Shown piece by piece: positions 1 through 64,000 of a DNA stretch of 64,000 nucleotides. The translations under genes were made by a program, and so were the position numbers. The notes beneath the pieces were generated by a model. The model had not been told where the DNA came from. It did not search any database and was given only the letters and a program-made list of their open reading frames with translations. The stretch's first letter is position 1, and each line of letters opens with the position of its first letter. Source of the DNA: Pirellulaceae bacterium. GTDB taxonomy: Bacteria > Planctomycetota > Planctomycetia > Pirellulales > Pirellulaceae. Where the stretch lies: NCBI GenBank assembly GCA_019636375.1, contig JAHBXS010000003.1, positions 1 through 64,000 on the forward strand, given 5' to 3'.

Positions 1-507
1 CTTGGAGTTCAGGAAAAACACTCCATCACGGGTGGTGTAGTTCGTGCCGTTGACACCGAGGTAACTGGTCGTCGTCACGATTCGGTTTTCGTGTGTCCAT
101 TGGACCTTACCCGATTCCGGATCGCTGGGGCATTGGTAAGTAGGGACGACGGTTCTCATGCCGAGGTGTGAGAGAAAGGGGTTGGGGTCAAGGCTATAAT
201 CGTTCATCGCTTGGTCCCAGAGGTTTTGTTGTTCGACGTAGGGGAGGAGGTGGACGAGAAACGTCATGGAGCCATAAGGGACCGCCCCGAACGCAGTGAT
301 TCCAGTTGGCAGGTGTCCTCGAGCCGATTCGAAGTTATGGAGACCTGTCGCGACTTGTTTGAGGTTGTTCGCGCACTGGGTCCTCCGCGCCGCCTCCCGC
401 ACCATCTGCACCGCAGGAAGCGTAATGCCGACGAGGACGCCAATGATGGCGATAACGACAAGGAGTTCGATAAGGGTGAAACCATCTTTCCGCAACTTGT
501 AATTCAT
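1..507 (-). CDS. DUF1559 prepilin-like protein, partial
   Basis: The reading frame is open from the ATG at 507 to the window edge, so at least 169 codons are present and the C-terminus is missing. The N-terminus is a type IV prepilin-like methylation motif: a short basic leader (residues 1-8), then GFTLIELLVVIAIIGVL, a hydrophobic helix with Glu at position +5 of the mature protein. After it come AARRTQCANNLKQ and H-N-F, the conserved start of the DUF1559 domain, and later QNLWDQ and a CPSDPE segment typical of this family. DUF1559 proteins are an expanded planctomycete family of pseudopilin-like exported proteins whose role is unknown. The gene lies 39 bp downstream of the orphan at 547-1593 on the same strand, so the two may be cotranscribed. 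Family assignment is firm; function is not known. Confidence 0.9.
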   Translation of the reverse strand, partial: MNYKLRKDGFTLIELLVVIAIIGVLVGITLPAVQMVREAARRTQCANNLKQVATGLHNFESARGHLPTGITAFGAVPYGSMTFLVHLLPYVEQQNLWDQAMNDYSLDPNPFLSHLGMRTVVPTYQCPSDPESGKVQWTHENRIVTTTSYLGVNGTNYTTRDGVFFLNSK

Positions 508-546
508 AGCAAGCCCTGATTCGATATGTAAATTGCCAAGAAAAGT

Positions 547-1593
547 CTACTTCCTACGTTTCGATTGTCTAACATACCATATTAAACAGATGCCAAAAAG
601 CAAAAACAAGCAAGATGCAATCCACAGCCACCTTCCGCGAGTACCCGATTCTATTTCCGGTTCAGGCAAATCATAGTAAGACGCATATACTTGTTTGTAT
701 GGAAACTTTTCTTCTAGAGCACCAAACTCGGTCTCCACCGTTTCCCTTACCTCCAAATCTCCCTTTATGTTTCGACGTTCGCCTACCGACCTTCGTACAT
801 GAAACAACTTAAGTTGATCATTGAACGTCCATTCACACGTTTCATGAATCGTGCTAACCATATCATTCGATTGATCAGTGAGCAAGAATGTATATCCTGA
901 TAATATGGGATTAAATTCTATCAAGTCAAAGCGTACAATTATTTCAAGTGCGTTGCCACTATCTGGATGCTCCCAATCGCATTTAAAATTGAACTCGACA
1001 AATTCAGACGTCTTATTACATGAGATGAATTGTATGAAATCCTTGTTAAACAATTCCTCCATTTTAACCGCTCCTCCGACTTTTAACGCGTTAGTTAAAT
1101 TGCCATACGAGATGTTCTGAGGATCGGCCCTTTTGGCAGGTTGTTTAAAGGAAAACCTTCCGTTTGGATTCTTGACAAGCGAGGCATAATAATCAGGATT
1201 CGAAATCCATATTGTTGCTTCCATGTTTCCTCGGTGGTGGGTGAAGTCTTCGGTCGTCAAGGCATACTGGTTTTCTTTTTTTGTTTTTGAGATCCAACTC
1301 ATTTTGATCGATTTCCCATCGATCACGGTTTCGGAAGAACGTAGGAGCGAAATCGTTCCGCGATCGATAGGGTTTTGATTTCGGAGCATTTTGATTCTTG
1401 GTAAAATCGTCTTACGGAACAGTTCTTCCGCCGCGTCTTTTTGAATTTCTTCTTTATCAGAGGAGCCGCAGCAACCAATACAAGCGAAAAGGCAATTTCC
1501 TGAACACATTAGGCCTAAAAGGCATAATAACACATACCTCAATTTCGTTGAATTTAATATAGCGTAATAATCTTTGGGATAAACTTCAGGCAT
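547..1593 (-). CDS. Membrane-anchored orphan protein
   Basis: A 348-residue protein that I do not recognise. A hydrophobic stretch at about residues 17-40, rich in Cys and Leu, reads as a signal anchor or an atypical lipoprotein signal. A second hydrophobic helix (about 323-341, WLWIASCLFLLFGICLIWYV) is followed by a basic tail RQSKRRK, so the C-terminus is probably held in the membrane with the bulk outside the cytoplasm. Between them is a soluble domain with alternating strands and no motif I can name. The gene is visibly AT-richer than its neighbours, which suggests recent acquisition. It starts with ATG; a later in-frame Met (residue 29) inside the hydrophobic stretch is less likely. It sits directly upstream of the DUF1559 gene. 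Confidence 0.7.
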   Translation of the reverse strand: MPEVYPKDYYAILNSTKLRYVLLCLLGLMCSGNCLFACIGCCGSSDKEEIQKDAAEELFRKTILPRIKMLRNQNPIDRGTISLLRSSETVIDGKSIKMSWISKTKKENQYALTTEDFTHHRGNMEATIWISNPDYYASLVKNPNGRFSFKQPAKRADPQNISYGNLTNALKVGGAVKMEELFNKDFIQFISCNKTSEFVEFNFKCDWEHPDSGNALEIIVRFDLIEFNPILSGYTFLLTDQSNDMVSTIHETCEWTFNDQLKLFHVRRSVGERRNIKGDLEVRETVETEFGALEEKFPYKQVYASYYDLPEPEIESGTRGRWLWIASCLFLLFGICLIWYVRQSKRRK

Positions 1594-1851
1594 AGGACTT
1601 GTTCGTTTCCTTTAATGGGAGAATATAAAGTGCCGTTTTTCAATTAGAAAATCCGGCACCATTTCTAAGCAGCACAAGGGATCTACAAGGCGATCGTTTA
1701 GTTGCTCAATCACCCAATACACTCTGAAACGCTTTCGTTAAACATCCTCCGAGTATTTTGAACGGATTCTTGGATTTCTAAATGCATTTTAGCAAACCGA
1801 AAGTGCGTGCTTGAATCGCTTTAAAGTTTAGTGGCGCAGAGCACTGGGCTA

Positions 1852-2085
1852 CTACAAGCACTCGCAATGCGAAAAAACGCCATTCTGGTCGTTCTGACCG
1901 GAACAAATAATTGCCCAAGCTGGACAAGTAGAGGTTCGGGTGTGACACTGTAGCGTACTAGACGCAGGAGCAGAACAAAGAATAGGGTTTCCGACACCAG
2001 GATCATCTGCAGCCGCATAGGTCGGGAATGCAAGGCTTAACGCGAAGCTCCCCGCGATTAAACTGCTTTGAATAAAACCCTTCAA
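1852..2085 (-). CDS. Small Cys-rich secreted peptide
   Basis: A short protein that starts best at a TTG codon at 2085, preceded by an AAAGAG stretch; this gives 77 residues beginning MKGFIQSS. The first 25 or so residues form a clean signal peptide (hydrophobic core LIAGSFALSLAF, then TYAA as a likely cleavage site). The mature part of about 50 residues has six Cys (in LC, QC, TC, IC, HC and EC contexts), which suggests disulfides or metal binding outside the cytoplasm. A longer ATG start at 2136 would overlap the upstream gene by 38 bp and spoil the signal peptide. It lies just downstream of the MauE-DUF1573 gene, whose membrane domain belongs to a family tied to disulfide chemistry, so the peptide may be its partner or substrate. 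No family recognised. Confidence 0.6.
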   Translation of the reverse strand: MKGFIQSSLIAGSFALSLAFPTYAAADDPGVGNPILCSAPASSTLQCHTRTSTCPAWAIICSGQNDQNGVFSHCECL

Positions 2086-2098
2086 AAACTCTTTCGTT

Positions 2099-2929
2099 TC
2101 AATTCTCCGAAAAAAAACCAAAAATATCCGCAGCAACGACGTGTTGCTGCGGGGAATCGAGAAAAAACAACAGCCGCTGGTGAAAACGACCGGCGGCAGT
2201 TGGTTTGACTTGTACGCGAATCGGCAACTCTCCGCCTGGAGGAATCACCGCATGAACCACATCATCTGGAGCAATGCACTTGCAGGAATACTGACAGCCA
2301 ACAATTACGCACTCTACGTTAGACACATTACGCAATATCAACTCGCAGTCTTGAGGGGCAGACGGAAGCCTACCGATATTGGCGGGGACTGATACAATCG
2401 GCTGGCCTAGCCAATGAGCGCTCGCGTAATCACGTGCACAGGCGGACTGCGATAAGCTGAACCCAACGGCAATCAGTACGATCCCTGCCATGGTTCCTGC
2501 CTTTTGTGCAGGAATCCGAATCTCGCTCCACTGCTGCATCACACGGTTTGTCTCCGGTCGAATCGACATCAATAAGGCCAAGGCGACGACGTTCACCGCC
2601 AAGAACCACGCGGGATGGATTTCAAACGCACCCGCACACCCGCAAGAGGTTTTTCCACTAAGGACATTGTATAGCGAAACGACAGCCAGAACCGCAAAGA
2701 ACCCGGTGACCACCGACCATTTAATTTCACTCGGCACTCGAGTGATGATCACGCCGATCACGATAACCTCGGCAAACAGGGCTAACCAGAGAATGGGAAG
2801 CGGGGTGGCGGTCACGATGTCGGCAAACGGGCTGGTCTGGAGCAAATGGAGCTTGAGCCCGGCAGTCAGGGCCAATAACCCTGCCAAAAGGGCTAACACA
2901 ATTCTCGGTAGTGGGAACCGACGGGACAT
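2099..2929 (-). CDS. MauE/DoxX-like membrane protein with C-terminal DUF1573 domain
   Basis: About 276 residues from the ATG at 2929 (MSRRFPLPRI). A longer frame from a TTG at 3013 has no good ribosome site and begins in poly-T sequence, so it is rejected as the start. The N-terminal half has four to five membrane helices (LALLAGLLALTAGL, ILWLALFAEVIVIG, FFAVLAVVSLYNVL, AWFLAVNVVALALL, then GIVLIAVGFSL) with a TSCGCAG motif between helices, as in MauE-type proteins involved in disulfide or methylamine dehydrogenase maturation. The C-terminal 100 residues are a DUF1573 beta-sandwich (ILRNVSN, CKCIAP, IPPGGELPI, HQRLLFFLDSP). This fusion recurs in planctomycetes. The next gene downstream is a Cys-rich secreted peptide, which fits a thiol-related role, but substrate and reaction are unknown. 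Confidence 0.8.
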   Translation of the reverse strand: MSRRFPLPRIVLALLAGLLALTAGLKLHLLQTSPFADIVTATPLPILWLALFAEVIVIGVIITRVPSEIKWSVVTGFFAVLAVVSLYNVLSGKTSCGCAGAFEIHPAWFLAVNVVALALLMSIRPETNRVMQQWSEIRIPAQKAGTMAGIVLIAVGFSLSQSACARDYASAHWLGQPIVSVPANIGRLPSAPQDCELILRNVSNVECVIVGCQYSCKCIAPDDVVHAVIPPGGELPIRVQVKPTAAGRFHQRLLFFLDSPQQHVVAADIFGFFSEN

Positions 2930-3217
2930 CGCACGAAGTGTTCTACGGGGAAGGAATTCATTCAAACTCGGACAATTTAACGCACCTGGGGGGGGCGCTG
3001 TCAATAGGCTCAAAGGAATTTTTTTTATTTTTTTGGAATTTTTTTGGAGCGGCTATTTCGATTTGCCTACGAAGCGTTGGAGTCGATCGTCTGGATAGGG
3101 CCAGTCGTTTCAAAATACTGTTGGAAGTTTCTTTAAATGGACCGCTGAAGGTTAGCGGTTGCGATCTTGATCAACGATGTGGGTAAGAACATGGAGGTAA
3201 GAAAATGGTTGCCTGGG

Positions 3218-3274
3218 ATTTTCTTACGTCCATCTTCTTACCAGATGGATGAAGTTCGGTGGCAAGCGAATGAG
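3218..3274 (+). repeat. 57-bp direct repeat, copy 1
   Basis: The segment starts ATTTTCTTAC and ends GGCAAGCGAATGAG. It matches 3546-3602 with a handful of substitutions and no length change. Just upstream (3194-3205) the motif AGGTAAGAAAAT is the reverse complement of ATTTTCTTACCT in copy 2, so the unit may be one half of a larger palindromic element. Confidence 0.8.
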
Positions 3275-3354
3275 AGGGAGCGATGCGCGGTGAGTTTTTG
3301 GAAGATGAAAAAACAGTGGGTTGGTCTGAATTATTCGGTTGGGGAAATTTTTTT

Positions 3355-3511
3355 AAGACAGGATTTCAGGATTTACAGGATTGAAGACGACGGTCGCAGG
3401 ATGATTTCTGATTGATTGAAAAGACCGCTTCCTCCTTGCGCCGCTTGGGGTCGTAATCGCTTTCCCAAAGATTCCATGCTCTGAATCCAGTTAATCCTGA
3501 AATCCTGTCTT
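3355..3511. repeat. 19-bp perfect inverted repeat
   Basis: The left arm at 3355-3373 (AAGACAGGATTTCAGGATT) is the exact reverse complement of the right arm at 3493-3511, with about 119 bp between them. The left arm continues into TACAGGATT, a degenerate internal repeat of the CAGGATT core. The space between the arms has no gene. Confidence 0.85.
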
Positions 3512-3545
3512 CCAAAATGCTGAACCAGAAAAATAGGTGCATGGT

Positions 3546-3602
3546 ATTTTCTTACCTCTAACTTCTTACCAGTTGGATGAATTCGGGTGGCAAGCGAATG
3601 AG
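3546..3602 (+). repeat. 57-bp direct repeat, copy 2
   Basis: Second copy of the element at 3218-3274, same orientation and length, ending in GGCAAGCGAATGAG. The two copies flank the 19-bp inverted repeat at 3355-3511. Confidence 0.8.
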
Positions 3603-3633
3603 GTGCGTATTGAACCCAAAAACTCTGCGGGAG

Positions 3634-3842
3634 TTAGCGAGAAACGTAACAATCCGCTGGACAAGCCAGCGGCATTTGATTTGTGAAATGGCATCGCGTC
3701 GGCATTTAGCGAGAAACGTAACAATCACCTGGGCAAGCCAGGTGCATTCGACTAGAAGCTAGGTGCATTCATTTAAAGGAGGATGATGGCGTCGGGTTTA
3801 GCAAGAAGCGTAACAATCACCTGGGCAAGCCAGGTGCATTCG
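3634..3842 (+). repeat. Three copies of a hairpin-bearing intergenic repeat
   Basis: Three same-orientation copies start at about 3634, 3706 and 3798. Each begins TTAGCGAGAAACGTAACAAT (the third reads GCAAGAAGCG at the matching place) and then holds a small perfect hairpin: CCGCTGG/CCAGCGG around ACAAG in the first, ACCTGG/CCAGGT around GCAAG in the second and third, followed by GCATT. The stem of the first copy differs from the others at paired positions, so base pairing is kept while the sequence changes. This is the behaviour of a REP-like mobile hairpin. Confidence 0.85.
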
Positions 3843-3995
3843 TATACAAGCCAAGTGTATTGAACTAGAGTTCAGGTGCATTCAACTAGAAGAGGATGAT
3901 GGAGTTGTCTTTTGTGTGGCCGTTCGCGGAGATGTTGGAGTAAGTCGGGTGTCGGGATGGGTTTAAGTAGAAGTTGAAGTTTGGGTTTCGGTTGG

Positions 3996-4031
3996 ACTTA
4001 AACTTAAACTTAAACTTACACCTAAACTTAA
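3996..4031 (+). repeat. Short tandem repeat of a 6-bp unit
   Basis: ACTTAA-type hexamers are repeated in tandem, interrupted once by CACC before a last AAACTTAAG. It lies just past the stop of the DUF1501 gene and has no coding potential. Confidence 0.7.
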
Positions 4032-4072
4032 GCTATTGTTGAGCACGCTAGATTCTGTGAACGGTCACTCTT

Positions 4073-5554
4073 CTATTTGATGAGCCCGCGAATTACGTCA
4101 CCATGCACGTCGGTCAGGCGGTATTGACGGCCCTGGTAGCGGAACGTCAGTCGCGTGTGGTCGATTCCGCATAGGTGCAACAACGTGGCTTGCATATCGT
4201 GGACATGAACGGGGTTCTCGGTGATGTTCCAAGCGAAATCGTCGGTGCTGCCGTAAATCGTCCCAGGCCTGACCCCTCCACCGGCCAGCCACCACGAGAA
4301 CGCGCGGCCGAAGTGGTCTCGCCCCGTGGGTTTGGCCGAGTCCCCTTGGCCAAATGGAGTTCGGCCAAACTCACCCGCCCAGACGACCAGCGTATCGTCA
4401 AGCAATTCCCGTTCCTTGAGGTCCCGCACCAAAGCCGCTGACGGAGCGTCCGTGTCGCGGCATTGTTCTTCCAATTGAGTGAACAAATTGTTGTGCTGGT
4501 CCCAACCGCTGTGCATCAACTGCACGAACCGAACGCCCCGTTCCAACAGCCTCCTCGCGATCAAGCAATTGTTGGCGTAGGTTCCCTTGTTCAGAGCATC
4601 GGGGCCATAGCGTTCTAAAGTGGCAGCCGATTCATCCGAGAAATCGACGAGGTCCGGAACGCTACTTTGCATCCGAAAAGCCATTTCATACTGAGCGATC
4701 CGCGTATCGATTTCGGGATCGCCGTAGTCTCGCAAATGCTCGGCGTTCAAAGCCGCCAAATCATCGAGCAGTCGCCGGCGCGAAGTCGGCGAAACTCCGG
4801 CTGGATTTGCCAAGTAGGGAACCAAGTCACCCGTGTTGCGGAACTTGACTCCTTGGTGCTTGCCCGGCAAAAAACCATTTCCCCAGTAGTAATCAAAAAA
4901 CAACTGCCCGCAAGTTTTCCCGCGATCGCTCGATGTCATCACCACAAATGTCGGCAATTCATCATTCGCACTCCCCAATCCGTAACTCATCCACGAGCCC
5001 ATGCTGGGTCGCCCTGGCACTTGCGAGCCGGTCAAAAACAGGGTCACGCCGGGAGCATGGTTGACGGCCTCGGTATGCAAGCTGCGAACGAGGCAGAGTT
5101 CATCCGCAAGACTGCCGATGTTCGGAATTAATTCGCTCAATTCCATCTGGCACTCGCCGTATTTTCGAAACGTCTTAATCGCCGGCACGCAGGGCCAACG
5201 TTGATAGCCGCTCGACATCGTTGACAGCCGCGTCGTCCCGCGAATCGATTCGGGAATATCGCTTCCGGCCAGTTCTTGCATCGCCGGTTTGGGGTCAAAC
5301 AAATCGACATGCGATGGCCCGCCCCCTTGCCATAGAACCACGACCCGTTTGGCCGCCGGTGGATGGTGGGGCAAATCCGGCAACCCGTCACTTTGTAATG
5401 TTAAGTTGTTAGAAAAATTTGAAACTGCCGCCAAGCCGTCCTTTTGCAACAACGAAACAAGTGCAGCGGAACCGATCCCACATGCCGTTGAACCAAACAG
5501 TTGGCGACGAGTGACTCGCTCTTGGTTTTGATTGATCGGTAATCGGTCGGTCAT
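4073..5554 (-). CDS. DUF1501 family exported protein
   Basis: A 493-residue protein with a twin-arginine signal at the N-terminus (TRRQLFG at about 15-21, then a hydrophobic stretch ACGIGSAALVSLL), so it is probably folded before export. The body is DUF1501, a sulfatase/alkaline-phosphatase-superfamily relative: WQGGGPSHVDLFDPKP near residue 75, HAPGVTLFLTGSQVPGRPSMGSW in the middle, WAGEFGRTPFGQ and GRDHFG near residue 395-415. It follows the DUF1549/DUF1553 gene by 4 bp on the same strand; the two families nearly always occur as such a pair in planctomycetes and are thought to act together at the cell surface, possibly in polysaccharide use. Substrate is not known. Confidence 0.93.
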   Translation of the reverse strand: MTDRLPINQNQERVTRRQLFGSTACGIGSAALVSLLQKDGLAAVSNFSNNLTLQSDGLPDLPHHPPAAKRVVVLWQGGGPSHVDLFDPKPAMQELAGSDIPESIRGTTRLSTMSSGYQRWPCVPAIKTFRKYGECQMELSELIPNIGSLADELCLVRSLHTEAVNHAPGVTLFLTGSQVPGRPSMGSWMSYGLGSANDELPTFVVMTSSDRGKTCGQLFFDYYWGNGFLPGKHQGVKFRNTGDLVPYLANPAGVSPTSRRRLLDDLAALNAEHLRDYGDPEIDTRIAQYEMAFRMQSSVPDLVDFSDESAATLERYGPDALNKGTYANNCLIARRLLERGVRFVQLMHSGWDQHNNLFTQLEEQCRDTDAPSAALVRDLKERELLDDTLVVWAGEFGRTPFGQGDSAKPTGRDHFGRAFSWWLAGGGVRPGTIYGSTDDFAWNITENPVHVHDMQATLLHLCGIDHTRLTFRYQGRQYRLTDVHGDVIRGLIK

Positions 5555-5558
5555 TTGC

Positions 5559-8171
5559 TTACTCCCGCACCATCGCTTCGTCCAAATTTAAAATCGCCAA
5601 ACAGACATGGCTGAACGCGGCCAATTCAATACGGTCAATGGCTTGGTTTTTGGAGGCTGAGCCAATCGATAGAAAAGCATCGACGGCATCGGAATCTTCC
5701 GCAAATATCTCAAGCTGTGTTCGAAATGCTTCGACTAAAATTTCCATCTCTCTATCGTTTGGCGGGCGGCACAAAACCTGCTCGAATGCGAATCCAATTC
5801 GCCCTTCTACAGATTCGGCTGATTGGTAACTCCGTTCGGCAAGAGCCCGAGCGGCTTCGACCCAAGTCGGGTCGTTGAGCATTGTCAGGGCGTGCAGCGG
5901 AGTGCTGGTTACCGTCGAGCGGACGCGGCAAGCCTGCCGATTTGAGGAGTCGAACATGTTGGCTGGCCCCACGGTTCGCCGCCAGAAGGTGTACAAACTA
6001 CGTCGGTATAAGTCGGCCCCGGTCGATTCAGGATAGGTAAAATCCCGTTCTTTGGTAATCGCCAAAGACTCCCAAATTCCCTGCGGCTGATAAGGATAAA
6101 CGGGCGCTCCTCCCATCCGCTGGTCCAGGATTCCACCGGAAGCCAAAGCCCAATCACGCAAGACCATCGCAGGCATCCGAAACCGGCTCCCGCGCGCGAG
6201 CCAGCGGTTCTCCGGATCGTTCAGGTAGTCTTCGGTGCTCGCGCGACTAGTCTGTCGGTACGTCGCGCTGGTGACGATCAAGCGGTTAAGCTCTTTCATG
6301 CTCCAGCCATTTTCGCGAAACTCGACGGCCAACCAATCCAGCAGTTCGCGATGAAGTGGGTACTCGCTTTGAACGCCGAAGTCTTCCGAGGTCTTCACGA
6401 GCCCCACTCCAAAGAAGTGCTGCCAAAGACGGTTGACTTGCACACGCGCCGTTAAAGGATGCTCGTCGGTAAACAGCCACTGTGCAAACCCGAGCCGATT
6501 CTTGGGAAGATCGGCCGACAATGGCGGTAAAAACTCCGGCGTCCCAAACTCTACCTTTTCGATTTTCGCGAGGTATTCCCCGCGATCCAGAACATGCGTC
6601 TCGCGTGGACGTTCGTCACTCATGACCATCAATCGCGGTATTCGATCAGCTCGATAGTCGGCCAATTCCTTTTTAAGTCGCTCGTGTTTTTGCCAAGCCT
6701 CCGAGGACTTGAGGACTCCCGCCGCGATGCGCTGGTTAAACCACTTGCGCAATTCCGTCTCGAGTTGTTGGTTCTGTTCTTCGTTTCGTTCTTGATGAGG
6801 GATTTTCAAAATCGAGGTTACTTCCGCCGGAAGTTTTTCCGCATCGTCGAGCGGCGGGTTGGTGAGAAGTCCAATTTTCCAAGCGGCGAAGGCTAAATCG
6901 GCGGCTTGTTCTGCGGGGATACGAGCTGCTTCGATACGACTGTCGAGTTCGGCGATGTGCGCCAAGTTCTCAGGAGTCGGCAGTTCCAGAAACGGCGTGT
7001 CGACGCGAATTCGGGACGAGAAAAAATTCGGAGTACCACTTTCGGGGACCCGATTGAATCCATCCATCAAACGGTAGTAGTCCACCTGGGTAATCGGATC
7101 GTATTTGTGGTCGTGACATTGGGCACAGGCCATCGTCAATCCCAACCAGTTGGTCGCCGTCGTATCCATGCGGTCGAAGAGATTGACAAAGCGTTGTTCT
7201 TCCGCAATCGCTCCCCCTTCGCCGTTGAGCAAATGGTTGCGATTGAAGGCACTCGCGATTTTCTGGTCTTGCGTCGCGTCGGGAAGCAAGTCACCGGCCA
7301 ATTGCCAAATCGAAAACTGATCGAATGGCAAATCGTCGTTGAGTGCCCGGACCACCCAATCGCGCCATATCCATTGCCAATGGTCTCCGTCTTGCTGGAA
7401 ACCGTTGCTGTCGGCATAGCGAGCGGCATCCAGCCAGGGTAGGGCCATTCGTTCGCCATACTCTGGTCGATTAAAAAGTCGCTCGACGAGATTTTCGTAA
7501 GCCTGCGGGCCGTCATCATCGAGGAATTCTCGAATCTCTTCCGCCGTGGGAGGCAGGCCGATGAGATCGGCGAAAAGGCGTTTAACAAGTGTTCTGCGAT
7601 CAGCCTCTGGAGACGGCCTCTTTCCCGCTTGTTGCAACTTGTCGAGCACAAAGCGATCAATCGAATTTCTCGACCAGTTGTCGTCGGGAACTTCAGGGAC
7701 GGTGGGGCGTTGCGGAGTTTCGAAAGCCCAGTGCTCGGCATAGGCCGCCCCTTCGGCAATCCAGCGGACCAACATTTCGCGTTGTTCTGACGTTAAGGTT
7801 CGAGCTGAACTTGGTGGAGGCATGACTTCATCAAGATCGTCCGACAAGATTCGAGTCACAAGCTCGCTGTCATCGGGCTCACCAGGAGAAACAGCACCCG
7901 CCGCGACAGCCGCCGAGCGGTCATCCAACCTCAAATCGGCTTCGCGTGTTTTGGCGTCTTGGCCATGACAGAAAAAACAATTCTCAGCGAGGATTGGGCG
8001 GATGTCCCGGTTGAAATCCAGTGGGTTAGAGTCTTGAGGCCTTGCTTGAGCCGACTCCGACAATCCCAATAGAATTAAGCCAGCCATCAAAAAACAAACC
8101 GGCCCGAGACCGCAATTCGTCAAAGTGCCACGGCGGTTCGTCAAGTCAAGTCGCTGAGATTGCATGGCCAC
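5559..8171 (-). CDS. Cytochrome c-like PSCyt1-DUF1549-DUF1553 protein
   Basis: An 870-residue exported protein. A basic N-terminus and a hydrophobic segment (about 22-42) form a signal peptide. The PSCyt1 haem-binding domain follows with the CxxCH motif CFFCH at about residue 66. DUF1549 (about 150-370) includes a second CxxCH (CAQCHDHKYDP, about residue 345), and DUF1553 fills about 555-810 (RVQVNRLWQHFFG, RQTSRA, NRQACRVR). The family is a planctomycete signature and is paired with DUF1501. Start is either GTG at 8171 or ATG at 8165; neither has a strong ribosome site. It begins right at the end of the zinc-ribbon gene, so the three genes 9263-4073 probably form one transcript. Role in electron transfer linked to polysaccharide breakdown is suggested for the family but unproven. 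Confidence 0.93.
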   Translation of the reverse strand: MAMQSQRLDLTNRRGTLTNCGLGPVCFLMAGLILLGLSESAQARPQDSNPLDFNRDIRPILAENCFFCHGQDAKTREADLRLDDRSAAVAAGAVSPGEPDDSELVTRILSDDLDEVMPPPSSARTLTSEQREMLVRWIAEGAAYAEHWAFETPQRPTVPEVPDDNWSRNSIDRFVLDKLQQAGKRPSPEADRRTLVKRLFADLIGLPPTAEEIREFLDDDGPQAYENLVERLFNRPEYGERMALPWLDAARYADSNGFQQDGDHWQWIWRDWVVRALNDDLPFDQFSIWQLAGDLLPDATQDQKIASAFNRNHLLNGEGGAIAEEQRFVNLFDRMDTTATNWLGLTMACAQCHDHKYDPITQVDYYRLMDGFNRVPESGTPNFFSSRIRVDTPFLELPTPENLAHIAELDSRIEAARIPAEQAADLAFAAWKIGLLTNPPLDDAEKLPAEVTSILKIPHQERNEEQNQQLETELRKWFNQRIAAGVLKSSEAWQKHERLKKELADYRADRIPRLMVMSDERPRETHVLDRGEYLAKIEKVEFGTPEFLPPLSADLPKNRLGFAQWLFTDEHPLTARVQVNRLWQHFFGVGLVKTSEDFGVQSEYPLHRELLDWLAVEFRENGWSMKELNRLIVTSATYRQTSRASTEDYLNDPENRWLARGSRFRMPAMVLRDWALASGGILDQRMGGAPVYPYQPQGIWESLAITKERDFTYPESTGADLYRRSLYTFWRRTVGPANMFDSSNRQACRVRSTVTSTPLHALTMLNDPTWVEAARALAERSYQSAESVEGRIGFAFEQVLCRPPNDREMEILVEAFRTQLEIFAEDSDAVDAFLSIGSASKNQAIDRIELAAFSHVCLAILNLDEAMVRE

Positions 8172-8174
8172 CCA

Positions 8175-9263
8175 TTAAGAATCCAAAACACGTAAGATGC
8201 CAGTAAAAAAAACGACGATTGGGATCAGTGCCATGACTAAGAGGATCACCATTAATTCGGCGAGCGTACTTGGCCAATAAACTCCCACCAAGCGTGATGA
8301 GACTTCTGGGTTTCCAATTCCGGTTGAAGTCACTGCAACGGTGGCTCCAATTCCGAACAGTAGCAGCAAGTAACCTGCCGCCGCAACTGCGGAACTTGTT
8401 GACACTGCCGTCCGTTTGACTGTTCCTTTTTCGCTGATTTCTGCTCCCGCTGAAAAGAGGGAGAAGAATAAGAAGATAGCGAATCCTACGGTCGCCAACA
8501 ACAAGACCACGCCGACAATGATTCGCAAAATTACTTCGGAATATAGTGCGTTATCAACGGACTGGGCATTCGTCAAACCGCTTGCGTGAGAAGCGATCAC
8601 GGCGATGGACATCACCCCCACGACTAAACACTGAAACAACCCGATGGCGCTAATCAAAGCCACTAGTGCCGACTTTGAAGTCGATGTCGTCCTTGCTTGA
8701 GCCGCCCAGGGTGCTCGCTGGTAAGTCGGGATATATGACGGTGGGGGAGGTGGCATGGGCAACGGGGCCGCCAACGGTTGAGCAAACTCAACTGGTGGTA
8801 ATGCCTCGATATTCCGCAGCAACTCACTCGCGGCAATCGAGTCTTGAGGTTTGGGGTCGTTCGTTTTTGTTGGCGCGCCCAACCCGTCGTAATTTACTTT
8901 CTTCTTCGGCGGTTGTTTGTCTGGATTGTCGAGAGCCAACGCTTTAGTATTCCAGTAATCATCTTGGGCATTCGAACGCTTTTTCGATGGAGCTGGATCG
9001 TTTTTTCGGTTGGGAACAACGGCGGCCTGTGAAGTCGCATTGATGTCGTCTTCGTCCAGGCTGTCAGTCATCATCGTCATGGCCATCGAGTCTGACGAGC
9101 CGGAGTCCATGGCCCGCACGTCAAAATCAGAATCGCCTCTTTGAGTCGGTTCTCCAAGGCGCAGAATCCTACCACAGTGGCATTGAATTTTTTTCCCCAG
9201 GAACTCTTTGCGGATGTGTGCAAAATGTCTTCCGCATTCAGGGCAAGTAAATGAAAGTGGCAT
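8175..9263 (-). CDS. Zinc-ribbon membrane protein, unknown function
   Basis: A 362-residue protein. The first 35 residues form a zinc ribbon (CPECGRHFAH, then CHCGRIL), a common N-terminal tag of planctomycete proteins. Residues about 40-190 are polar and low-complexity, ending in a proline-rich run (APLPMPPPPPSYIP). The last half has four hydrophobic helices (LVALISAIGLFQCLVVGVM, IIVGVVLLLATVGFAIFLFF, AAAGYLLLLFGIGATVAV, LMVILLVMALIPIVVFFTG). It lies directly upstream of the DUF1549/DUF1553 gene with its stop within 4 bp of that gene's start. No enzyme motif seen. Confidence 0.75.
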   Translation of the reverse strand: MPLSFTCPECGRHFAHIRKEFLGKKIQCHCGRILRLGEPTQRGDSDFDVRAMDSGSSDSMAMTMMTDSLDEDDINATSQAAVVPNRKNDPAPSKKRSNAQDDYWNTKALALDNPDKQPPKKKVNYDGLGAPTKTNDPKPQDSIAASELLRNIEALPPVEFAQPLAAPLPMPPPPPSYIPTYQRAPWAAQARTTSTSKSALVALISAIGLFQCLVVGVMSIAVIASHASGLTNAQSVDNALYSEVILRIIVGVVLLLATVGFAIFLFFSLFSAGAEISEKGTVKRTAVSTSSAVAAAGYLLLLFGIGATVAVTSTGIGNPEVSSRLVGVYWPSTLAELMVILLVMALIPIVVFFTGILRVLDS

Positions 9264-9354
9264 GATTCTAATCCTGGAATTTTCTTTGCGCGTTCGCCAA
9301 CAGATCGGCTCGATCTATTAAAAACCCGCCAACGCGTCTTTGCCCCTTCCGGAA

Positions 9355-9428
9355 TACCCCCGACAGGATTCGAACCTGCGACCTAGGCTTTAGGAAAGCC
9401 TCGCTCTATCCAACTGAGCTACGGGAGC
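9355..9428 (-). tRNA. tRNA-Arg (anticodon CCT)
   Basis: The minus strand folds into a full cloverleaf of 74 nt: acceptor stem GCTCCCG with CGGGGGT, D stem GCTC/GAGC, anticodon stem AGGCT/AGCCT around the loop TTCCTAA, and T arm GCAGG-TTCGAAT-CCTGT. The anticodon is CCT, reading the Arg codon AGG. The 3' CCA is not encoded. Discriminator base is A. Confidence 0.95.
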
Positions 9429-9758
9429 CTTGATTGACGGTAACCGCCACCGGACCCCCATTGGCTTGATCAGGCTTCCTCGCCTGCCAGGTTGAGATTT
9501 TGCATCCCAACGATCCTCGTTCGCTTACACAATTTTGCCTGCGGCAATCAGTCCCATTTTACCAAGAACTGACCGATTTACACAGCCAATTCGACGGACG
9601 CATCACATGATTCGTTTCAAGCAGGTTTAGAATTCGAAAAAAAATGTGAAAAAATGCCCTGGCATGGCCATTCTTTGCGATGAGCGATAAAGTGTACAGC
9701 GGATTTGAAAACAGCATTAATAACTACATTCTTCGACTAGCTTGGTTGACAAATAATT
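9429..9758. other. Intergenic region upstream of tRNA-Arg and ychF
   Basis: No gene seen. It lies between the divergent tRNA-Arg and ychF and must hold both promoters. No clear -35/-10 pair or operator could be assigned. Confidence 0.5.
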
Positions 9759-10850
9759 ATGGAAGCAGGAATTGTTGGACTCCCCAATGTCGGGAAAAGT
9801 ACCCTTTTTAACGCCCTAACCAGCTCGCAGTCGGCCCAAAGTGCCAACTATCCATTTTGCACGATCGAACCAAACGAAGGTATTGTCCCCGTCCCCGATA
9901 GTCGCCTTGAGACCATCACCAAGTTCATTCCACCGCAAAAGGTAATTCCCGCAATGCTCAAGCTGGTGGACATCGCCGGAATCGTGCGAGGAGCAAGTGA
10001 AGGGCAGGGGCTCGGCAACAAGTTCCTCAGCCACATTCGCGAGGTAGACGCGATTCTCCAAGTCGTTCGTTGCTTTTCAGATCCCGATGTGATCCATGTT
10101 GCGGGAAACGTCGATCCATTGGCCGACATCGAAACCATCGAAATCGAGCTGATGTTGGCCGATATCGAACTTCTCGAAAACGCCCTTCCAAAATCTGAGC
10201 GAGCCGCGCGGCTTAATGACAAAGAGGCCAAACTTCGGGTGGAAGTCATTAAAAAATGCCAGGCTCAACTTGCCACCGAACAGCCTCTCCGTGCTCTCGA
10301 ATTCAAGCCGGATGAACGTAAAGTTGTCATCGGTTTGGGGTTGCTGACTGCAAAACCCATTCTCTACATTGCGAATGTCGATGAAGACGATCTCGCAGGC
10401 CAAGGCCCCATGGTCCAAAAAGTCCGCGAGTACGCCCAAAAGGTCGGAGCAGGTGTCGTTCACGTTTGCGCGAAGCTCGAAGCCGAGATTGCCGAACTCA
10501 ACGCGGAGGAGCGGGCCGAAATGCTCGCCGCCGTCGGGCTCACGGAGCCGGCTTTGTCCATTCTCGTTCGGGAAGCCTATCGCACGCTGGGTCTTCAGAG
10601 TTATTTCACGGCAGGAGAAAAGGAAGTCCGCGCTTGGACCGTCCCTGTTGGTGCGACTGCCCCTCAAGCCGCTGGTGTGATCCACTCCGACTTCGAAAAG
10701 GGATTTATCCGCGCGGAAATTTATAACTTAGACGATTTGGTCACGCACGAAACCGAAGCCAAAATTCGCCAAGCGGGCAAACTGCGCGTCGAAGGCAAAA
10801 ACTATGTCATGCAAGACGGCGACATCTGCCACTTTTTGTTCAATACTTAG
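9759..10850 (+). CDS. ychF: Redox-regulated ATPase YchF (Obg-family)
   Basis: A 363-residue P-loop NTPase of the TRAFAC class, the usual length for YchF. The G1 motif GLPNVGKST is at residues 7-15, the switch II region DIAG follows at about 70, and the G4 position reads NVDE (the YchF form of NKxD, which explains its preference for ATP). The C-terminal TGS-like domain (about 280-363) ends with the family signature region around GFIRAEIYN and [14 protein letters not shown]. The protein binds ribosomes and affects translation fidelity and oxidative-stress response in other bacteria. It is monocistronic here, with a short gap to a convergent gene. Confidence 0.97.
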
Positions 10851-11040
10851 AAAAAGCGAAGTGTTGGCGGCTTATTGATTTTCTAGCACTTTGGGGAATT
10901 AGTCGTGGAGTCCCTCAAGACCTTGGTTGATTTTCTCAGCCACTTTTTTTTGACGCCACCAAAGTCTTGTTAACTTCCGCTACCATAAAAACGATAGTCC
11001 CGACGACTTCCGCTACCCTGACACCTAAACGGAAAAACCG

Positions 11041-12150
11041 CTACGCTTTTTGATGGGGCGCGACATCGACGTATTTGAGATTTTCGTCGCGAATTCTGGC
11101 TCCTTCGTCGTCGTACAGAAACGGCAAAAATACGAAACGTTTTCCAGAAGTCACGGGGGTCGCTTCGTGCAGCATCGAACAAGAGAAGACGAGAGCTGCT
11201 CCGGCGGGAGCTTCGTATTGTTGACGCCCGTATTCTGGGAACCAGACCTTGCCGCCGGTGTACTCGCCAGTATTGAGATGCAATGAAACGGCAAATTTTC
11301 GATGAGCGGTTCCCTTGGTGGTGTTGTCTCGATGAGCCCGAAAATGTCCGCCTGAGTTCGCGTCGTAGCAGGCAACGATGTACCTTTCGATGCGAGTGGC
11401 TTGGAACTGATACGCTTTTTTCAGTTCGGGTATCATCCGGTCATGGATGCGGTGCATACAAGCCCGACGAAGCTCTTCGTCCAAAATCTCTTGGTCGCGT
11501 CGGCGTTTGTGGCCAGAGTCTAAAAGGTTGACTGTTTTCCCATTGACATCGCGAACAAAGCCAGACTCTTCGCCCCCCATCGTTTCATAGTAGTCGATTA
11601 ATGTACGGCAAAGTTTCGGCTCAAAAATTCTCGGGACGATTAGGATGGGAGCTGGGGTGCCGCCATCGTAAACCTCACCGAGTTGCGGCAAGGAGTCCAG
11701 CAATTTGAAGACTTCCGTGACGTGCTCGATCGCTGAATCCATGAAGGGAACCGAGCCCAACACCCGCAGTCGCTCGTCGAGTACAAAGGTTTGCGGACTC
11801 AGGCCGCCGAATCCCGTCCCACCCAGGCAGTGATATTGACGGCTGATTTCCAAATCGAAGTCCCAAAACACTCGCAAGCCCGGCAAATGTTCGCGGACTC
11901 TCTCTTCGCTTTCGTCGCCGGGGTCGGTGCTAATCGCAAAGAAGCAAGCGTCAATGTCATTGAAGCGTTCTCGATTCGCCAGAAAAGTGTTCAACGTCTG
12001 CCGGGCTTGGGGGTCGGTCGCCGACCCGTAAAAACACAAAACGACATACCGTCCAGCAACCGTGTCGAAGGTAAAGGCGGGATTCGAAAACGATCGACAC
12101 TTAAACATCGGTGCCGGTTCACCGTAAATCGGTGCTCGTGTGGTTTCCAT
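11041..12150 (-). CDS. Redoxin-like domain fused to 2OG-Fe(II) oxygenase (prolyl 4-hydroxylase type)
   Basis: A 369-residue protein started at ATG 12150, which has a strong ribosome site (AGAGGAG, 6 nt upstream); a longer frame lacks one. Residues about 8-150 are an AhpC/TSA-like thioredoxin fold (GEPAPMFKC, YVVLCFYGSATDPQAR, FAISTDP), but the peroxidatic Cys expected after the second strand is absent, so peroxidase activity is doubtful. Residues about 165-355 are a prolyl 4-hydroxylase-type domain with the iron ligands H273-x-D275 (RAHRDN) and H328 (LHEATP), and R338 (SGKRFVF) placed to bind 2-oxoglutarate. The hydroxylase should be active; its substrate is unknown. The upstream neighbour on the same strand is the GNAT gene, 342 bp away. 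Confidence 0.88.
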   Translation of the reverse strand: METTRAPIYGEPAPMFKCRSFSNPAFTFDTVAGRYVVLCFYGSATDPQARQTLNTFLANRERFNDIDACFFAISTDPGDESEERVREHLPGLRVFWDFDLEISRQYHCLGGTGFGGLSPQTFVLDERLRVLGSVPFMDSAIEHVTEVFKLLDSLPQLGEVYDGGTPAPILIVPRIFEPKLCRTLIDYYETMGGEESGFVRDVNGKTVNLLDSGHKRRRDQEILDEELRRACMHRIHDRMIPELKKAYQFQATRIERYIVACYDANSGGHFRAHRDNTTKGTAHRKFAVSLHLNTGEYTGGKVWFPEYGRQQYEAPAGAALVFSCSMLHEATPVTSGKRFVFLPFLYDDEGARIRDENLKYVDVAPHQKA

Positions 12151-12492
12151 TTCGACTCCTCTTGCGATTGAATTGGGTACCAATTTTGACTACTGAAACT
12201 ACTCCCGCCGAGCGCAGCCATGCTATTTGGTTCATTAAGTATAGACGCCTTAAATAAGCTTCAAATTTTATGCGACTCCCTGAAACAAAGTTTTTAAACA
12301 GGGTTTTGGCTGTTCGTTTTGGACCTAAAGGATGGCTGAACGAAATTTGATGCCAACCCAAAATGAAACTCTTGCGGCAAGTCCGTTCGTTAGGGTGAGG
12401 GAAACGCCAAACGCTGATCGCAACCCTTAATTTCACTGAAGAACTCATGTCGAGATATTGGCGGCAACAACAAAAGCGGTTTTGGCACCCGC
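12151..12492. other. Intergenic region upstream of the oxygenase fusion
   Basis: No gene seen in these 342 bp. The sequence is AT-rich and should contain the promoter of the minus-strand oxygenase gene. No terminator or operator could be assigned with confidence. Confidence 0.4.
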
Positions 12493-12999
12493 TTAACCTT
12501 TGGCGAGTCGTTCGATGCCGTCACCGTCGACGCGATTGATGATCCAATCTTTGAGCATTCGGGCTCCCAGGGACTGATAGAAGTCAATCGCCGGTTGATT
12601 CCAATCAAGCACCGACCATTCGACTCGTCCGCAACCCCGCTCCATCGCGATCTTGCCGATCGCCGTCAACAGCGCCTTGCCGTAGCCTCGCCCCCGGTAG
12701 GCCGGTCGAACAAAGAGGTCTTCCAAGTAGATTCCGGGTTTCGCGAGAAATGTTGAGAAGTTAGTAAAGAAGAGGGCGAAGCCGACAGGGACTCCATGCT
12801 CTTCGCCGATCAGGACTTCCGCCGCAGGTGTTGAACCAAACAAATGTCGCTCGAAGTCCGCCGCCTTCGCCGTGACTTGGTCTGACAAGTGTTCGTATTC
12901 AGCGAGTTCCCGAACGAACTCCAAAATTAAAGGGCAGTCCTTACGCTCAGCAGGGCGAATGGAGAAGTTCTCGCGGGAAAAGGTTTCTGACGTGGACAT
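12493..12999 (-). CDS. GNAT N-acetyltransferase, SSAT/thialysine acetyltransferase-like
   Basis: A 168-residue GNAT protein started at ATG 12999, preceded by AGGAG. The acetyl-CoA loop is RPAYRGRGYGKALL (about 105-118), preceded by the strand GIYLEDLFV and followed by WSVLDWNQPAIDFYQSLGA, the typical motif B region. The pattern, including ELAEYEHLSDQV near residue 30 and GFALFFTNFSTFL, matches the spermidine/spermine and thialysine acetyltransferase branch of the superfamily. The likely substrate is a polyamine or a lysine-like amine, but this cannot be fixed from sequence. Separated by 63 bp from the FabZ-like gene upstream on the same strand. Confidence 0.88.
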   Translation of the reverse strand: MSTSETFSRENFSIRPAERKDCPLILEFVRELAEYEHLSDQVTAKAADFERHLFGSTPAAEVLIGEEHGVPVGFALFFTNFSTFLAKPGIYLEDLFVRPAYRGRGYGKALLTAIGKIAMERGCGRVEWSVLDWNQPAIDFYQSLGARMLKDWIINRVDGDGIERLAKG

Positions 13000-13062
13000 A
13001 TTTGGGCTCCTGTAAACCCAGCAGCATAGCAAAAAGACCATCGCTGATGGGAGATGCCCACG

Positions 13063-13587
13063 TCACAGAGTCGCCGAAACAGCGGGGGACGATTGAACGC
13101 CTCCCTGTAACTCTCGCGAGGGAATGTTTACCAACTGAAACGCATTCCGCATGATCACTTGATCGGCGACGCGGATGTCTGCCGTAAATTCGAAGAGTGG
13201 TCCCACGTTCTCGATGAGTCTCGCGGTCGTGGTCAGGGTATCTCCAGGTCGAGCGAATTTGATGTACTTCGCATGGATGACCTTGGCCAAAACACCTAAA
13301 GCGAATTCATTATGAAACGGATTTTCGGTGTCGAACGACTCCATTGGGTTGAACCTTGCGGCGATTAAAATCCCGGCTGTCTGAGTCGTCAACTCCTGCA
13401 TCATGGCACCGGGGAAAATCGGAGCACCAGGAAAGTGACCGGTCAAGAAAAACTCATCCCCTTTGATGGCGGACTCTGTCACAACGACGCGATCGTCGAT
13501 ACTCACGATTTTTTCAACCAGAAGGTAGGGTGGGCGGTGATGAAGATATTGAGCGGGAGTCTGAAAGTCGTGATGGTACAACGTCAT
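13063..13587 (-). CDS. FabZ/FabA-like 3-hydroxyacyl-ACP dehydratase (hotdog fold)
   Basis: A 174-residue hotdog-fold protein. The catalytic His is H51 in HFPGAPIFPG and the acidic partner E65 in MMQEL; the spacing of 14 is the same as in FabZ. The opening HHRPPYLLVEKI matches the FabZ N-terminus (HRYPFLLVDRV in type). It should dehydrate beta-hydroxyacyl-ACP or a related thioester in the cytoplasm. The protein is a little longer than FabZ (about 145-150), and it is not next to other fatty-acid genes, so it may be a specialised paralogue for hydroxylated or unusual lipids. Confidence 0.9.
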   Translation of the reverse strand: MTLYHHDFQTPAQYLHHRPPYLLVEKIVSIDDRVVVTESAIKGDEFFLTGHFPGAPIFPGAMMQELTTQTAGILIAARFNPMESFDTENPFHNEFALGVLAKVIHAKYIKFARPGDTLTTTARLIENVGPLFEFTADIRVADQVIMRNAFQLVNIPSRELQGGVQSSPAVSATL

Positions 13588-13759
13588 AAACCTTGATCCT
13601 GTGTTGTAAACTCAATCTTTTTTTCCGTACAAGATTACGTTTGGCTCGCGCGCGGAAAATTTCCAATTCAAATCAATTGTTTGTGAAAGTGAAACCGCAG
13701 ATCGCCTAAGTTGGACAACATGCAATCGCGAAGCCTGCCGTCGTATTCAGCCAGCCTTT

Positions 13760-14317
13760 TCAAGCTTCCGTTTCGATTCCCAAGTCTTGAATGGTTACTA
13801 ACGAGTGCAGTTCGACACCGATTTCAGCCATCTTGGCAGCACCGCCAGCGAGGCGGTCCACGATACAAATACAGTGCTCCACGACAAGGCCCACCTCGCG
13901 GCACCGTTCAATTGCGAGAATCGAGCTTCCGCCCGTGGTGATGACATCTTCCAGAATTACGACGGTCGCTCCCGGGTAGATCGGACCTTCGACAAGTTTT
14001 CCGGTGCCGTGGGCCTTGGGTTCTTTCCGCACCATCAATCCGCGAATTTTGAGCCCTTGCTGAAATCCGCAAGTAATCACCGCTCCGGTAATCGGATCGG
14101 CTCCGATCGCCATCCCGCCGACTAAATCGGGGACATCAATTTCACGCAATTTATCGAGGATACCCCAAGCGATTTGATTGGCCCCTTCGCCGTCGAGTGT
14201 CAAATTTCGGCAATCGAGGTAGTATTTGGCCTTTTTTCCCGAAGCCAAAGTAAAATCACCGAACTTCAGGGCTTGTTCATGGATCAACGTTTTCAGACGG
14301 TTAATATCAAATGACAT
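13760..14317 (-). CDS. pyrE: Orotate phosphoribosyltransferase
   Basis: A 185-residue type I phosphoribosyltransferase from ATG 14317 (a TTG four codons earlier is less likely). The PRPP loop is VVILEDVITTGGS at about residues 114-126, and FTLASGKKAKYYLDCRN near residue 20 is the OPRT substrate-binding hood with the conserved Lys/Tyr. GGMAIGADPITGA is also a family motif. It converts orotate and PRPP to OMP in pyrimidine synthesis. It is divergent from the sulfatase-like gene, with 146 bp between them. Confidence 0.96.
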   Translation of the reverse strand: MSFDINRLKTLIHEQALKFGDFTLASGKKAKYYLDCRNLTLDGEGANQIAWGILDKLREIDVPDLVGGMAIGADPITGAVITCGFQQGLKIRGLMVRKEPKAHGTGKLVEGPIYPGATVVILEDVITTGGSSILAIERCREVGLVVEHCICIVDRLAGGAAKMAEIGVELHSLVTIQDLGIETEA

Positions 14318-14463
14318 TGCGAGTTCCAAAATTGGTGCGAAACGGCCAAGGAATTGGGGATCAAGACGTTTGTGTTATACTCGCAGATTCTCGTTTCGAG
14401 AATTGGTGGCGATTTGCCTTGTGTGGACGAGGCAGTCAAAATTAGGTTGTATTTGAAGGCGAT

Positions 14464-15609
14464 ATGGAACAAACAGCGGCGGTGGTGGTTTTGTCGATTG
14501 ATGGATTGGGGGCTCGCTACTTGGGGCCCTACGGAAACACGTCGCTGAATACTCCGGGATTCAATCGGCTTGCAAGTCAAGGCGTTCTCTTTGAAAACGT
14601 GTGGGCCTCGACGAACCACGGGGACAATCCTCGTTCTTGGTATTGGGATTTGTTGCTGCATCATTCTCCGCTGCAAAATGTGTTGCAAGGCCCACCGTTT
14701 CCTGAGGTCCAACACTGGACGGCGGTACTCGATGAAGAGGTGATCGCCGATTGGTGCGAGAATTACTTTGAGGAAGTCATTCGAGTTCCTCGGCTCGAAC
14801 CTTCCGCTCCGGCGGGTTCGCTGGAGGAGACTCAACTGGCGACCTTCTTCGCGGTCGCCTTGGAGCGACTACAGCAAGTCGAGCCGGGAGATTTTTTGTT
14901 GCTGCACAGTCGCGGGTTGACCTTTCCCTGGGACGCTCCACTGGCCTATCGTGAAGCCCTGAGAGGAGAAGGGGATCCGCCTCCGCCGACCGAGGTTTCA
15001 TACGGCTTGGGATACTATCCAGAGGTCGATCCCGATGTGCTGCTCGGTTGGCAACAGGCGTATGGGGCCCAAGTCATGGTGCTTGATGAACTTTTGGAGC
15101 ATTTTGCTGACCAACTACAAGAGCTCGATCACCCCGTCGCCTGGGTGCTGACGTCCCCACGCGGATTCCCGCTTGGGGAACACGGATTCTTGGGTCCTTC
15201 CGCCGATTGCTGGTACGACGAAGCAATGCACGTTCCTTTGCTGCTCGGTGATCCTCGAATCAAGGAACCGGCTCGCGTTCCGACTCTGATTGAAGCGAAG
15301 TGTTGGATGGATTTCGTACAAGAAATTTGGATGAAACGAACAGAGACGAATTATCCAATTTTGCCAAATCGGGAGGAAGAAGTGCTGTTTGGTGATTTCA
15401 GCACGGGAGTCGTAAGAACTCATTCCTGGAAGTTTATTCGGAATCCAGACGGTCAATGTGAACTGTATGTGAAGCCCGACGACCGCTGGGAAAAAAACAA
15501 TGTGGCGGATCGGTGTCGAGACCTGATCCCTTTATTCGACGACCTGGATGATAAGATGAAGGTCCCAGGTTCAAAATTGCCTCCCGAGCTATCGCGGGCT
15601 GTTCAGTGA
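14464..15609 (+). CDS. Sulfatase-family protein lacking the formylglycine motif
   Basis: A 381-residue cytoplasmic-looking protein without a signal peptide. It opens like a sulfatase (VVVLSIDGLGARYLGPYGN, then TPGFNRLASQGVLFENVW), and later has GEHGFLGPSADCWYDEAMHVPLLL and RTHSWKFIRNPDGQCELY, equivalent to the C-terminal metal-site segments. The C/S-x-P-x-R sequence that is converted to formylglycine should follow the FENVW segment; here the place reads ASTNHGDNPRSWYW, so neither Cys nor Ser stands in the required spot. It therefore may be a phosphatase-like or non-catalytic member of the alkaline-phosphatase superfamily. Length is shorter than secreted planctomycete sulfatases (450-600). Confidence 0.85.
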   Translation: MEQTAAVVVLSIDGLGARYLGPYGNTSLNTPGFNRLASQGVLFENVWASTNHGDNPRSWYWDLLLHHSPLQNVLQGPPFPEVQHWTAVLDEEVIADWCENYFEEVIRVPRLEPSAPAGSLEETQLATFFAVALERLQQVEPGDFLLLHSRGLTFPWDAPLAYREALRGEGDPPPPTEVSYGLGYYPEVDPDVLLGWQQAYGAQVMVLDELLEHFADQLQELDHPVAWVLTSPRGFPLGEHGFLGPSADCWYDEAMHVPLLLGDPRIKEPARVPTLIEAKCWMDFVQEIWMKRTETNYPILPNREEEVLFGDFSTGVVRTHSWKFIRNPDGQCELYVKPDDRWEKNNVADRCRDLIPLFDDLDDKMKVPGSKLPPELSRAVQ

Positions 15610-15673
15610 TCGGGTTGGGATCGGTCGCGGAAGATTGGAGTGTCGCGACCAGTCGGCGGTAATGGTGTTTCAA

Positions 15674-15709
15674 ATTGACCTGGTTGACGCTGTTGACGTT
15701 GTTGACTGG
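15674..15709 (+). repeat. Four tandem 9-bp repeats upstream of the SUF regulator
   Basis: Four contiguous 9-mers read ATTGACCTG, GTTGACGCT, GTTGACGTT and GTTGACTGG. They lie 145 bp before the regulator start and 65 bp after the sulfatase stop. Regular spacing on the same face of the helix would suit a protein-binding array, but no known operator matches. Confidence 0.55.
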
Positions 15710-15853
15710 GGTTTTTCTTCGAATTTTTCGCCGATTTAGACTTGGCGTCTTGATTTTTCACATATTTAGCTGTAAAAATTGTTAAAAACAGGTTTTTGGC
15801 TCGGTTTCAATCGAGTCTGGCTCTCAAAATTCGTCCTTTTTTCTGTCTCCCAC

Positions 15854-16525
15854 ATGAACCGTGTCATCGAAAAATCTGATCGGTTATTAATGGAAACGTT
15901 GCAACGTGGCCGCCAAATGTCGGTCGACCAGTTGGTCGATGGGTTGGGAGTCACGGCAACGGCGGTGCGGCAGCGACTTGATCGGCTGGTGGCAGCAGGG
16001 GCTGTCACACGGAGCGAAGTTCGCCAAGGTCGAGGACGTCCCTCGTTCCTCTATTCCTTGACCGAAGCCGGGGTCGAGTCGATGGGAAATAACCTGACGG
16101 CACTTGCCCGAGCAATGTGGAACGAGTTACTGCAACTTGAAGACGAAATCGTTCGCAAACGTCTCATGGATCGGATCAGTCAACGAATGGCCGAAGCGTT
16201 CCATGGAAACGTTTCGGGAGGTACTTACGCGGAACGACTTGAGTCCCTCGTTCAGATTCTCCGCGAAAACAACGTCGTTGCGGATGTTGAAGTTGTCGAA
16301 GGAACCTCACTTCCAGTTTTGAAAATCAACGGTTGTCCTTACCCAGGAATTTCCGGTCCTGATCACCATCAAATCTGTGATGTCGAGCAGGCCATGTTTT
16401 CATCGTTGCTTGGCCAGCCAGTTCGACTGACGGAATGTCGTTGTCACTCGGCAGAGGGCAGTTGTACTTTTTCACCGCAAACAGAAGATGCTCCCCTGAC
16501 GGTTTCCGAGACGGCAATCCATTGA
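15854..16525 (+). CDS. sufR: SufR-like iron-sulfur transcriptional regulator
   Basis: A 223-residue regulator started at ATG 15854 (MNRVIEKSDR). Residues about 6-75 form a winged helix-turn-helix (MSVDQLVDGLGVTATAVRQRLDRLVAAGAV, then GRGRPSFLYSLTEAG for the wing), as in DeoR/ArsR-like SufR proteins. The C-terminal part holds a Cys cluster (NGCPYPG, HHQICDVE, TECRCHSAEGSC) suited to bind an Fe-S cluster. SufR proteins repress the suf operon when holo and release it on cluster loss. This gene leads the suf operon, 69 bp before sufC, so autoregulation of the whole cluster is expected. The exact operator could not be seen. Confidence 0.88.
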   Translation: MNRVIEKSDRLLMETLQRGRQMSVDQLVDGLGVTATAVRQRLDRLVAAGAVTRSEVRQGRGRPSFLYSLTEAGVESMGNNLTALARAMWNELLQLEDEIVRKRLMDRISQRMAEAFHGNVSGGTYAERLESLVQILRENNVVADVEVVEGTSLPVLKINGCPYPGISGPDHHQICDVEQAMFSSLLGQPVRLTECRCHSAEGSCTFSPQTEDAPLTVSETAIH

Positions 16526-16594
16526 GCATCAACACTTTATTGATTCAGCAATACAAAACACATCACAAATTTTTGAAATAAGGAATCTCGATCG

Positions 16595-17422
16595 ATGATT
16601 GAAACATTAGAAATCCGCGACTTGCATGTTGAGATTGAAGGCAAGCCCATCCTGCGCGGTGTGAATTTGCAGATTAATCGCGGTGAGACTCATGCCTTGA
16701 TGGGGCCGAATGGTTCCGGCAAAAGCACATTGGGGCTCGTCATCATGGGGCATCCGAATTACGAAGTGACTTCGGGTGAGATTCTGCTGAACGGCGAAAA
16801 CATTTTGGAAATGGAAGCCGACGAGCGAGCACGGGCCGGAATTTTCTACGCCTTTCAACGGCCGATTGCGATCCCTGGGGTCAAGTTGGCCGATTTCTTG
16901 CGACATGCCACGACCAACGTCCGCAACCCTGACCGCAAGGAAGGCGAGGATTTGATTCCAATGCGAGAATTCCGCGCGGAGCTCAAAGAAAAAATGGGCC
17001 AGTTGCGGATGGACACCGATTTCGCTCGTCGCTATGTCAACGACGGCTTCAGCGGTGGTGAAATGAAACGTGCGGAAATTCTGCAGCTGGCGATGTTGCA
17101 ACCGAAGTTCGCGATTCTCGACGAAACAGACTCTGGCCTCGACGCCGACGCTGTTCGGTTGGCGAGCCAAAGTATTGCGGAAATCGGTGGCGAGCGAATG
17201 GGGCTGTTGATCATCACGCACCACGACAAATTGCTTGAGCACAATCCGCCGCAATATACCCATGTGATCGTAGGTGGTCGGATTGTGGAAACCGGGGGGC
17301 CCGAATTGGCTGCCGAGTTGCACACCAAGGGTTACGAGCGTATTCGCCGGGAGCACCCAGAGGCATCAGAGGCAAACGACAAGAACACTGAAGTTGAACC
17401 TGCCGAACTTGCTGGTGCTTAA
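16595..17422 (+). CDS. sufC: Fe-S assembly ATPase SufC
   Basis: A 275-residue ABC-type ATPase. The Walker A is GPNGSGKST (about 37-45), the signature is FSGGEMKRAEI (about 151), and Walker B with the SufC form of the D-loop is AILDETDSGLD. The His switch is in ITHHDKLL. SufC provides ATPase activity to the SufBCD scaffold in the cytoplasm. The last 20 or so residues (after RREHPE) are an acidic extension not seen in typical 250-residue SufC. The ribosome site AAGGA precedes ATG by 11 nt. It is followed by sufB after 66 bp. Confidence 0.97.
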   Translation: MIETLEIRDLHVEIEGKPILRGVNLQINRGETHALMGPNGSGKSTLGLVIMGHPNYEVTSGEILLNGENILEMEADERARAGIFYAFQRPIAIPGVKLADFLRHATTNVRNPDRKEGEDLIPMREFRAELKEKMGQLRMDTDFARRYVNDGFSGGEMKRAEILQLAMLQPKFAILDETDSGLDADAVRLASQSIAEIGGERMGLLIITHHDKLLEHNPPQYTHVIVGGRIVETGGPELAAELHTKGYERIRREHPEASEANDKNTEVEPAELAGA

Positions 17423-17488
17423 ACGTTTTTGCGGAACCGATTCAACAACGACAACTAGACTTTTCCCCTTTTCTAAAAGGACATCAAT

Positions 17489-18904
17489 ATGGCACTCGAC
17501 ATATCCCTCGAACCCGAACAAGACGCCATTGGCGAAATCAATAAGTACAACTTTCGTACCGAATCCAAAGCGGTCTTCAAGGCTCGCAAGGGTTTGGACC
17601 GCGAGATCGTGGCTCAAATTTCTGAAATGAAAGATGAGCCCGGTTGGATGCGAGATTTCCGCCTCAAGTCGCTCGAAATTTTCGATTCGAAGCCAATGCC
17701 GCGATGGGGTGGCGCTTTGGATTTGAACTTCCAAGACATCTACTACTATCTCAAGCCTACGAACAAGCAGGGGCGGACTTGGGACGATGTGCCAGAAGAG
17801 ATCAAGGAGACTTTCGAAAAACTGGGAATCCCCGAAGCCGAACGGAAATATTTGGCAGGGGTCAAGGCTCAGTTTGAGAGCGAGGTCGTGTACGGGTCGT
17901 TGAAAGAAGACCTTGTGCAAAAGGGGGTGATCTTTACGGACACCGACACCGCCGTTCGCGAGCACTCTGATTTGCTCCGCCAGTATTTCGGGACCGTGAT
18001 CCCTCCGAGCGACAACAAATTCGCCGCGTTGAATTCTGCCGTGTGGTCTGGGGGGTCGTTTATTTATGTTCCGAAGGGGGTCAAGATCGAGTTCCCGCTG
18101 CAGGCCTACTTCCGCATCAACGAAGAAAACATGGGGCAGTTCGAACGGACCCTGATCATCGTTGACGAAGGGGCTCAAGTTCACTACGTCGAGGGCTGTA
18201 CCGCTCCGATGTATTCCAGCGAAAGTTTGCACTCGGCAGTCGTCGAAGTCATCGTCAAGAAGAACGGACGTTGCCGCTACACGACGATCCAAAACTGGGC
18301 CAACAACATCTACAACCTCGTTACCAAGCGGGCCTTCGCCTACCGCGATGCCGTAATGGAATGGGTTGATGGGAATTTGGGCAGCCAATTGACCATGAAA
18401 TATCCTGCCGTCTACATGATGGAACCAGGAGCACGTGGCGAGATTTTGTCGATTGCTTTTTCCGGCAAGGGCCAGCATCAGGACGCAGGGGCCAAATTGG
18501 TTCATGCCGCTCCCAACACAACTGGTCAGATCATTTCCAAATCGATTTCCAAGAACGGCGGTCGAAGCAGCTATCGCGGCTTGGCCAAAGTCGAAAAAGG
18601 TGCCAAGAACGCCAAATGTAATGTTGTTTGTGACGCTTTGATTCTCGATCCGGAAAGCCGCAGTGACACTTATCCGTACATCGAAATCGCCGAACAAGAC
18701 GTTTCGATTGGTCACGAGGCCAGCGTTTCGCGTATTGGTGAAGAGCAACTTTTCTACTTGATGAGCCGCGGTTTGTCCGAGGCCGAAGCCAGCACGATGA
18801 TCGTTAATGGGTTCATCGAGCCGCTGGTAAAAGAACTCCCAATGGAGTACGCCGTCGAGCTTAATCGCTTGATCCAACTCCAAATGGAAGGCTCCGTAGG
18901 TTAG
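17489..18904 (+). CDS. sufB: Fe-S assembly scaffold SufB
   Basis: A 471-residue SufB, the normal length. Typical family segments are present: [13 protein letters not shown] near residue 55, [28 protein letters not shown] in two adjacent segments near 190-210, [19 protein letters not shown], and SRVEVSY-like [17 protein letters not shown]. The beta-helix ends with [19 protein letters not shown] and [24 protein letters not shown], the SufB C-terminus. It forms the SufBC2D complex that builds Fe-S clusters. It sits between sufC and sufD in the operon. Confidence 0.97.
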
Positions 18905-18995
18905 TCTTCGTGCGTTCGTCGGCAAGCAAGGCGATCGTTGTGACGTTTTGCCAAAGTTTACATCGTTCAATCAATCAAGTTTTCTCACATTAAAT

Positions 18996-20315
18996 ATGAC
19001 TCAAGTTTTAGAAAAAATCGGTTTCCACGAGGCTGGCTTCGAAGCTCTCATGGATTCTCTGACCCAGCCCGAGTGGCTGGCAGAGATGCGTCGCGACGCC
19101 TGGGCGAAATTCAATCGACTTCCTTGGCCGAGCGGCCGCGACGAAGAGTGGATGCGGACCGATATCCGCATGTTTAATCTCGACAAGTACGCGCTCGGCA
19201 ATGGTGGCACAGAGGCGTTTCCGGAAGGCACCTTGAGTGAAGGGGTTGAACTGAGTGGGCGTCTGGTGACAGTCGATTCAGTCCCACGTGTCTCGGAACT
19301 TGCTCCGGAATGGTCAAAAAAAGGGGTTTTGTTTGGACCATTGTCGCAACTTGTTAATGAGTACCCAGACGTGATTCGGCCGCATCTCATGGCGCGGACT
19401 TACGATTCGGGCGTTGATCGATTCGCGGCTCTTCATGCTGCCTTTTGGTCCTCTGGGTCGCTGCTGTATGTTCCGCGTAACGTGGTCGTCAACCAGCCGC
19501 TGCACACGCTGTTGGCCCTTTCTGACGGAAGTGCCGACTTGAGTCATACGCTTGTCATTCTGGAGTCGGGAGCGGAAGCGACGTTGCTCGCCGAATCGTG
19601 CAGTTTGGAAAATTCTTCCGGCGGCGTTCCTGGCGGTTTTCACTGCGGCGGGATTGAAATGATCGTCGGCCCAGGAGCCCATTTGCGATATGTAAACCTC
19701 CAAGACCTCGGGCATGGCGTCTGGCAGTTTGGGCATCAAAAGGCCATCGTGCATCAAGACGCCTCGCTTCAATGGACGGTGGGGGCGTTGGGGTCACGTT
19801 TGTCGAAGGTCAACCAGCATGTGGAATTGGCCGGTGCCGGTGCGACTTCGCAAGTCAACGGAGTGATGTTCACGGAGGGGAAACAACACCTCTCGTACCA
19901 TACATTGCAACGACACGCCGCTCCGCATTGCCGCAGTGACTTCCTCTACAAGGCCGCGTTGCAAGACAATTCCAGAACAGTCTGGCGCGGCATGATCAAG
20001 GTCGATCCGGGAGCCCAAAAGACCGACGGCTATCAACGCAATGACAATTTACTCCTTAGCGAAACAGCGCGAGCTGACTCTATCCCAGGTTTGGAAATCG
20101 AAGCCGACGATGTGCGTTGCACCCACGGCAGCACGAGTGGTCGGGTTGACGAAGAATTGATTTTCTACGCCCGAGCCCGAGGCTTCACCCGTAAAGAAGC
20201 AATTCAAATGATTGTGACCGGATTTTTTCAACAGGTCTTTGATCGGATCACCATTGAATCGGTTCGCGATGCCTTGGGGCTCTCGATCAGCCGCCGCGTC
20301 CGTGAGTACGAATAA
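18996..20315 (+). CDS. sufD: Fe-S assembly protein SufD
   Basis: A 439-residue SufD started at ATG 18996 (MTQVLEKIGF); the longer frame from a TTG at 18948 has no ribosome site. It has the SufB/SufD family beta-helix (VDRFAALHAAFWSSGSLLYVPRNVVV, then HTLVILESGAEATLLAESCS) and the C-terminal segment KTDGYQRNDNLLLSE, CTHGSTSGRVDEELIFYARARGF. The conserved SufD His that helps cluster formation is in the CTHGST loop. It completes the SufBCD complex. A perfect inverted repeat follows the stop by 7 bp. Confidence 0.95.
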   Translation: MTQVLEKIGFHEAGFEALMDSLTQPEWLAEMRRDAWAKFNRLPWPSGRDEEWMRTDIRMFNLDKYALGNGGTEAFPEGTLSEGVELSGRLVTVDSVPRVSELAPEWSKKGVLFGPLSQLVNEYPDVIRPHLMARTYDSGVDRFAALHAAFWSSGSLLYVPRNVVVNQPLHTLLALSDGSADLSHTLVILESGAEATLLAESCSLENSSGGVPGGFHCGGIEMIVGPGAHLRYVNLQDLGHGVWQFGHQKAIVHQDASLQWTVGALGSRLSKVNQHVELAGAGATSQVNGVMFTEGKQHLSYHTLQRHAAPHCRSDFLYKAALQDNSRTVWRGMIKVDPGAQKTDGYQRNDNLLLSETARADSIPGLEIEADDVRCTHGSTSGRVDEELIFYARARGFTRKEAIQMIVTGFFQQVFDRITIESVRDALGLSISRRVREYE

Positions 20316-20322
20316 GAGCCTA

Positions 20323-20410
20323 TCCCAAAAGGGGTCAGACCCTCTCCGGCTTGGCAACCAAACAACGTTAAATTTCGCTTAGCCTCCAAAGGGTCTGACC
20401 CCTTTTGGGA
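20323..20410. repeat. 21-bp inverted repeat (REP-like) between sufD and ferredoxin gene
   Basis: The left arm at 20323-20343 is the exact reverse complement of the right arm at 20390-20410; the core of each is GGGGTCAGACCC or its complement GGGTCTGACCCC. The 46-bp spacer has no gene. The arms are themselves partly palindromic around GGGTCAGACCC. This is the form of a paired REP (BIME) insertion. It can form a long stem in the suf transcript and may protect or attenuate the mRNA between sufD and the Rieske gene. Confidence 0.9.
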
Positions 20411-20455
20411 AACAGTTGCGGAAGTTATCAACGAAACAATCAAAGACCTAAACGA

Positions 20456-20767
20456 ATGTCTGAATTTATATTTGCGATTAACGAAGCCGATTTGGCCGAT
20501 GGTGGTAAGTCATTAGTAGAAGTCGAAGATCGGCTTGTCCTGATCTTTCGGATTGGCGAGCAGTTTTTCTGTATCGATGATGTTTGCACACACGACGGCG
20601 GAACTCTCGCCGATGGCAACCACGAAGGCTACGAGGTAGAATGCCCTCGACACGGGGCGCGTTTCGATATCCGCACGGGAGCGGCACTCTGTATGCCGGC
20701 CTTCAAGCCGACCCAGGTTCATGAATGCCAAGTGACCGAAGGCAAGGTCTTTGTGAAGCTTTCTTGA
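20456..20767 (+). CDS. Rieske-type ferredoxin in suf operon
   Basis: A 103-residue Rieske ferredoxin started at ATG 20456 (MSEFIFAINE); the frame continues upstream into the inverted repeat but without a start of quality. The 2Fe-2S ligands are in CTHDGG (C, H) and CPRHGARFD (C, H), the NirD/BphF-like small Rieske pattern. Such ferredoxins often sit at the end of planctomycete and actinobacterial suf operons, and could give electrons to cluster assembly. It is 100 bp before the SufT gene. Confidence 0.93.
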   Translation: MSEFIFAINEADLADGGKSLVEVEDRLVLIFRIGEQFFCIDDVCTHDGGTLADGNHEGYEVECPRHGARFDIRTGAALCMPAFKPTQVHECQVTEGKVFVKLS

Positions 20768-20870
20768 GTCGCAACAAAGTCGTCGTTGACTCTCCGAGTT
20801 GCGATAGCCAATTAGATCAACAAATAACTGGACACTTGTTCCCGCAAAAATACTCAACCAAGGATTTTAA

Positions 20871-21194
20871 ATGTCGTTACATGAAGACCAAGTGCGTGAA
20901 GCGCTGAAAAAAGTAATCGACCCGGAATTGTTCGTGAACATCGTCGATCTGGGTCTGATTTACGTGGTGGATATCGAGCCCATTGAAGACAATGCCGAAA
21001 AGGCGACGGTCAAAATTGAGATGACGTTGACCAGTCCGATGTGTCCGGCAGGTCCGCAGCTTGTGAGTCAAAGCAAGCAGTACGTTGGGGAACTGCCCGA
21101 AGTCGAGCAAGTAGAAGTCAAGGTCGTCATGGACCCGCCGTGGACTCAAGACCGCATGACCGACGCCGCCCGCGACCAGTTGGGCATCTTTTAA
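20871..21194 (+). CDS. DUF59/MIP18 Fe-S maturation protein (SufT-like)
   Basis: A 107-residue DUF59 protein. It opens with VREALKKVIDPELFVNIVDLGLIY, the classic DUF59 signature (DPE...N.VDLGLIY, here split by a few residues), and has SPMCPAGP with the reactive Cys in the middle and a C-terminal VVMDPPW. SufT/PaaD-like proteins help deliver Fe-S clusters to apo-enzymes. The position at the end of the suf operon agrees with that role. Confidence 0.93.
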   Translation: MSLHEDQVREALKKVIDPELFVNIVDLGLIYVVDIEPIEDNAEKATVKIEMTLTSPMCPAGPQLVSQSKQYVGELPEVEQVEVKVVMDPPWTQDRMTDAARDQLGIF

Positions 21195-21391
21195 CATGAC
21201 TATCCGCCTGATGATTTCGCTAGCACGCGATTGACAGCTTGTTTGGGAAAGATCGCTTGTCCAAGGCAAGAGTTCTTCTATAGTACGCCGCAAATTGTAG
21301 CGACTACCCGTCAGATATTGCGCGAGACGGGGAAAATCTGTCGCCAAAGCTCGACAGTCTGTTGTGAGTGTAGGACCGGAACACGAGTTGC

Positions 21392-23332
21392 ATGGACAAG
21401 CAAGCGGAGGATATCGTCTTGGTCATTCACGGCGTCGGGGATCCCGAGCCGGGAGAGACGTTGAGTCTGTTTGCGCGTTCGTTGGCGTCATACGGCACGC
21501 CGCTGGTTGAGAATCCACAAGTTCTCTGGCTAACGGAGCGAAGTCTTAGCGGGACTCAAGTCGGAACATTTGCTAGCCACATCCGCGAAGCGCGAATTGG
21601 TGAGCGGAGAGTGGATCTGGCCGAAGTCTATTGGGGTGATCTGTCCTTTGTCCGCAAGGGAATCTTGGGGGCTCTCGCGGGTCTCGTTGATGTCCTTTTC
21701 GGATTGCGGTACATCGCATTCGTGGCCGCAAATCAAAAAGGGGCAGCTGCGAAAAGTCTGCGGCAGTTGGGCGTTTGGTGTACCAGTATGGTGCATGGCC
21801 CGATCTTGGCCCTGACCGGTTATCTCGCATGGTTAGTGGTTGTATTGACGGCCCATCGCGTGAATTGGCCAACGGCTCAAGGAGAATTTTGGACCACTGC
21901 AATTTTGGCGTTTGCCATTGGTGTGGCAATGGTCGTCGCAAATATCGGTTACCAATTAGCGAGAGTCTACGAATCGAAACAATTTTGGTTTTGGTTTCAA
22001 GCAGTTACGTTTTTCGCGGCGGGACTCGCCTGCCTCAAACCATACCTCATTGATCCTTATTTTCCAGACGCTGTTTTTGAGGGCAATGTCGATCAAGAGT
22101 TGACTTGGCACTGTGGCGTCTTGGTGACAATGCTCGGTGTTCTGTGGTCGACTCAAATGTTGCTGGTGTTGGGACTAGGGCTCGCTTGGTTGATGGCGAG
22201 ATTTTCCGCCGGTACGCACCGGACGGGCTTGAACGTGGCGCTCTTGTTACCCGCTCTCGCGGTTGGGTTTTGGGGCCTTGCTTTACCAATGATTTGGGTC
22301 ACGGCAGCGAAGACTCTCGAGCGACTGCTGGATCTTTCCGAGTTCAACTCACTGTTCATGCAAGCGATTCCGATATTGGGTGTCCAAGTCGTGATGGCAT
22401 TAATTGTTGTTGGTGCCGCAGCCATCGTCATTCTAAATTATGCTCGCTGGCGGATGCTTCGCGTCAAACAGAAACTTCAAGAGGACGCCGCCCCGCCTCG
22501 TTTGATTGTGCATCCTGCGTTGCAATTTGTGATGGGTTGCGCATTGATCTTGGGAGTGTTTTCAGCAGCTCGTGTGGGTTTTTGGCAGTTTCTAGGCTAT
22601 TCCTACGATGAAATCTGGGGTGGACGCCTCATGGCCGAGGCCAATCATGCGGTCAATTTGCTACTACCGGCCGGGGTGATTGTGATGATGGCGTTCAAAC
22701 ATCTACGCCCGATCTTAGATATCGTGCTGGACGTGATGAATCACTTTTTCTATCGACCGACACGTTTTGAAGATGCTGTCGACGGAGATGAGTTCAGCAT
22801 CGAGGGAGATACGATTTGTGATGGGACGCTGTATTTTGTACGACGAGATGCCGTTCATGTCCGAGTCAAAAAAACACTGGCCTACTTTCGTGATCGCTGC
22901 ACCACCCGCCCTCGCTTGACGATTGTCAGTCACAGCCAGGGTACCATGATTGCGATTGAAACTTTAAACGATCCAAGTTTGGCGTGGTTGAATACAACTT
23001 TTTCCAGTGTTCGGTTGGTAACAATGGGGTCGCCCTTTAGCCATTTATACCAACACTATTTTGCGCACATTTACCCACCCTTGGCCGACGAGCAATGGCG
23101 CCCATTAGTTTCGCGGGTAGATCGGTGGATAAATATTTACCGGCGAGATGATTTTGTTGGGACACAAATAAACTTCCCTGATGATGCCGACGCACAAAAG
23201 TACTCGAACCATGCAGTCGGATTGCGTGGACACCTATTCTATTGGGCAGATCGTGACGTACTAGAAATTCTGCAAAGGGAATTGTTTCCGTCCACTCGAC
23301 AGGAAACACCCTTTCTTCGCCGCGCAGCTTGA
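21392..23332 (+). CDS. Multi-TM membrane protein with alpha/beta-hydrolase (lipase-like) halves
   Basis: A 646-residue protein. The N-terminus has a hydrolase strand and oxyanion loop (IVLVIHGVGDPEPGE, about 7-21). The centre holds about eight hydrophobic helices between residues 145 and 450 (for example YLAWLVVVLTAH, TTAILAFAIGVAMVVANIGY, VNLLLPAGVIVMMAF). The C-terminal part has the nucleophile elbow SHSQGT near residue 512, with the strand LTIVSHSQ before it, and MGSPFSHLY after it, so the hydrolase fold seems to be interrupted by the membrane domain. A late His (YSNHAVGLRGHLFYW, near residue 610) can serve as the catalytic base. Substrate unknown; no near operon partner. Confidence 0.8.
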   Translation: MDKQAEDIVLVIHGVGDPEPGETLSLFARSLASYGTPLVENPQVLWLTERSLSGTQVGTFASHIREARIGERRVDLAEVYWGDLSFVRKGILGALAGLVDVLFGLRYIAFVAANQKGAAAKSLRQLGVWCTSMVHGPILALTGYLAWLVVVLTAHRVNWPTAQGEFWTTAILAFAIGVAMVVANIGYQLARVYESKQFWFWFQAVTFFAAGLACLKPYLIDPYFPDAVFEGNVDQELTWHCGVLVTMLGVLWSTQMLLVLGLGLAWLMARFSAGTHRTGLNVALLLPALAVGFWGLALPMIWVTAAKTLERLLDLSEFNSLFMQAIPILGVQVVMALIVVGAAAIVILNYARWRMLRVKQKLQEDAAPPRLIVHPALQFVMGCALILGVFSAARVGFWQFLGYSYDEIWGGRLMAEANHAVNLLLPAGVIVMMAFKHLRPILDIVLDVMNHFFYRPTRFEDAVDGDEFSIEGDTICDGTLYFVRRDAVHVRVKKTLAYFRDRCTTRPRLTIVSHSQGTMIAIETLNDPSLAWLNTTFSSVRLVTMGSPFSHLYQHYFAHIYPPLADEQWRPLVSRVDRWINIYRRDDFVGTQINFPDDADAQKYSNHAVGLRGHLFYWADRDVLEILQRELFPSTRQETPFLRRAA

Positions 23333-23596
23333 TCGACGGGCAATTCCCAGCAGCCAACGATCTCAGGTAAACCTCCCCCACTTAAACCTTTTATGTCCTG
23401 CTTTTTGGCGATACCCAACTTGGCCAAATATAGCTCTTTAGTTAATACAATTGCCAGCACTGCGGTGCCAGCAAATTTTGATTGGACTAGGGAAATGGCT
23501 CAAAAATTGGTAAATTTTCCGCCGTTGACTCGATAGAAATTTGCTGGCTCACGGATGAGTCCGGCATCGGGTTTTTGACAAGGAGGTCACCCCGCG

Positions 23597-26500
23597 TTGC
23601 AACTTATTGCGCCGTATCTTCGTCGATTTTTAAGCCAAGTTGTCATTTTCTTGACGATCGTTTCGGCGTGCGCGGTTGGCCAGAATTTTGCTCAAGATTA
23701 TCCCCTCGGAACGGATGACCTTGCCTGGAGCGAGGTTGAGCGAACCGGAGTCAAGTTCCCTCCAAAAGACCAACAAACCACTTATCGTCTTCGACTCAGT
23801 TGGGGTGACGGGGCTCCGGAGGCCTGGCAAGCCAGCGTATTTATCGGAGAGGGATTCATTGCCGAGCCTGAAATCTTGGGAATAGAACCCGACACGCCAG
23901 GCTCGACGCGAATCGTCGGGGATCGGCATCTGATTGTGCGTTCGCAAACGCCAACCTCTTTTGGTGGAGTCGATTTTTCAGTCGCGGCTAACGAGGCAAC
24001 CGCGATCACTGTCGAAATCAGTTGCCAAAGGAATCCGGCGTTACGGATTAGGAAGCAGTTTACGTTGATTGAGTTGCAGGATAATTCTTTAGGAGCCGCT
24101 CTCGACCTCCAAGGGCATCGTTTCATTATCGGAAGAGTGCCTGGAGATCACTTGGGTATTAGTACAGGACGATCGCATTTGATTTTTCGTCCCGGTGAGT
24201 TGTGGAATTTTTCCGTGAAGCCAAACTTTCCGGTGAGCTCTGCAAATCGCTCGCTCCGTTGTGTTGGACGTTTGACCAACGTTCGAACACCGAAACAAGT
24301 CATTGAGTCCTTGACCACCGAATTGCGCGTTGACGAAACGGGGAAGTACGAGCATTGGGATTGGCAGATCAAGGTTCCGGAAACAGAAGGTGTGTATGAA
24401 TTGGCAATCAGCCTGGAACCGAAGTGGTATCAAGCGGGCTTCTCATCTCGTCCGCAGAGTCTTCGTACCGTCCAGTTCTTGGTCCTCGGGAACATTCCCC
24501 CGCGAACCCTCCCGGCGACTCCATGGAAACTGGCCCAAGAAGTGGACTGGGACGAGCCGTTTCCGGAAGACTCCCGATTCCGAATTGCCGCGAACTTGGA
24601 TCCCCTAAGACTTTTGAACAAAGGGAACCAACCGCGCCTCCGCGATCGTCAACCATTGGTTTTGGAACCGGGGCAATGGCGAGTTGCGGCGTTGAAGATT
24701 CCGGAAATCAACCATCCCTATCGGGTTCGCGTCGAATACGAAGTCACCGGAAACGGGACTTTGGGATTGAGCCTGCTGGAAACAGACGAAAATGGCAACA
24801 TTTCCAATTTTGGCTTCAATGCCGGGGCAGTCCATCAACAAGAATTTGATCTGACTCCCGAAACCGATTTCGGTTCTCGCAAGGAGTTGGAAATGTTGAT
24901 CTGGCCCAACCGACCAAATCCCGTGTTGCTGATCGCAAATCGCGGAAAGGGGCAGGACATCAAAGTTTTGCATACGGAAATTCTCGGAGGCCCCGAGCGA
25001 TTGACTGGGGAATCGCCCAAAACAGGAACGCGAGGAATTCTCGCCTTTTATGAGCTTCCTTTGTTTACCGAGAACTATTCCGGCATCAAGGCTCTCGATC
25101 CCAACAACGGCGAAATCATCGAGGATTGGCAGACGTTTTATCAAGCGGCGGATCGTCTCGTCCAATACCTCAAGCACTCAGGCTATAGCGGGATGATGAT
25201 GTCGATCAACGGCGATGGCGGGGCCTTAGCGCCACTGGACTCGCTGCAGGCGAACCCACGCTACGACTCAGGGCGTTATTCTTCACGCGGCCAAGACCCT
25301 CAGCACAAAGACGTTTTGGAAATGCTGTTTCGAATGTTTGATCGCGAGGGTCTGCGATTGGTTCCGGCGATAACATTTTCCAGCACTCTGCCTCGGGTTG
25401 AGGCCGCTCGCGAATCGGATCTCGGTGCCAGCATTAATTTGGTTGATTACCGCAACCAAGTGGTAACGCCAAATCGCGACTTACCTCGCTACAATCCCTT
25501 GTCTCCGATCGTGCAAGATGCGATGACAGAAGTGATCGACGAGGTATTAGAGCGTTACGCAGCCCATGAAAGTTTCGATGGCCTCGCGATTATCTGTCGC
25601 GGGGACACCTTTGGAATACTCCCTGGCAAACGGTGGGGATTCGACGAATACACCGTAAAAAACTTCTCAAAAACTCGACTTGGAATTTCCGCCGAATTCT
25701 CTCCCGAATCGCTCGCAGAGTTTATTAGCCAAGAGCTTCTCGGTAAACGACGAACGGAGTGGACGGAGTGGCGTTGCCAGCAAATGACCGAACTCTATCG
25801 CCGTTGGGAAGAAATGATTTCATTGCGAGCAAATAAAGGACAGCTGTTTCTGGCTGGAATCGAATTGTTGCGATCCGGTGACCTCTCGCAGCAGCTTAAC
25901 CCTTCGCTCCGGAAATCGGCCAGCGCGATGGAGGGACTGCGTGAATTAGGGTGGGACGCCAAAGCCCTGGCGACTCTGAACAATACCGTGATTTTTCAGC
26001 CGATGCGGTTCGCGCCGACTGAGTCCTTGATGCAGCAGAGAATTGAGCTAAGTCAAAATCGTAGCCGCGGGCTCGCTGATTTCTATTCTCAACAACGAAT
26101 GCCCACAACACTGATAACTCATCGTGATGAATGGGTGCATTGGAGCGGACTAGAGGAAGCGTTGCCAAATTTGGCCAAGGTGTCCGAGGTGCATCGGATG
26201 CAAACTGCAAACCCAGGCGGTAGAGAAGCTTTGCGGCGTTTTGCAGAATCTGTGTTTCGTTCTGACACTCATTTGTTATGCGATGGAGGTTGGACAATCT
26301 CTGCGCGTAACGATCCAGCATTTCAACGGTTTGCATCTGCGTTTCGCGAGTTACCATCACAGCCTTTTCAAGATGTTTCTCCGCGTGGTGAAACGCAGAC
26401 ACGTCGCCCCGTCGCAGTCAGGCAGTGGAGGTCGGGAAAAATATGGGCTGGTTATGTCGTGAACAGTAGTCCGTGGCCCTGTCAAATCACACTGCACTTT

Positions 26501-27466
26501 GCTGGTCAAACGGAGCGACTAAAAACGACCCCTGCGGCCGCTGAGCAGATCATTAAACCCAATGCGATGACGACCACAGTCACATTTGAAATCGAACCGT
26601 TCGGCCTGATCGCTTTGACGGGAATCGCCGAAGGTGTGCAAGACTATGAAGTCGCGTTGCCGCCCCAGGCCGCTTTGGTCGTACGCAGCCATTTGCATCA
26701 ACTTCAGACAAGCCTTGCTGCTGCCAGTGAACCGCAGCCGATTGACAGTGTGCAGAATTGCGACTTTAATCGCGCTCAAGGCGGGTGGACCTATTCCAAT
26801 CAAGCAGGCCAAGAAGTCAAATATTTCAATACCGCCCCCGACAGCGTGGCCGAAGCCTTGCGAATTTCCTCCACCGGGCCGGTCGCCTGGGTACGGAGTA
26901 ATTGGTTCGCGGCTCCAGAAACCGGGCGGCTTTCGTTGAGCATGACGATGAGGACCGACGATCCAAGTTCCCAACCTCCGTTACGACTGGCGATTGAATC
27001 CGACTCCGGGCCACTTGAGTATTATCGCTTTGGCGAGTACGGCTCGCTATCTCCAAATCCATCGGAACATCAATTGGATCAACAATGGAAAACCTTTGTT
27101 GTTCATTTCGACGATTTGCCCGTACTGGCTCGAGCTCGCTATCGAGTTGGGCTAGATTTAATGGGAGTGGGAGTGGTTGAAATCGATCGGCTTGATGTAT
27201 ACGACCGAATGTTTGAGAAAAGCGAATTGCAGGCGTTGACGCAAATGATTGCATCGATCCGACCCCAAGTCACCGACCCAACCCTGATTGATGAAGCGAG
27301 ATTTCTGCTTGAGGGCTACTGGCCGCGCTTCATCAATCACGTCTTCGGCCCGACAGAGCGCGTTGCACCGCCACTCGTTCAGTCCCCCGCTGAGTCGATA
27401 ACTGCCGATTCCGATCCTGACCCGAATCGCACCGGCTTCATGTTTCGCCGCCAACGCCGCCGGTAG
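23597..27466 (+). CDS. Large secreted glycosidase-like protein
   Basis: A 1289-residue secreted protein starting at TTG 23597. The start is fixed by a perfect Shine-Dalgarno sequence, AAGGAGGTCACC, 9 nt upstream, and by a signal peptide right after (RRFLSQVVIFLTIVSACAVGQ). Residues about 30-340 are beta-rich sandwich modules. Residues about 475-880 look like a TIM barrel of the GHL10/GH10-like glycoside hydrolase type: YYQAADR-like segment at the end of the first repeat, HSGYSGMMMSINGDGG, FDREGLRLVPAITFSS, FDGLAIICRGDTFG, each a strand followed by acidic or polar residues. The C-terminal 230 residues hold a jelly-roll, CBM-like module (NCDFNRAQGGW, WFAAPETGRLSLSM). Likely a polysaccharide-acting surface enzyme; the catalytic acids are not certain. 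Confidence 0.7.
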   Translation: MQLIAPYLRRFLSQVVIFLTIVSACAVGQNFAQDYPLGTDDLAWSEVERTGVKFPPKDQQTTYRLRLSWGDGAPEAWQASVFIGEGFIAEPEILGIEPDTPGSTRIVGDRHLIVRSQTPTSFGGVDFSVAANEATAITVEISCQRNPALRIRKQFTLIELQDNSLGAALDLQGHRFIIGRVPGDHLGISTGRSHLIFRPGELWNFSVKPNFPVSSANRSLRCVGRLTNVRTPKQVIESLTTELRVDETGKYEHWDWQIKVPETEGVYELAISLEPKWYQAGFSSRPQSLRTVQFLVLGNIPPRTLPATPWKLAQEVDWDEPFPEDSRFRIAANLDPLRLLNKGNQPRLRDRQPLVLEPGQWRVAALKIPEINHPYRVRVEYEVTGNGTLGLSLLETDENGNISNFGFNAGAVHQQEFDLTPETDFGSRKELEMLIWPNRPNPVLLIANRGKGQDIKVLHTEILGGPERLTGESPKTGTRGILAFYELPLFTENYSGIKALDPNNGEIIEDWQTFYQAADRLVQYLKHSGYSGMMMSINGDGGALAPLDSLQANPRYDSGRYSSRGQDPQHKDVLEMLFRMFDREGLRLVPAITFSSTLPRVEAARESDLGASINLVDYRNQVVTPNRDLPRYNPLSPIVQDAMTEVIDEVLERYAAHESFDGLAIICRGDTFGILPGKRWGFDEYTVKNFSKTRLGISAEFSPESLAEFISQELLGKRRTEWTEWRCQQMTELYRRWEEMISLRANKGQLFLAGIELLRSGDLSQQLNPSLRKSASAMEGLRELGWDAKALATLNNTVIFQPMRFAPTESLMQQRIELSQNRSRGLADFYSQQRMPTTLITHRDEWVHWSGLEEALPNLAKVSEVHRMQTANPGGREALRRFAESVFRSDTHLLCDGGWTISARNDPAFQRFASAFRELPSQPFQDVSPRGETQTRRPVAVRQWRSGKIWAGYVVNSSPWPCQITLHFAGQTERLKTTPAAAEQIIKPNAMTTTVTFEIEPFGLIALTGIAEGVQDYEVALPPQAALVVRSHLHQLQTSLAAASEPQPIDSVQNCDFNRAQGGWTYSNQAGQEVKYFNTAPDSVAEALRISSTGPVAWVRSNWFAAPETGRLSLSMTMRTDDPSSQPPLRLAIESDSGPLEYYRFGEYGSLSPNPSEHQLDQQWKTFVVHFDDLPVLARARYRVGLDLMGVGVVEIDRLDVYDRMFEKSELQALTQMIASIRPQVTDPTLIDEARFLLEGYWPRFINHVFGPTERVAPPLVQSPAESITADSDPDPNRTGFMFRRQRRR

Positions 27467-27475
27467 TGAGGGCCC

Positions 27476-27571
27476 TTAGTTGTGGGCCTTTTGCGCCAAA
27501 TTTGGGACGACGAAAAATAGAAATGCCATCAATGCGGTGGCGATTAGCGTGACCGTTAGAATTTGAAACAT
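27476..27571 (-). CDS. 31-residue single-TM micro-protein
   Basis: A 31-residue reading frame from ATG at 27571 with an AAGGAGA ribosome site 8 nt upstream. The peptide is almost entirely a membrane helix (ILTVTLIATALMAFLFFVV) followed by a short polar tail with Lys and His (NLAQKAHN). It ends 9 bp from the convergent stop of the large secreted protein. The combination of good ribosome site, helix and clean stop is unlikely by chance. No function can be given. Confidence 0.6.
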   Translation of the reverse strand: MFQILTVTLIATALMAFLFFVVPNLAQKAHN

Positions 27572-27903
27572 ATGACATTCTCCTTGTGATTTCAGTTCTT
27601 GAAGTGGACTGGCTTAAGACGCAAGGTTGCTTCTTGAATTGTCTTTTCCAATTTTGATGGTCTTCGTTTGAACGCGAGAACGCAAAACGAACCAAACGCA
27701 ACCTCGGCTGAAACCGAAGGGATGCAAAGTGAATGCCAAAACGAAAAAACTGGATTTTGCATGTTAAATCGTGATTTTTTGACGAATCCAGCTGCTCGCT
27801 TGCGCTCTTTCGCACGGGGCGCGGGCCGAATCCGCTCATTTTCGAGGGAAGTTTGAGTAAGCTTGCCTATATGAATCAGTAACGCAAAAAAATCGGAAAC
27901 TAC
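27572..27903. other. Intergenic region with divergent promoters
   Basis: No gene seen in 332 bp between the micro-protein (minus) and the DUF1877 gene (plus). It should carry both promoters; no element could be placed. Confidence 0.4.
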
Positions 27904-28527
27904 ATGGGACGAGAAATTAGGCTGCAGGCGTTTCCAGAAAACTGGCCGTTGTTGACACGGGTTCGGACAGGCAAAACGTCAGGAGATTTTATTCAAACTG
28001 CGAAGATCTACCTTAGTTGGTTGCGTGGGAAACACAGGCAAACTCCCGCCGAAGCCTATTTTGCACAGGAAACCGACGAAGAGTACCTTGCGATCTGTCA
28101 CGAAACGCTAGAACTTGTGACCACCCAGCCCCAGATTCTTTGGCGAGGGGCCGACCTTGATCGACGATTCGAAGTCTTGCATTTTCTGCTTTGTGAATCG
28201 ACGGATTCTTTGGAGACACGCGACGCTTTTACATACGCCATTTACGGTAGGGAGCCAATTCATCCAGATGCGACCGCTACGCAAGGGGCTCCGATCAAAT
28301 GGAACGACGCCGATACGACTCGGCGGATTCAAAAAGTCTTAGACGAAATTGAGTATGCCGATGTGGCCATTCATTTTGGCACGGAAAAATTTCTGCGTGA
28401 GCCGCTCTATAAAAAATCGACGGACCGGCGCGAACCGATCGGCCTATACAGTTTTTATTGCGAGATGAAAGAATATTATCGCTCGGCTGCGCGTTTTGGA
28501 AACGCAACCATTGTCATTCTGGATTAG
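27904..28527 (+). CDS. DUF1877 (YfbM-like) protein
   Basis: A 207-residue protein. The DUF1877 signature is LDRRFEVLHFLL near residue 85 (the YfbM equivalent is LDKRW..LHF), followed by AIYGREPI, a TTRRIQKVLDEI helix, and a C-terminal helix YFCEMKEYYRSAARFGNATIVILD-like segment in which the last residues match the YfbM end. The family is cytosolic, often found near toxins or in variable loci, and has no proven function. It starts with ATG, with a weak ribosome site. It is not clearly linked to the yhaO gene 219 bp downstream. Confidence 0.75.
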   Translation: MGREIRLQAFPENWPLLTRVRTGKTSGDFIQTAKIYLSWLRGKHRQTPAEAYFAQETDEEYLAICHETLELVTTQPQILWRGADLDRRFEVLHFLLCESTDSLETRDAFTYAIYGREPIHPDATATQGAPIKWNDADTTRRIQKVLDEIEYADVAIHFGTEKFLREPLYKKSTDRREPIGLYSFYCEMKEYYRSAARFGNATIVILD

Positions 28528-28745
28528 CCCTTGCAGGCTGGAGAAACACAACTGCTAGCACTTGCAGTTGATTTGTTGCTCTATGAGATGCTGGTAAGTT
28601 GGGATAGACTTTTAAGCACCAATGATCTCGCAGAAAGCGGTCCACAATTCTCGGGTTGGGTCGTTTTGACGCCCGGTGATTTGATGGCACGTCCGCTCGT
28701 CAACTCAAGGCAGTGAGATTGTTCGCAACTCAGGAAGGGTTTTTT

Positions 28746-29993
28746 ATGAACGAGGAACTCAAGTTCATTCATGCGTCCGATTTCCATTTGGATCAACCAA
28801 TGTCGGGACTGGCGCAAATTCCGCCGCATTTAAAGGAGTCGCTGGTCAATGCGCCTTATCTCGCCGCGACTCGAGTCTTCGACTTGGCGATAGCCGAGCG
28901 GGTTGACTTCGTGCTGTTATCAGGCGATCTGTTTGACTTGGAAACTGCCGGATGTCGCCCTGCTTCATTTTTGTTGTCACAGTTTGAGCGACTTGCGGAG
29001 AAAAAAATCGCCGTCTATTGGTGCGGCGGTGCTGTCGATCATCCAGATCGCTGGCCGAGCGTCGTCGAGCTCCCCAAAAATGTCCGGACGTTCAGTGCGA
29101 ACATCGTAGAAGAGGTCTACCATCATCGTTCGGGACACCCGGTAGCAACCATCTTAGGAAGCGGGCATGATCCTCAGCGGCAAACCGGTTCGGATTTTTC
29201 GGTTGATTCGGTCGAGATTTTTCCGATTGGTTTGGCCTATGGTGAATTCGATACTAACGCGATCACTGCTCGCAACATTCGTTATTGGGCGCTGGGTGGG
29301 CGGCATCAGCATCAGGTCCAAGAGCGCGGAAATAGTTTAGTTGCCTTTTCTGGCTCGCCCCAAAGTCGTCATCCTACTGAGGTCGGGACTCATGGTTGTT
29401 GTCTCGTACGGGTCGACAAAACTGGCCAGATTCGCACCCAGTTCGTTGAGACCGATGCGTTTCGATGGCTGCCTCAAGAAATTGAAATTGCCGAAAATGC
29501 CACCTCGGAAGAAATCGAAAATGTCTTCAGTGATCGGGCCCTGAGATTGATTAACGAACATCCCGACCGCCAACTCCTGGTTTCGTGGCGTATTTCGACC
29601 ACTGGGACGTTCAACCCAAAACTGCGCAACGAGAAAATCTGCGAAGACCGCTTGCAATGGTTGCGAAAGGAATTTGGAATCTCACCAACCGGGTTGTGGT
29701 CGGTTTCTCTGGACATTGATGCACCATCCAGTTTGCCTTCGGGTTGGTTTCAAGAAGACACGATCCTGGGGGACTATCTGCGAGCGATTTCACGTTACCG
29801 CGAAGACCCGTCGATTCAAATTTCGCTGCATGGCTACTTGCCCGCCATCGTCGAACAAGATGCAACCCACGCCATCGGTAGATTGAATGGCGAAGATCGC
29901 GACAAAGTACTTTCGGCGGCAACGCTCGTGGGCGTCGATTATTTGGCCGCGCATCGCGACTGGAATGATGCCGTGGCCTCAAGCGAACAATAG
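28746..29993 (+). CDS. yhaO: SbcD/Mre11-like DNA repair exonuclease, YhaO type
   Basis: A 415-residue metallophosphoesterase started at ATG 28746 with an AGGAAGG ribosome site. Nuclease motifs are in order: FIHASDFHLD (motif I, about 6-15), LLSGDLFD (motif II, about 56-63), and a GGRHQH-type motif near residue 185. The C-terminus is a short capping domain. It is followed by a YhaN-like ATPase gene after 53 bp, as in the YhaO-YhaN pairs of Firmicutes, and the two should form an SbcCD/Mre11-Rad50-like end-processing complex. Confidence 0.9.
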   Translation: MNEELKFIHASDFHLDQPMSGLAQIPPHLKESLVNAPYLAATRVFDLAIAERVDFVLLSGDLFDLETAGCRPASFLLSQFERLAEKKIAVYWCGGAVDHPDRWPSVVELPKNVRTFSANIVEEVYHHRSGHPVATILGSGHDPQRQTGSDFSVDSVEIFPIGLAYGEFDTNAITARNIRYWALGGRHQHQVQERGNSLVAFSGSPQSRHPTEVGTHGCCLVRVDKTGQIRTQFVETDAFRWLPQEIEIAENATSEEIENVFSDRALRLINEHPDRQLLVSWRISTTGTFNPKLRNEKICEDRLQWLRKEFGISPTGLWSVSLDIDAPSSLPSGWFQEDTILGDYLRAISRYREDPSIQISLHGYLPAIVEQDATHAIGRLNGEDRDKVLSAATLVGVDYLAAHRDWNDAVASSEQ

Positions 29994-30046
29994 AACGGAC
30001 ATCGCCATCAAGTTGTTGTGGCGAAATTTAGGACAGGAGATCGATT

Positions 30047-33000
30047 GTGAAAATTACTGACCTGCAAGTTGAAGGTTTTGGAGTTTGGAAAGGCCTGAAC
30101 GTCGATCAGGTTTCTGAGCGGGTGTCCGTTTTTTATGGCCAAAATGAGGCTGGAAAAACGACGTTAATGCAATTTGTCCGGTCGATGTTGTTTGGCATTT
30201 CTGCCGAGCGCCGCGAGAAGTATTGCCCTCCCGTCTATGGCGGTTTGGCCGGCGGTTCAATTTTCGTCAAAGCGCCCCAAGGGACATTTGAGATTCAACG
30301 CTTCATCGATTTGAAACGACCTGACGATCCTGTTGGGGAACTTTCACTCATTGATCAACGCAGCGGTGATTTGCACGGAAAAACCATGCTGGAAAGCCTT
30401 TTGTCCAGCATCGATGAACCGATCTTCAACAACGTGTTTGCGGTCGGCCTTCGCGAAATCCAAGAATTAGGGGCACTGAATAATACTGATGCAGCAGATC
30501 ACCTGTATCGCTTGACCAGCGGGCTAGATCGCGTTTCATTAGTCGATGTCATGCGCGACCTTGAACGCCGTCGGACCAGCCATTGGGCGAATGATCCAAA
30601 AGTCGATTCCAAGGTGACTCGGCTCAAGGCCCGCCGCAAAGAACTGCTTCAAGAGATTGACGAACAACGTCAACAGGCCAAACGGTGGTCCAAGGTGGCC
30701 GGACACGTCAAAGATGCAAGCCGTCGCCTTGATGAATTGCAAATCGAACTGAAACGTGTCGAACGAGAATCGAGACTGACCGAACTCGCCATCCAGTTGT
30801 CAGAACGGTGGCAGGCTCGCGACGTTGTCCAAAGCCAAATCGATGCCTTTGGCGTCCTACCAGATCCTAAAGATATTTCTGTTTCTACACTCGATCAACT
30901 TAATCAGAAAATTGCCAAACAACAGGAACGCATTCAACAAATCCGCCGCGAACGAAAACAAATCCTGGCACAACGAGATGAGTTAGGCATTGATGACAAC
31001 GTGTGGGAATTGCGAACCAAAGTGGAAGCACTCCAGGCCCATACGCCCTGGATCGAATCTCTCGAGCGACAGGCCGACGACTACCGCAATGAAATTGAGC
31101 GAATTGAATCTTCAATGGCTGGCGAGATCGCTGGTCTTGAAGGCCAGCTTAAACTTAAAAACAGAGATCTTTCAGACCTTGCCAATCGCGGGATTCGAAC
31201 TCTCAAGCCGCTGGCCGTCAACTTGACCGACCAGCAAAAGAAACTGGTTCGACTCAAGGACTTAGCTGACAAGGCAAAGTTCGACCTGAACCAACACGAA
31301 AAACAACTTGGCGGCAACTTTGCCGATTCCACGAGTTCCATTCCGGACTCGCTCGAAGATACCGGTCGCCACGTGAATCGCCTTCGCCGTCGAATCGAAC
31401 TCGACGAGAAGATCGACAAACTTCAAAAGTCTCGTTCGCAATTGGAATTGGAAATCGACAATGTTGTCGAAGACCAAGTCCTGCCGTTTGGAAAACTGGC
31501 GGTGATCGGGGTGGTTTTCATTGCAGGATTTATTCTGTTCGGATTTGGCGTTCTCAGTTCGGGCGCATTCCCCAACTGGAACTCGATTTTTGGACAGGTG
31601 GGCAGCGTTTCCCAAGACGTCGGGATCGTAATGCTGATCATGGGCCTATTCTGCGGCTTTGTCGCGTTGGCGATTAAGTATCACTGGGAGCGTGTCGCCA
31701 AGGATTCGATGGATGACTTCCGCCATCAAATTGAGATGGTTCGCAGTCAGTTAAAGCGTGCGCGTGCCGAGCGAGACGAAATTGATCGCTTATTGCCTCA
31801 AGGGGTACAACAAGTTGAGTTGGAGTTGCAAGATGCCGAATCAAAGCTTGCGCGACTCGAAGGTCTAGTTCCGCTAGAGAACAACGCAAAAAATGCAAGA
31901 ATGCGATTCGAGGATATGCGCAGACAGATTACCGCACAGGAACGTGAGGTTGAGGAATGCGAAAAACGCTGGCAGTCGAGCCTGCGGGCCTTGGGACTCC
32001 CCGATTCTTTGACGCCGATCCAAGTTCGCGAGGTGAGTGTCCGCTCGGGCCGATTGGCCGAACACCAAGCCCGCTTGGAGGTTTGCCGCCACGAACTGGG
32101 GCTTCGCGAAAAGGAACTGCTCGCGATGGGAGCTCGCGTCGCTGAATTGTTGGCGATCGCCGGAATCAAGTCGAAAGAAGAGATTCGAGCACCGCTCAAG
32201 GCTGTTCAACATTTGAACGAATTGATTAATGGTCAACGCCAACTCTTCAATCGGCAACGAGAGTTGAAATCTGATTACCTCAGTTTGCGAGCAACGCTAG
32301 ATAAAGCACGCCGTGAATTCGAACGACTTCAATCACATCGCAACAAACTATTGGCCGTTGTGGGGGTCGAAACCGAAGACGAATATCGCCAGTTCGACAT
32401 GAAACATGCCTCGCGAGCGAAGTTGATCGAAAAGCGCAACCAACTTTCCGAACAAATCGCAGCAGGGTTAGGTTCTGGCTGGACGGAAAAAGATGTTCAG
32501 CCACTGTATCATGCCTATGCAAAAACTGGTCTGGAAAAGCGTTGGGAACAAATTCTCGGCGAAATGGAAGTGCTGAAGACTGAGCAGGCGACCCAGTTAC
32601 AGCTTCGCGGCGAACGTCTTCAGGAACTCAAAATCCTTGGCGAAAATCATCGCCTAGACGAAGCTCGGTTGGAACTAAACGCCATCGAGGCCGATTTAAA
32701 AGTCGCTTTCGACAATTGGCGCCGACTCGCAACCAGTTCTCTGTTGCTCGATTCCATTCGCGAAGGCTACGAGGCAAAGCGGCAGCCGGAGACACTTCGC
32801 GAGGCCTCAGATTATCTCAAAGAAATGACTGAGGGGCATTACGTTCGCATTTGGACCCGCCTGGTCGGGGAAGAATTGTTGGTGGATAACCACGAAGGCG
32901 AGACGATTACCGTTGACAAACTTAGTCGTGGGACGCGTGAGGCGGTATACCTGAGCTTGAGGCTAGCATTGGTCACAGTGTTCGCTCGCCGAGGAGCCGT

Positions 33001-33421
33001 CATTCCGCTGGTCTTTGATGATATCCTCGTCAATTTTGATGCGCGACGGATGCGAACGGCAGCCAAACTGCTGATGGAGTTTTCCTCACATGGCTACCAG
33101 TTGATGATGTTTACGTGCCATGACCATGTGCGTGATTTGTTCCATTCCTTGGGAGCAGATGTTGTGATCTTGCCTAATCACAAGGATGTCGTCGAACACG
33201 GTGCGAAGCCGACACGTTATCGAACAATCGAACATCAAGTCCCGGCACTTCCTGTTCCATTGGCTCCCGCCAAAGCGAAACCGGTTTTCGTCGAACGTCC
33301 TCCAATCGAGCTAGTGCCTGATGACTTTGATGCGGAGTTGGAATTCGAGATGGCGGCGGTCACGAAGGCGGAAACCGCTTACGCCGCAACGGGCGAAATT
33401 AACATTGCCCGAGCTGGTTGA
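30047..33421 (+). CDS. yhaN: SbcC/Rad50-like ATPase, YhaN type, with central membrane hairpin
   Basis: A 1124-residue SMC-like protein from a GTG start with AGGAG upstream. Walker A is GQNEAGKTTLM (about 29-39). Long coiled coils occupy about 180-470 and 560-900. In place of a zinc hook the centre has two hydrophobic helices (LAVIGVVFIAGFILFGFGVLS and VGIVMLIMGLFCGFVALAI, about 485-545), a YhaN feature. The C-terminal lobe has the ABC signature LSRGTREAVYLSLRLAL, Walker B PLVFDDILVNFD (about 1000), and HDHVRDLF for the switch. A 60-residue unstructured tail follows. It should act with YhaO in processing DNA ends, perhaps at the membrane. Function in repair versus defence is not resolved. Confidence 0.9.
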   Translation: MKITDLQVEGFGVWKGLNVDQVSERVSVFYGQNEAGKTTLMQFVRSMLFGISAERREKYCPPVYGGLAGGSIFVKAPQGTFEIQRFIDLKRPDDPVGELSLIDQRSGDLHGKTMLESLLSSIDEPIFNNVFAVGLREIQELGALNNTDAADHLYRLTSGLDRVSLVDVMRDLERRRTSHWANDPKVDSKVTRLKARRKELLQEIDEQRQQAKRWSKVAGHVKDASRRLDELQIELKRVERESRLTELAIQLSERWQARDVVQSQIDAFGVLPDPKDISVSTLDQLNQKIAKQQERIQQIRRERKQILAQRDELGIDDNVWELRTKVEALQAHTPWIESLERQADDYRNEIERIESSMAGEIAGLEGQLKLKNRDLSDLANRGIRTLKPLAVNLTDQQKKLVRLKDLADKAKFDLNQHEKQLGGNFADSTSSIPDSLEDTGRHVNRLRRRIELDEKIDKLQKSRSQLELEIDNVVEDQVLPFGKLAVIGVVFIAGFILFGFGVLSSGAFPNWNSIFGQVGSVSQDVGIVMLIMGLFCGFVALAIKYHWERVAKDSMDDFRHQIEMVRSQLKRARAERDEIDRLLPQGVQQVELELQDAESKLARLEGLVPLENNAKNARMRFEDMRRQITAQEREVEECEKRWQSSLRALGLPDSLTPIQVREVSVRSGRLAEHQARLEVCRHELGLREKELLAMGARVAELLAIAGIKSKEEIRAPLKAVQHLNELINGQRQLFNRQRELKSDYLSLRATLDKARREFERLQSHRNKLLAVVGVETEDEYRQFDMKHASRAKLIEKRNQLSEQIAAGLGSGWTEKDVQPLYHAYAKTGLEKRWEQILGEMEVLKTEQATQLQLRGERLQELKILGENHRLDEARLELNAIEADLKVAFDNWRRLATSSLLLDSIREGYEAKRQPETLREASDYLKEMTEGHYVRIWTRLVGEELLVDNHEGETITVDKLSRGTREAVYLSLRLALVTVFARRGAVIPLVFDDILVNFDARRMRTAAKLLMEFSSHGYQLMMFTCHDHVRDLFHSLGADVVILPNHKDVVEHGAKPTRYRTIEHQVPALPVPLAPAKAKPVFVERPPIELVPDDFDAELEFEMAAVTKAETAYAATGEINIARAG

Positions 33422-33938
33422 GCCGGCGAGCGGTGAAGCTGAGGGAGCCCCAAGCGATTCGTTCATGTTGAGTGACTCGAATCGTTTAGTGCAACTTTTT
33501 GGGAATGTTTTGAAAAGAGTATCAGCGTTCGCAAAAATTTCTTGTTTTTTTCCATCGCAACGAACGGCCAAAAACCTAGGAAAATAGCGTCCTGACTTTG
33601 ACTGGCCTAACGAGTAAGCGCTCCCAGTTTCCAGGCACCTCGCGCGTCGCTATCGATCGCTAGATAGCAGCCGTCTCGCTAGCTGTCGCATTTTCAGCAG
33701 GCGGTAAATTTTTCCCGTTTTACCCAAAGGGACTTGGCAATCTAACGTATTTTCGCGTTGTTCGGCCAATGTCAAAACTGGCGGTCAGGTAACTTTCTAT
33801 TTTCAATGAAAAGCCCCACGATTGGCGGGAAATTCACCGATTTAAGATACATAGAACGGGCGGTAAATCTGCTCGAAAGGTTTTATGCGCGACAGGTGGT
33901 CACGCATGCACAGTGGCTTCCGCTCGAAAGTCAATTGA
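33422..33938. other. Intergenic region after yhaN
   Basis: No gene seen in 517 bp. The sequence is AT-rich and has several short poly-T tracts but no clear hairpin terminator. Confidence 0.45.
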
Positions 33939-36551
33939 ATGATGCATCGGCAACCTGATTTTCGACTCACATCGTGCAACATTTTGCGATGGTTGCCGCA
34001 ATTAGTCTGTGCTTGGGTGACTGCTACGACCGCAGGGCTCGTTTGCTTTCTTGGGACTGGAGTTTTTTTTGAAGGTGAATGCAAAGAGTCGATTTCTTTC
34101 GAGCATTCGTTCGTGAGTCCGGTTTGTTTTCAGGACCCTTCAACCGGAAAACAATCTCCTGTAAAATCGAAAAATTCTCTATTTGAGCGAATGACCGATG
34201 GGAAAGAATTCTCGCCGAGTGAGGGTCAGCGATCGCCACAAGAATCAGCCACAAGAGGGTTGATTACCGATCAAACCAACCAGCCAAATGCCTTAATTCA
34301 GCCACTCTCGAAACGGCCAAGCATTCATCAAACGTTAACTGATAGTTCAGCGAGACAGTCACAAACCCCTCCTCAAACCTCCGACCCATCGCTCGTTCCA
34401 ATTCAACCACTTTTGCCGATCAAACAATCGAACATGGCGCAGGCCGATAGCAATTCGGCAATTGAGAACCGAGACGGTCAGCGAGTCGTGCCTACAAAAA
34501 CCACAACTGAAACAGGTAGTGAGTTTTCGTGGATCCCACCGCAGTGGCTCCTTGACCGTTTGCAGGGTCTGGAAAGTTATTCATCGACGACATCTTGGGC
34601 CACAACGGTTGCCGCAACGCTTCAGGACTTGGCGACCGTCCGGTCGTATGTTGATCCCCAGTGCGATGTCATTTTGAAGCAGTTGGCCATCCTGACAGAC
34701 GATGCCCAAAACGTGATTGATCGCGCTGTCCAACGTCAGGAATTGGCCGCAGCGTCTCAGGTACTGCGAATTCGTTACGACCTAATGAAATCTCAAGAGT
34801 TATGGAAGCAGGTCATTCGGCTAGCTCATCGTAACGAACGACGAGTGACCGACGATCAATCTCCTTTCCGCATAGCATCGTTCTCAAGAAACTCGATGTC
34901 CGGTCTCGATCCAAGTTGGCGAGAGTATTTGATGATTGATAAACTCTTGAGCACTTTGTCCGACCCAACAGCATCCGACTCCCACAAGCGGGCTCAGGCA
35001 CGAGCGACACTTGCAAGGTTAACGGCACCTACGTTGAGCGACCAACAATCCGCATACTTGGACCATTTCGTTACCGCCGAACTCGTTCAACAACTCCGAG
35101 CAACCGCCATAGAAGAAGTCGATTTGGCGACTTTGGTGGAGAGTTTTGACGTCTACCAAGAAGCTAAGTCTGGAGTCCACGCTGCTTGGATTGGCCGAGA
35201 GTTTCAAAACTTGCTTTGGCGACCAGAACCGGAGGCAAACGAACTTGCCACAGCAATCGATTCGCACTTGCGAAATGCCAACGTACGAATTTCAGTTTCA
35301 GATCGCTGGCTGAACCGATTGTTGCCGCCAGTACAAGAGGCTGATGAGCCCGTTTCAGAAAATGTTATGGGGGCTCAGGTATTCGGTCAAAGTAGAATCG
35401 CTAATCGGCTGCAATTCCGTTTTGTACCCGACAACTCACGTATTCAAATCATACTGGAATCGGTCGGACGCGTCGTTTCCTCTACGGAAGCGACAAAAAG
35501 CGGGGTGACGGTTAGCAATCAGGGGAACGCTCGCTTCCATGCCTTGCGTCGATTATGGATCGGAAATCGTGGAATTGAAACCGACTCCACTGAGGCACGC
35601 TCCAATTCGAATAACCAAGTCGTCAAAATCCGTTCGAACATGGATGGTGTACCACTTTTAGGGCCGCTTGTACGACGAATTGCCGAGAAAGAAATCCAGG
35701 CACAACAGCCAGCAACAAAACAACATGTTGAGCAAAAATTAGCCTCGACCGTAAAACAACGTTTCGAGGAAGAGACAGATGCTCAACTGTATCAACTCCA
35801 AGATTATCTCGTCAGAAATTTGATCGAGCCGTTAACGATGTTGGAGTTGGAGCCGGTTCCGATTGAAATGAGAAGCACCGAAGATCGCATGATCATGCGC
35901 TACCGTTTGGCTGGCCGCGATCAATTGGCAGCCAGCACGGCAAGGCCAGCAGGGTTGGACAACAGCCTATTGAGTATGCAAGTTCACGAGTCCGTGATCA
36001 ATAATTTGATTAATCGCCTAGAACTCAATGGGAATGAATTCACGTTGATTAGTTTTCGGGAGCATCTTGCTCAAACGTTGGGCGTGCAGCCGACCTCCGA
36101 AGATGACTCGGACGAGGGTGACGGAATCGAGGCCAATATCAAATTTGCCCCTTACGACCCCATTCGTCTGTCCTTCGAAGAGGATCGCATCCTGGTCGAA
36201 TTCAATTTAAAGCACTTGCAAATTGGTAAAGGGAAAAAGTGGACCAATATTACGGCGAGCGCCAAATATCGCTATGAGATTAACGGCCTCAAAGTTACCT
36301 TGGAACAAGATGGGGAAGGTGTCGTTTTAGAGGGTCGCAATTTCAACATCCGCGATCAAATTGCCGTGCGGTCAATCTTCACTAAAATCTTTCGGAATGA
36401 TTTCACCTTTTCGGTGTTACCTCAAGGGATTGTGGATAAAGTCGCGACACCGATGCATATCACTCAATTCGACATCATCGATGGCTGGATTGGAATCTCG
36501 ATCGATGACCAGTCTCCGCGCGTTTCAAGCCTGGGGCAATTGGGAAATTGA
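33939..36551 (+). CDS. Large secreted orphan protein
   Basis: An 870-residue protein starting ATGATG at 33939. Residues about 15-45 are a signal peptide or anchor (LVCAWVTATTAGLVCFLGTGVFF). Residues about 50-190 are Ser/Gln/Pro-rich and disordered, followed by a helical domain (about 195-430) and a C-terminal beta-rich half. Two segments in this half look like copies of one module: about 465-545 (ISVSDRWLNRLLPP, FVPDNSRIQIILESVGRVVSS) and about 690-860 (VHESVINNLINRL, FEEDRILVEFNLKHLQI). No enzyme motif was found. It runs toward the minus-strand island and ends 56 bp from it. Confidence 0.7.
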   Translation: MMHRQPDFRLTSCNILRWLPQLVCAWVTATTAGLVCFLGTGVFFEGECKESISFEHSFVSPVCFQDPSTGKQSPVKSKNSLFERMTDGKEFSPSEGQRSPQESATRGLITDQTNQPNALIQPLSKRPSIHQTLTDSSARQSQTPPQTSDPSLVPIQPLLPIKQSNMAQADSNSAIENRDGQRVVPTKTTTETGSEFSWIPPQWLLDRLQGLESYSSTTSWATTVAATLQDLATVRSYVDPQCDVILKQLAILTDDAQNVIDRAVQRQELAAASQVLRIRYDLMKSQELWKQVIRLAHRNERRVTDDQSPFRIASFSRNSMSGLDPSWREYLMIDKLLSTLSDPTASDSHKRAQARATLARLTAPTLSDQQSAYLDHFVTAELVQQLRATAIEEVDLATLVESFDVYQEAKSGVHAAWIGREFQNLLWRPEPEANELATAIDSHLRNANVRISVSDRWLNRLLPPVQEADEPVSENVMGAQVFGQSRIANRLQFRFVPDNSRIQIILESVGRVVSSTEATKSGVTVSNQGNARFHALRRLWIGNRGIETDSTEARSNSNNQVVKIRSNMDGVPLLGPLVRRIAEKEIQAQQPATKQHVEQKLASTVKQRFEEETDAQLYQLQDYLVRNLIEPLTMLELEPVPIEMRSTEDRMIMRYRLAGRDQLAASTARPAGLDNSLLSMQVHESVINNLINRLELNGNEFTLISFREHLAQTLGVQPTSEDDSDEGDGIEANIKFAPYDPIRLSFEEDRILVEFNLKHLQIGKGKKWTNITASAKYRYEINGLKVTLEQDGEGVVLEGRNFNIRDQIAVRSIFTKIFRNDFTFSVLPQGIVDKVATPMHITQFDIIDGWIGISIDDQSPRVSSLGQLGN

Positions 36552-36607
36552 CTCAATTCCCGCGGATCGCGAAAGCGAACGGTTCTGTGATAAGCAAAAA
36601 TAGAAAA

Positions 36608-37384
36608 TTATTCAATCGAGTCGCTCTGCGCCCTTAGGCGTTCAATGTCATCTTTCAAGAAATTGTACAAACTTTTGTTTGAATCTGTCTTTTTGATTTC
36701 GAGTACCGGGATTTCCCGTGTCTTCCAGCTAGAAGTAGTGTACAACGAAACAATGCCTTCATCGTCTCCCAAACAAAGAGTGTACATCGGATAGTACAAA
36801 ATGAACCGAATTGATAGTTTGCCGTGGTGCTCAGACTCCTTTTGCAGGCTTTTTAAAGACCTGACCGTCTCATTAATCTTTTCTTTGGTTCGTTCAATCT
36901 CGTCCTCAAGAGTTGAACCATCTACGCATGTCTTTTGTGCTATTGATTTAAGGATTTCCTCTTCGGGTCGAAGCAGGAAAACTTCGGTTATTGTGGACTT
37001 GTTTCTCAGTCGCTGCCTTAGTAGTTCAAACTTACGATCTCCTATCCAAGTCTTTCCATCATTAAAAACAATTGCCAAATTTTTAGATTTCAAAATGATA
37101 TTTGTATAGTCCGCATTGTCGGCACCGATGTATGAACGATGAAGTCCCGAATGATGAACAGATTCATGAATATTCAAATATTTCAGCAGTTGTCGCGTAT
37201 GCTCCTTTTCTGCAAGAAATTTCTCTGAAATCGAAATAAGACCGACAACGATAAACGCCGCAGCCAAGTGGTCCAAAAAGACACCCCAGAATTTTGATGA
37301 TTCCGCCACATAGGTTCCTATCAAAAGACCTAAAAGGCCTGCAATAATAAACGTCAACGCAACCACGATACGACTCATACTCAT
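36608..37384 (-). CDS. Two-TM protein with PLD-like cytosolic domain, putative effector
   Basis: A 258-residue protein. Two membrane helices lie at about 6-27 (VVALTFIIAGLLGLLIGTYV) and 37-53 (LDHLAAAFIVVGLISI). The cytosolic part (about 90-235) reads as a PLD-superfamily-like fold: SKNLAIVFNDGKTWIG, a helix, ITEVFLLRPEEEIL, a helical insert, then LSIRFILYYPMYTLCLGDDEGIVSLY. The HKD catalytic motif is absent, so it may sense or bind rather than cut. Its ATG overlaps the end of the 815-residue DAC-like gene (ATGA), so the two are translationally coupled. The layout, membrane helices plus a ligand-binding-like domain beside a nucleotide cyclase, is what is seen for membrane effectors of second-messenger systems. 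That role is inferred. Confidence 0.65.
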   Translation of the reverse strand: MSMSRIVVALTFIIAGLLGLLIGTYVAESSKFWGVFLDHLAAAFIVVGLISISEKFLAEKEHTRQLLKYLNIHESVHHSGLHRSYIGADNADYTNIILKSKNLAIVFNDGKTWIGDRKFELLRQRLRNKSTITEVFLLRPEEEILKSIAQKTCVDGSTLEDEIERTKEKINETVRSLKSLQKESEHHGKLSIRFILYYPMYTLCLGDDEGIVSLYTTSSWKTREIPVLEIKKTDSNKSLYNFLKDDIERLRAQSDSIE

Positions 37385-39828
37385 TTCCCCAATAAAACGC
37401 CCTTTTGCAACGCCTTGATAGAACCACTAGCTGATACCTTAACGACAATGCTATTAGGCAGTGACCGAGACAGTTCTTCTGCTGCGCGAGTGCCGGTTCC
37501 AGAACTATCGCTTTGTTGTCCCACTCCGAAACGATACCACTGATCCAATATCAAAAAAGCGGAACGTGGCAATTTGGCGTCTTCTAAAACCTGCAGTATA
37601 TTCTTTTCATAGACCAAGAAGCGACCACTCGGCAACATTGCTAGTCCTTCAATTCTTTCCATATCTTCTTTTTCAGATGCCAATACTGGCCATGGGCTGT
37701 AAAAAAAATATGGATCAGGATTTTCGAATTCTCCGCCGAATTGCTTTTCGATTTTTTGTTTCTCTCGGACTTTTAGTACCAATTTTTTTGGAACTGCTTC
37801 ATTTTTAAAGTCATTTCCTTGATCTTTCCAAACGAGCAAACCAGCAGAGTTCGGCGTTGAATCGGACACACAAATACTTCTCCTGCATATTGCGGTACAA
37901 TAAACAGAATTTTTGGTCAATTGCGATGAAATTTGTCTAATATCAACATCGTTGACTGAAAGAAATAAGAGTTTTGATATCTGGGAATACTCGCTAACAA
38001 CTGCCTTTTTTAGCTTTTGAAAAATTTCTTGATTTTCTGAAAACAATTCGCTAAAATACTCAAGCTGTTCAAGCCGTATGAACTCGTCGAAAACCAGCCA
38101 ATTCGAATTTTTTTGATCTTGTATCAGTTTGAGTTTCTGAGGTACATTCTTATTTAATTCCATTAAAAATCGACCTTCAACCTGTGACAGTTTAATCTTG
38201 TGGCGTGGGGTGGCGGCAGTTGGGATTCGTCTTGCAATTGCGTACATTTTGCCAGATGAATCAATGAAATGCGCACCGTCCAACTGCAAGAGACTAGTAA
38301 GTGATGTGGGGTCAAGATCATCGATTTTAACGCGAACTTCGCCTGCCATTGATGCAATGCCTTTTCTTAGCGGTTCACCACAAAACTTGTTAGCTATTGC
38401 GCGGTCTTTGTCATTGACCAAAACCAAAATACTGCTCTTAGAGGAATCTAGTAACAATTGCACTGACTCCATCAAACAGTCAATGCACTTTAACATAAAA
38501 TCGGGACTGAGCGTTGAAAAATGGCTAGACACAACGTCTTTTAAGAAGTCGATTGGGCTTTCTTGCCATTCAAATCCGTCATGCAGCAATTTCAAACCGG
38601 TGCTATCAAAGAAATCAACTCTTCCTTGAGGTCGAACCCTAAAAACAACCGAAGCTCCTCCAGCAATTTCCCTAAAATGCCGATAAGAAATCTGGTTTGA
38701 ACGAGAAACCGCAACACAATGCAGTTTCCCATCTCTAGCCGAGACTATCATTAATAACGAAGTCCCCTGGGCCATTTCGGCGTATTGCCTGACGAGTCCA
38801 AGATTGCTGAAATTAAATGAACAAGGCTCAAGTTCAATAAGGCTGATAAAACGAGTTTGATTTTCCTCAATTAATTCTTCTTTGCTGCGGCTTGTCAGCA
38901 CTACAACACATTCAAACGGATATCCCTCAAGTGTCCATGTGCTCAGCCTGCGTGCCATTCTTAATGCACCGAAGGCGACGTTAATTTCCCAGGGCAAAGA
39001 GCGCATTCCAATGGATGGATCGATCTTGAAATCGATCAAAGAGTTTGTACAGACGTCTATGAAAATTCTCCCAACGGGATCATAGCTCCCAAATTCCTGA
39101 GCAAACCAATCACGATGTTCTTTTTCAATAAGATTCTTGCTGCAAGAAGGAAGGGAGCGAAGTTCTTTCAAGTCTCTCATATCTTTCAAGTCAGGACATA
39201 TTTGTTTTATTAGTTCCAAATGAAATCGATCTTCGGCGGGGAATTGAATTTTGTAAATGTCCCGCCCGATTGTGGCGAGAACATACTCACGTGCATGTGA
39301 AGTTGTGTGGAATACTTCAATAGGAAAAGGCTCCCCTTGCACATTTATCAATTCTTCGTGACTTATACCAGTCAATATTAAAACAATTCGCGATTTAGTG
39401 GCAGCATCACGAAGCGTTTTAGCAAAGGAATCACAAACTGAAGGAGTTCGCTTCTGTGTTAGGCCAATAACTCCTTCTGCAGATTTAGCAAGGGCTTGCG
39501 GGGTCTGCACTGCCGGTGAAAAAAGGATGCGGTCATAAAAAGACCGCGATTCATTTTGGCCAAGAAGCAAAAAAAGGCCCCGTGAAGGCTTCTTGACGCG
39601 GCGTTCCAACTCGTCCAATTCGGGATGTTTACGCTGAAGCGGTAACGCGGCTTGCCAAGCAATACTGCTTTGTTCTGTAAAATCGATATTCAACTTAATA
39701 AAACTGACTGAATGTCGAACACCGGTGCCGCATGTCAAATCTTCGATCGTTTTTTTTATAGTGTCAGCCAGAACTAGGTCTTTTTGACTGACGGCGATTA
39801 CTACATAGTTAAAATCGTCACTTGTCAT
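37381..39828 (-). CDS. Diadenylate-cyclase-like (DisA_N/DAC) protein with large insertion
   Basis: An 815-residue cytosolic protein. Two catalytic motifs of DisA_N domains are visible: LQLDGAHFIDSSGKMYAIA with DGA at 517-519, and SGTGTRAAEELSRSLPN followed by IVVKVSASGSIKAL, with G-T-x-x-R-A-A at 777-783. In CdaA and DisA these motifs (DGA and GTRHRAA) are about 30 residues apart; here about 255, so roughly 225 residues are inserted. The RH of RHR is replaced by G-T. Residues about 300-430 (KLHCVAVSRSNQISYRHF, GGASVVFRVRPQGRVDF) resemble the beta-rich sensor regions found before DAC domains in conflict-type cyclases. The N-terminal 200 residues form two Rossmann-like units I cannot name. Gene overlaps the two-TM effector candidate by 4 bp and follows the receiver-like gene by 30 bp. 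Activity and product are inferred. Confidence 0.6.
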   Translation of the reverse strand: MTSDDFNYVVIAVSQKDLVLADTIKKTIEDLTCGTGVRHSVSFIKLNIDFTEQSSIAWQAALPLQRKHPELDELERRVKKPSRGLFLLLGQNESRSFYDRILFSPAVQTPQALAKSAEGVIGLTQKRTPSVCDSFAKTLRDAATKSRIVLILTGISHEELINVQGEPFPIEVFHTTSHAREYVLATIGRDIYKIQFPAEDRFHLELIKQICPDLKDMRDLKELRSLPSCSKNLIEKEHRDWFAQEFGSYDPVGRIFIDVCTNSLIDFKIDPSIGMRSLPWEINVAFGALRMARRLSTWTLEGYPFECVVVLTSRSKEELIEENQTRFISLIELEPCSFNFSNLGLVRQYAEMAQGTSLLMIVSARDGKLHCVAVSRSNQISYRHFREIAGGASVVFRVRPQGRVDFFDSTGLKLLHDGFEWQESPIDFLKDVVSSHFSTLSPDFMLKCIDCLMESVQLLLDSSKSSILVLVNDKDRAIANKFCGEPLRKGIASMAGEVRVKIDDLDPTSLTSLLQLDGAHFIDSSGKMYAIARRIPTAATPRHKIKLSQVEGRFLMELNKNVPQKLKLIQDQKNSNWLVFDEFIRLEQLEYFSELFSENQEIFQKLKKAVVSEYSQISKLLFLSVNDVDIRQISSQLTKNSVYCTAICRRSICVSDSTPNSAGLLVWKDQGNDFKNEAVPKKLVLKVREKQKIEKQFGGEFENPDPYFFYSPWPVLASEKEDMERIEGLAMLPSGRFLVYEKNILQVLEDAKLPRSAFLILDQWYRFGVGQQSDSSGTGTRAAEELSRSLPNSIVVKVSASGSIKALQKGVLLGK

Positions 39829-39858
39829 AAAATCAGGGTGCAGGTTTAGTTTTCTACG

Positions 39859-40920
39859 TCAGTCCTTAGGGTTCGAGAGTCTTAATGAGGAATTTGTTTC
39901 ATCATAGTCCCAATAATTCCCCTTGGTCTTTGCGAACAATTCTTCGACGCACGATTTATAGTTGCTCGCAAAACTTGAAATACTTTTATCCCTCTTCAAA
40001 TCTTCAGGCAACTCGGAAAAGTGTGGTGGTGTTGCAAACCGTATTTTAATCGCCACGCCCTTGTCTCCTGGGTCGTCAGGTCTAACAAAAGATGAGCGAA
40101 ATTCAATATCGGGAATAAAGTCAATAAATGCAAATATTAAAGAAAAAACACTTTCCCACGGGACACCTAACTCAAAGTGTTTTGCTTCAACGTCTTCTAG
40201 CGGTTGTATTAACGGAGAAGGTCCAGGTAGTTTTTGGGCATTTGGTGTCATGAAACGCAATGCTAACAACCGTTTTGTCAGCTGGGCTGCATATATACAC
40301 GATGCGATATCTTGAGCGCTCGAGGGGGTTCCACGTTGATTGTCAGGAAACGGACTCCTGACGACGGAAATCAAGGTTTGAAGGTGCCGCGTATAACGCC
40401 CTTTGTCCCAATAAAGCGATTGCGGTTGGCTTTGGTCGATTTCCATTGCTAATTGAAATCTCTGTTTAAGCAATGTGTCAAGCTGTCTGGATTCTGAATC
40501 TGATGAAGCCGGGAGAGTAGGATAATTTGGTTCCTCCTTTTCCAAAAGGGATACACTCAATTCCAGCATCAGTTTTCTAAACGCAGTTGCAATATCATGT
40601 TCCGGACGAAGGTAGGACCTGATTTCACTTTCGATGTCGAATTCTGGGGACAAAAAACTGCAGTATGGCAAATCTCGCCCATTCAAAGTGCGGCACCACT
40701 TTTTCAACTTTCCTTCCGAAGTTGCCTGGATCAGCACTCCCTCTGCGTCGTTTAATGTGTTGTCACTCGGCTCTTCAGTGACATCTACAAATTTGCTATC
40801 AACCCTATCAGGTAATCGGGCTATTTTGTTTTCAATGATAGTCCGGTGGGCCGATGAGGCAACGATCAAGATGCTCTTTGGCGGAACGCTTGTCTTTTCG
40901 GTAGTCGAATCTAATGACAC
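39859..40920 (-). CDS. Receiver-like / possible degenerate histidine-kinase protein
   Basis: A 353-residue cytosolic protein from a GTG start with TTAGGA 9 nt upstream. Residues about 15-95 look like a Rossmann or receiver-type domain (SILIVASSAHRTIIENKI, EGVLIQATSEGKLKKW). A central helical part has RHLQTLISVVRSPFPDN (about 178-194), which could be a remnant of a kinase DHp H-box. It is followed by WESVFSLIFAFIDFIP (about 258-273) and VAIKIRFATPP, in the places of the N-box and a central strand of an HATPase domain, but without the catalytic Asn. I therefore read it as a possibly inactive sensor-kinase-like protein; this is tentative. It starts the island operon with the DAC-like and two-TM genes. 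Confidence 0.5.
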   Translation of the reverse strand: MSLDSTTEKTSVPPKSILIVASSAHRTIIENKIARLPDRVDSKFVDVTEEPSDNTLNDAEGVLIQATSEGKLKKWCRTLNGRDLPYCSFLSPEFDIESEIRSYLRPEHDIATAFRKLMLELSVSLLEKEEPNYPTLPASSDSESRQLDTLLKQRFQLAMEIDQSQPQSLYWDKGRYTRHLQTLISVVRSPFPDNQRGTPSSAQDIASCIYAAQLTKRLLALRFMTPNAQKLPGPSPLIQPLEDVEAKHFELGVPWESVFSLIFAFIDFIPDIEFRSSFVRPDDPGDKGVAIKIRFATPPHFSELPEDLKRDKSISSFASNYKSCVEELFAKTKGNYWDYDETNSSLRLSNPKD

Positions 40921-41521
40921 GATATTTTCCTAAGATCAAATTCACACAGTGTCCAATTGGGCTGGATGCATGAAATATAATTTGATGCTTTAAGAATTAC
41001 AAGTGTTTGCTTAACGAAATCTTGATTAAATCTCGTACAAGGCGGTAAATAAAATGAAAACATCGGATACAAATCAGGCCGAATCAACCACAGATCATCA
41101 ATTTTAGCAAATTTGCCGAAAGTTATAGCATCAAGGGCATTCGACGCAAAAGCAGGAAATTTTCGCAACCCTAGGAAAAAGCCTCCCGGTTAACGAATTC
41201 GCTACAAAGTTCCGGAAATCTGGTGGGTAACACTTTCCGGCTACTTCGCGGTTCCGAGTTCTGAGCCCGCATAGACGAGCGCGCGATGATGATCCGAAAA
41301 GTTTAGGAGAGTGAACTTAAATTTGAGCCCGTGTTCAGTCGCTATCTACTAGCACGACCACCATGGCCAGCAGGTGATTCGCGGATGTTGTTTTGCATAT
41401 CGAGAATCAATTTAGCAATGCAAAACTGCTCAAGATATCATTGCTTGTTTTGGCTCAGTAAACAGGTACTCGTGTGTTTGGGTCTAACCGTGAACAGTTT
41501 TACCAGCCCTCAACCCCAAAA
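40921..41521. other. AT-rich intergenic region inside the island
   Basis: No secure gene. An 85-codon minus-strand frame (41168-40911) from a TTG overlaps the start of the next gene and lacks a ribosome site, so it is not called. An inverted repeat CCGGAAA / TTTCCGG (41212-41218 and 41234-41240) could be a terminator stem or operator. The promoter for the three-gene run 40920-36608 should lie here. Confidence 0.5.
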
Positions 41522-42316
41522 CTAAAAGCCATCCGGAAAGAAAATAGGTGAGGATTGTATCCGTCGCCAGCGTTTCACAACGCTTGTTCTGTAGGGACTT
41601 CCTTCTGAAAGCGCATTCAATTCAATTGCTTCATTCAATAAACCAAGTACTTTTTGGCGAAGTTGCTCGTCACATAGTTGAGGACTCAACACAGATACAT
41701 AGTGAACGGTAAAAAAAAGTTTTCGCGTTTTCATGCAGAGTTGGTAGAGAACATCAGATAAAGCATCTCCGTTCGATCCTTCGCTGCAGTGAATCAAGTC
41801 TTCAAGTTCATCGATACGATTTTTCAATAGCTCTTGAAGAACATTTTCGCTTGGCGAAAATGCAAACCCCACCGGGGCAACGGCAGAGTTGCTCGGAAAA
41901 ATTTTTGACCAATTTTTTAAAACGGCAATCGCTTGTTCAAGGTCCTCGTACGATTTAACTAGAAAACTCGCCGCCGATCGGCAATTGTTACCTTCAGAAT
42001 TCTTTTCCTCACAGCAATCCAATGCTTCGTTAAGAGATTTAATTGCGTTAACTAATCGACATTTAGTCGAGGCATAGTGTTCTCTGTGCTGGTGACCAGT
42101 ATCCGTCACGGCCAAACCCTCTACCGCAAGCGCGATTGGGAAGAGCGCCTCACGAAGCATCGCCAGATTGTCAGCCCAATCCTCCAGGGTGTTATTGTCG
42201 GGCCAGAACTCTTCTGAAAGTCCAGTCGAAAAAACCTGAACTACGTGCGTGAATCGTTCAATTAACCAAGCTAGGTGTCCACTGGTGAATGTGGGATTTT
42301 CGTATGCCAGACTCAT
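41522..42316 (-). CDS. All-helical orphan in the island
   Basis: A 264-residue protein from ATG 42316. It seems built only of amphipathic helices, with no membrane segment and no recognised motif; two Cys pairs (CCEEKN, NCRS) lie in the middle. It has the same low G+C as the DAC-like genes downstream on the same strand, 600 bp away, so it may belong to the same acquired unit. HEPN- or TPR-like helical bundles are possible readings but the diagnostic R-x4-6-H was not seen. Confidence 0.6.
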   Translation of the reverse strand: MSLAYENPTFTSGHLAWLIERFTHVVQVFSTGLSEEFWPDNNTLEDWADNLAMLREALFPIALAVEGLAVTDTGHQHREHYASTKCRLVNAIKSLNEALDCCEEKNSEGNNCRSAASFLVKSYEDLEQAIAVLKNWSKIFPSNSAVAPVGFAFSPSENVLQELLKNRIDELEDLIHCSEGSNGDALSDVLYQLCMKTRKLFFTVHYVSVLSPQLCDEQLRQKVLGLLNEAIELNALSEGSPYRTSVVKRWRRIQSSPIFFPDGF

Positions 42317-42741
42317 AAATCGGCTTCTAATTTAGTTTGCTTGGAAGGGTGGGGGTGAATAAACCATGATCCCAAAAAAAAACCTTTCGGGTCAATTTCA
42401 AAATTTTATATTGCTAGCAGTCAATAAGCAATCGGTCAGTCTAAAAATTTCGCCTAATGTGTGGGTGAACTAGCCAGTCGTTTTTTGAAGAACGCGTTCC
42501 ATACGGTTTGATGCCCCATTTATACAACAGGCACTTAGAACTCCAACGATACAACGTCCACCTTGTTATCGATAGCTGCTTTTTTTGACTTCCGCCAAAA
42601 TGAAAAGCCCTGAATATTCTTCCCAAACGTCAAACTTTCCGCGTTGAGCGCAGGTTTAACCTAATGAGTGAGCCGCAAAAAATCTCTCAGTGCAACAACA
42701 CCAAAACAAAGTTATTGCAAGACGAATTAGACGATCGAGTT
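42317..42741. other. Intergenic region between island and YTV gene
   Basis: No gene seen. A 97-codon plus-strand frame that begins at 42664 runs antisense through the YTV terminator and into its coding region, so it is a shadow. The promoter for the helical orphan should lie at the left part of this stretch. Confidence 0.5.
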
Positions 42742-42790
42742 AATGAAAAAATTGGAAAAATCAGGTGTGCCAAGGAGACCTTGGCACACC
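42742..42790 (-). terminator. Rho-independent terminator of the YTV gene
   Basis: A perfect 12-bp stem, GGTGTGCCAAGG with CCTTGGCACACC around AGA, lies at 42764-42790, 59 bp after the YTV stop on the minus strand. On that strand it is followed by TGATTTTTCCAATTTTTT, a split U-run. Strong terminators fit a highly expressed surface protein. Confidence 0.85.
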
Positions 42791-42849
42791 CAAAAGCCCA
42801 AGTGTTCAATCGGCTTTTTAAAATCCGAGAAGTCTGTCTTGAAAGCTAC

Positions 42850-44721
42850 TTAGTTGCATCCACAGCTGCGGCTGCGATTGCGGAATCCGCAAGAAGTGCG
42901 GCAACCACCGAAACGGCGACCGCCACAGCGAGAACCACAGGCCGAGCCACAGCTTGAACCACAGTTCGAGCCACAGCTTGAACCACAAGATGAGCCACAG
43001 CCAGTGTTGCAACCACCACAGGTGCTTACAGGCACTTGGATTTCACGAGCAACGCGAACGCAAACTTGAACCGGAACTTCTTCGGTGTAGGTCTCTGGGA
43101 CTTGAACCGTGTAGGTTTGGGTTTGGGTTTGTGGTTGGCATTCCATAACGGTGATCATGCGAGTGTGAGTTTCAGGAACCATCACGGTGCATGGAACTTC
43201 GCGAACTTGAGTCTCTTGGCGGCAACGTTGAACGTTAACCATTCGAGTTTGAGTTTGCGGTTGGCATTCGGTGACCGAAACCATGCGGGTGTGGGTTTCT
43301 TGACGACACTTTTGAACTTGTACCGTGCGAACTTGAGTTTCTTGACGGGTACGAGTTACTGGAACTTCACGAGTTCGCGTTTCTTGACGCATCTTGTTGA
43401 CGGACACGGTGCGAACTTGGGTTTCTTGACGAGTACGAGTCACAGGAACTTCACGAGTGTGAGTTTCTTGACGGCAACGTTGTACTTCCACCATACGGGT
43501 TTCCGTTTGAGGAACGCATTCGTTGACAGTTACCATGCGTGTCTCGGTGTGCGGTTGCATCACGGTGACATTGTAGGTGTAGGATTGAGGAACTTGACGT
43601 GAGCGAGTCACGGTGTAAGGGACTTCTTCACGAACCATGTTCGGAACCCAAACGCGACGAGTCACGGTTTGTTGTTGAGGGCCACATCCACAGTCATTAG
43701 CAACAGCAACTCCGCAGGAGTTACATCCGCTGGCGACGCCGCAAGGATTGCAACTGCTCGCTGCACAAGGGCTGCAACCACGACCGCAACCGCGACCGCA
43801 ATTACCAAACAAGCGACCACGACCGCCACCACATGCCGAACCAACACTTGATCCACATCCGCTGCCACAAGCCGAGGAAGCGTATCCGCCACCGCAGCTA
43901 TTGACTGCTACCATTTCAACGCGATCTTCCCAATGTCCTGCATCGCGGCAAACAGTGCGAGTCAGTGTTTCTTGGTAGTTTTCGCAAACCATTCGAGTTC
44001 CAGTACGCTCTTCAGTTACTGGAACCATTTTGGTGAAAGTTTGCTCAACTTGCCGAGGAACGTTTACCATTTTGGTGAACGTTTGCTCTACTTGCTCGGT
44101 GTAAGGAACGTTTACGACGTAGTTTTGAGTGACCGTTTCGGTGTAAGGAACGCAAACGGTGTACGTTTGCTGAACTTCTTCCGTGTAAGGAACGCAAACC
44201 ATGTAGTTTTGAGTAACCATTTCGGTGTAAGGAACACAAACGGTGTACGTTTGTTGGACATCTTCCGTGTATGGAACGTTAACGACATAGTTTTGAGGAA
44301 CTTCACGAGTTACAGGAACCATAACCGTGAAGGTTTGCTCAACTTGCTCGGTGTACGGGACGTTGACGGTGTACGACTGAGTACGCATCTCAGTCTTGGG
44401 GACCATCACGGTGTAAGTTTGTTCGCGTTGAACAGGAACTTGCACGTTGACCGTCACTTCTCGGGTTTGAGTTTCAGTGCGGCAACGAGTACGTGTTACG
44501 GTTCGCATTTCCGTAACCATTTGATTTTCGTAGACGATACGAGTTTGATACTGAACAGTTGGTCCGCAACCACAATCGTTGCCACCAACCATTACGCTTG
44601 AGCCATAACACCCACCACATGGGCTGACGACTTGGCCACAGCCGTCAGTTGGGTTAGCCGCTGCAAACGAAGTTGCCAAGCAACATGCAAGAGCGACAAA
44701 AGCCCGACACAAAATTTTCAT
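42850..44721 (-). CDS. YTV-repeat Cys-rich surface protein
   Basis: A 623-residue secreted protein with a clear signal peptide (RAFVALACCLATSFAAA) and an AGGAG ribosome site. Residues about 65-255 hold many copies of a short unit of the form VPYTE..Q.YTV.VPYTE, the YTV repeat of planctomycetes. A second repeat block (about 355-555) has units such as TRQETQVRTV and CQPQTQTRMV. The segments between and after are very rich in Gly, Cys and Ser (SSCGSNCGSSCGS near the end), with over fifty Cys in all. YTV proteins are known from the cell wall or surface fraction of planctomycetes, where Cys cross-links are thought to matter. The high repeat content makes the DNA itself repetitive. A strong terminator follows. 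Confidence 0.93.
   Translation of the reverse strand: MKILCRAFVALACCLATSFAAANPTDGCGQVVSPCGGCYGSSVMVGGNDCGCGPTVQYQTRIVYENQMVTEMRTVTRTRCRTETQTREVTVNVQVPVQREQTYTVMVPKTEMRTQSYTVNVPYTEQVEQTFTVMVPVTREVPQNYVVNVPYTEDVQQTYTVCVPYTEMVTQNYMVCVPYTEEVQQTYTVCVPYTETVTQNYVVNVPYTEQVEQTFTKMVNVPRQVEQTFTKMVPVTEERTGTRMVCENYQETLTRTVCRDAGHWEDRVEMVAVNSCGGGYASSACGSGCGSSVGSACGGGRGRLFGNCGRGCGRGCSPCAASSCNPCGVASGCNSCGVAVANDCGCGPQQQTVTRRVWVPNMVREEVPYTVTRSRQVPQSYTYNVTVMQPHTETRMVTVNECVPQTETRMVEVQRCRQETHTREVPVTRTRQETQVRTVSVNKMRQETRTREVPVTRTRQETQVRTVQVQKCRQETHTRMVSVTECQPQTQTRMVNVQRCRQETQVREVPCTVMVPETHTRMITVMECQPQTQTQTYTVQVPETYTEEVPVQVCVRVAREIQVPVSTCGGCNTGCGSSCGSSCGSNCGSSCGSACGSRCGGRRFGGCRTSCGFRNRSRSCGCN
43140..44450 (-). repeat. 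Internal coding repeats of the YTV gene
   Basis: The DNA of the two repeat blocks (about 43140-43560 and 44000-44450) shows near-identical units of about 45-48 bp in tandem, for example repeated GTAAGGAACGCAAAC on the plus strand. Third positions are also conserved between units, which points to recent expansion or gene conversion. Confidence 0.8.
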
Positions 44722-45034
44722 TCTTTTCTCCTAAGGGGACACATAAAACAAACGAACTTGAATAGCGATGTAGCACAAAACGTTGAATTTAAATTTGCAT
44801 GCAGGAGCAAAGCAAATTTAATGGTTGTCACTCAACAGGTTTTCGACCCATCGATAAAAACACAAAATTAAGAAGGGTCCATGAATTAAAATTCACGCAC
44901 ACCAAATTTACCTAGGTGGCAAACTCAATTGGAGGTATTGAGTCCCCGATTATAACAAGGACCATACCGATTACGAGTAGTGCCACGAAAAAATCTACCA
45001 AATTTACCCAAACTTATTTTTTCATGCATTCTTC
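44722..45034. other. Intergenic region upstream of the YTV gene
   Basis: A 313-bp AT-rich stretch that must hold the YTV promoter. Its only possible gene is a 29-codon hydrophobic frame on the minus strand, listed separately. Confidence 0.5.
44912..45001 (-). CDS. Possible 29-residue hydrophobic micro-protein
   Basis: A minus-strand frame from TTG at 45001 encodes 29 residues, of which about 18 form a membrane helix (FFVALLVIGMVLVII) followed by an acidic tail (GDSIPPIEF). The ribosome site is weak (GGGTAAA) and the start is not ATG. Size and shape are like the micro-protein at 27476-27571. It could equally be a chance frame. Confidence 0.28.
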   Translation of the reverse strand: MVDFFVALLVIGMVLVIIGDSIPPIEFAT

Positions 45035-48000
45035 CTAGTCGTCGATATCTTGAAAATATTCGAATTCTTCGGCGTTTCCGATATTTCCAGAGGTTTCCCG
45101 AGTCGGATCGCGTTCAATTGTGAGTCTCTGCGACAAAACTTCACCATCCACGGCTAGGCGGACCAAATAGACTCCAACAGGGACTCCCTGGCCTCCGCCA
45201 AAACCGCCTTGCCCACCACCTGGTCCTCCACCGGCTGCACGGGTTGGAGTTGGGCGCATGTCCCATTCCACATGATGCATTCCGGCATTGGTTGGTGTAC
45301 CCGAGAAACTTCGAACGACCTTCCCTTCAATATCAACGATCTCTAGCGTGACTTGGGTCGCGTTAGCGGCGAGGGAGTAATAGAGGTGCGCGTTTCGCGA
45401 AGGATTCTGTCCTGAGAACGCCCGGGGACCATTGTCGCCCCTTTCAGGCGTGGAAGTCCAACGGACAACGGTGTTGGGGCGATAGAGTTGCGGACCGCTC
45501 GACGCCTTTTCTACATTCCATTGTCGCAGCGGTGTAACATCAGCAATCCAAATCGAACGTCCGTGCGTTCCGGCAATCAACTCGCCAGATGTTTGGTGTT
45601 GGGCGAATTCATGGACGGCAACTGACGGGAAGCCGCCTTTAAAACGAGTCCAAGACTTTCCTCGATCCAAAGAAAACCACGCCGAGTTTTCACAACCCAA
45701 GTAAAGAACGTTTTCATTCTTGATATCCTCTCGCAGGCAGTGAATAAAACCTGCTTCGTTGGGAACGTTATTCAAGATTGATTTCCAGGTTTTGCCAAAG
45801 TCCTCGCTGACGAAAACATAGAGCTGATCGTCATCGTATTTGTGTCCATCAAGCGTGATGTAAACCCGTCCGGCTTGGTAACGACTGGCCTCGATAGAAG
45901 AAACCCACCTTGGGCCGGGAACTAATTCCGCTAATGGTTTGGCTTCCGACGAAGTACGCGGCGTTGCTACAGCCGGCGATTGTTCGGCAGGTGTTGCGAC
46001 CGGAGTTGCAGCAGGTGTCGTCCGTTTCGCCTCAAAATCCATTGAAAACTGTTCGCCGAAAGAGACCGTACCGGTCATCTTGTCGCCATCGATTTTGCCT
46101 TCATAACTGATTGAGAATTGCGCGGAATCGGCAGTCATTTCGATGCTTTTGGACTCCGGATTAAATTTTCCGTTAAGCCCCAAAGTATTCCGTGGGCTAA
46201 CCGTTTCACCAGTCACGTTGTTTTGGGCATCGAGTTTCAATTCCATTGTGAATTCCCCCATTCCTCTTGGGATTCGCTCGGCGCTCATCGTTCCGGTCCA
46301 TTTTCCACTGACCAAATCGGATGTTGTTTGTGGCTCTTGCGGCGTGACTTTTTCAGTTTCTGCTGCAGGCGCTGGTTGTTCAGCCGGCTTCGTTTCGGCT
46401 GTCTCGGCGGGTGGAGGTTGAGGAACGGGCGCATCTTCGGTTGGCGGTTCGGTTTTTTCCGTGTTGCTGCCGGTTCGAGAGCCTTTGAAGGGGAGTTGAA
46501 CCTCTCCACCGACACTGGCTGTTCCCGTGATCGTGTTCCCCTCGAGTATTCCTTCAAAGTCAACATTCATCTGCTCGTTCCCGCCTGTGAATGAGAACTT
46601 TTTGGTCTCGATATTGAAGAATCCTTCATTGACGGCCAACTCGCCCATCATCGAAACGACTTTGCCAGCGATGTTGTTTTTTTCGTTGAGCTTGATTTCC
46701 ATTTCGAATTCAAGCCGACCATCAGGCAATTGCTCGCTTTCGATCAGGCATTGCCAGATTCCTTTGAGGGACGGTGGGTCTTGGGTGTCTTGCCAAGTCG
46801 TCGTCAAAAAGCTGACCAGAAGAGTTGCCGAACGATCAGCCGTCAGCTTGTCCAACAGCTCTTCCGAATCCATCGAATTGGGATCGTCACCCGCCTCTTG
46901 TTTCTTTGTACCTGTGAAATCAAGAGTTAGTCGACCGTCGCCAATTGAGAAGCTGCCGGTCATTTTTTCGCCCTCAAGTTTTCCTTTGAGTTCCATCGCT
47001 CCCATGCGAGATTCGACAGAGAAGGTTAGCTCGTTTGTTTCCGGGTTAAACTTGCCACCTTGTAGCTCGTTTTCGCCGCGGGCGGTGCGCAACCGTCCAG
47101 CCACCGAATTGTCAGTGCCCAGAGTCAATTCGACTTCCAAACTTCGGAAGTTTGGTGGAAGCGGCACATCGCTCCCTTGGAGTTCGAGTACCCAAGTTCC
47201 GTTGAGTGTGCTCGGCGCGGAACTTGGAACCGTTTCCGTAGTGGGGGGTGTTTCAGCAGGTTGAGCTGGAGCGTCACCGGCGCCGGATGGTCGTCGCTCG
47301 CCTGTTGGGCGCTGCTCTCCAGGAGCGCGCTGTCCGCGTCCTCGGCCTGCTCCTCGTGCGGTTCCACGGTCTGCCGGTTCCCCTTGAGAAGCTTCAGCGG
47401 ATTGAGCCTCGGATGTTGGTGCTTCTGCCTTCACCGAGTAAATCGGCTCCCAAGTCTGCCCACCGTTTTGGGTCATCCACAATGCCCCACAGGTAGTTCC
47501 TACATAAATCACTCCCGCCTGTGCTGGTGATTCCGACAAAGCGCTGGCGGAGCCATTGTTGGCATTGGTAATTTCGGGCGAAATCGCAGTAAGGTTGTCA
47601 CCTTTGTTCCAAGAGCGGAAGACGTGGTTTCCCGCAGCGTAATAAATCCTGGAGTTGTGAGGAGAAAGGAGAAAGGGCGTTTTCCAATTGAATCGGTAGG
47701 TCACGCCGCGCGGCGGGCGAGGGCGAATAAAACCTCGCTCTCCCGTTTTTAGGTGAATCCGGCCCATGCCACCATTTTGACTTTCGAAATAAACTTGGTC
47801 AGGATCTTCGGGATCGGTCAAAGTAATGAAACCGTCACCTCCACCGACTCGAAACCAATCGCTGTTCACAGGTCCAGGTCGCTCTCCACTTCGATTAGGT
47901 CCGGCCCAACTGCCGTTGTCTTGTAGACCTCCGTAAACTCTATAGTCTCGGCGAGTATCGACGCTGACGTGATAGAATTGCCCGATCGCAAAGCTGTTTG

Positions 48001-49534
48001 GTGAATCCCAGGTATCCATGCGATCATGGGTGATGTGGTAGCCACCGTCGTTGCCGATCAACATGTGCTTGGGATTGCCTGGGTTGATCCACAAGGCGTG
48101 ATGATCGACATGAATTCCCCGTCCACCGTCTGCCGTAAAGGTCTTGCCACCGTCCTTTGAGCGGTACAGTGAGGTACCAAGAACGTAAACATTGTTCCTG
48201 TCGACTGGATCGACGCGAATTTGGCTGTAGTACATGGGACGTGGATTCACAGAATTGATCCGAGTCCAAGTTGTCCCGCCATTTTCCGTGACATAAACCC
48301 CACCATGTTGGAAGCCTTCAGCGCCTTGTTGGTCTTGAAGGTTTTCGTTTTGTCCGCCGAGACTTCCATCGAAGGGATTTCTGCCACGAGCACTACCTGA
48401 TGCCGGACGCTGAGCAAGCTCGACTTCCACGGTTGTGGCTTTCCCGTCACGGACGTAGCGAATATTTAGCTTGTCACCGGGAGCCTTGCTTCGAATCAAC
48501 GTGTCCAAAGAGCTATAGTTGGAAATAAACTCGCCATCGACATCGAGAATGATGTCACCGGATTGAACTCCAGCTTTACTCAATGGAGCGTCGCTCGTTA
48601 CATCCGTGATTCGCACGCCAATGTCTGCGTTTTCACTGCGAAAGCCCAGAAATGCAACTTTTTCGGGCTCTTTTCCAGTTTTTTCTGATTCGACAACCGC
48701 ATAGATGATTTGGGGGTTTGCGGCGAAATAAGAGAGACCCACGCGGCCTAACTTACACGTCGGTAAGCCTTCGGTGAGTTTTACGAACGACTTTCCACCA
48801 TCGCTTGTTTTGTAAATTCCGGAGCCTTCGCCGTGTCGCTTAATCGGATCGTTGCCGTCTGTGTTGTCGCGCAGTCGCTCATAGGTTGCGAAGATCAACT
48901 CTTCGGGATTTTGCGGGTTCATCTGAACATCGATGACACCCGTCATTTCGTTAATGTAATGAATTTTTTCCCAAGTCTTGCCGCCGTCATTGGTTTTGAA
49001 AAGTCCTCGTTCTTCATTGGGGCCCCACAACCGGCCAAGGGCTCCGACGTAAACAACATCAGGGTTCGTGGGGTGAATTGCGATGCGTCCGATTTGGAAG
49101 GAACCACGCAACCCCATATTGGTCCATGTTTTGCCACCATCGGTTGATTTGTAAACACCATCTCCGTAAGAGACGCTGTTACGTGGATTCGCCTCTCCCG
49201 TTCCGACCCAAACGATGTCGGGGTTTGAGCGAGCTACCTGCACGTCGCCGATTGAAACCGTAGACTGATCGTCAAATTGGTGAGTGAAGGAGTTGCCGTT
49301 GTTCGTGGTTTTCAGAATTCCACCCGATGCAGCCGCTAACCAAAACGTTGATGGGTCGGGTTCGTACACGGCAATTGCGGTAATCCGGCCCGACATGTTC
49401 GCTGGACCAATCGAACGCCATTTAATCAGGTCAGCCCAATCCGCCGGTGCTTGTGCAAACGACATTGAACCAACTGCGAACAAAGCCAAAGTGCAAAACC
49501 ACTTAGCGGCCGAAATTCGTGAAAACTTTGACAT
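45035..49534 (-). CDS. Secreted VPS10/BNR-repeat protein with PDZ domain and triple beta module
   Basis: A protein of about 1499 residues from ATG 49534, with a signal peptide (KWFCTLALFAVGSMSFAQA). The body is a VPS10/sortilin-type BNR beta-propeller: many WxxG/SxDGGKTW repeats (YKSTDGGKTWTNMG, FKTNDGGKTWEKI, YKTSDGGKSFVKL, YRSKDGGKTF). A PDZ domain is inserted near residues 290-375 (IGVRITDVTSDAPLSKAGVQSGDIILDVDG read in two parts). After the propeller's 'AGVIYVGTTCGALW' repeat come three copies of a beta module of about 100 residues (starting LNGTWVLELQ, LKGIWQCLIE, VSGKWTGTMS) joined by Pro/Glu/Ala-rich linkers. The last BNR units and a FlgD-like C-terminal domain (LEIVDIEGKVVRSFSG) follow. 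Such proteins are exported; the function is unknown. Confidence 0.88.
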   Translation of the reverse strand: MSKFSRISAAKWFCTLALFAVGSMSFAQAPADWADLIKWRSIGPANMSGRITAIAVYEPDPSTFWLAAASGGILKTTNNGNSFTHQFDDQSTVSIGDVQVARSNPDIVWVGTGEANPRNSVSYGDGVYKSTDGGKTWTNMGLRGSFQIGRIAIHPTNPDVVYVGALGRLWGPNEERGLFKTNDGGKTWEKIHYINEMTGVIDVQMNPQNPEELIFATYERLRDNTDGNDPIKRHGEGSGIYKTSDGGKSFVKLTEGLPTCKLGRVGLSYFAANPQIIYAVVESEKTGKEPEKVAFLGFRSENADIGVRITDVTSDAPLSKAGVQSGDIILDVDGEFISNYSSLDTLIRSKAPGDKLNIRYVRDGKATTVEVELAQRPASGSARGRNPFDGSLGGQNENLQDQQGAEGFQHGGVYVTENGGTTWTRINSVNPRPMYYSQIRVDPVDRNNVYVLGTSLYRSKDGGKTFTADGGRGIHVDHHALWINPGNPKHMLIGNDGGYHITHDRMDTWDSPNSFAIGQFYHVSVDTRRDYRVYGGLQDNGSWAGPNRSGERPGPVNSDWFRVGGGDGFITLTDPEDPDQVYFESQNGGMGRIHLKTGERGFIRPRPPRGVTYRFNWKTPFLLSPHNSRIYYAAGNHVFRSWNKGDNLTAISPEITNANNGSASALSESPAQAGVIYVGTTCGALWMTQNGGQTWEPIYSVKAEAPTSEAQSAEASQGEPADRGTARGAGRGRGQRAPGEQRPTGERRPSGAGDAPAQPAETPPTTETVPSSAPSTLNGTWVLELQGSDVPLPPNFRSLEVELTLGTDNSVAGRLRTARGENELQGGKFNPETNELTFSVESRMGAMELKGKLEGEKMTGSFSIGDGRLTLDFTGTKKQEAGDDPNSMDSEELLDKLTADRSATLLVSFLTTTWQDTQDPPSLKGIWQCLIESEQLPDGRLEFEMEIKLNEKNNIAGKVVSMMGELAVNEGFFNIETKKFSFTGGNEQMNVDFEGILEGNTITGTASVGGEVQLPFKGSRTGSNTEKTEPPTEDAPVPQPPPAETAETKPAEQPAPAAETEKVTPQEPQTTSDLVSGKWTGTMSAERIPRGMGEFTMELKLDAQNNVTGETVSPRNTLGLNGKFNPESKSIEMTADSAQFSISYEGKIDGDKMTGTVSFGEQFSMDFEAKRTTPAATPVATPAEQSPAVATPRTSSEAKPLAELVPGPRWVSSIEASRYQAGRVYITLDGHKYDDDQLYVFVSEDFGKTWKSILNNVPNEAGFIHCLREDIKNENVLYLGCENSAWFSLDRGKSWTRFKGGFPSVAVHEFAQHQTSGELIAGTHGRSIWIADVTPLRQWNVEKASSGPQLYRPNTVVRWTSTPERGDNGPRAFSGQNPSRNAHLYYSLAANATQVTLEIVDIEGKVVRSFSGTPTNAGMHHVEWDMRPTPTRAAGGGPGGGQGGFGGGQGVPVGVYLVRLAVDGEVLSQRLTIERDPTRETSGNIGNAEEFEYFQDIDD

Positions 49535-49629
49535 CAGTGCTTCTTTCCCAAAAAACAATTACTGGTAAACTTTCGCCCACCCACAAATCTCCAAATATTG
49601 TAATTCGAGACTCACCGGGATTGAACTAA

Positions 49630-49815
49630 ATGAGCGCGAAAAAAGGAAAAAACGTTAATCTCAGGCGGTTTTTGCCAGATTTACAAGCTGTAATCGGCTG
49701 GTCCGACGTAAGGCTGGCGATTAATCGCGAACGCCGATTGATGACCCAGATGAAATCAACAGAAAAGAATGCTCAAATAGTCGACTTGGCAGCCAATTTG
49801 ACGGATGTTTTATGA
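49630..49815 (+). CDS. Small basic protein coupled to epimerase gene
   Basis: A 61-residue frame from ATG 49630 whose stop overlaps the next start as ATGA (49812-49815). It is Lys/Arg-rich at the N-terminus (KKGKNVNLRRF) and has an amphipathic helix (QMKSTEKNAQIVDLAANL). The ribosome site is weak. Overlap with the next start favours a real gene, but no family is recognised. Confidence 0.45.
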   Translation: MSAKKGKNVNLRRFLPDLQAVIGWSDVRLAINRERRLMTQMKSTEKNAQIVDLAANLTDVL

Positions 49816-50720
49816 AGGTTTTAATCACTGGGGCGAGTGGACTGATCGGTCAAGCTATACTTGATCGATTTTCCGAAGTCGTTGCGGTCACTCGCTCTAA
49901 AAACAGAGCGCAATCACTGCTGGCCAAACTGAATGTCGAAATCATCGAATGGGACCCGCTTGCGGGACCTTTGCCGAATTGCGAAGACGCAGAGTTTGAC
50001 GCGGTGATTAACCTGATGGGCGAGCCTATCGCCGCAGGGCGCTGGACGACCGAACGCAAACGTAGGATTCGAGATAGCCGCGTCATCGGGACACGAAACT
50101 TAAGTCAGTCAATCCTCAAGTTCAAAAAACGACCAGCGGTTTTTGTTTCGGGTTCTGCCGTCGGTTACTACGGCGATCACGGCGATGACTGGATCGACGA
50201 GGGGACTCCTCACGGGGCGGGATTCTTGGGTGAATTGGTTGCAGACTGGGAGTCGGAGGCTCTGGCCGCTGCATCGGAGACACGTGTTGTTCTATTGCGC
50301 ACCGGAATTGTTCTTAGCAAATCGGGAGGAGCCTTGGCACAAATGCTTCCTGCCTACCGCTGGGGTGCCGGTGCAGTTTTGGGGAATGGTCGGCAATGGA
50401 TGCCGTGGATTCACTTGACAGATCTGGTCAACATGATCGTTTGGGCTGTCGAAAATCATCAAGTGGCTGGTCCGCTCAATGGTGTGGCTCCAAACTCTGT
50501 GACGAACAGTGAATTTCATCGTGAATTGGCAAATGTATTGCGACGACCTGCATTCTTGACCGCCCCGCGATTCGCCTTGCGTTTAATTTTTGGCGAATTC
50601 GCATTAACGCTTCTGGAATCGCAACGTGTAAAGCCCTCCCGTGCTCTTGATCTGGGCTTCGAATTTCAATTTCCGGATTTGGCGGGCTCACTTGCCGATC
50701 TATTGAGCAAGAGGAACTAA
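49812..50720 (+). CDS. TIGR01777 / SDR39U1-type NAD(P)-dependent epimerase
   Basis: A 302-residue SDR protein. The nucleotide loop is ITGASGLIGQAI (about 4-15) and the catalytic Tyr region is SGSAVGYYGDHGD (about 112-124). The C-terminal DUF1731 segment is present (RFALRLIFGEFALTLLESQRVKPSRALDLGFEFQFP). Proteins of this type (YfcH, SDR39U1) have no settled substrate. It overlaps the MfnF-like gene by one base and the 61-residue frame by four, so it is part of a tight operon. Confidence 0.93.
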   Translation: MKVLITGASGLIGQAILDRFSEVVAVTRSKNRAQSLLAKLNVEIIEWDPLAGPLPNCEDAEFDAVINLMGEPIAAGRWTTERKRRIRDSRVIGTRNLSQSILKFKKRPAVFVSGSAVGYYGDHGDDWIDEGTPHGAGFLGELVADWESEALAAASETRVVLLRTGIVLSKSGGALAQMLPAYRWGAGAVLGNGRQWMPWIHLTDLVNMIVWAVENHQVAGPLNGVAPNSVTNSEFHRELANVLRRPAFLTAPRFALRLIFGEFALTLLESQRVKPSRALDLGFEFQFPDLAGSLADLLSKRN

Positions 50721-51814
50721 TGTCGCGCGGCGTTGGATTGGATGTTGGTGGCGCCAACATAAAATACTTTGTGACCAACACCGGCAAAGCGGGTTCTCTA
50801 CCATTTCCGCTTTATGCATATCCAGACAATCTATCTCATTTCCTGCGCGATTCTCTAAGCGAACACTTGCCGCTAGATTGGGTGGCTCTCACGATGACTG
50901 GAGAATTGTGCGATTGTTTTTCTTCTCGTGCGGAAGGCGTGTGCCACATTGTAAAATCAGTTCAAACGGCATTTGCCAATTCCCGAGTCTTTGTTTACGG
51001 ACTTCCGCAAAAGCCCCGGCAGTCAGAGAATGGTGACCATCTAGAAGTGAAAAACCTCGGTCACTTTGTTTCTCCCGCAGAAGTCGCCGGCAGATGGGCT
51101 CAAATCGCGGCTGGCAATTGGCATGCGACTGGGAGTTGGCTGGCGAATGAATTGAATTTAACGAGTCCGAGCCTGCTGATCGATATGGGGTCCACAACAA
51201 CTGATATCATTTCGATTTGGGATCGACAGGTTCAAGCCACCGGCCGCACCGATTTTGAGCGGCTTGCCAACGCCGACCTACTTTACATTGGATTGTCGCG
51301 GACGCCTTTACAGAGTGTGCTTCCCAACTTCGATCATCCATCTGGGACGATTAGGCTTGCCAATGAATGGTTTTGCTCGGTGACAGATGCCTATTTGATA
51401 TCTGGAGAAATCGCCGAGTGTCTCGACGATTGCCGTACTGCAGACAATCAGCCTCTGACCAAAGGCAACTCGCTGAAGAGAATTGCGAGAACAATCTGCA
51501 CCGAACCAGAAGAAGTTGACGACGAGTTGCTGTTCGAGTTAGCTCGTCAAGCGTGTCATCAGCATCAAGCTATTTTGGGGCACGCGATACAAAAAGTTGT
51601 CAATAGAGTTTTGGCGAACAATATTTGTCCACGGGAGAGCTTCAAATTCGTCGTGTGCGGTGAGGGGGATTGGCTCTTGCGTAAACTCCTGCCTGAACTC
51701 GCTCCAGAATCGTCGGTCGTTTCCGTTTCGGAACACTTTACCGGCGATGTGAGCCGCGCTTTGCCAGCCGTCGCCGTTGCAAGACTTTTTGAGAACAGTG
51801 CAGGACTTCAGTGA
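50720..51814 (+). CDS. H4MPT-linked C1-pathway protein, MfnF-like (hydantoinase/oxoprolinase fold)
   Basis: A 364-residue protein of the acetate/sugar kinase-actin-like superfamily. It opens GLDVGGANIKYF (about 5-16), has ALTMTGELCDCFSSRAEGV (about 56-74), and LLIDMGSTTTDIISI (about 152-166). The TMTGEL..F..R.EGV signature is that of the H4MPT-linked C1 transfer family to which MfnF belongs; MfnF joins aminomethylfuran phosphate to tyramine-glutamate in methanofuran synthesis. The next gene is an MfnE-like kinase, which supports a cofactor role. Overlap is 4 bp (GTGA). Confidence 0.88.
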   Translation: MSRGVGLDVGGANIKYFVTNTGKAGSLPFPLYAYPDNLSHFLRDSLSEHLPLDWVALTMTGELCDCFSSRAEGVCHIVKSVQTAFANSRVFVYGLPQKPRQSENGDHLEVKNLGHFVSPAEVAGRWAQIAAGNWHATGSWLANELNLTSPSLLIDMGSTTTDIISIWDRQVQATGRTDFERLANADLLYIGLSRTPLQSVLPNFDHPSGTIRLANEWFCSVTDAYLISGEIAECLDDCRTADNQPLTKGNSLKRIARTICTEPEEVDDELLFELARQACHQHQAILGHAIQKVVNRVLANNICPRESFKFVVCGEGDWLLRKLLPELAPESSVVSVSEHFTGDVSRALPAVAVARLFENSAGLQ

Positions 51815-52458
51815 ATACAAAGACTAGGCAATTTCCGATTCGGGTTCTTAAGGTCGGCGGTAGCTTGCTGACACTTCCTGACCTTCCCCAACGCCTGATC
51901 GACTGGCTTTGGCGACAAACCAACAGCATCAACGTATTAATTGTGGGTGGGGGGGCGATCGTCAAAACCCTACGAGCGGAGCAGCACGAACTTGGCCTTT
52001 CCGATAATGAAGCTCATTTTAGGGCCATCGATCTCATGTGGGAAAACGGCGTACAACTAAAGTCGCAACTTTTGTCCGAGGTGAATTGTAAGGCCAACGA
52101 ATTTGCCGAACTTTCGACGATTGTCCGTGAGTCCAAACAAGAAGCTCCCAAAATTGGCCCCTGGATTTTCGATCCACGTCACTGGAGTCGAGCGAATTTT
52201 AGCCTGCCCCGGGATTGGAATACGTCCAGCGATTCAATTGCTGCTGCGGTTGCCGTTGAGCTAAATGCTGATGAATTTGTGTTGGGCAAATCTGAAATGC
52301 CGCCGAGTTCGGATTGGAGCGGCAATGCTTTGGCCGGTTTTATTGACAACGAGTTTCCCAATTGGGTTTCCCAGCTTCCTGCTTGCAGAATTGTCAATTT
52401 TCGCTGCCCGAATTTTAGGGAGTATTCTGCCCAATTCTCACAAAGGGAGTTATGCTAG
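51811..52458 (+). CDS. Amino-acid-kinase-family protein, MfnE-like
   Basis: A 215-residue amino acid kinase-fold protein from GTG 51811. Motifs are VLKVGGSLL (about 9-17), LIVGGGAIV (about 41-49) and the AVELNADEFVLGKS-type nucleotide segment (about 148-161). The pairing with an MfnF-like gene by a 4-bp overlap indicates MfnE, the kinase that phosphorylates aminomethylfuran phosphate before coupling. The protein lacks regulatory ACT domains, so it is not aspartokinase. It should act in the C1 (methanofuran-type) cofactor branch for which planctomycetes are known. Confidence 0.85.
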   Translation: MNTKTRQFPIRVLKVGGSLLTLPDLPQRLIDWLWRQTNSINVLIVGGGAIVKTLRAEQHELGLSDNEAHFRAIDLMWENGVQLKSQLLSEVNCKANEFAELSTIVRESKQEAPKIGPWIFDPRHWSRANFSLPRDWNTSSDSIAAAVAVELNADEFVLGKSEMPPSSDWSGNALAGFIDNEFPNWVSQLPACRIVNFRCPNFREYSAQFSQRELC

Positions 52459-52599
52459 AGCGGTCGGCGAATTTTTTCCTGTTTTGTAAGACCTGACTGC
52501 GAGCGTTCCAAGATGTTGCTCGAAGTCTAGCAAATGAAGGGTGGCGGCCTATCCTCCATCATCCAGAACACCGTCTCGCGTAATTTTTGGGCCAATTTT

Positions 52600-53598
52600 A
52601 TGAACAGTTCACTTGTCACCATCCAACAGCATATCCTTCAAGAACAGCAGCGGTTTCCCGGAGCCACTGGCGAGTTTTCGTTTATGCTCTCGGGGATTAC
52701 TTTGGCCGCAAAAAGAATTCAATCGAAGGTCCGCATGGCTGGCCTTGTGGAAATTTTGGGATCGGTTGGTGAGCAGAATATTCAAGGCGAGGTGCAGCAA
52801 AAATTGGACGTCTACGCCAACGATGTATTGACCCATTCCCTGTGCTCGCGAGACGCCGTTGGCGTGTTGGCCTCAGAGGAAAACGAACATCCGATGGTTG
52901 TACCGCACTTGTCGCCTAACGCGAAGTATGCCGTGATCTTCGACCCGCTCGACGGAAGTTCGAATATCGATGTCAATGTGAGCGTCGGCACAACCTTTTC
53001 AATACTTCGTAAGCCCGAAGGGGTCAACTTCGAGTCTCCCGAACGTTGGCTGTTGCAGCCCGGTCGCAAACAAATTGCGGCTGGCTATGTTGTCTACGGT
53101 TCGTCCACAATTATGGTCTACACGGTCGGCAGTGGCGTACACGGGTTCACGCTGGACCCTTCGATTGGGGCCTTTCTGTTAAGTCACCCCAACATGAAGA
53201 TGCCCAAGCAAGGCCCCTACTATTCGGTAAACGAAGCCTATCGCGAAACTTTTCCGCCGGAGTACAACACGTTCATCGAACGAATGCGAAAGGGAGAGTT
53301 AGGGAAGCCGTATGCGTCTCGATACATCGGTTCGATGGTGGCTGACTTTCATCGCACCTTACTCAAGGGCGGTGTTTTCATGTACCCTCCGACGGCGACA
53401 CATCCTTCCGGAAAGTTGCGTTTACTTTACGAGGCGAACCCTATCGCAATGATCGCCGAACAGGCAGGGGGGATTGCAACCGACGGCCAGCGTCGGGTGC
53501 TTGACGTTCAGCCCGAAAGTATTCATCAGCGGACGCCACTGATCGTCGGGAGCGAAACGGAAATGCGCGAACTGGAGCGAATTCAAAAGTCGAATTAA
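52600..53598 (+). CDS. fbp: Class I fructose-1,6-bisphosphatase
   Basis: A 332-residue enzyme, normal for class I. The metal-binding motif is DPLDGSSNIDVNVSVGT (near residue 118), and GSVGEQNIQGEVQQKLD and SEENEHP precede it in order. The C-terminus has the substrate region RYIGSMVADFHRTLLKGGVFMYP and KLRLLYEANPIAMIAEQAGG. It hydrolyses fructose-1,6-bisphosphate in gluconeogenesis. I chose ATG 52600 (MNSSLVTIQ); a frame 22 codons longer is possible but the extra part is not conserved-looking. Gene is 142 bp after the MfnE-like gene and monocistronic. Confidence 0.96.
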   Translation: MNSSLVTIQQHILQEQQRFPGATGEFSFMLSGITLAAKRIQSKVRMAGLVEILGSVGEQNIQGEVQQKLDVYANDVLTHSLCSRDAVGVLASEENEHPMVVPHLSPNAKYAVIFDPLDGSSNIDVNVSVGTTFSILRKPEGVNFESPERWLLQPGRKQIAAGYVVYGSSTIMVYTVGSGVHGFTLDPSIGAFLLSHPNMKMPKQGPYYSVNEAYRETFPPEYNTFIERMRKGELGKPYASRYIGSMVADFHRTLLKGGVFMYPPTATHPSGKLRLLYEANPIAMIAEQAGGIATDGQRRVLDVQPESIHQRTPLIVGSETEMRELERIQKSN

Positions 53599-53615
53599 GC
53601 AAATAGAAACAAACA

Positions 53616-54356
53616 TTATCGTTTGCGGTTATTCGCTCGTTTGTGCACATTCTGTTGATTAGTTTGCGGTTTCTCATCGCGAGTGACTTTTGGTGGACCG
53701 TCGGTGGTAGCGATAAAGTCAGAGGCGGTTACACCCATCGACAGGTAGATACTCATCATCGCATCAACGGAAAGATTTGCAGGAATTACAAGTTCACGGG
53801 GTACGAGGATCATCGCACCACCAAATGGAATCGGAGCAGTGGGAATCATGACGATTTGATGCTCACCGCCATTGATGACAAATTTTTTGGGCGAAACCAA
53901 AAATGCTAGAATGGCTGGTCCCTCTTTGCTTCCAAAATAACAATACACGGTGGTCATTCCCTTGATCGCTTCTTCACTGTTCGTGTCGAGCATCTCCACG
54001 ACTTGTCGAGATGTGCGATAAATGTTTCCGATGATGGGTACGCGCCCGAAGAGGCTCTCCATGATGTGATTAAACAGCGACTTGGCGCCAAGCTCTACCA
54101 TCATCCCAAAGGTGAGGATTACCCCCAAGACAATCGTCAGTCCAATCATGTAACTGAACGTGGAATCTGGTAGTACACTCACTCCGAGTGTGTCCAAAAA
54201 CTTGCCGATCGTTGTTTTTGGACCAAGATACCTTACCAGATAGGTCGAAACCCAACTGACGATCGCCACCGTTACAACCAGGGGCAATATGGCAAACACT
54301 CCGGCTAAAAAATACCGAGTTATAACACGCCAAAAATCGTTAAAAATTCTCTTCAT
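53616..54356 (-). CDS. DUF502 membrane protein
   Basis: A 246-residue inner-membrane protein started at ATG 54356. Two hydrophobic helices (YFLAGVFAILPLVVTVAIVSWV and MIGLTIVLGVILTFGMMVEL) precede the DUF502 segment (VPIIGNIYRTSRQVVEML, then TAPIPFGGAMILVPRELV and YLSMGVTASDF). The last 25 residues are polar (EKPQTNQQNVHKRANNRKR). It follows the EamA-type gene by 5 bp, so the two are an operon. Function unknown. Confidence 0.9.
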   Translation of the reverse strand: MKRIFNDFWRVITRYFLAGVFAILPLVVTVAIVSWVSTYLVRYLGPKTTIGKFLDTLGVSVLPDSTFSYMIGLTIVLGVILTFGMMVELGAKSLFNHIMESLFGRVPIIGNIYRTSRQVVEMLDTNSEEAIKGMTTVYCYFGSKEGPAILAFLVSPKKFVINGGEHQIVMIPTAPIPFGGAMILVPRELVIPANLSVDAMMSIYLSMGVTASDFIATTDGPPKVTRDEKPQTNQQNVHKRANNRKR

Positions 54357-54361
54357 TGCTC

Positions 54362-55321
54362 TCAAGATTTTGGCATCAAATTTGAATATAAAAACAATAC
54401 CGCATCAGGATTCAGCGCGATAGCGACTCCAACCACGGCGATCAACGATCCGGCCCAAGCCAAGGCCGTCGTGCGATGCCCATAATATAGGTACATCACT
54501 GGAATTGCAAATAGCGGACTGGTGGTTAAGAGGGTCGACGCCAGGGCCAAATCGGTTTTTTGATAGGCGACTTGGCTCATCCAAATCCCTAACCACGTGC
54601 CCAGGGCCGTGCCGCAGATGACCAATTTCAAATGCTGCCCGGTTAGCAACTCTCGACGAATTTTCGAAAATTCGCCATGTCCGACGACAACCGCCAACAT
54701 TATCACTGCCCCAACAAGCAACCGAATGAATGCCGCCTCGCCTGGACTGCATTCTGAATTCTCCATCGCTTGTTGCGAAAACATCCCTCCCAGGGCCTGG
54801 CAAACAGCAGAAGCCAATCCCAACCAAACACCGACCCAGGCTTGTCCCGGCATCAACGAAGGAATTTCGAAGGCCGTTCGCCGCTCCATCACGACCAATC
54901 CTACCCCGGACATGATCATTAAGATTCCCCAAAAGACAACGAGGGTCAGCTTTTGACCGAACAACAACCACATCAGGGCGATCGCAAATATGGGCGTCGT
55001 CGTGGTCAACAGAAAACACTTTCGGGGCCCTACGATTTGTAAACTGCGAAAGTAGCAATAGTCCCCAATGGCGATTCCGAAAATTCCGCCCCAGGCGAGC
55101 ATTTGCCAAGCGAAGCCGTTGGCCTGAAAGACGGGGTGCCCATTAAACCAAGCCAGCACCACCAAGTGAACCAAAAGCATCAGCGTGCCCAGCGCGCACT
55201 TGATGAAGTTGAGCGCAACAGCCGACATGCGGACTCGATTCCAGAACAAACTGGAGATGGTCCAAAGAAAGGCGGCCACCAATGCCGCCAGGATTCCGGT
55301 TTCACGATCTCCGACACCCAC
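54362..55321 (-). CDS. EamA/DMT-family transporter
   Basis: A 319-residue protein with ten hydrophobic helices in two EamA repeats (first about 8-145, second about 165-310). Helix motifs are typical: ALVAAFLWTISSLFWNR at the start, WGGIFGIAIGDYCYFRSLQIVGP, and WAGSLIAVVGVAIALNPDAVL at the end. The start is GTG at 55321 with a weak ribosome site. Such proteins export small metabolites or amino acids; substrate unknown. DUF502 follows immediately. Confidence 0.9.
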   Translation of the reverse strand: MGVGDRETGILAALVAAFLWTISSLFWNRVRMSAVALNFIKCALGTLMLLVHLVVLAWFNGHPVFQANGFAWQMLAWGGIFGIAIGDYCYFRSLQIVGPRKCFLLTTTTPIFAIALMWLLFGQKLTLVVFWGILMIMSGVGLVVMERRTAFEIPSLMPGQAWVGVWLGLASAVCQALGGMFSQQAMENSECSPGEAAFIRLLVGAVIMLAVVVGHGEFSKIRRELLTGQHLKLVICGTALGTWLGIWMSQVAYQKTDLALASTLLTTSPLFAIPVMYLYYGHRTTALAWAGSLIAVVGVAIALNPDAVLFLYSNLMPKS

Positions 55322-55412
55322 TCATCGATCCCGTCGAAGAGAAACCAACATCATTCTCAACACCCCGCCGCTTAACAGCAGAAGTCAAGCCTGCTCAACC
55401 CGAACACCAACT

Positions 55413-55784
55413 CTAGTCCGCCGGCCAACCGAGATCACTCTTTAGGTGTTCCAAAGACTGCTCTTCATCGCTGTCAATGTTGAAGAGCTTTTCAAGATTC
55501 ATCAAATCAAATACTTGCTGGATATTGTCGTTGATCCCGCACAATCTCAAGGCGATGTTTGCCGCACCACATTTCTTGCCAAATAAAATCAATTTCCCAA
55601 TCATCGCCGATGACATGAAAGCAACATTTTTGAAATTGAGGATCATTTTGTCGTGGGTTGCCTCTGAAACCAAAGCCAACAAATCGCTTCCAATATTTTC
55701 AATCAATGCCTCATCGACGATTCGCACTTCGTGGAAATAGGCCAGCAAGACACCGTCTTGCGTTCTGGTAATCAAGGTCGACAT
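55413..55784 (-). CDS. STAS-domain (anti-sigma factor antagonist-like) protein
   Basis: A 123-residue single STAS domain from ATG 55784 with a GGAG ribosome site. The core strand-loop is MILNFKNVAFMSSAMIGKLILFGKK (in parts near residues 50-70), where SSA is in the place of the phosphorylatable Ser of SpoIIAA/RsbV. It should act in partner switching with a kinase and a phosphatase, none of which is in the window. Gene stands alone. Confidence 0.9.
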   Translation of the reverse strand: MSTLITRTQDGVLLAYFHEVRIVDEALIENIGSDLLALVSEATHDKMILNFKNVAFMSSAMIGKLILFGKKCGAANIALRLCGINDNIQQVFDLMNLEKLFNIDSDEEQSLEHLKSDLGWPAD

Positions 55785-55796
55785 TAAATGCTCCAC

Positions 55797-56147
55797 AAAT
55801 TTGCAAGGTTCAATATTCTGGGTTCATCACCAACCGAAAATTTGGTTGCGGCGACGATTTCAGTCGTAAACAGGATGATAAAACTAATCCGCGACATTAA
55901 AGGACGGCGGACAATTTGAATCACGTCATCGCCGAAAACATGGCGGAAAATTTATTAAGTCTTGATTCTAATTAAATCTCGGCTTGAAAGAAAGGACTAA
56001 CGTGCACGCCCCGCTTTCGTGCCTTTTTCGCCAGTTCCAGCCATGACTTGTAGAATTCTGTCAATAACGCCAAAGGTGTCAACCTCAGCAAGACTTCAAG
56101 ATGCCTTCGAATTGTTACTCTAGCCGTTGGGGCCAAAGCACTTTCGC
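55797..56147. other. Intergenic region between STAS gene and scpB
   Basis: No gene seen in 351 bp. No clear hairpin terminator after scpB was found. Confidence 0.4.
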
Positions 56148-56954
56148 TCAGGCAGATGGAGAGTCATCAAAGAACTCGCCAATGTCGTCGACGTCTGCCG
56201 TTTGCGGGAGATCCTCTAATGAGGAAAGTCCAAATAGTTCCAAAAAACGATCGGAAGTCTGATAGATTTTATTCTTGCCGGTCGATTCAGGCGTGGTTTG
56301 GAGCAATTGACGTTCGACGAGTTGGGATAAGATCGAGCCGCTAGGTCGCTGGCGAATTTGGTCTATGTCAGCCCGTGAGATCGGCTGTTGATAGGCCACG
56401 ATCGACAGGGTATCAATCGCCATTTGATTCAATTGGGCTTCGCGGACTTCTCCATAAAAGCGGTCTCTGATTGACGAAAAAGATTCGCGGAGTGACATTT
56501 GATAGCCGTTGTCCGCCAGCTCAATGTGATACGGGGTTTGCTCTTGTTCATAGCGTCGATTTAGCTCTTGAACAATTTTCTTGATTTCTTTGGGGCTGAC
56601 ATCTCGCAGGACCGAAGCAAGTTTCTTGGCCGTCAATTTTTGGCCAGAAGTCACTCCGACAAATAAAACCGCTTCGATAATGGCTGATTCACTGAGAGAG
56701 ATTCCGGCGTTGTCATTTTGATCATCAAGTTCGTCGATTTCGTCAGTTCCGCCCTCTTCGGGCTCGTTCTCGAACTCTTCCGCCTCCGTCGTCTCTTCAA
56801 CGCCTAAGTTGCGATGCAACATCTTGGCATACGCTTGGCTCAATTGATCTAATGAAAACTCTTCCTCATCATCGCCAAAATTCTCAGGCAATCCTTCGGC
56901 AGGTGAAGTTGTGAAAGAATCTTCTGGATTCGGAAATTCGTTAGGCTCGTTCAC
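56148..56954 (-). CDS. scpB: Chromosome segregation and condensation protein ScpB
   Basis: A 268-residue ScpB, started at GTG 56954 (the nearest start with codon phase matching the family; a TTG earlier gives a few extra residues). The first 90 residues are acidic and disordered (EEEGGTDEIDELDDQ), an extension common in planctomycetes. The winged-helix pair follows (AIIEAVLFVGVTSGQKLTAKKLASVL, then MAIDTLSIVAYQQPISRADIDQIRQ). ScpB joins SMC-ScpA in condensation. It lies 18 bp after selA on the same strand. Confidence 0.93.
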   Translation of the reverse strand: MNEPNEFPNPEDSFTTSPAEGLPENFGDDEEEFSLDQLSQAYAKMLHRNLGVEETTEAEEFENEPEEGGTDEIDELDDQNDNAGISLSESAIIEAVLFVGVTSGQKLTAKKLASVLRDVSPKEIKKIVQELNRRYEQEQTPYHIELADNGYQMSLRESFSSIRDRFYGEVREAQLNQMAIDTLSIVAYQQPISRADIDQIRQRPSGSILSQLVERQLLQTTPESTGKNKIYQTSDRFLELFGLSSLEDLPQTADVDDIGEFFDDSPSA

Positions 56955-56972
56955 TCGGCATCCCAAAGTTGG

Positions 56973-58361
56973 TTAACTTACAAACAAAGTTTCGAAGGCC
57001 CCAGCCAGAGCAGCGTCGAGTCGCGGTGGAATCGTTCTGAAATCCAATAGAAAGCGGCCCTGCGAAATTCGCCCCATGACCGCAGGATCATGTTCACGAA
57101 GTTTTTGGGAAAACTGATCAAGGGTCAACGTAGAAGGTTGAATCGAAGCGCACCAAGTTGAAATCCTTTGAGTCGGCAAACTTCCCCCACCCAGCATCGA
57201 CTGCTCCTGGACCGCCTCCGCCGATTTAATCCCTGTGAGATATTGGATCTGGCCAATAAATTTATTGGCCCGAAATTGCAAGTTCGCCAGAGGGGTCGTG
57301 AGCATGTTCAAAATCGGGATTTCACGCAAGGCGTCCTCCCGTTTGTGATACAGGCCCAAAGTAGTTTGCAGGCCTGCCAAGGTTAACTTGTCAACTCGCA
57401 TTGCGCGCATCAGCGGATTTTTGAGAATTCGCTCGATATAGACCTTTTTGCCGATGGCGATTCCAGATTGCGGACCACCGACCAGTTTATCACCGCTAAA
57501 TAGCACGAGGTCTGCTCCCTTTTTGATACTCTCGCCAACCACCGGCTCATCCAACAAACCAATCTCGGCAAAATCAATCAATGCTCCCGAACCGACATCG
57601 TCAATTAGCGGCAGCTCATGGCGATGAGCAAGTTCGACGAGCTCGACCAACGCAGGGGTTTCGGTAAAGCCGACGACTTGGAAGTTGCTGGGATGGACCC
57701 GCAGAATAGCTCCCGTGTTTTCGTTGATGGCCTGTTCATAGTCGGCCAAATGTGTTTTGTTGGTCGTTCCAACTTCGCGGAGTTTGCAACCGGCGCACTC
57801 CATAACTTCTGGCAGTCGATAGCTGCCGCCGATTTCAATCAGTTGACCTCGGGAAACGATGACTTCTTTTCCAGCCGCTACGGACGAGAGCGCGAGCATG
57901 GTGGCGGCTGCATTGTTGTTTGCAACAGCTGCCGCTTCGCATCCCGTTAGTTCCCGCAAAATTCGCTCGACGATTTTTGCTCGTTGTCCACGCTCACCGC
58001 TATGGAGGTCAAGTTCGAGGCTGGAATAACCAGAAGCAATCTCTTGAATGCGTTGAATGGCGGACGGCGCAAGCGGTGCTCGCCCCAACCCAGTATGCAA
58101 CAGCACCCCCGTTCCGTTAATGACAGGAACCAAGAGGTCTCGCCGCTCGGAATGAAACCACGCGGCGATTCGATTCGCAAGTTCCGTAGGGCTCGGAACT
58201 TCGATTGACTCAGATGCCTTCCCCATACGGTCGCGAACGCCGTCCAAGAACTCGCGGACCGAATCGACGACCACTTGCTGATTCAATGTCTCGGACAGTC
58301 GCTTGAGTGGCGGACTTTCGAGAAGTTGAGAAACGGAAGGAAGACTTCGAAATGGATTAGC
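56973..58361 (-). CDS. selA: L-seryl-tRNA(Sec) selenium transferase SelA
   Basis: A 462-residue PLP enzyme started at GTG 58361 with AGGAG 6 nt before (the longer frame lacks this). The Schiff-base Lys is in LVLFSGDKLVGGPQSG (near residue 290). Other SelA segments: HTGLGRAPL near 105, NNNAAATMLALSS near 155, EIGGSYRLPEVM and REVGTTNKTH. SelA converts seryl-tRNA(Sec) to selenocysteinyl-tRNA(Sec). Its presence means the organism should have selenoproteins; no selB, selC or selD was seen in this window. Confidence 0.95.
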   Translation of the reverse strand, partial: ANPFRSLPSVSQLLESPPLKRLSETLNQQVVVDSVREFLDGVRDRMGKASESIEVPSPTELANRIAAWFHSERRDLLVPVINGTGVLLHTGLGRAPLAPSAIQRIQEIASGYSSLELDLHSGERGQRAKIVERILRELTGCEAAAVANNNAAATMLALSSVAAGKEVIVSRGQLIEIGGSYRLPEVMECAGCKLREVGTTNKTHLADYEQAINENTGAILRVHPSNFQVVGFTETPALVELVELAHRHELPLIDDVGSGALIDFAEIGLLDEPVVGESIKKGADLVLFSGDKLVGGPQSGIAIGKKVYIERILKNPLMRAMRVDKLTLAGLQTTLGLYHKREDALREIPILNMLTTPLANLQFRANKFIGQIQYLTGIKSAEAVQEQSMLGGGSLPTQRISTWCASIQPSTLTLDQFSQKLREHDPAVMGRISQGRFLLDFRTIPPRLDAALAGAFETLFVS

Positions 58362-58569
58362 CACGAACTGCTCCTGCTTAAATCTACCCAAGCAACAGAT
58401 GAACTTCCGGCCCAGTGCCATTCATTCGCGAGGTTTCAATCGGTTCACGTCGCCAATGAATGAATCCGAATGGAATTTGCTCCTACCAAGACCGCTACCA
58501 GTTTATTCTAATGATTTGGCGGTCGATCGACCATGCAGTCAAACGACCCTCGATTGGAGTCAAGGTTGT

Positions 58570-58920
58570 TTACGTCGTCTCGTTGTTGGTCGTCGAGTTG
58601 GCCACATCCCGCGCAATCGCTCCGTAAATTCGTTCACGCTCCTCCAAATCCCGGAGACGTTCCTTCATTTCCTTGCCCGGTTTGAACGAAACCGCGAGGC
58701 GACTTTCAACCTCGACGGTCTCATTCGTGTTCAGGTTCCGGGCACTTCGCGGAGCCCGCCGCACAACCTCAAAGACTCCAAAATTTCTGATCTCCACACG
58801 TTTTTCGATCATCAAAACTTCGATGATCGCGTCGAATGTCTTTTGCACAAGCTCTTTGGCCGCTTGCTTCGTCAAGCCGACTTCATCGGCAAGTGCGTTG
58901 ACGATGTCTTGCTTGGTCAT
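58570..58920 (-). CDS. HU/IHF-family DNA-binding protein
   Basis: A 116-residue HU-like protein. Family segments: MTKQDIVNALADEVGLTKQAAKELV at the N-terminus and the DNA-binding arm RNFGVFEVVRRAPRSARN (near 45-62) with the tip Pro replaced (AP). The C-terminus has a 20-residue extension after the usual end, ending NSTTNNETT. It should bend DNA in nucleoid organisation. Monocistronic, with selA 209 bp downstream. Confidence 0.93.
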   Translation of the reverse strand: MTKQDIVNALADEVGLTKQAAKELVQKTFDAIIEVLMIEKRVEIRNFGVFEVVRRAPRSARNLNTNETVEVESRLAVSFKPGKEMKERLRDLEERERIYGAIARDVANSTTNNETT

Positions 58921-59193
58921 GGGTCATCAATCCTTAGAACGAGATAAGGCGAACGACTGGAACCGCCACTACGAATATGCATCTAAGCGATTCCTAGACA
59001 CAAAATAGAGTTCGATGAAGTAACGGGGCGAGTAATAAGTGTACCAAGCTTCCGTCGTGGGTGCCTAACCCAATTCTCCAGCGAGCAATCCAACCTGCGC
59101 AAGTTTAAGGGCCTGGATTCGCAAAGTCAACATCGTCAAATCACGTTCAGATCTGACGGTTTCGCCAACCCGCAGACTTTAAGAAAAAGAACT

Positions 59194-60471
59194 TTAGGTA
59201 GTCGAGTGGGCGGAAGAGGCATCTGCCGTTTGCCCAACAGCTCGGTGAGCCGCTGCATGATTTCCCTCAAGGAGAGGAATCTTTTTCGCGACTTGGACAA
59301 GAGCATCGACTACTTGTTGCATTTGATCAGTCGAATGCAGGGCACTTGGGGTCATCCGCACAATCGATGTACCGTAAGGAACTGCGGGATACATGACTGG
59401 ATTGACAATGATCTGGTGTTCTTCCTCGAGCATTTTAACGGCGTGCAAGGCCGTGACACCGCGGGTGAAGATCGACGTAACGGCACCTTCGGGATTACCG
59501 ATGTTGAATCCAGCCGCTCGCAAATTGTCTCGCAAGGCGTTGATGTTTTCCCATAATTTGATTCGGCGTTCAGGCAGTTTCTGCATGAGCTCAAGCGACT
59601 TGATCGTCGCCGCCACAATCGCCGCAGGGAGAGCCTTGGTCAACATGAAGCCCGGCGAGACGTGCCGGACGAAACGCAAGACATGCTCTGGGCCACAAAT
59701 GTAGCCACCAAAGGTACCGAACGATTTCGCGAACGTACCGCCATGCAGGTCCACTTCATGCTCAACACCAAACAGTTCGCAGGTGCCCCGACCATTTTCG
59801 CCGAGTACGCCAGTTCCATGAGCGTCATCAACAAACAGCCGAGCGTTGTATTTCTTCTTGAGTTCAACGAGCTTGTCCAACGGTGCAAGGTCTCCTGACA
59901 TGCCGTAGACGCCATCAACGGCAATCATCTTGGGGACATCGTCTGGGCATGCCTTGAGTTGCTCCTCCAAATCAGTCATGTCATTGTGAGCAAACCAAGA
60001 TGCCTCACCTTTGCATAACCTCGCACCATCGTGAACGCAACTGTGAGCGTAGGCATCGACAAAAATCCGTTCCTTGCGACCTACCACGCAAGCAATTGTC
60101 CCAGACATGGCGGACAGGCCCAAGTTAAAAACCAACGACGACTCCGTCAGTCGGTATTTTGCCAAGTCGGCTTCTAGGGCCAAATGCAAATCCGTATTTC
60201 CGGTCAACGGTCGCGCTCCGAGCGGGGTACCCACTCCGTATTGTTCGGCAATTCGAAATCCCGCTTCGACAACCTCGGGATGAACTGCGAGGCCTAAGTA
60301 GTCGTTTGTCGAGACCTGCAGGAATTCTTTTCCGTCGCGGATGTAGGTCGGCGTGCAGTTGACGATGGGGAAGCGTCTAAAAAAAGTATTTCGCAGTGGG
60401 ACCATCATTTCCCCAGCGATTTTCTCCATCCGTGCCCAGAATTCATCGCATTTTTCGAAGACATCCGCCAT
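59194..60471 (-). CDS. Alpha-oxoamine synthase family aminotransferase (SPT/KBL/AONS-like)
   Basis: A 425-residue PLP-dependent enzyme. The Schiff-base Lys is in LHGGTFAKSFGTFGG (near residue 245). The other landmarks, STNDYLGLAVHPEV, GVGTPLGARPLTGNTDLH, DDAHGTGVLGENGRG, occur in order. Family members condense an amino acid with an acyl-CoA: 8-amino-7-oxononanoate synthase, 2-amino-3-ketobutyrate CoA ligase, or serine palmitoyltransferase. The extra 40 residues at the N-terminus and 25 at the C-terminus, and the MVPLRNTFFRRFP start, are unlike BioF; the SPT-like reading is possible. No biotin or sphingolipid genes lie nearby to decide. Confidence 0.88.
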   Translation of the reverse strand: MADVFEKCDEFWARMEKIAGEMMVPLRNTFFRRFPIVNCTPTYIRDGKEFLQVSTNDYLGLAVHPEVVEAGFRIAEQYGVGTPLGARPLTGNTDLHLALEADLAKYRLTESSLVFNLGLSAMSGTIACVVGRKERIFVDAYAHSCVHDGARLCKGEASWFAHNDMTDLEEQLKACPDDVPKMIAVDGVYGMSGDLAPLDKLVELKKKYNARLFVDDAHGTGVLGENGRGTCELFGVEHEVDLHGGTFAKSFGTFGGYICGPEHVLRFVRHVSPGFMLTKALPAAIVAATIKSLELMQKLPERRIKLWENINALRDNLRAAGFNIGNPEGAVTSIFTRGVTALHAVKMLEEEHQIIVNPVMYPAVPYGTSIVRMTPSALHSTDQMQQVVDALVQVAKKIPLLEGNHAAAHRAVGQTADASSAHSTT

Positions 60472-60726
60472 ACTACGTTCAGCTCTCTAAACTCAGTAAA
60501 TGATTGACTAAAAACAGTGGGAAACCACAGGTCATCACGGCTAGATGCCATTTGGCAAGCGGAACCAACACGAATTTCGCAAAGTCGATAGTTTATTCGG
60601 AATTGAGTCGGTTGCAACTCTAGATAAAGGCGTCGCACCCGGCGTTTTGTTGGTTTTTTCGTCGCGTCCAGCACGTTTTAACATCGATATTTGGAATAAT
60701 TCAGGAATTATTTTTCGATTCAAGCT

Positions 60727-63198
60727 TCAAGAACTCGTCTCTTGTCCTTGTTTTTGCGGGATATTCAGTCGTTTTAAGTAGGCTGGCGGGGGGACGTAAG
60801 CTGGAGACGTCCCCCCGCCAGCAGTTATCCGTTTTCGTCCAAAAAATCTTCCTAATGGTCCGCTTAGCATCGATGGAAGTAGGATCAAGGCTCCCAACAA
60901 GCTTCCACCCAGCAAAACTGCCAGCAAAATCGAAAACCGCACGGTCGGCATAAATACACTAAAAACAAACGGCAAAGTACCCAGTCCGCATATCAACGTC
61001 GTGTCGATCATCGATTTAGCACAGTGCTGATAAGCATAAATGACTGCCAATCGCGGGCGTAGATTCTCGCGAATTCCCCGGCGATACCAGGCCAAAAAGT
61101 GGATCGTATCATCAACCGCAATTCCGAGGGCGATACTGGCCGTCATCACCGAGCCAATCTCAATCGCCATCCCCATCCAACCCATCGATCCAAAAACGAC
61201 CAACGGAGCAAACACATTGGGAATCATCGCTAGCAGCCCAGCCATGATGCTCCGCATCAACACCACCATCACCAACGAAATCAAGACGAAAGCCGTTAAA
61301 AAGCTGGTGACCAAATCCGATAGAACTTGCTGTTGGGCCTTGTACATCATGGGAACACCACCCGTGATGACTGCCGACATTTGCTCGCCACTTGGTGATT
61401 TGTAGATCCCGTTGGCAAGTTCCAAGAACTCGTCGACGACACCCGAAATTTGCACTAACAATCCGTTGTAATCTGTTTTTTCCATCGCCTTGATTCGAAC
61501 ACTGATCCGCCACAATTCTTTGTCGGGGTCATCCAACAGAACAGCGTTTTCAGAATAGACGCCGTCGACAACGTCAGGATCGTAGAAGCGTCCGGCGATG
61601 AGTCGATTTTCAATCAGCGATCGTTTACGTGTCCGCCAACCTGTCTTTCTCGCTTGTTGTTCGAAAGTGCGAGAGGTCGAAGGTGGTTGAAAGGTTGCCG
61701 CCGAATAAGACGCCTGAATAAACTCGCTTGCCCGAATATTTTCTTCAAGTGCTGAAACCAAATGTCCCCGATCCCAATGGTCAAACGGCAAGTCTTCACC
61801 GCGTTGCAAATCGTTAGGAATTTCCAACACGATTTCCATCGGAACCAGCGGCCCCAGGTTTTCTTCCAACCAGTTGTAGTCGCGAATGATTTTTGTAGAC
61901 GAATGAAAACGATTCTGAATACTTAGCGTCGCTTCTAGCCAAATCACTCCAAGGGCCAGAACGACCATAATGGCGATCCCGCTCAACGTGACTAATCCGT
62001 GATTCCGCAAAGTAAGTCGAGAAAGAATGAGAGCAGTGGACGATTGGTAACGCTTGCGTTTTAGCGAACCCTTGGCTCCACGAACAAGCTTCGGAAACAT
62101 TCTGGCGACCACTCCCAATGCGTATGGAAGCATAAACAGAATGATCGGGAGGCTGGCCAAAATTGCCATCGCTGAATAAATCCCAAACGACTTAATTGGC
62201 AATATCTGGCTGGACGCCAAAGACCCCATCCCCAACGATGTTGTCAAAGCCGCCATTGCCACCGGATAACCTCCGAATCGCACCGCAGATGCGTCGGCCA
62301 ATTCAGGAGTTCGAATGTAAGCCTTGATAAAATAATTTGTCATGTGAATGGAGGCCGAAACGCCCAGAATGAACGTCAACGTGGGCAACATGACCATCGT
62401 CAGGTTCATCGTCCCACCGGTGAGACGTAGTAGCGTCAGTCCCAGAAACGCACAATACAGCGAACACATTAAAATCGCTGCGGACAACACCGGATTGCGG
62501 GTTCGAATCCATGCCAAACCCATGACCAACACGACGCTCATCCACATGAAGCGCCGCAACGAGTTTTTGCTTTCTTGATCGATTGCTGCACCGTCAACCG
62601 TCGGGCCCCCAAGATGGATTTCATCGGGGGACAGACCCGTGATTCTGGTCGCTGTCTCGAGCGCGACGTCAATCGTTTCAGTGCGTTTCCGCGATCCTGC
62701 CGCTGATGGGTAGGCCAAGCAGCAGGTAGTCTTTCCATCGGGTCCAAAAAAGACTCCCGTGGCACGGGCCATCGCGGTCTCTTCGGTAAGCCCTGGAGTG
62801 CGCTGCAAACGTTCCAAAACCTCAGAACCTGTCGTTACTCGGTCAAAATACAATTCTGCCCGTTCGTTGCGTAGCACCCGCAACTCGGCAGCTAATCGGT
62901 CAAGTGGAGTAATTTCCGGTTCGACTAAATCACCATCGGCGTCTCGCCAAGTCGAAGTGTCTTCACAACCAGGCCAACTTATTACAACCATTTCGTCAAC
63001 GCCGAAACGGTCCTTGAACCACTCGTATTCCTGAGCCTCTTTGAATCCGCGAGGCAACCACTGATAGATGTCGTTCTCAAAAACGGTGAACGCCAGCGAG
63101 CCCTGCCAAAAGACCAGTGGCGAGGTCAAGATGGTCAGCCCAATCAACGCCTGGACGCTCCAGGCAACCCAAACAGGAGGTTTTTTGACGTCTAACAC
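60727..63198 (-). CDS. MMPL/RND-type exporter
   Basis: An 823-residue inner-membrane protein from GTG 63198. It has two repeats of six helices, each after a large periplasmic loop: first helix about 15-32, second set about 215-380, then 415-432, and last set about 665-800 (LLAMIPNVFAPLVVFGSMGWMG, LLAVLLGGSLLGALILLPSML). The GIAVDDTIHFLAWY motif near residue 700 with its acidic pair is the proton-relay-type motif of MMPL/HAE3 exporters. Such proteins in planctomycetes may move hopanoids or lipids. The last 20 codons contain a palindromic repeat in frame, which gives the AGGGTSPAYVPPPAY tail. Confidence 0.9.
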   Translation of the reverse strand: MLDVKKPPVWVAWSVQALIGLTILTSPLVFWQGSLAFTVFENDIYQWLPRGFKEAQEYEWFKDRFGVDEMVVISWPGCEDTSTWRDADGDLVEPEITPLDRLAAELRVLRNERAELYFDRVTTGSEVLERLQRTPGLTEETAMARATGVFFGPDGKTTCCLAYPSAAGSRKRTETIDVALETATRITGLSPDEIHLGGPTVDGAAIDQESKNSLRRFMWMSVVLVMGLAWIRTRNPVLSAAILMCSLYCAFLGLTLLRLTGGTMNLTMVMLPTLTFILGVSASIHMTNYFIKAYIRTPELADASAVRFGGYPVAMAALTTSLGMGSLASSQILPIKSFGIYSAMAILASLPIILFMLPYALGVVARMFPKLVRGAKGSLKRKRYQSSTALILSRLTLRNHGLVTLSGIAIMVVLALGVIWLEATLSIQNRFHSSTKIIRDYNWLEENLGPLVPMEIVLEIPNDLQRGEDLPFDHWDRGHLVSALEENIRASEFIQASYSAATFQPPSTSRTFEQQARKTGWRTRKRSLIENRLIAGRFYDPDVVDGVYSENAVLLDDPDKELWRISVRIKAMEKTDYNGLLVQISGVVDEFLELANGIYKSPSGEQMSAVITGGVPMMYKAQQQVLSDLVTSFLTAFVLISLVMVVLMRSIMAGLLAMIPNVFAPLVVFGSMGWMGMAIEIGSVMTASIALGIAVDDTIHFLAWYRRGIRENLRPRLAVIYAYQHCAKSMIDTTLICGLGTLPFVFSVFMPTVRFSILLAVLLGGSLLGALILLPSMLSGPLGRFFGRKRITAGGGTSPAYVPPPAYLKRLNIPQKQGQETSS
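60782..60822. repeat. 16-bp inverted repeat inside the 3' end of the MMPL gene
   Basis: Left arm GCTGGCGGGGGGACGT (60782-60797) and its exact reverse complement (60807-60822) are separated by 9 nt. The element lies in frame in the last 35 codons of the exporter gene and encodes a Gly/Pro-rich tail. The G+C of the arms is far above that of the gene, which points to insertion of a REP-like element. Confidence 0.9.
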
Positions 63199-63853
63199 GA
63201 ATCGCTAACCAAAACCTTAAAAATGAAGAATTTCAAATCCTAGCCGATTCCGCCAATGGTAGGTTCGGTCGTTACCGATTCTCGTAGGCGCGATCAAAAC
63301 GCAACCAAATCAACATGTTGGCGCATTCAACACCAACTCTCCGACGATGCGTTCTACGATCCGATTTTCAATTGAATTGGCGGCATCAAAGAACCTTCCA
63401 TTGTCCTATTTTTGTCGTCAAATTGCAAAGCCCCTAGTTACATTCCATTCAAATTTGAATGCTGTAGGGGCAGATTTTTCGTATGTCCGGCGCCCAAAGA
63501 CGTAAAAATCGCCGACCTTAAGCTTAACAAGGGAAATTGTCACAACCGTAACGATTGTGATGGCAGTATATCGTAGGCGGCCAAAACTTGTGGCGATCTG
63601 ACCCTTATTCGCTTCTGACTTATGGAACAACACCCCGAGCTCCGAGACCAGGCATCGTTGACCGACCAGTTTCCGACGAGTTGCCTAAATATGGTGACTC
63701 GCTTTGACTCTCAATTTGGATTTGGGGAAAAACAATCTTCTTCATCGTCTCACCTCCTATCAAAAAAACCCCTGATGTCCTGCAAGAGTCCGCTCCCCTA
63801 TGCTAAAAATTGGTTATCGGTCGTTATTTTTTGGAATTCACCCAAGTAAAACC
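63199..63853. other. Intergenic region upstream of MMPL and methyltransferase genes
   Basis: No secure gene in 655 bp. A 71-codon minus-strand frame (63633-63418) begins at TTG, lacks a ribosome site and is rejected. A small inverted repeat TCACAA / TTGTGA (63539-63560 area) could be an operator for either divergent gene. Confidence 0.5.
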
Positions 63854-64000
63854 ATGACTTTGCGAGGATTGGAACTGTTTGCCGGAATCGGAGGATTTGC
63901 GGCCGCAAGTCGGGGGTTGGTCGACGTCGTACAAGCTATCGACGTCAGCGAGTTGAGCCGCCAAGCCTACCAGAGCAATCATCAAAGCTCATTTTCAATT
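63854..64000 (+). CDS. C5-cytosine DNA methyltransferase, N-terminal fragment
   Basis: The first 49 codons from ATG 63854 are seen before the window ends. They contain motif I of the C5-methyltransferases, LELFAGIGGFAAA (about 6-18), and the start of motif II with an acidic residue after the second strand (VVQAIDVSELSRQAYQ). The protein should place methyl groups on cytosine in a target sequence; whether it is an orphan or part of a restriction system depends on what lies past the window. No ribosome site was obvious. Confidence 0.85.
   Translation, partial: MTLRGLELFAGIGGFAAASRGLVDVVQAIDVSELSRQAYQSNHQSSFSI

Follow-up and report, generated by a model that had tools for sequence, protein, structure and literature searches.

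A perfect inverted repeat is found close to the end of a gene that codes for a membrane exporter in a Pirellulaceae bacterium. It raises the question of whether a mobile palindromic repeat has been captured inside a coding sequence, as proposed in the first-pass annotation of this DNA, or whether the hairpin belongs to the gene that carries it and serves some purpose there. The window considered here is the whole stretch of 64,000 nucleotides that was analysed.

The palindrome and its host gene

The host gene (60727-63198, minus strand) is an open reading frame of 823 amino acids coding for an MMPL/RND-type exporter; the protein matches the Pfam MMPL family (E 4.6e-17) and is RND-like. The repeat consists of two 16-bp arms (60782-60797 and 60807-60822), complementary at 16/16 positions, and a 9-nt spacer (60798-60806) that constitutes the loop. 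It is read in frame as codons 793-806 of the 823 and encodes AGGGTSPAYVPPPA. In the mRNA the right arm is the 5' arm and codes for A-G-G-G-T and the start of S, and the left arm is the 3' arm and codes for the end of Y, V-P-P-P and the start of A. The tail peptide contains an internal Pro-Ala-Tyr repeat. A GTAG tetramer (60778-60781, plus strand) adjoins the foot of the stem; within the gene it corresponds to the last base of an Ala codon and a whole Tyr codon, and its presence there could be forced by the codons of Pro-Ala-Tyr. The repeat had been correctly described as perfect, with a 9-nt spacer and in frame, and the translation of the open reading frame agrees with the claim that it makes a Gly/Pro/Tyr tail. 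Its assignment to the last codons of the exporter holds in the sense that it is near the gene end, not in the sense of the very last codons: 52 nt (around 17 codons) separate the palindrome from the stop codon.

The prediction of a stable stem in the mRNA ahead of the stop is supported by folding of the sense RNA, which forms the stem (124 nt; -45 kcal/mol; z -4.8 relative to dinucleotide-shuffled sequences). Only nine perfect hairpins with arms of at least 12 bp and loops of 3-20 are present in 464 kb of the genome, a sample made up of the window and 400 kb of other genome stretches; 264 kb of it held four such hairpins, and three mononucleotide shuffles gave 2, 0 and 0. The repeat is real and unlikely to be a product of chance, and pairing is eased by Gly codons facing Pro codons. 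When the 17-residue tail was recoded synonymously following local codon usage, a perfect stem of at least 16 bp appeared in 19 of 20,000 recodings. For the same-genus relative described below, with G-U pairs allowed, stems of at least 16 pairs were obtained in 218 of 20,000 recodings, and of at least 17, as observed, in 84. Fold energy alone is less exceptional than the perfection of the stem, as it is matched by approximately 6-10% of the recodings: over a 105-nt region, 58 of 1000 were equal or better in the window's species and 104 of 1000 in the relative, and the recodings were already strong folders (means of -31 and -37 kcal/mol). Among 158 segments of the window's gene the one with the hairpin is third, two mutually overlapping segments elsewhere being more stable; in the relative's gene, the most stable of 171 includes the hairpin.

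The next gene (59194-60471, minus strand) encodes a PLP enzyme similar to BioF, Kbl and serine palmitoyltransferase, and this order is conserved in the relative. Upstream of it there is an intergenic block (60558-60631, minus strand) that is also conserved with the relative and may be a candidate promoter or leader of the serine-palmitoyltransferase-like gene. A sigma-70 scan detected no promoter-like site before the next gene, so a separate transcript for this gene is only putative. No terminator-like site was detected on the minus strand between 60300 and 61000, a region that includes the hairpin and the sequence downstream of the exporter stop; two such sites are located on the plus strand (60627-60653). 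The absence of a minus-strand terminator after the gene, together with the conserved block before the next one, suggests that the hairpin may be close to the 3' terminus of the message. The possibility that the hairpin is itself an intrinsic terminator was considered and rejected, since it sits inside the open reading frame and there is no site there combining a GC-rich stem and a T run. No Rfam match at E up to 1 was obtained in 60300-61200. Inspection by eye for a frameshift signal gave no well-placed slippery heptamer ahead of the stem, and in the relative the T-run upstream is not the same.

Copy number and transposase-linked hairpins in the genome

Several searches for a second copy have been carried out in the 5.24-Mb genome assembly, which is 94% complete. 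No other site was detected by exact search with the 13-nt core of the arm, by search with the 19-nt loop region allowing up to 3 mismatches, or with a covariance model of the hairpin. A 66-nt blastn query gave nothing beyond a single 19-nt match (E 3.6), which was taken for chance. In the reversed-pattern control, one match was obtained in the exact-core search and one in the loop-mismatch search. All these copy searches begin with a loose first pass, from which a very diverged copy could escape. No exact matches were found in viral contigs. Consequently, a mobile repeat family is rejected, the hairpin being single copy by exact core, loop mismatch, blastn and covariance model, and the description of the hairpin as mobile or as a REP is not supported: the arm was found nowhere else in the 94%-complete genome, an outcome that had been fixed beforehand as refuting it.

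The same picture is obtained outside this genome. Among 241 genomes of the family, the covariance model matched seven at E up to 1, two of them strongly and five weakly. The two strong ones are the window's own genome and one same-genus relative, with one site each, and the single site of the relative is the orthologous one. Among 396 genomes of the order, a set that overlaps with that of the family, seven were matched at E up to 0.1, the same two strongly and the other five weakly. The nine weak loci (L050-L054 and L105-L108) were judged by eye to be different sequences rich in GC, the majority of them within open frames. One of them (L106, E 0.012), within an open frame of 201 codons, repeats Pro-Ala-Tyr-Val and so looks like one arm together with a portion of the tail peptide; this likeness was taken for probable convergence in a low-complexity protein.

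GTAG at the stem foot, present in both species, is the one REP-like feature left standing. In the 464-kb sample, GTAG was found at the feet of 12 perfect stems with arms of 7 (6.6 expected), 7 with arms of 8 (2.5 expected) and 2 with arms of 9 (1.2 expected). This excess is mild, and some permutations of GTAG deviate equally. The seven GTAG-tagged stems of at least 8 bp all differ in sequence, and no family of GTAG hairpins was seen within the sample.

Ten matches to the Y1 transposase family (Y1_Tnp; L007-L016) are present in the genome, in eight open frames. Their flanks, scanned over around 1.5 kb on each side for arms of at least 8 and loops of 3-12, contain other hairpins or none, and no hairpin matching the exporter palindrome. 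At one of these loci (L007, G000:C3:852385-853566), five sites match the palindrome CCCACCGATWWATCGGTGGG with no more than 1 mismatch; all are grouped around a single Y1-transposase gene, an arrangement that resembles the clustered repeats of a REPtron or TIRtron. A family of long hairpins based on GCGGGCGTCTCGCCCGC (L008 and L077-L086) was matched 11 times, allowing 1 mismatch, at about six places in the genome, one of which is close to a Y1-transposase gene. The recovery of these repeated hairpin families beside Y1 genes serves as a positive control for the repeat search.

Two further palindromes were observed. Between two plus-strand open reading frames of the window there is a perfect 21-bp inverted repeat, TCCCAAAAGGGGTCAGACCCT (20323-20410), with 46 nt between the arms. 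Its arm contains GGGGTCAG, which fits GGGGWSAS, a motif of the terminal repeats of tyrosine transposases according to the available part of PMC3733652. The core of this repeat, GGGGTCAGACC, occurs 8 times in 5 of 20 sampled genome stretches, for which reason it looks like a repeat family. Elsewhere, an inverted repeat with perfect arms of 26 bp and a loop of 14 nt (L060:2992-3057) is located where an open frame of 1143 codons, counted from stop to stop, begins.

Ancestry and silent-site conservation

The relative (G001) belongs to the same genus, and its stretch, also labelled L047, comes from a metagenome assembly of an uncultured Pirellulaceae bacterium. Its exporter has 80% protein identity with that of the window and carries the same tail (17/18 residues identical), with the hairpin at the orthologous place. 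The PLP-enzyme, HU-like and SelA-like genes follow the exporter in the same order in both genomes. An assembly error is unlikely, as both genomes have the hairpin.

Of 30 exporter loci, 18 were inspected: the window's, the relative's and 16 others. None of these 16 more distant homologues, which include some of the same genus with 48-54% identity, has the tail. When 98 relatives were searched with the tail peptide, 29 had a match at E up to 1, and strong matches came solely from the two genomes that have the hairpin (next best E 0.0998). The comparison of the exporter C-terminus with homologues, proposed as a check when the hairpin was first noticed, therefore agrees with a tail that is strong only where the hairpin is present. 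The distribution among these genomes suggests that the hairpin was probably gained once, before the two species split.

A sign of constraint comes from the fourfold-degenerate sites. In the hairpin codons, 10 of 12 are unchanged with respect to the relative, versus 241 of 744 outside the hairpin, counted over the exporter and three neighbouring genes (Fisher p 4.7e-4), or 105 of 321 when the exporter only is compared (p 6e-4). Among 712 overlapping runs, each of 12 fourfold sites, that of the hairpin ranks first, and silent changes resume no more than two codons from it on either side. The loop shares 8/9 letters between the two species.

In the two sequences compared, the stems differ at two positions, C/T and A/G, both on the same arm. 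Both differences give G-U pairs in the relative's sense RNA, replacing G-C and A-U, and the 16/16 pairs are kept. On the opposite strand they are mismatches, and the fold energy of the relative is -33.5 kcal/mol for the sense RNA versus -26.0 kcal/mol for that strand. Changes that preserve pairing as G-U point to the mRNA as the molecule concerned, but weakly, as there are two one-sided changes and two random transitions would preserve pairing in this way with about one chance in four, by our own estimate. Measured against what characterises a conserved RNA structure, the silent sites are constrained, and the pairing changes are one-sided G-U substitutions in two sequences only.

Origin and possible role of the hairpin

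The hairpin shares several features with known systems. According to the available parts of PMC3733652 and PMC2817692, the GTAG REPs, which include intragenic ones and RAYT-linked ones, are GC-rich hairpins with GTAG at the stem foot, are positioned near the 3' ends of open reading frames and show G-U pairs, all as in the exporter. The size of the palindrome (41 nt) is at the upper edge of the 20-40 bp of REPs. However, GTAG REPs exist in many copies whereas the exporter hairpin is single copy, and the stem lengths given in that part of PMC3733652 (mostly 6-9 bp, and 12-13 bp in a long family) are exceeded by its 16 bp. Besides, REPs have matching hairpins adjacent to the RAYT gene, and here none was found beside the Y1-transposase genes. 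The Rickettsia palindromic elements (RPE, as named in PMC3733652, in the part available) are similar in being in-frame palindromic DNA that adds residues to proteins, but the exporter hairpin, of around 14 codons, has no family of copies and is not mobile as far as tested; blastn, the covariance model and the tail-peptide search gave no case of the same palindrome in several unrelated genes. The stable, selected mRNA structures inside bacterial coding sequences treated in the accessible part of PMC3785496 are alike in having a stem kept with constraint on silent sites, with the difference that the exporter hairpin is known from two genomes only, so that covariation is barely accessible.

Our tentative preference is for a single-copy coding hairpin that has been inherited vertically and that most likely acts as a 3' decay barrier or in 3'-end formation; as a best guess, it is a lineage-specific element close to the 3' end of the exporter mRNA, which it may shield from decay. 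In the common ancestor of two Pirellulaceae species of one genus, the C-terminus of the MMPL-family exporter would have been extended by a Gly/Pro/Tyr-rich tail, whose codons would have formed a near-perfect palindrome, and not only the encoded residues but also the nucleotides would have been maintained since then. The sense mRNA would thus carry a very stable stem around 50 nt ahead of the stop. This position is probably close to the transcript's 3' end, and there the stem would delay degradation of the exporter message in the 3'-to-5' direction or contribute to defining where the message ends. We infer the ancestral gain, this role and a separate promoter for the next gene. A strong RNA role is doubted because 6-10% of the recodings fold equally well and because the carriers are two genomes only, with nothing replicated. 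Translating ribosomes would also melt the stem at each pass, which counts against a role in the RNA.

Selection might have acted on the tail peptide alone, the palindrome being a by-product of the GGG...PPP pattern, since GGN (glycine) is complementary to CCN (proline). The near-identity of the tail in the relative, its internal Pro-Ala-Tyr repeat and the strong folding of its recodings fit this proposal, which we nevertheless consider unlikely, given the rarity of stems as long as the real ones among the recodings of both species and the conservation of silent sites far above the gene average. It is rather unlikely that the hairpin is the fossil of a GTAG-type REP, inserted once at the end of an ancestral gene, whose transposase and sister copies were lost and which now does nothing but code. 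The tetramer at the stem foot in both species, its mild over-representation at such feet and the Y1 transposases of the host genome argue for this origin; the single copy, the different sequences of the hairpins flanking the Y1 genes and of the GTAG-tagged stems, and the fact that Pro-Ala-Tyr codons also give GTAG argue against it, and a decaying fossil should not hold 10 of 12 silent sites.

Neutral upkeep by template switching during replication, in which the polymerase copies one arm from the other so that a quasi-palindrome is made and kept perfect, appears improbable. Homogenisation of arms in coding DNA is described for yeast in the available part of PMC8604942, and the perfect copy of the window and the confinement of the relative's differences to one arm are in agreement with it; on the other hand, the relative's two DNA-level mismatches have been left uncorrected, and template switching alone does not explain the same letters, loop included, across species whose other silent sites are near-randomised. 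It is quite improbable that a GTAG-type REP arrived once, outlived its family and its transposase, and was domesticated both as a protein tail and as an mRNA hairpin under selection, with a part in protecting or ending the transcript.

A selected coding hairpin, the preferred reading, would be a known kind of feature, of specialist interest and resting on two genomes, in which the conservation of silent sites is the one mildly surprising property. Looking like a REP does not imply that a hairpin within a gene is mobile. If the constraint is real, the silent sites of the hairpin have been kept although they are near-randomised elsewhere in the locus, and around 41 nt of this exporter gene would answer to two codes, that of the protein and that of the RNA fold.
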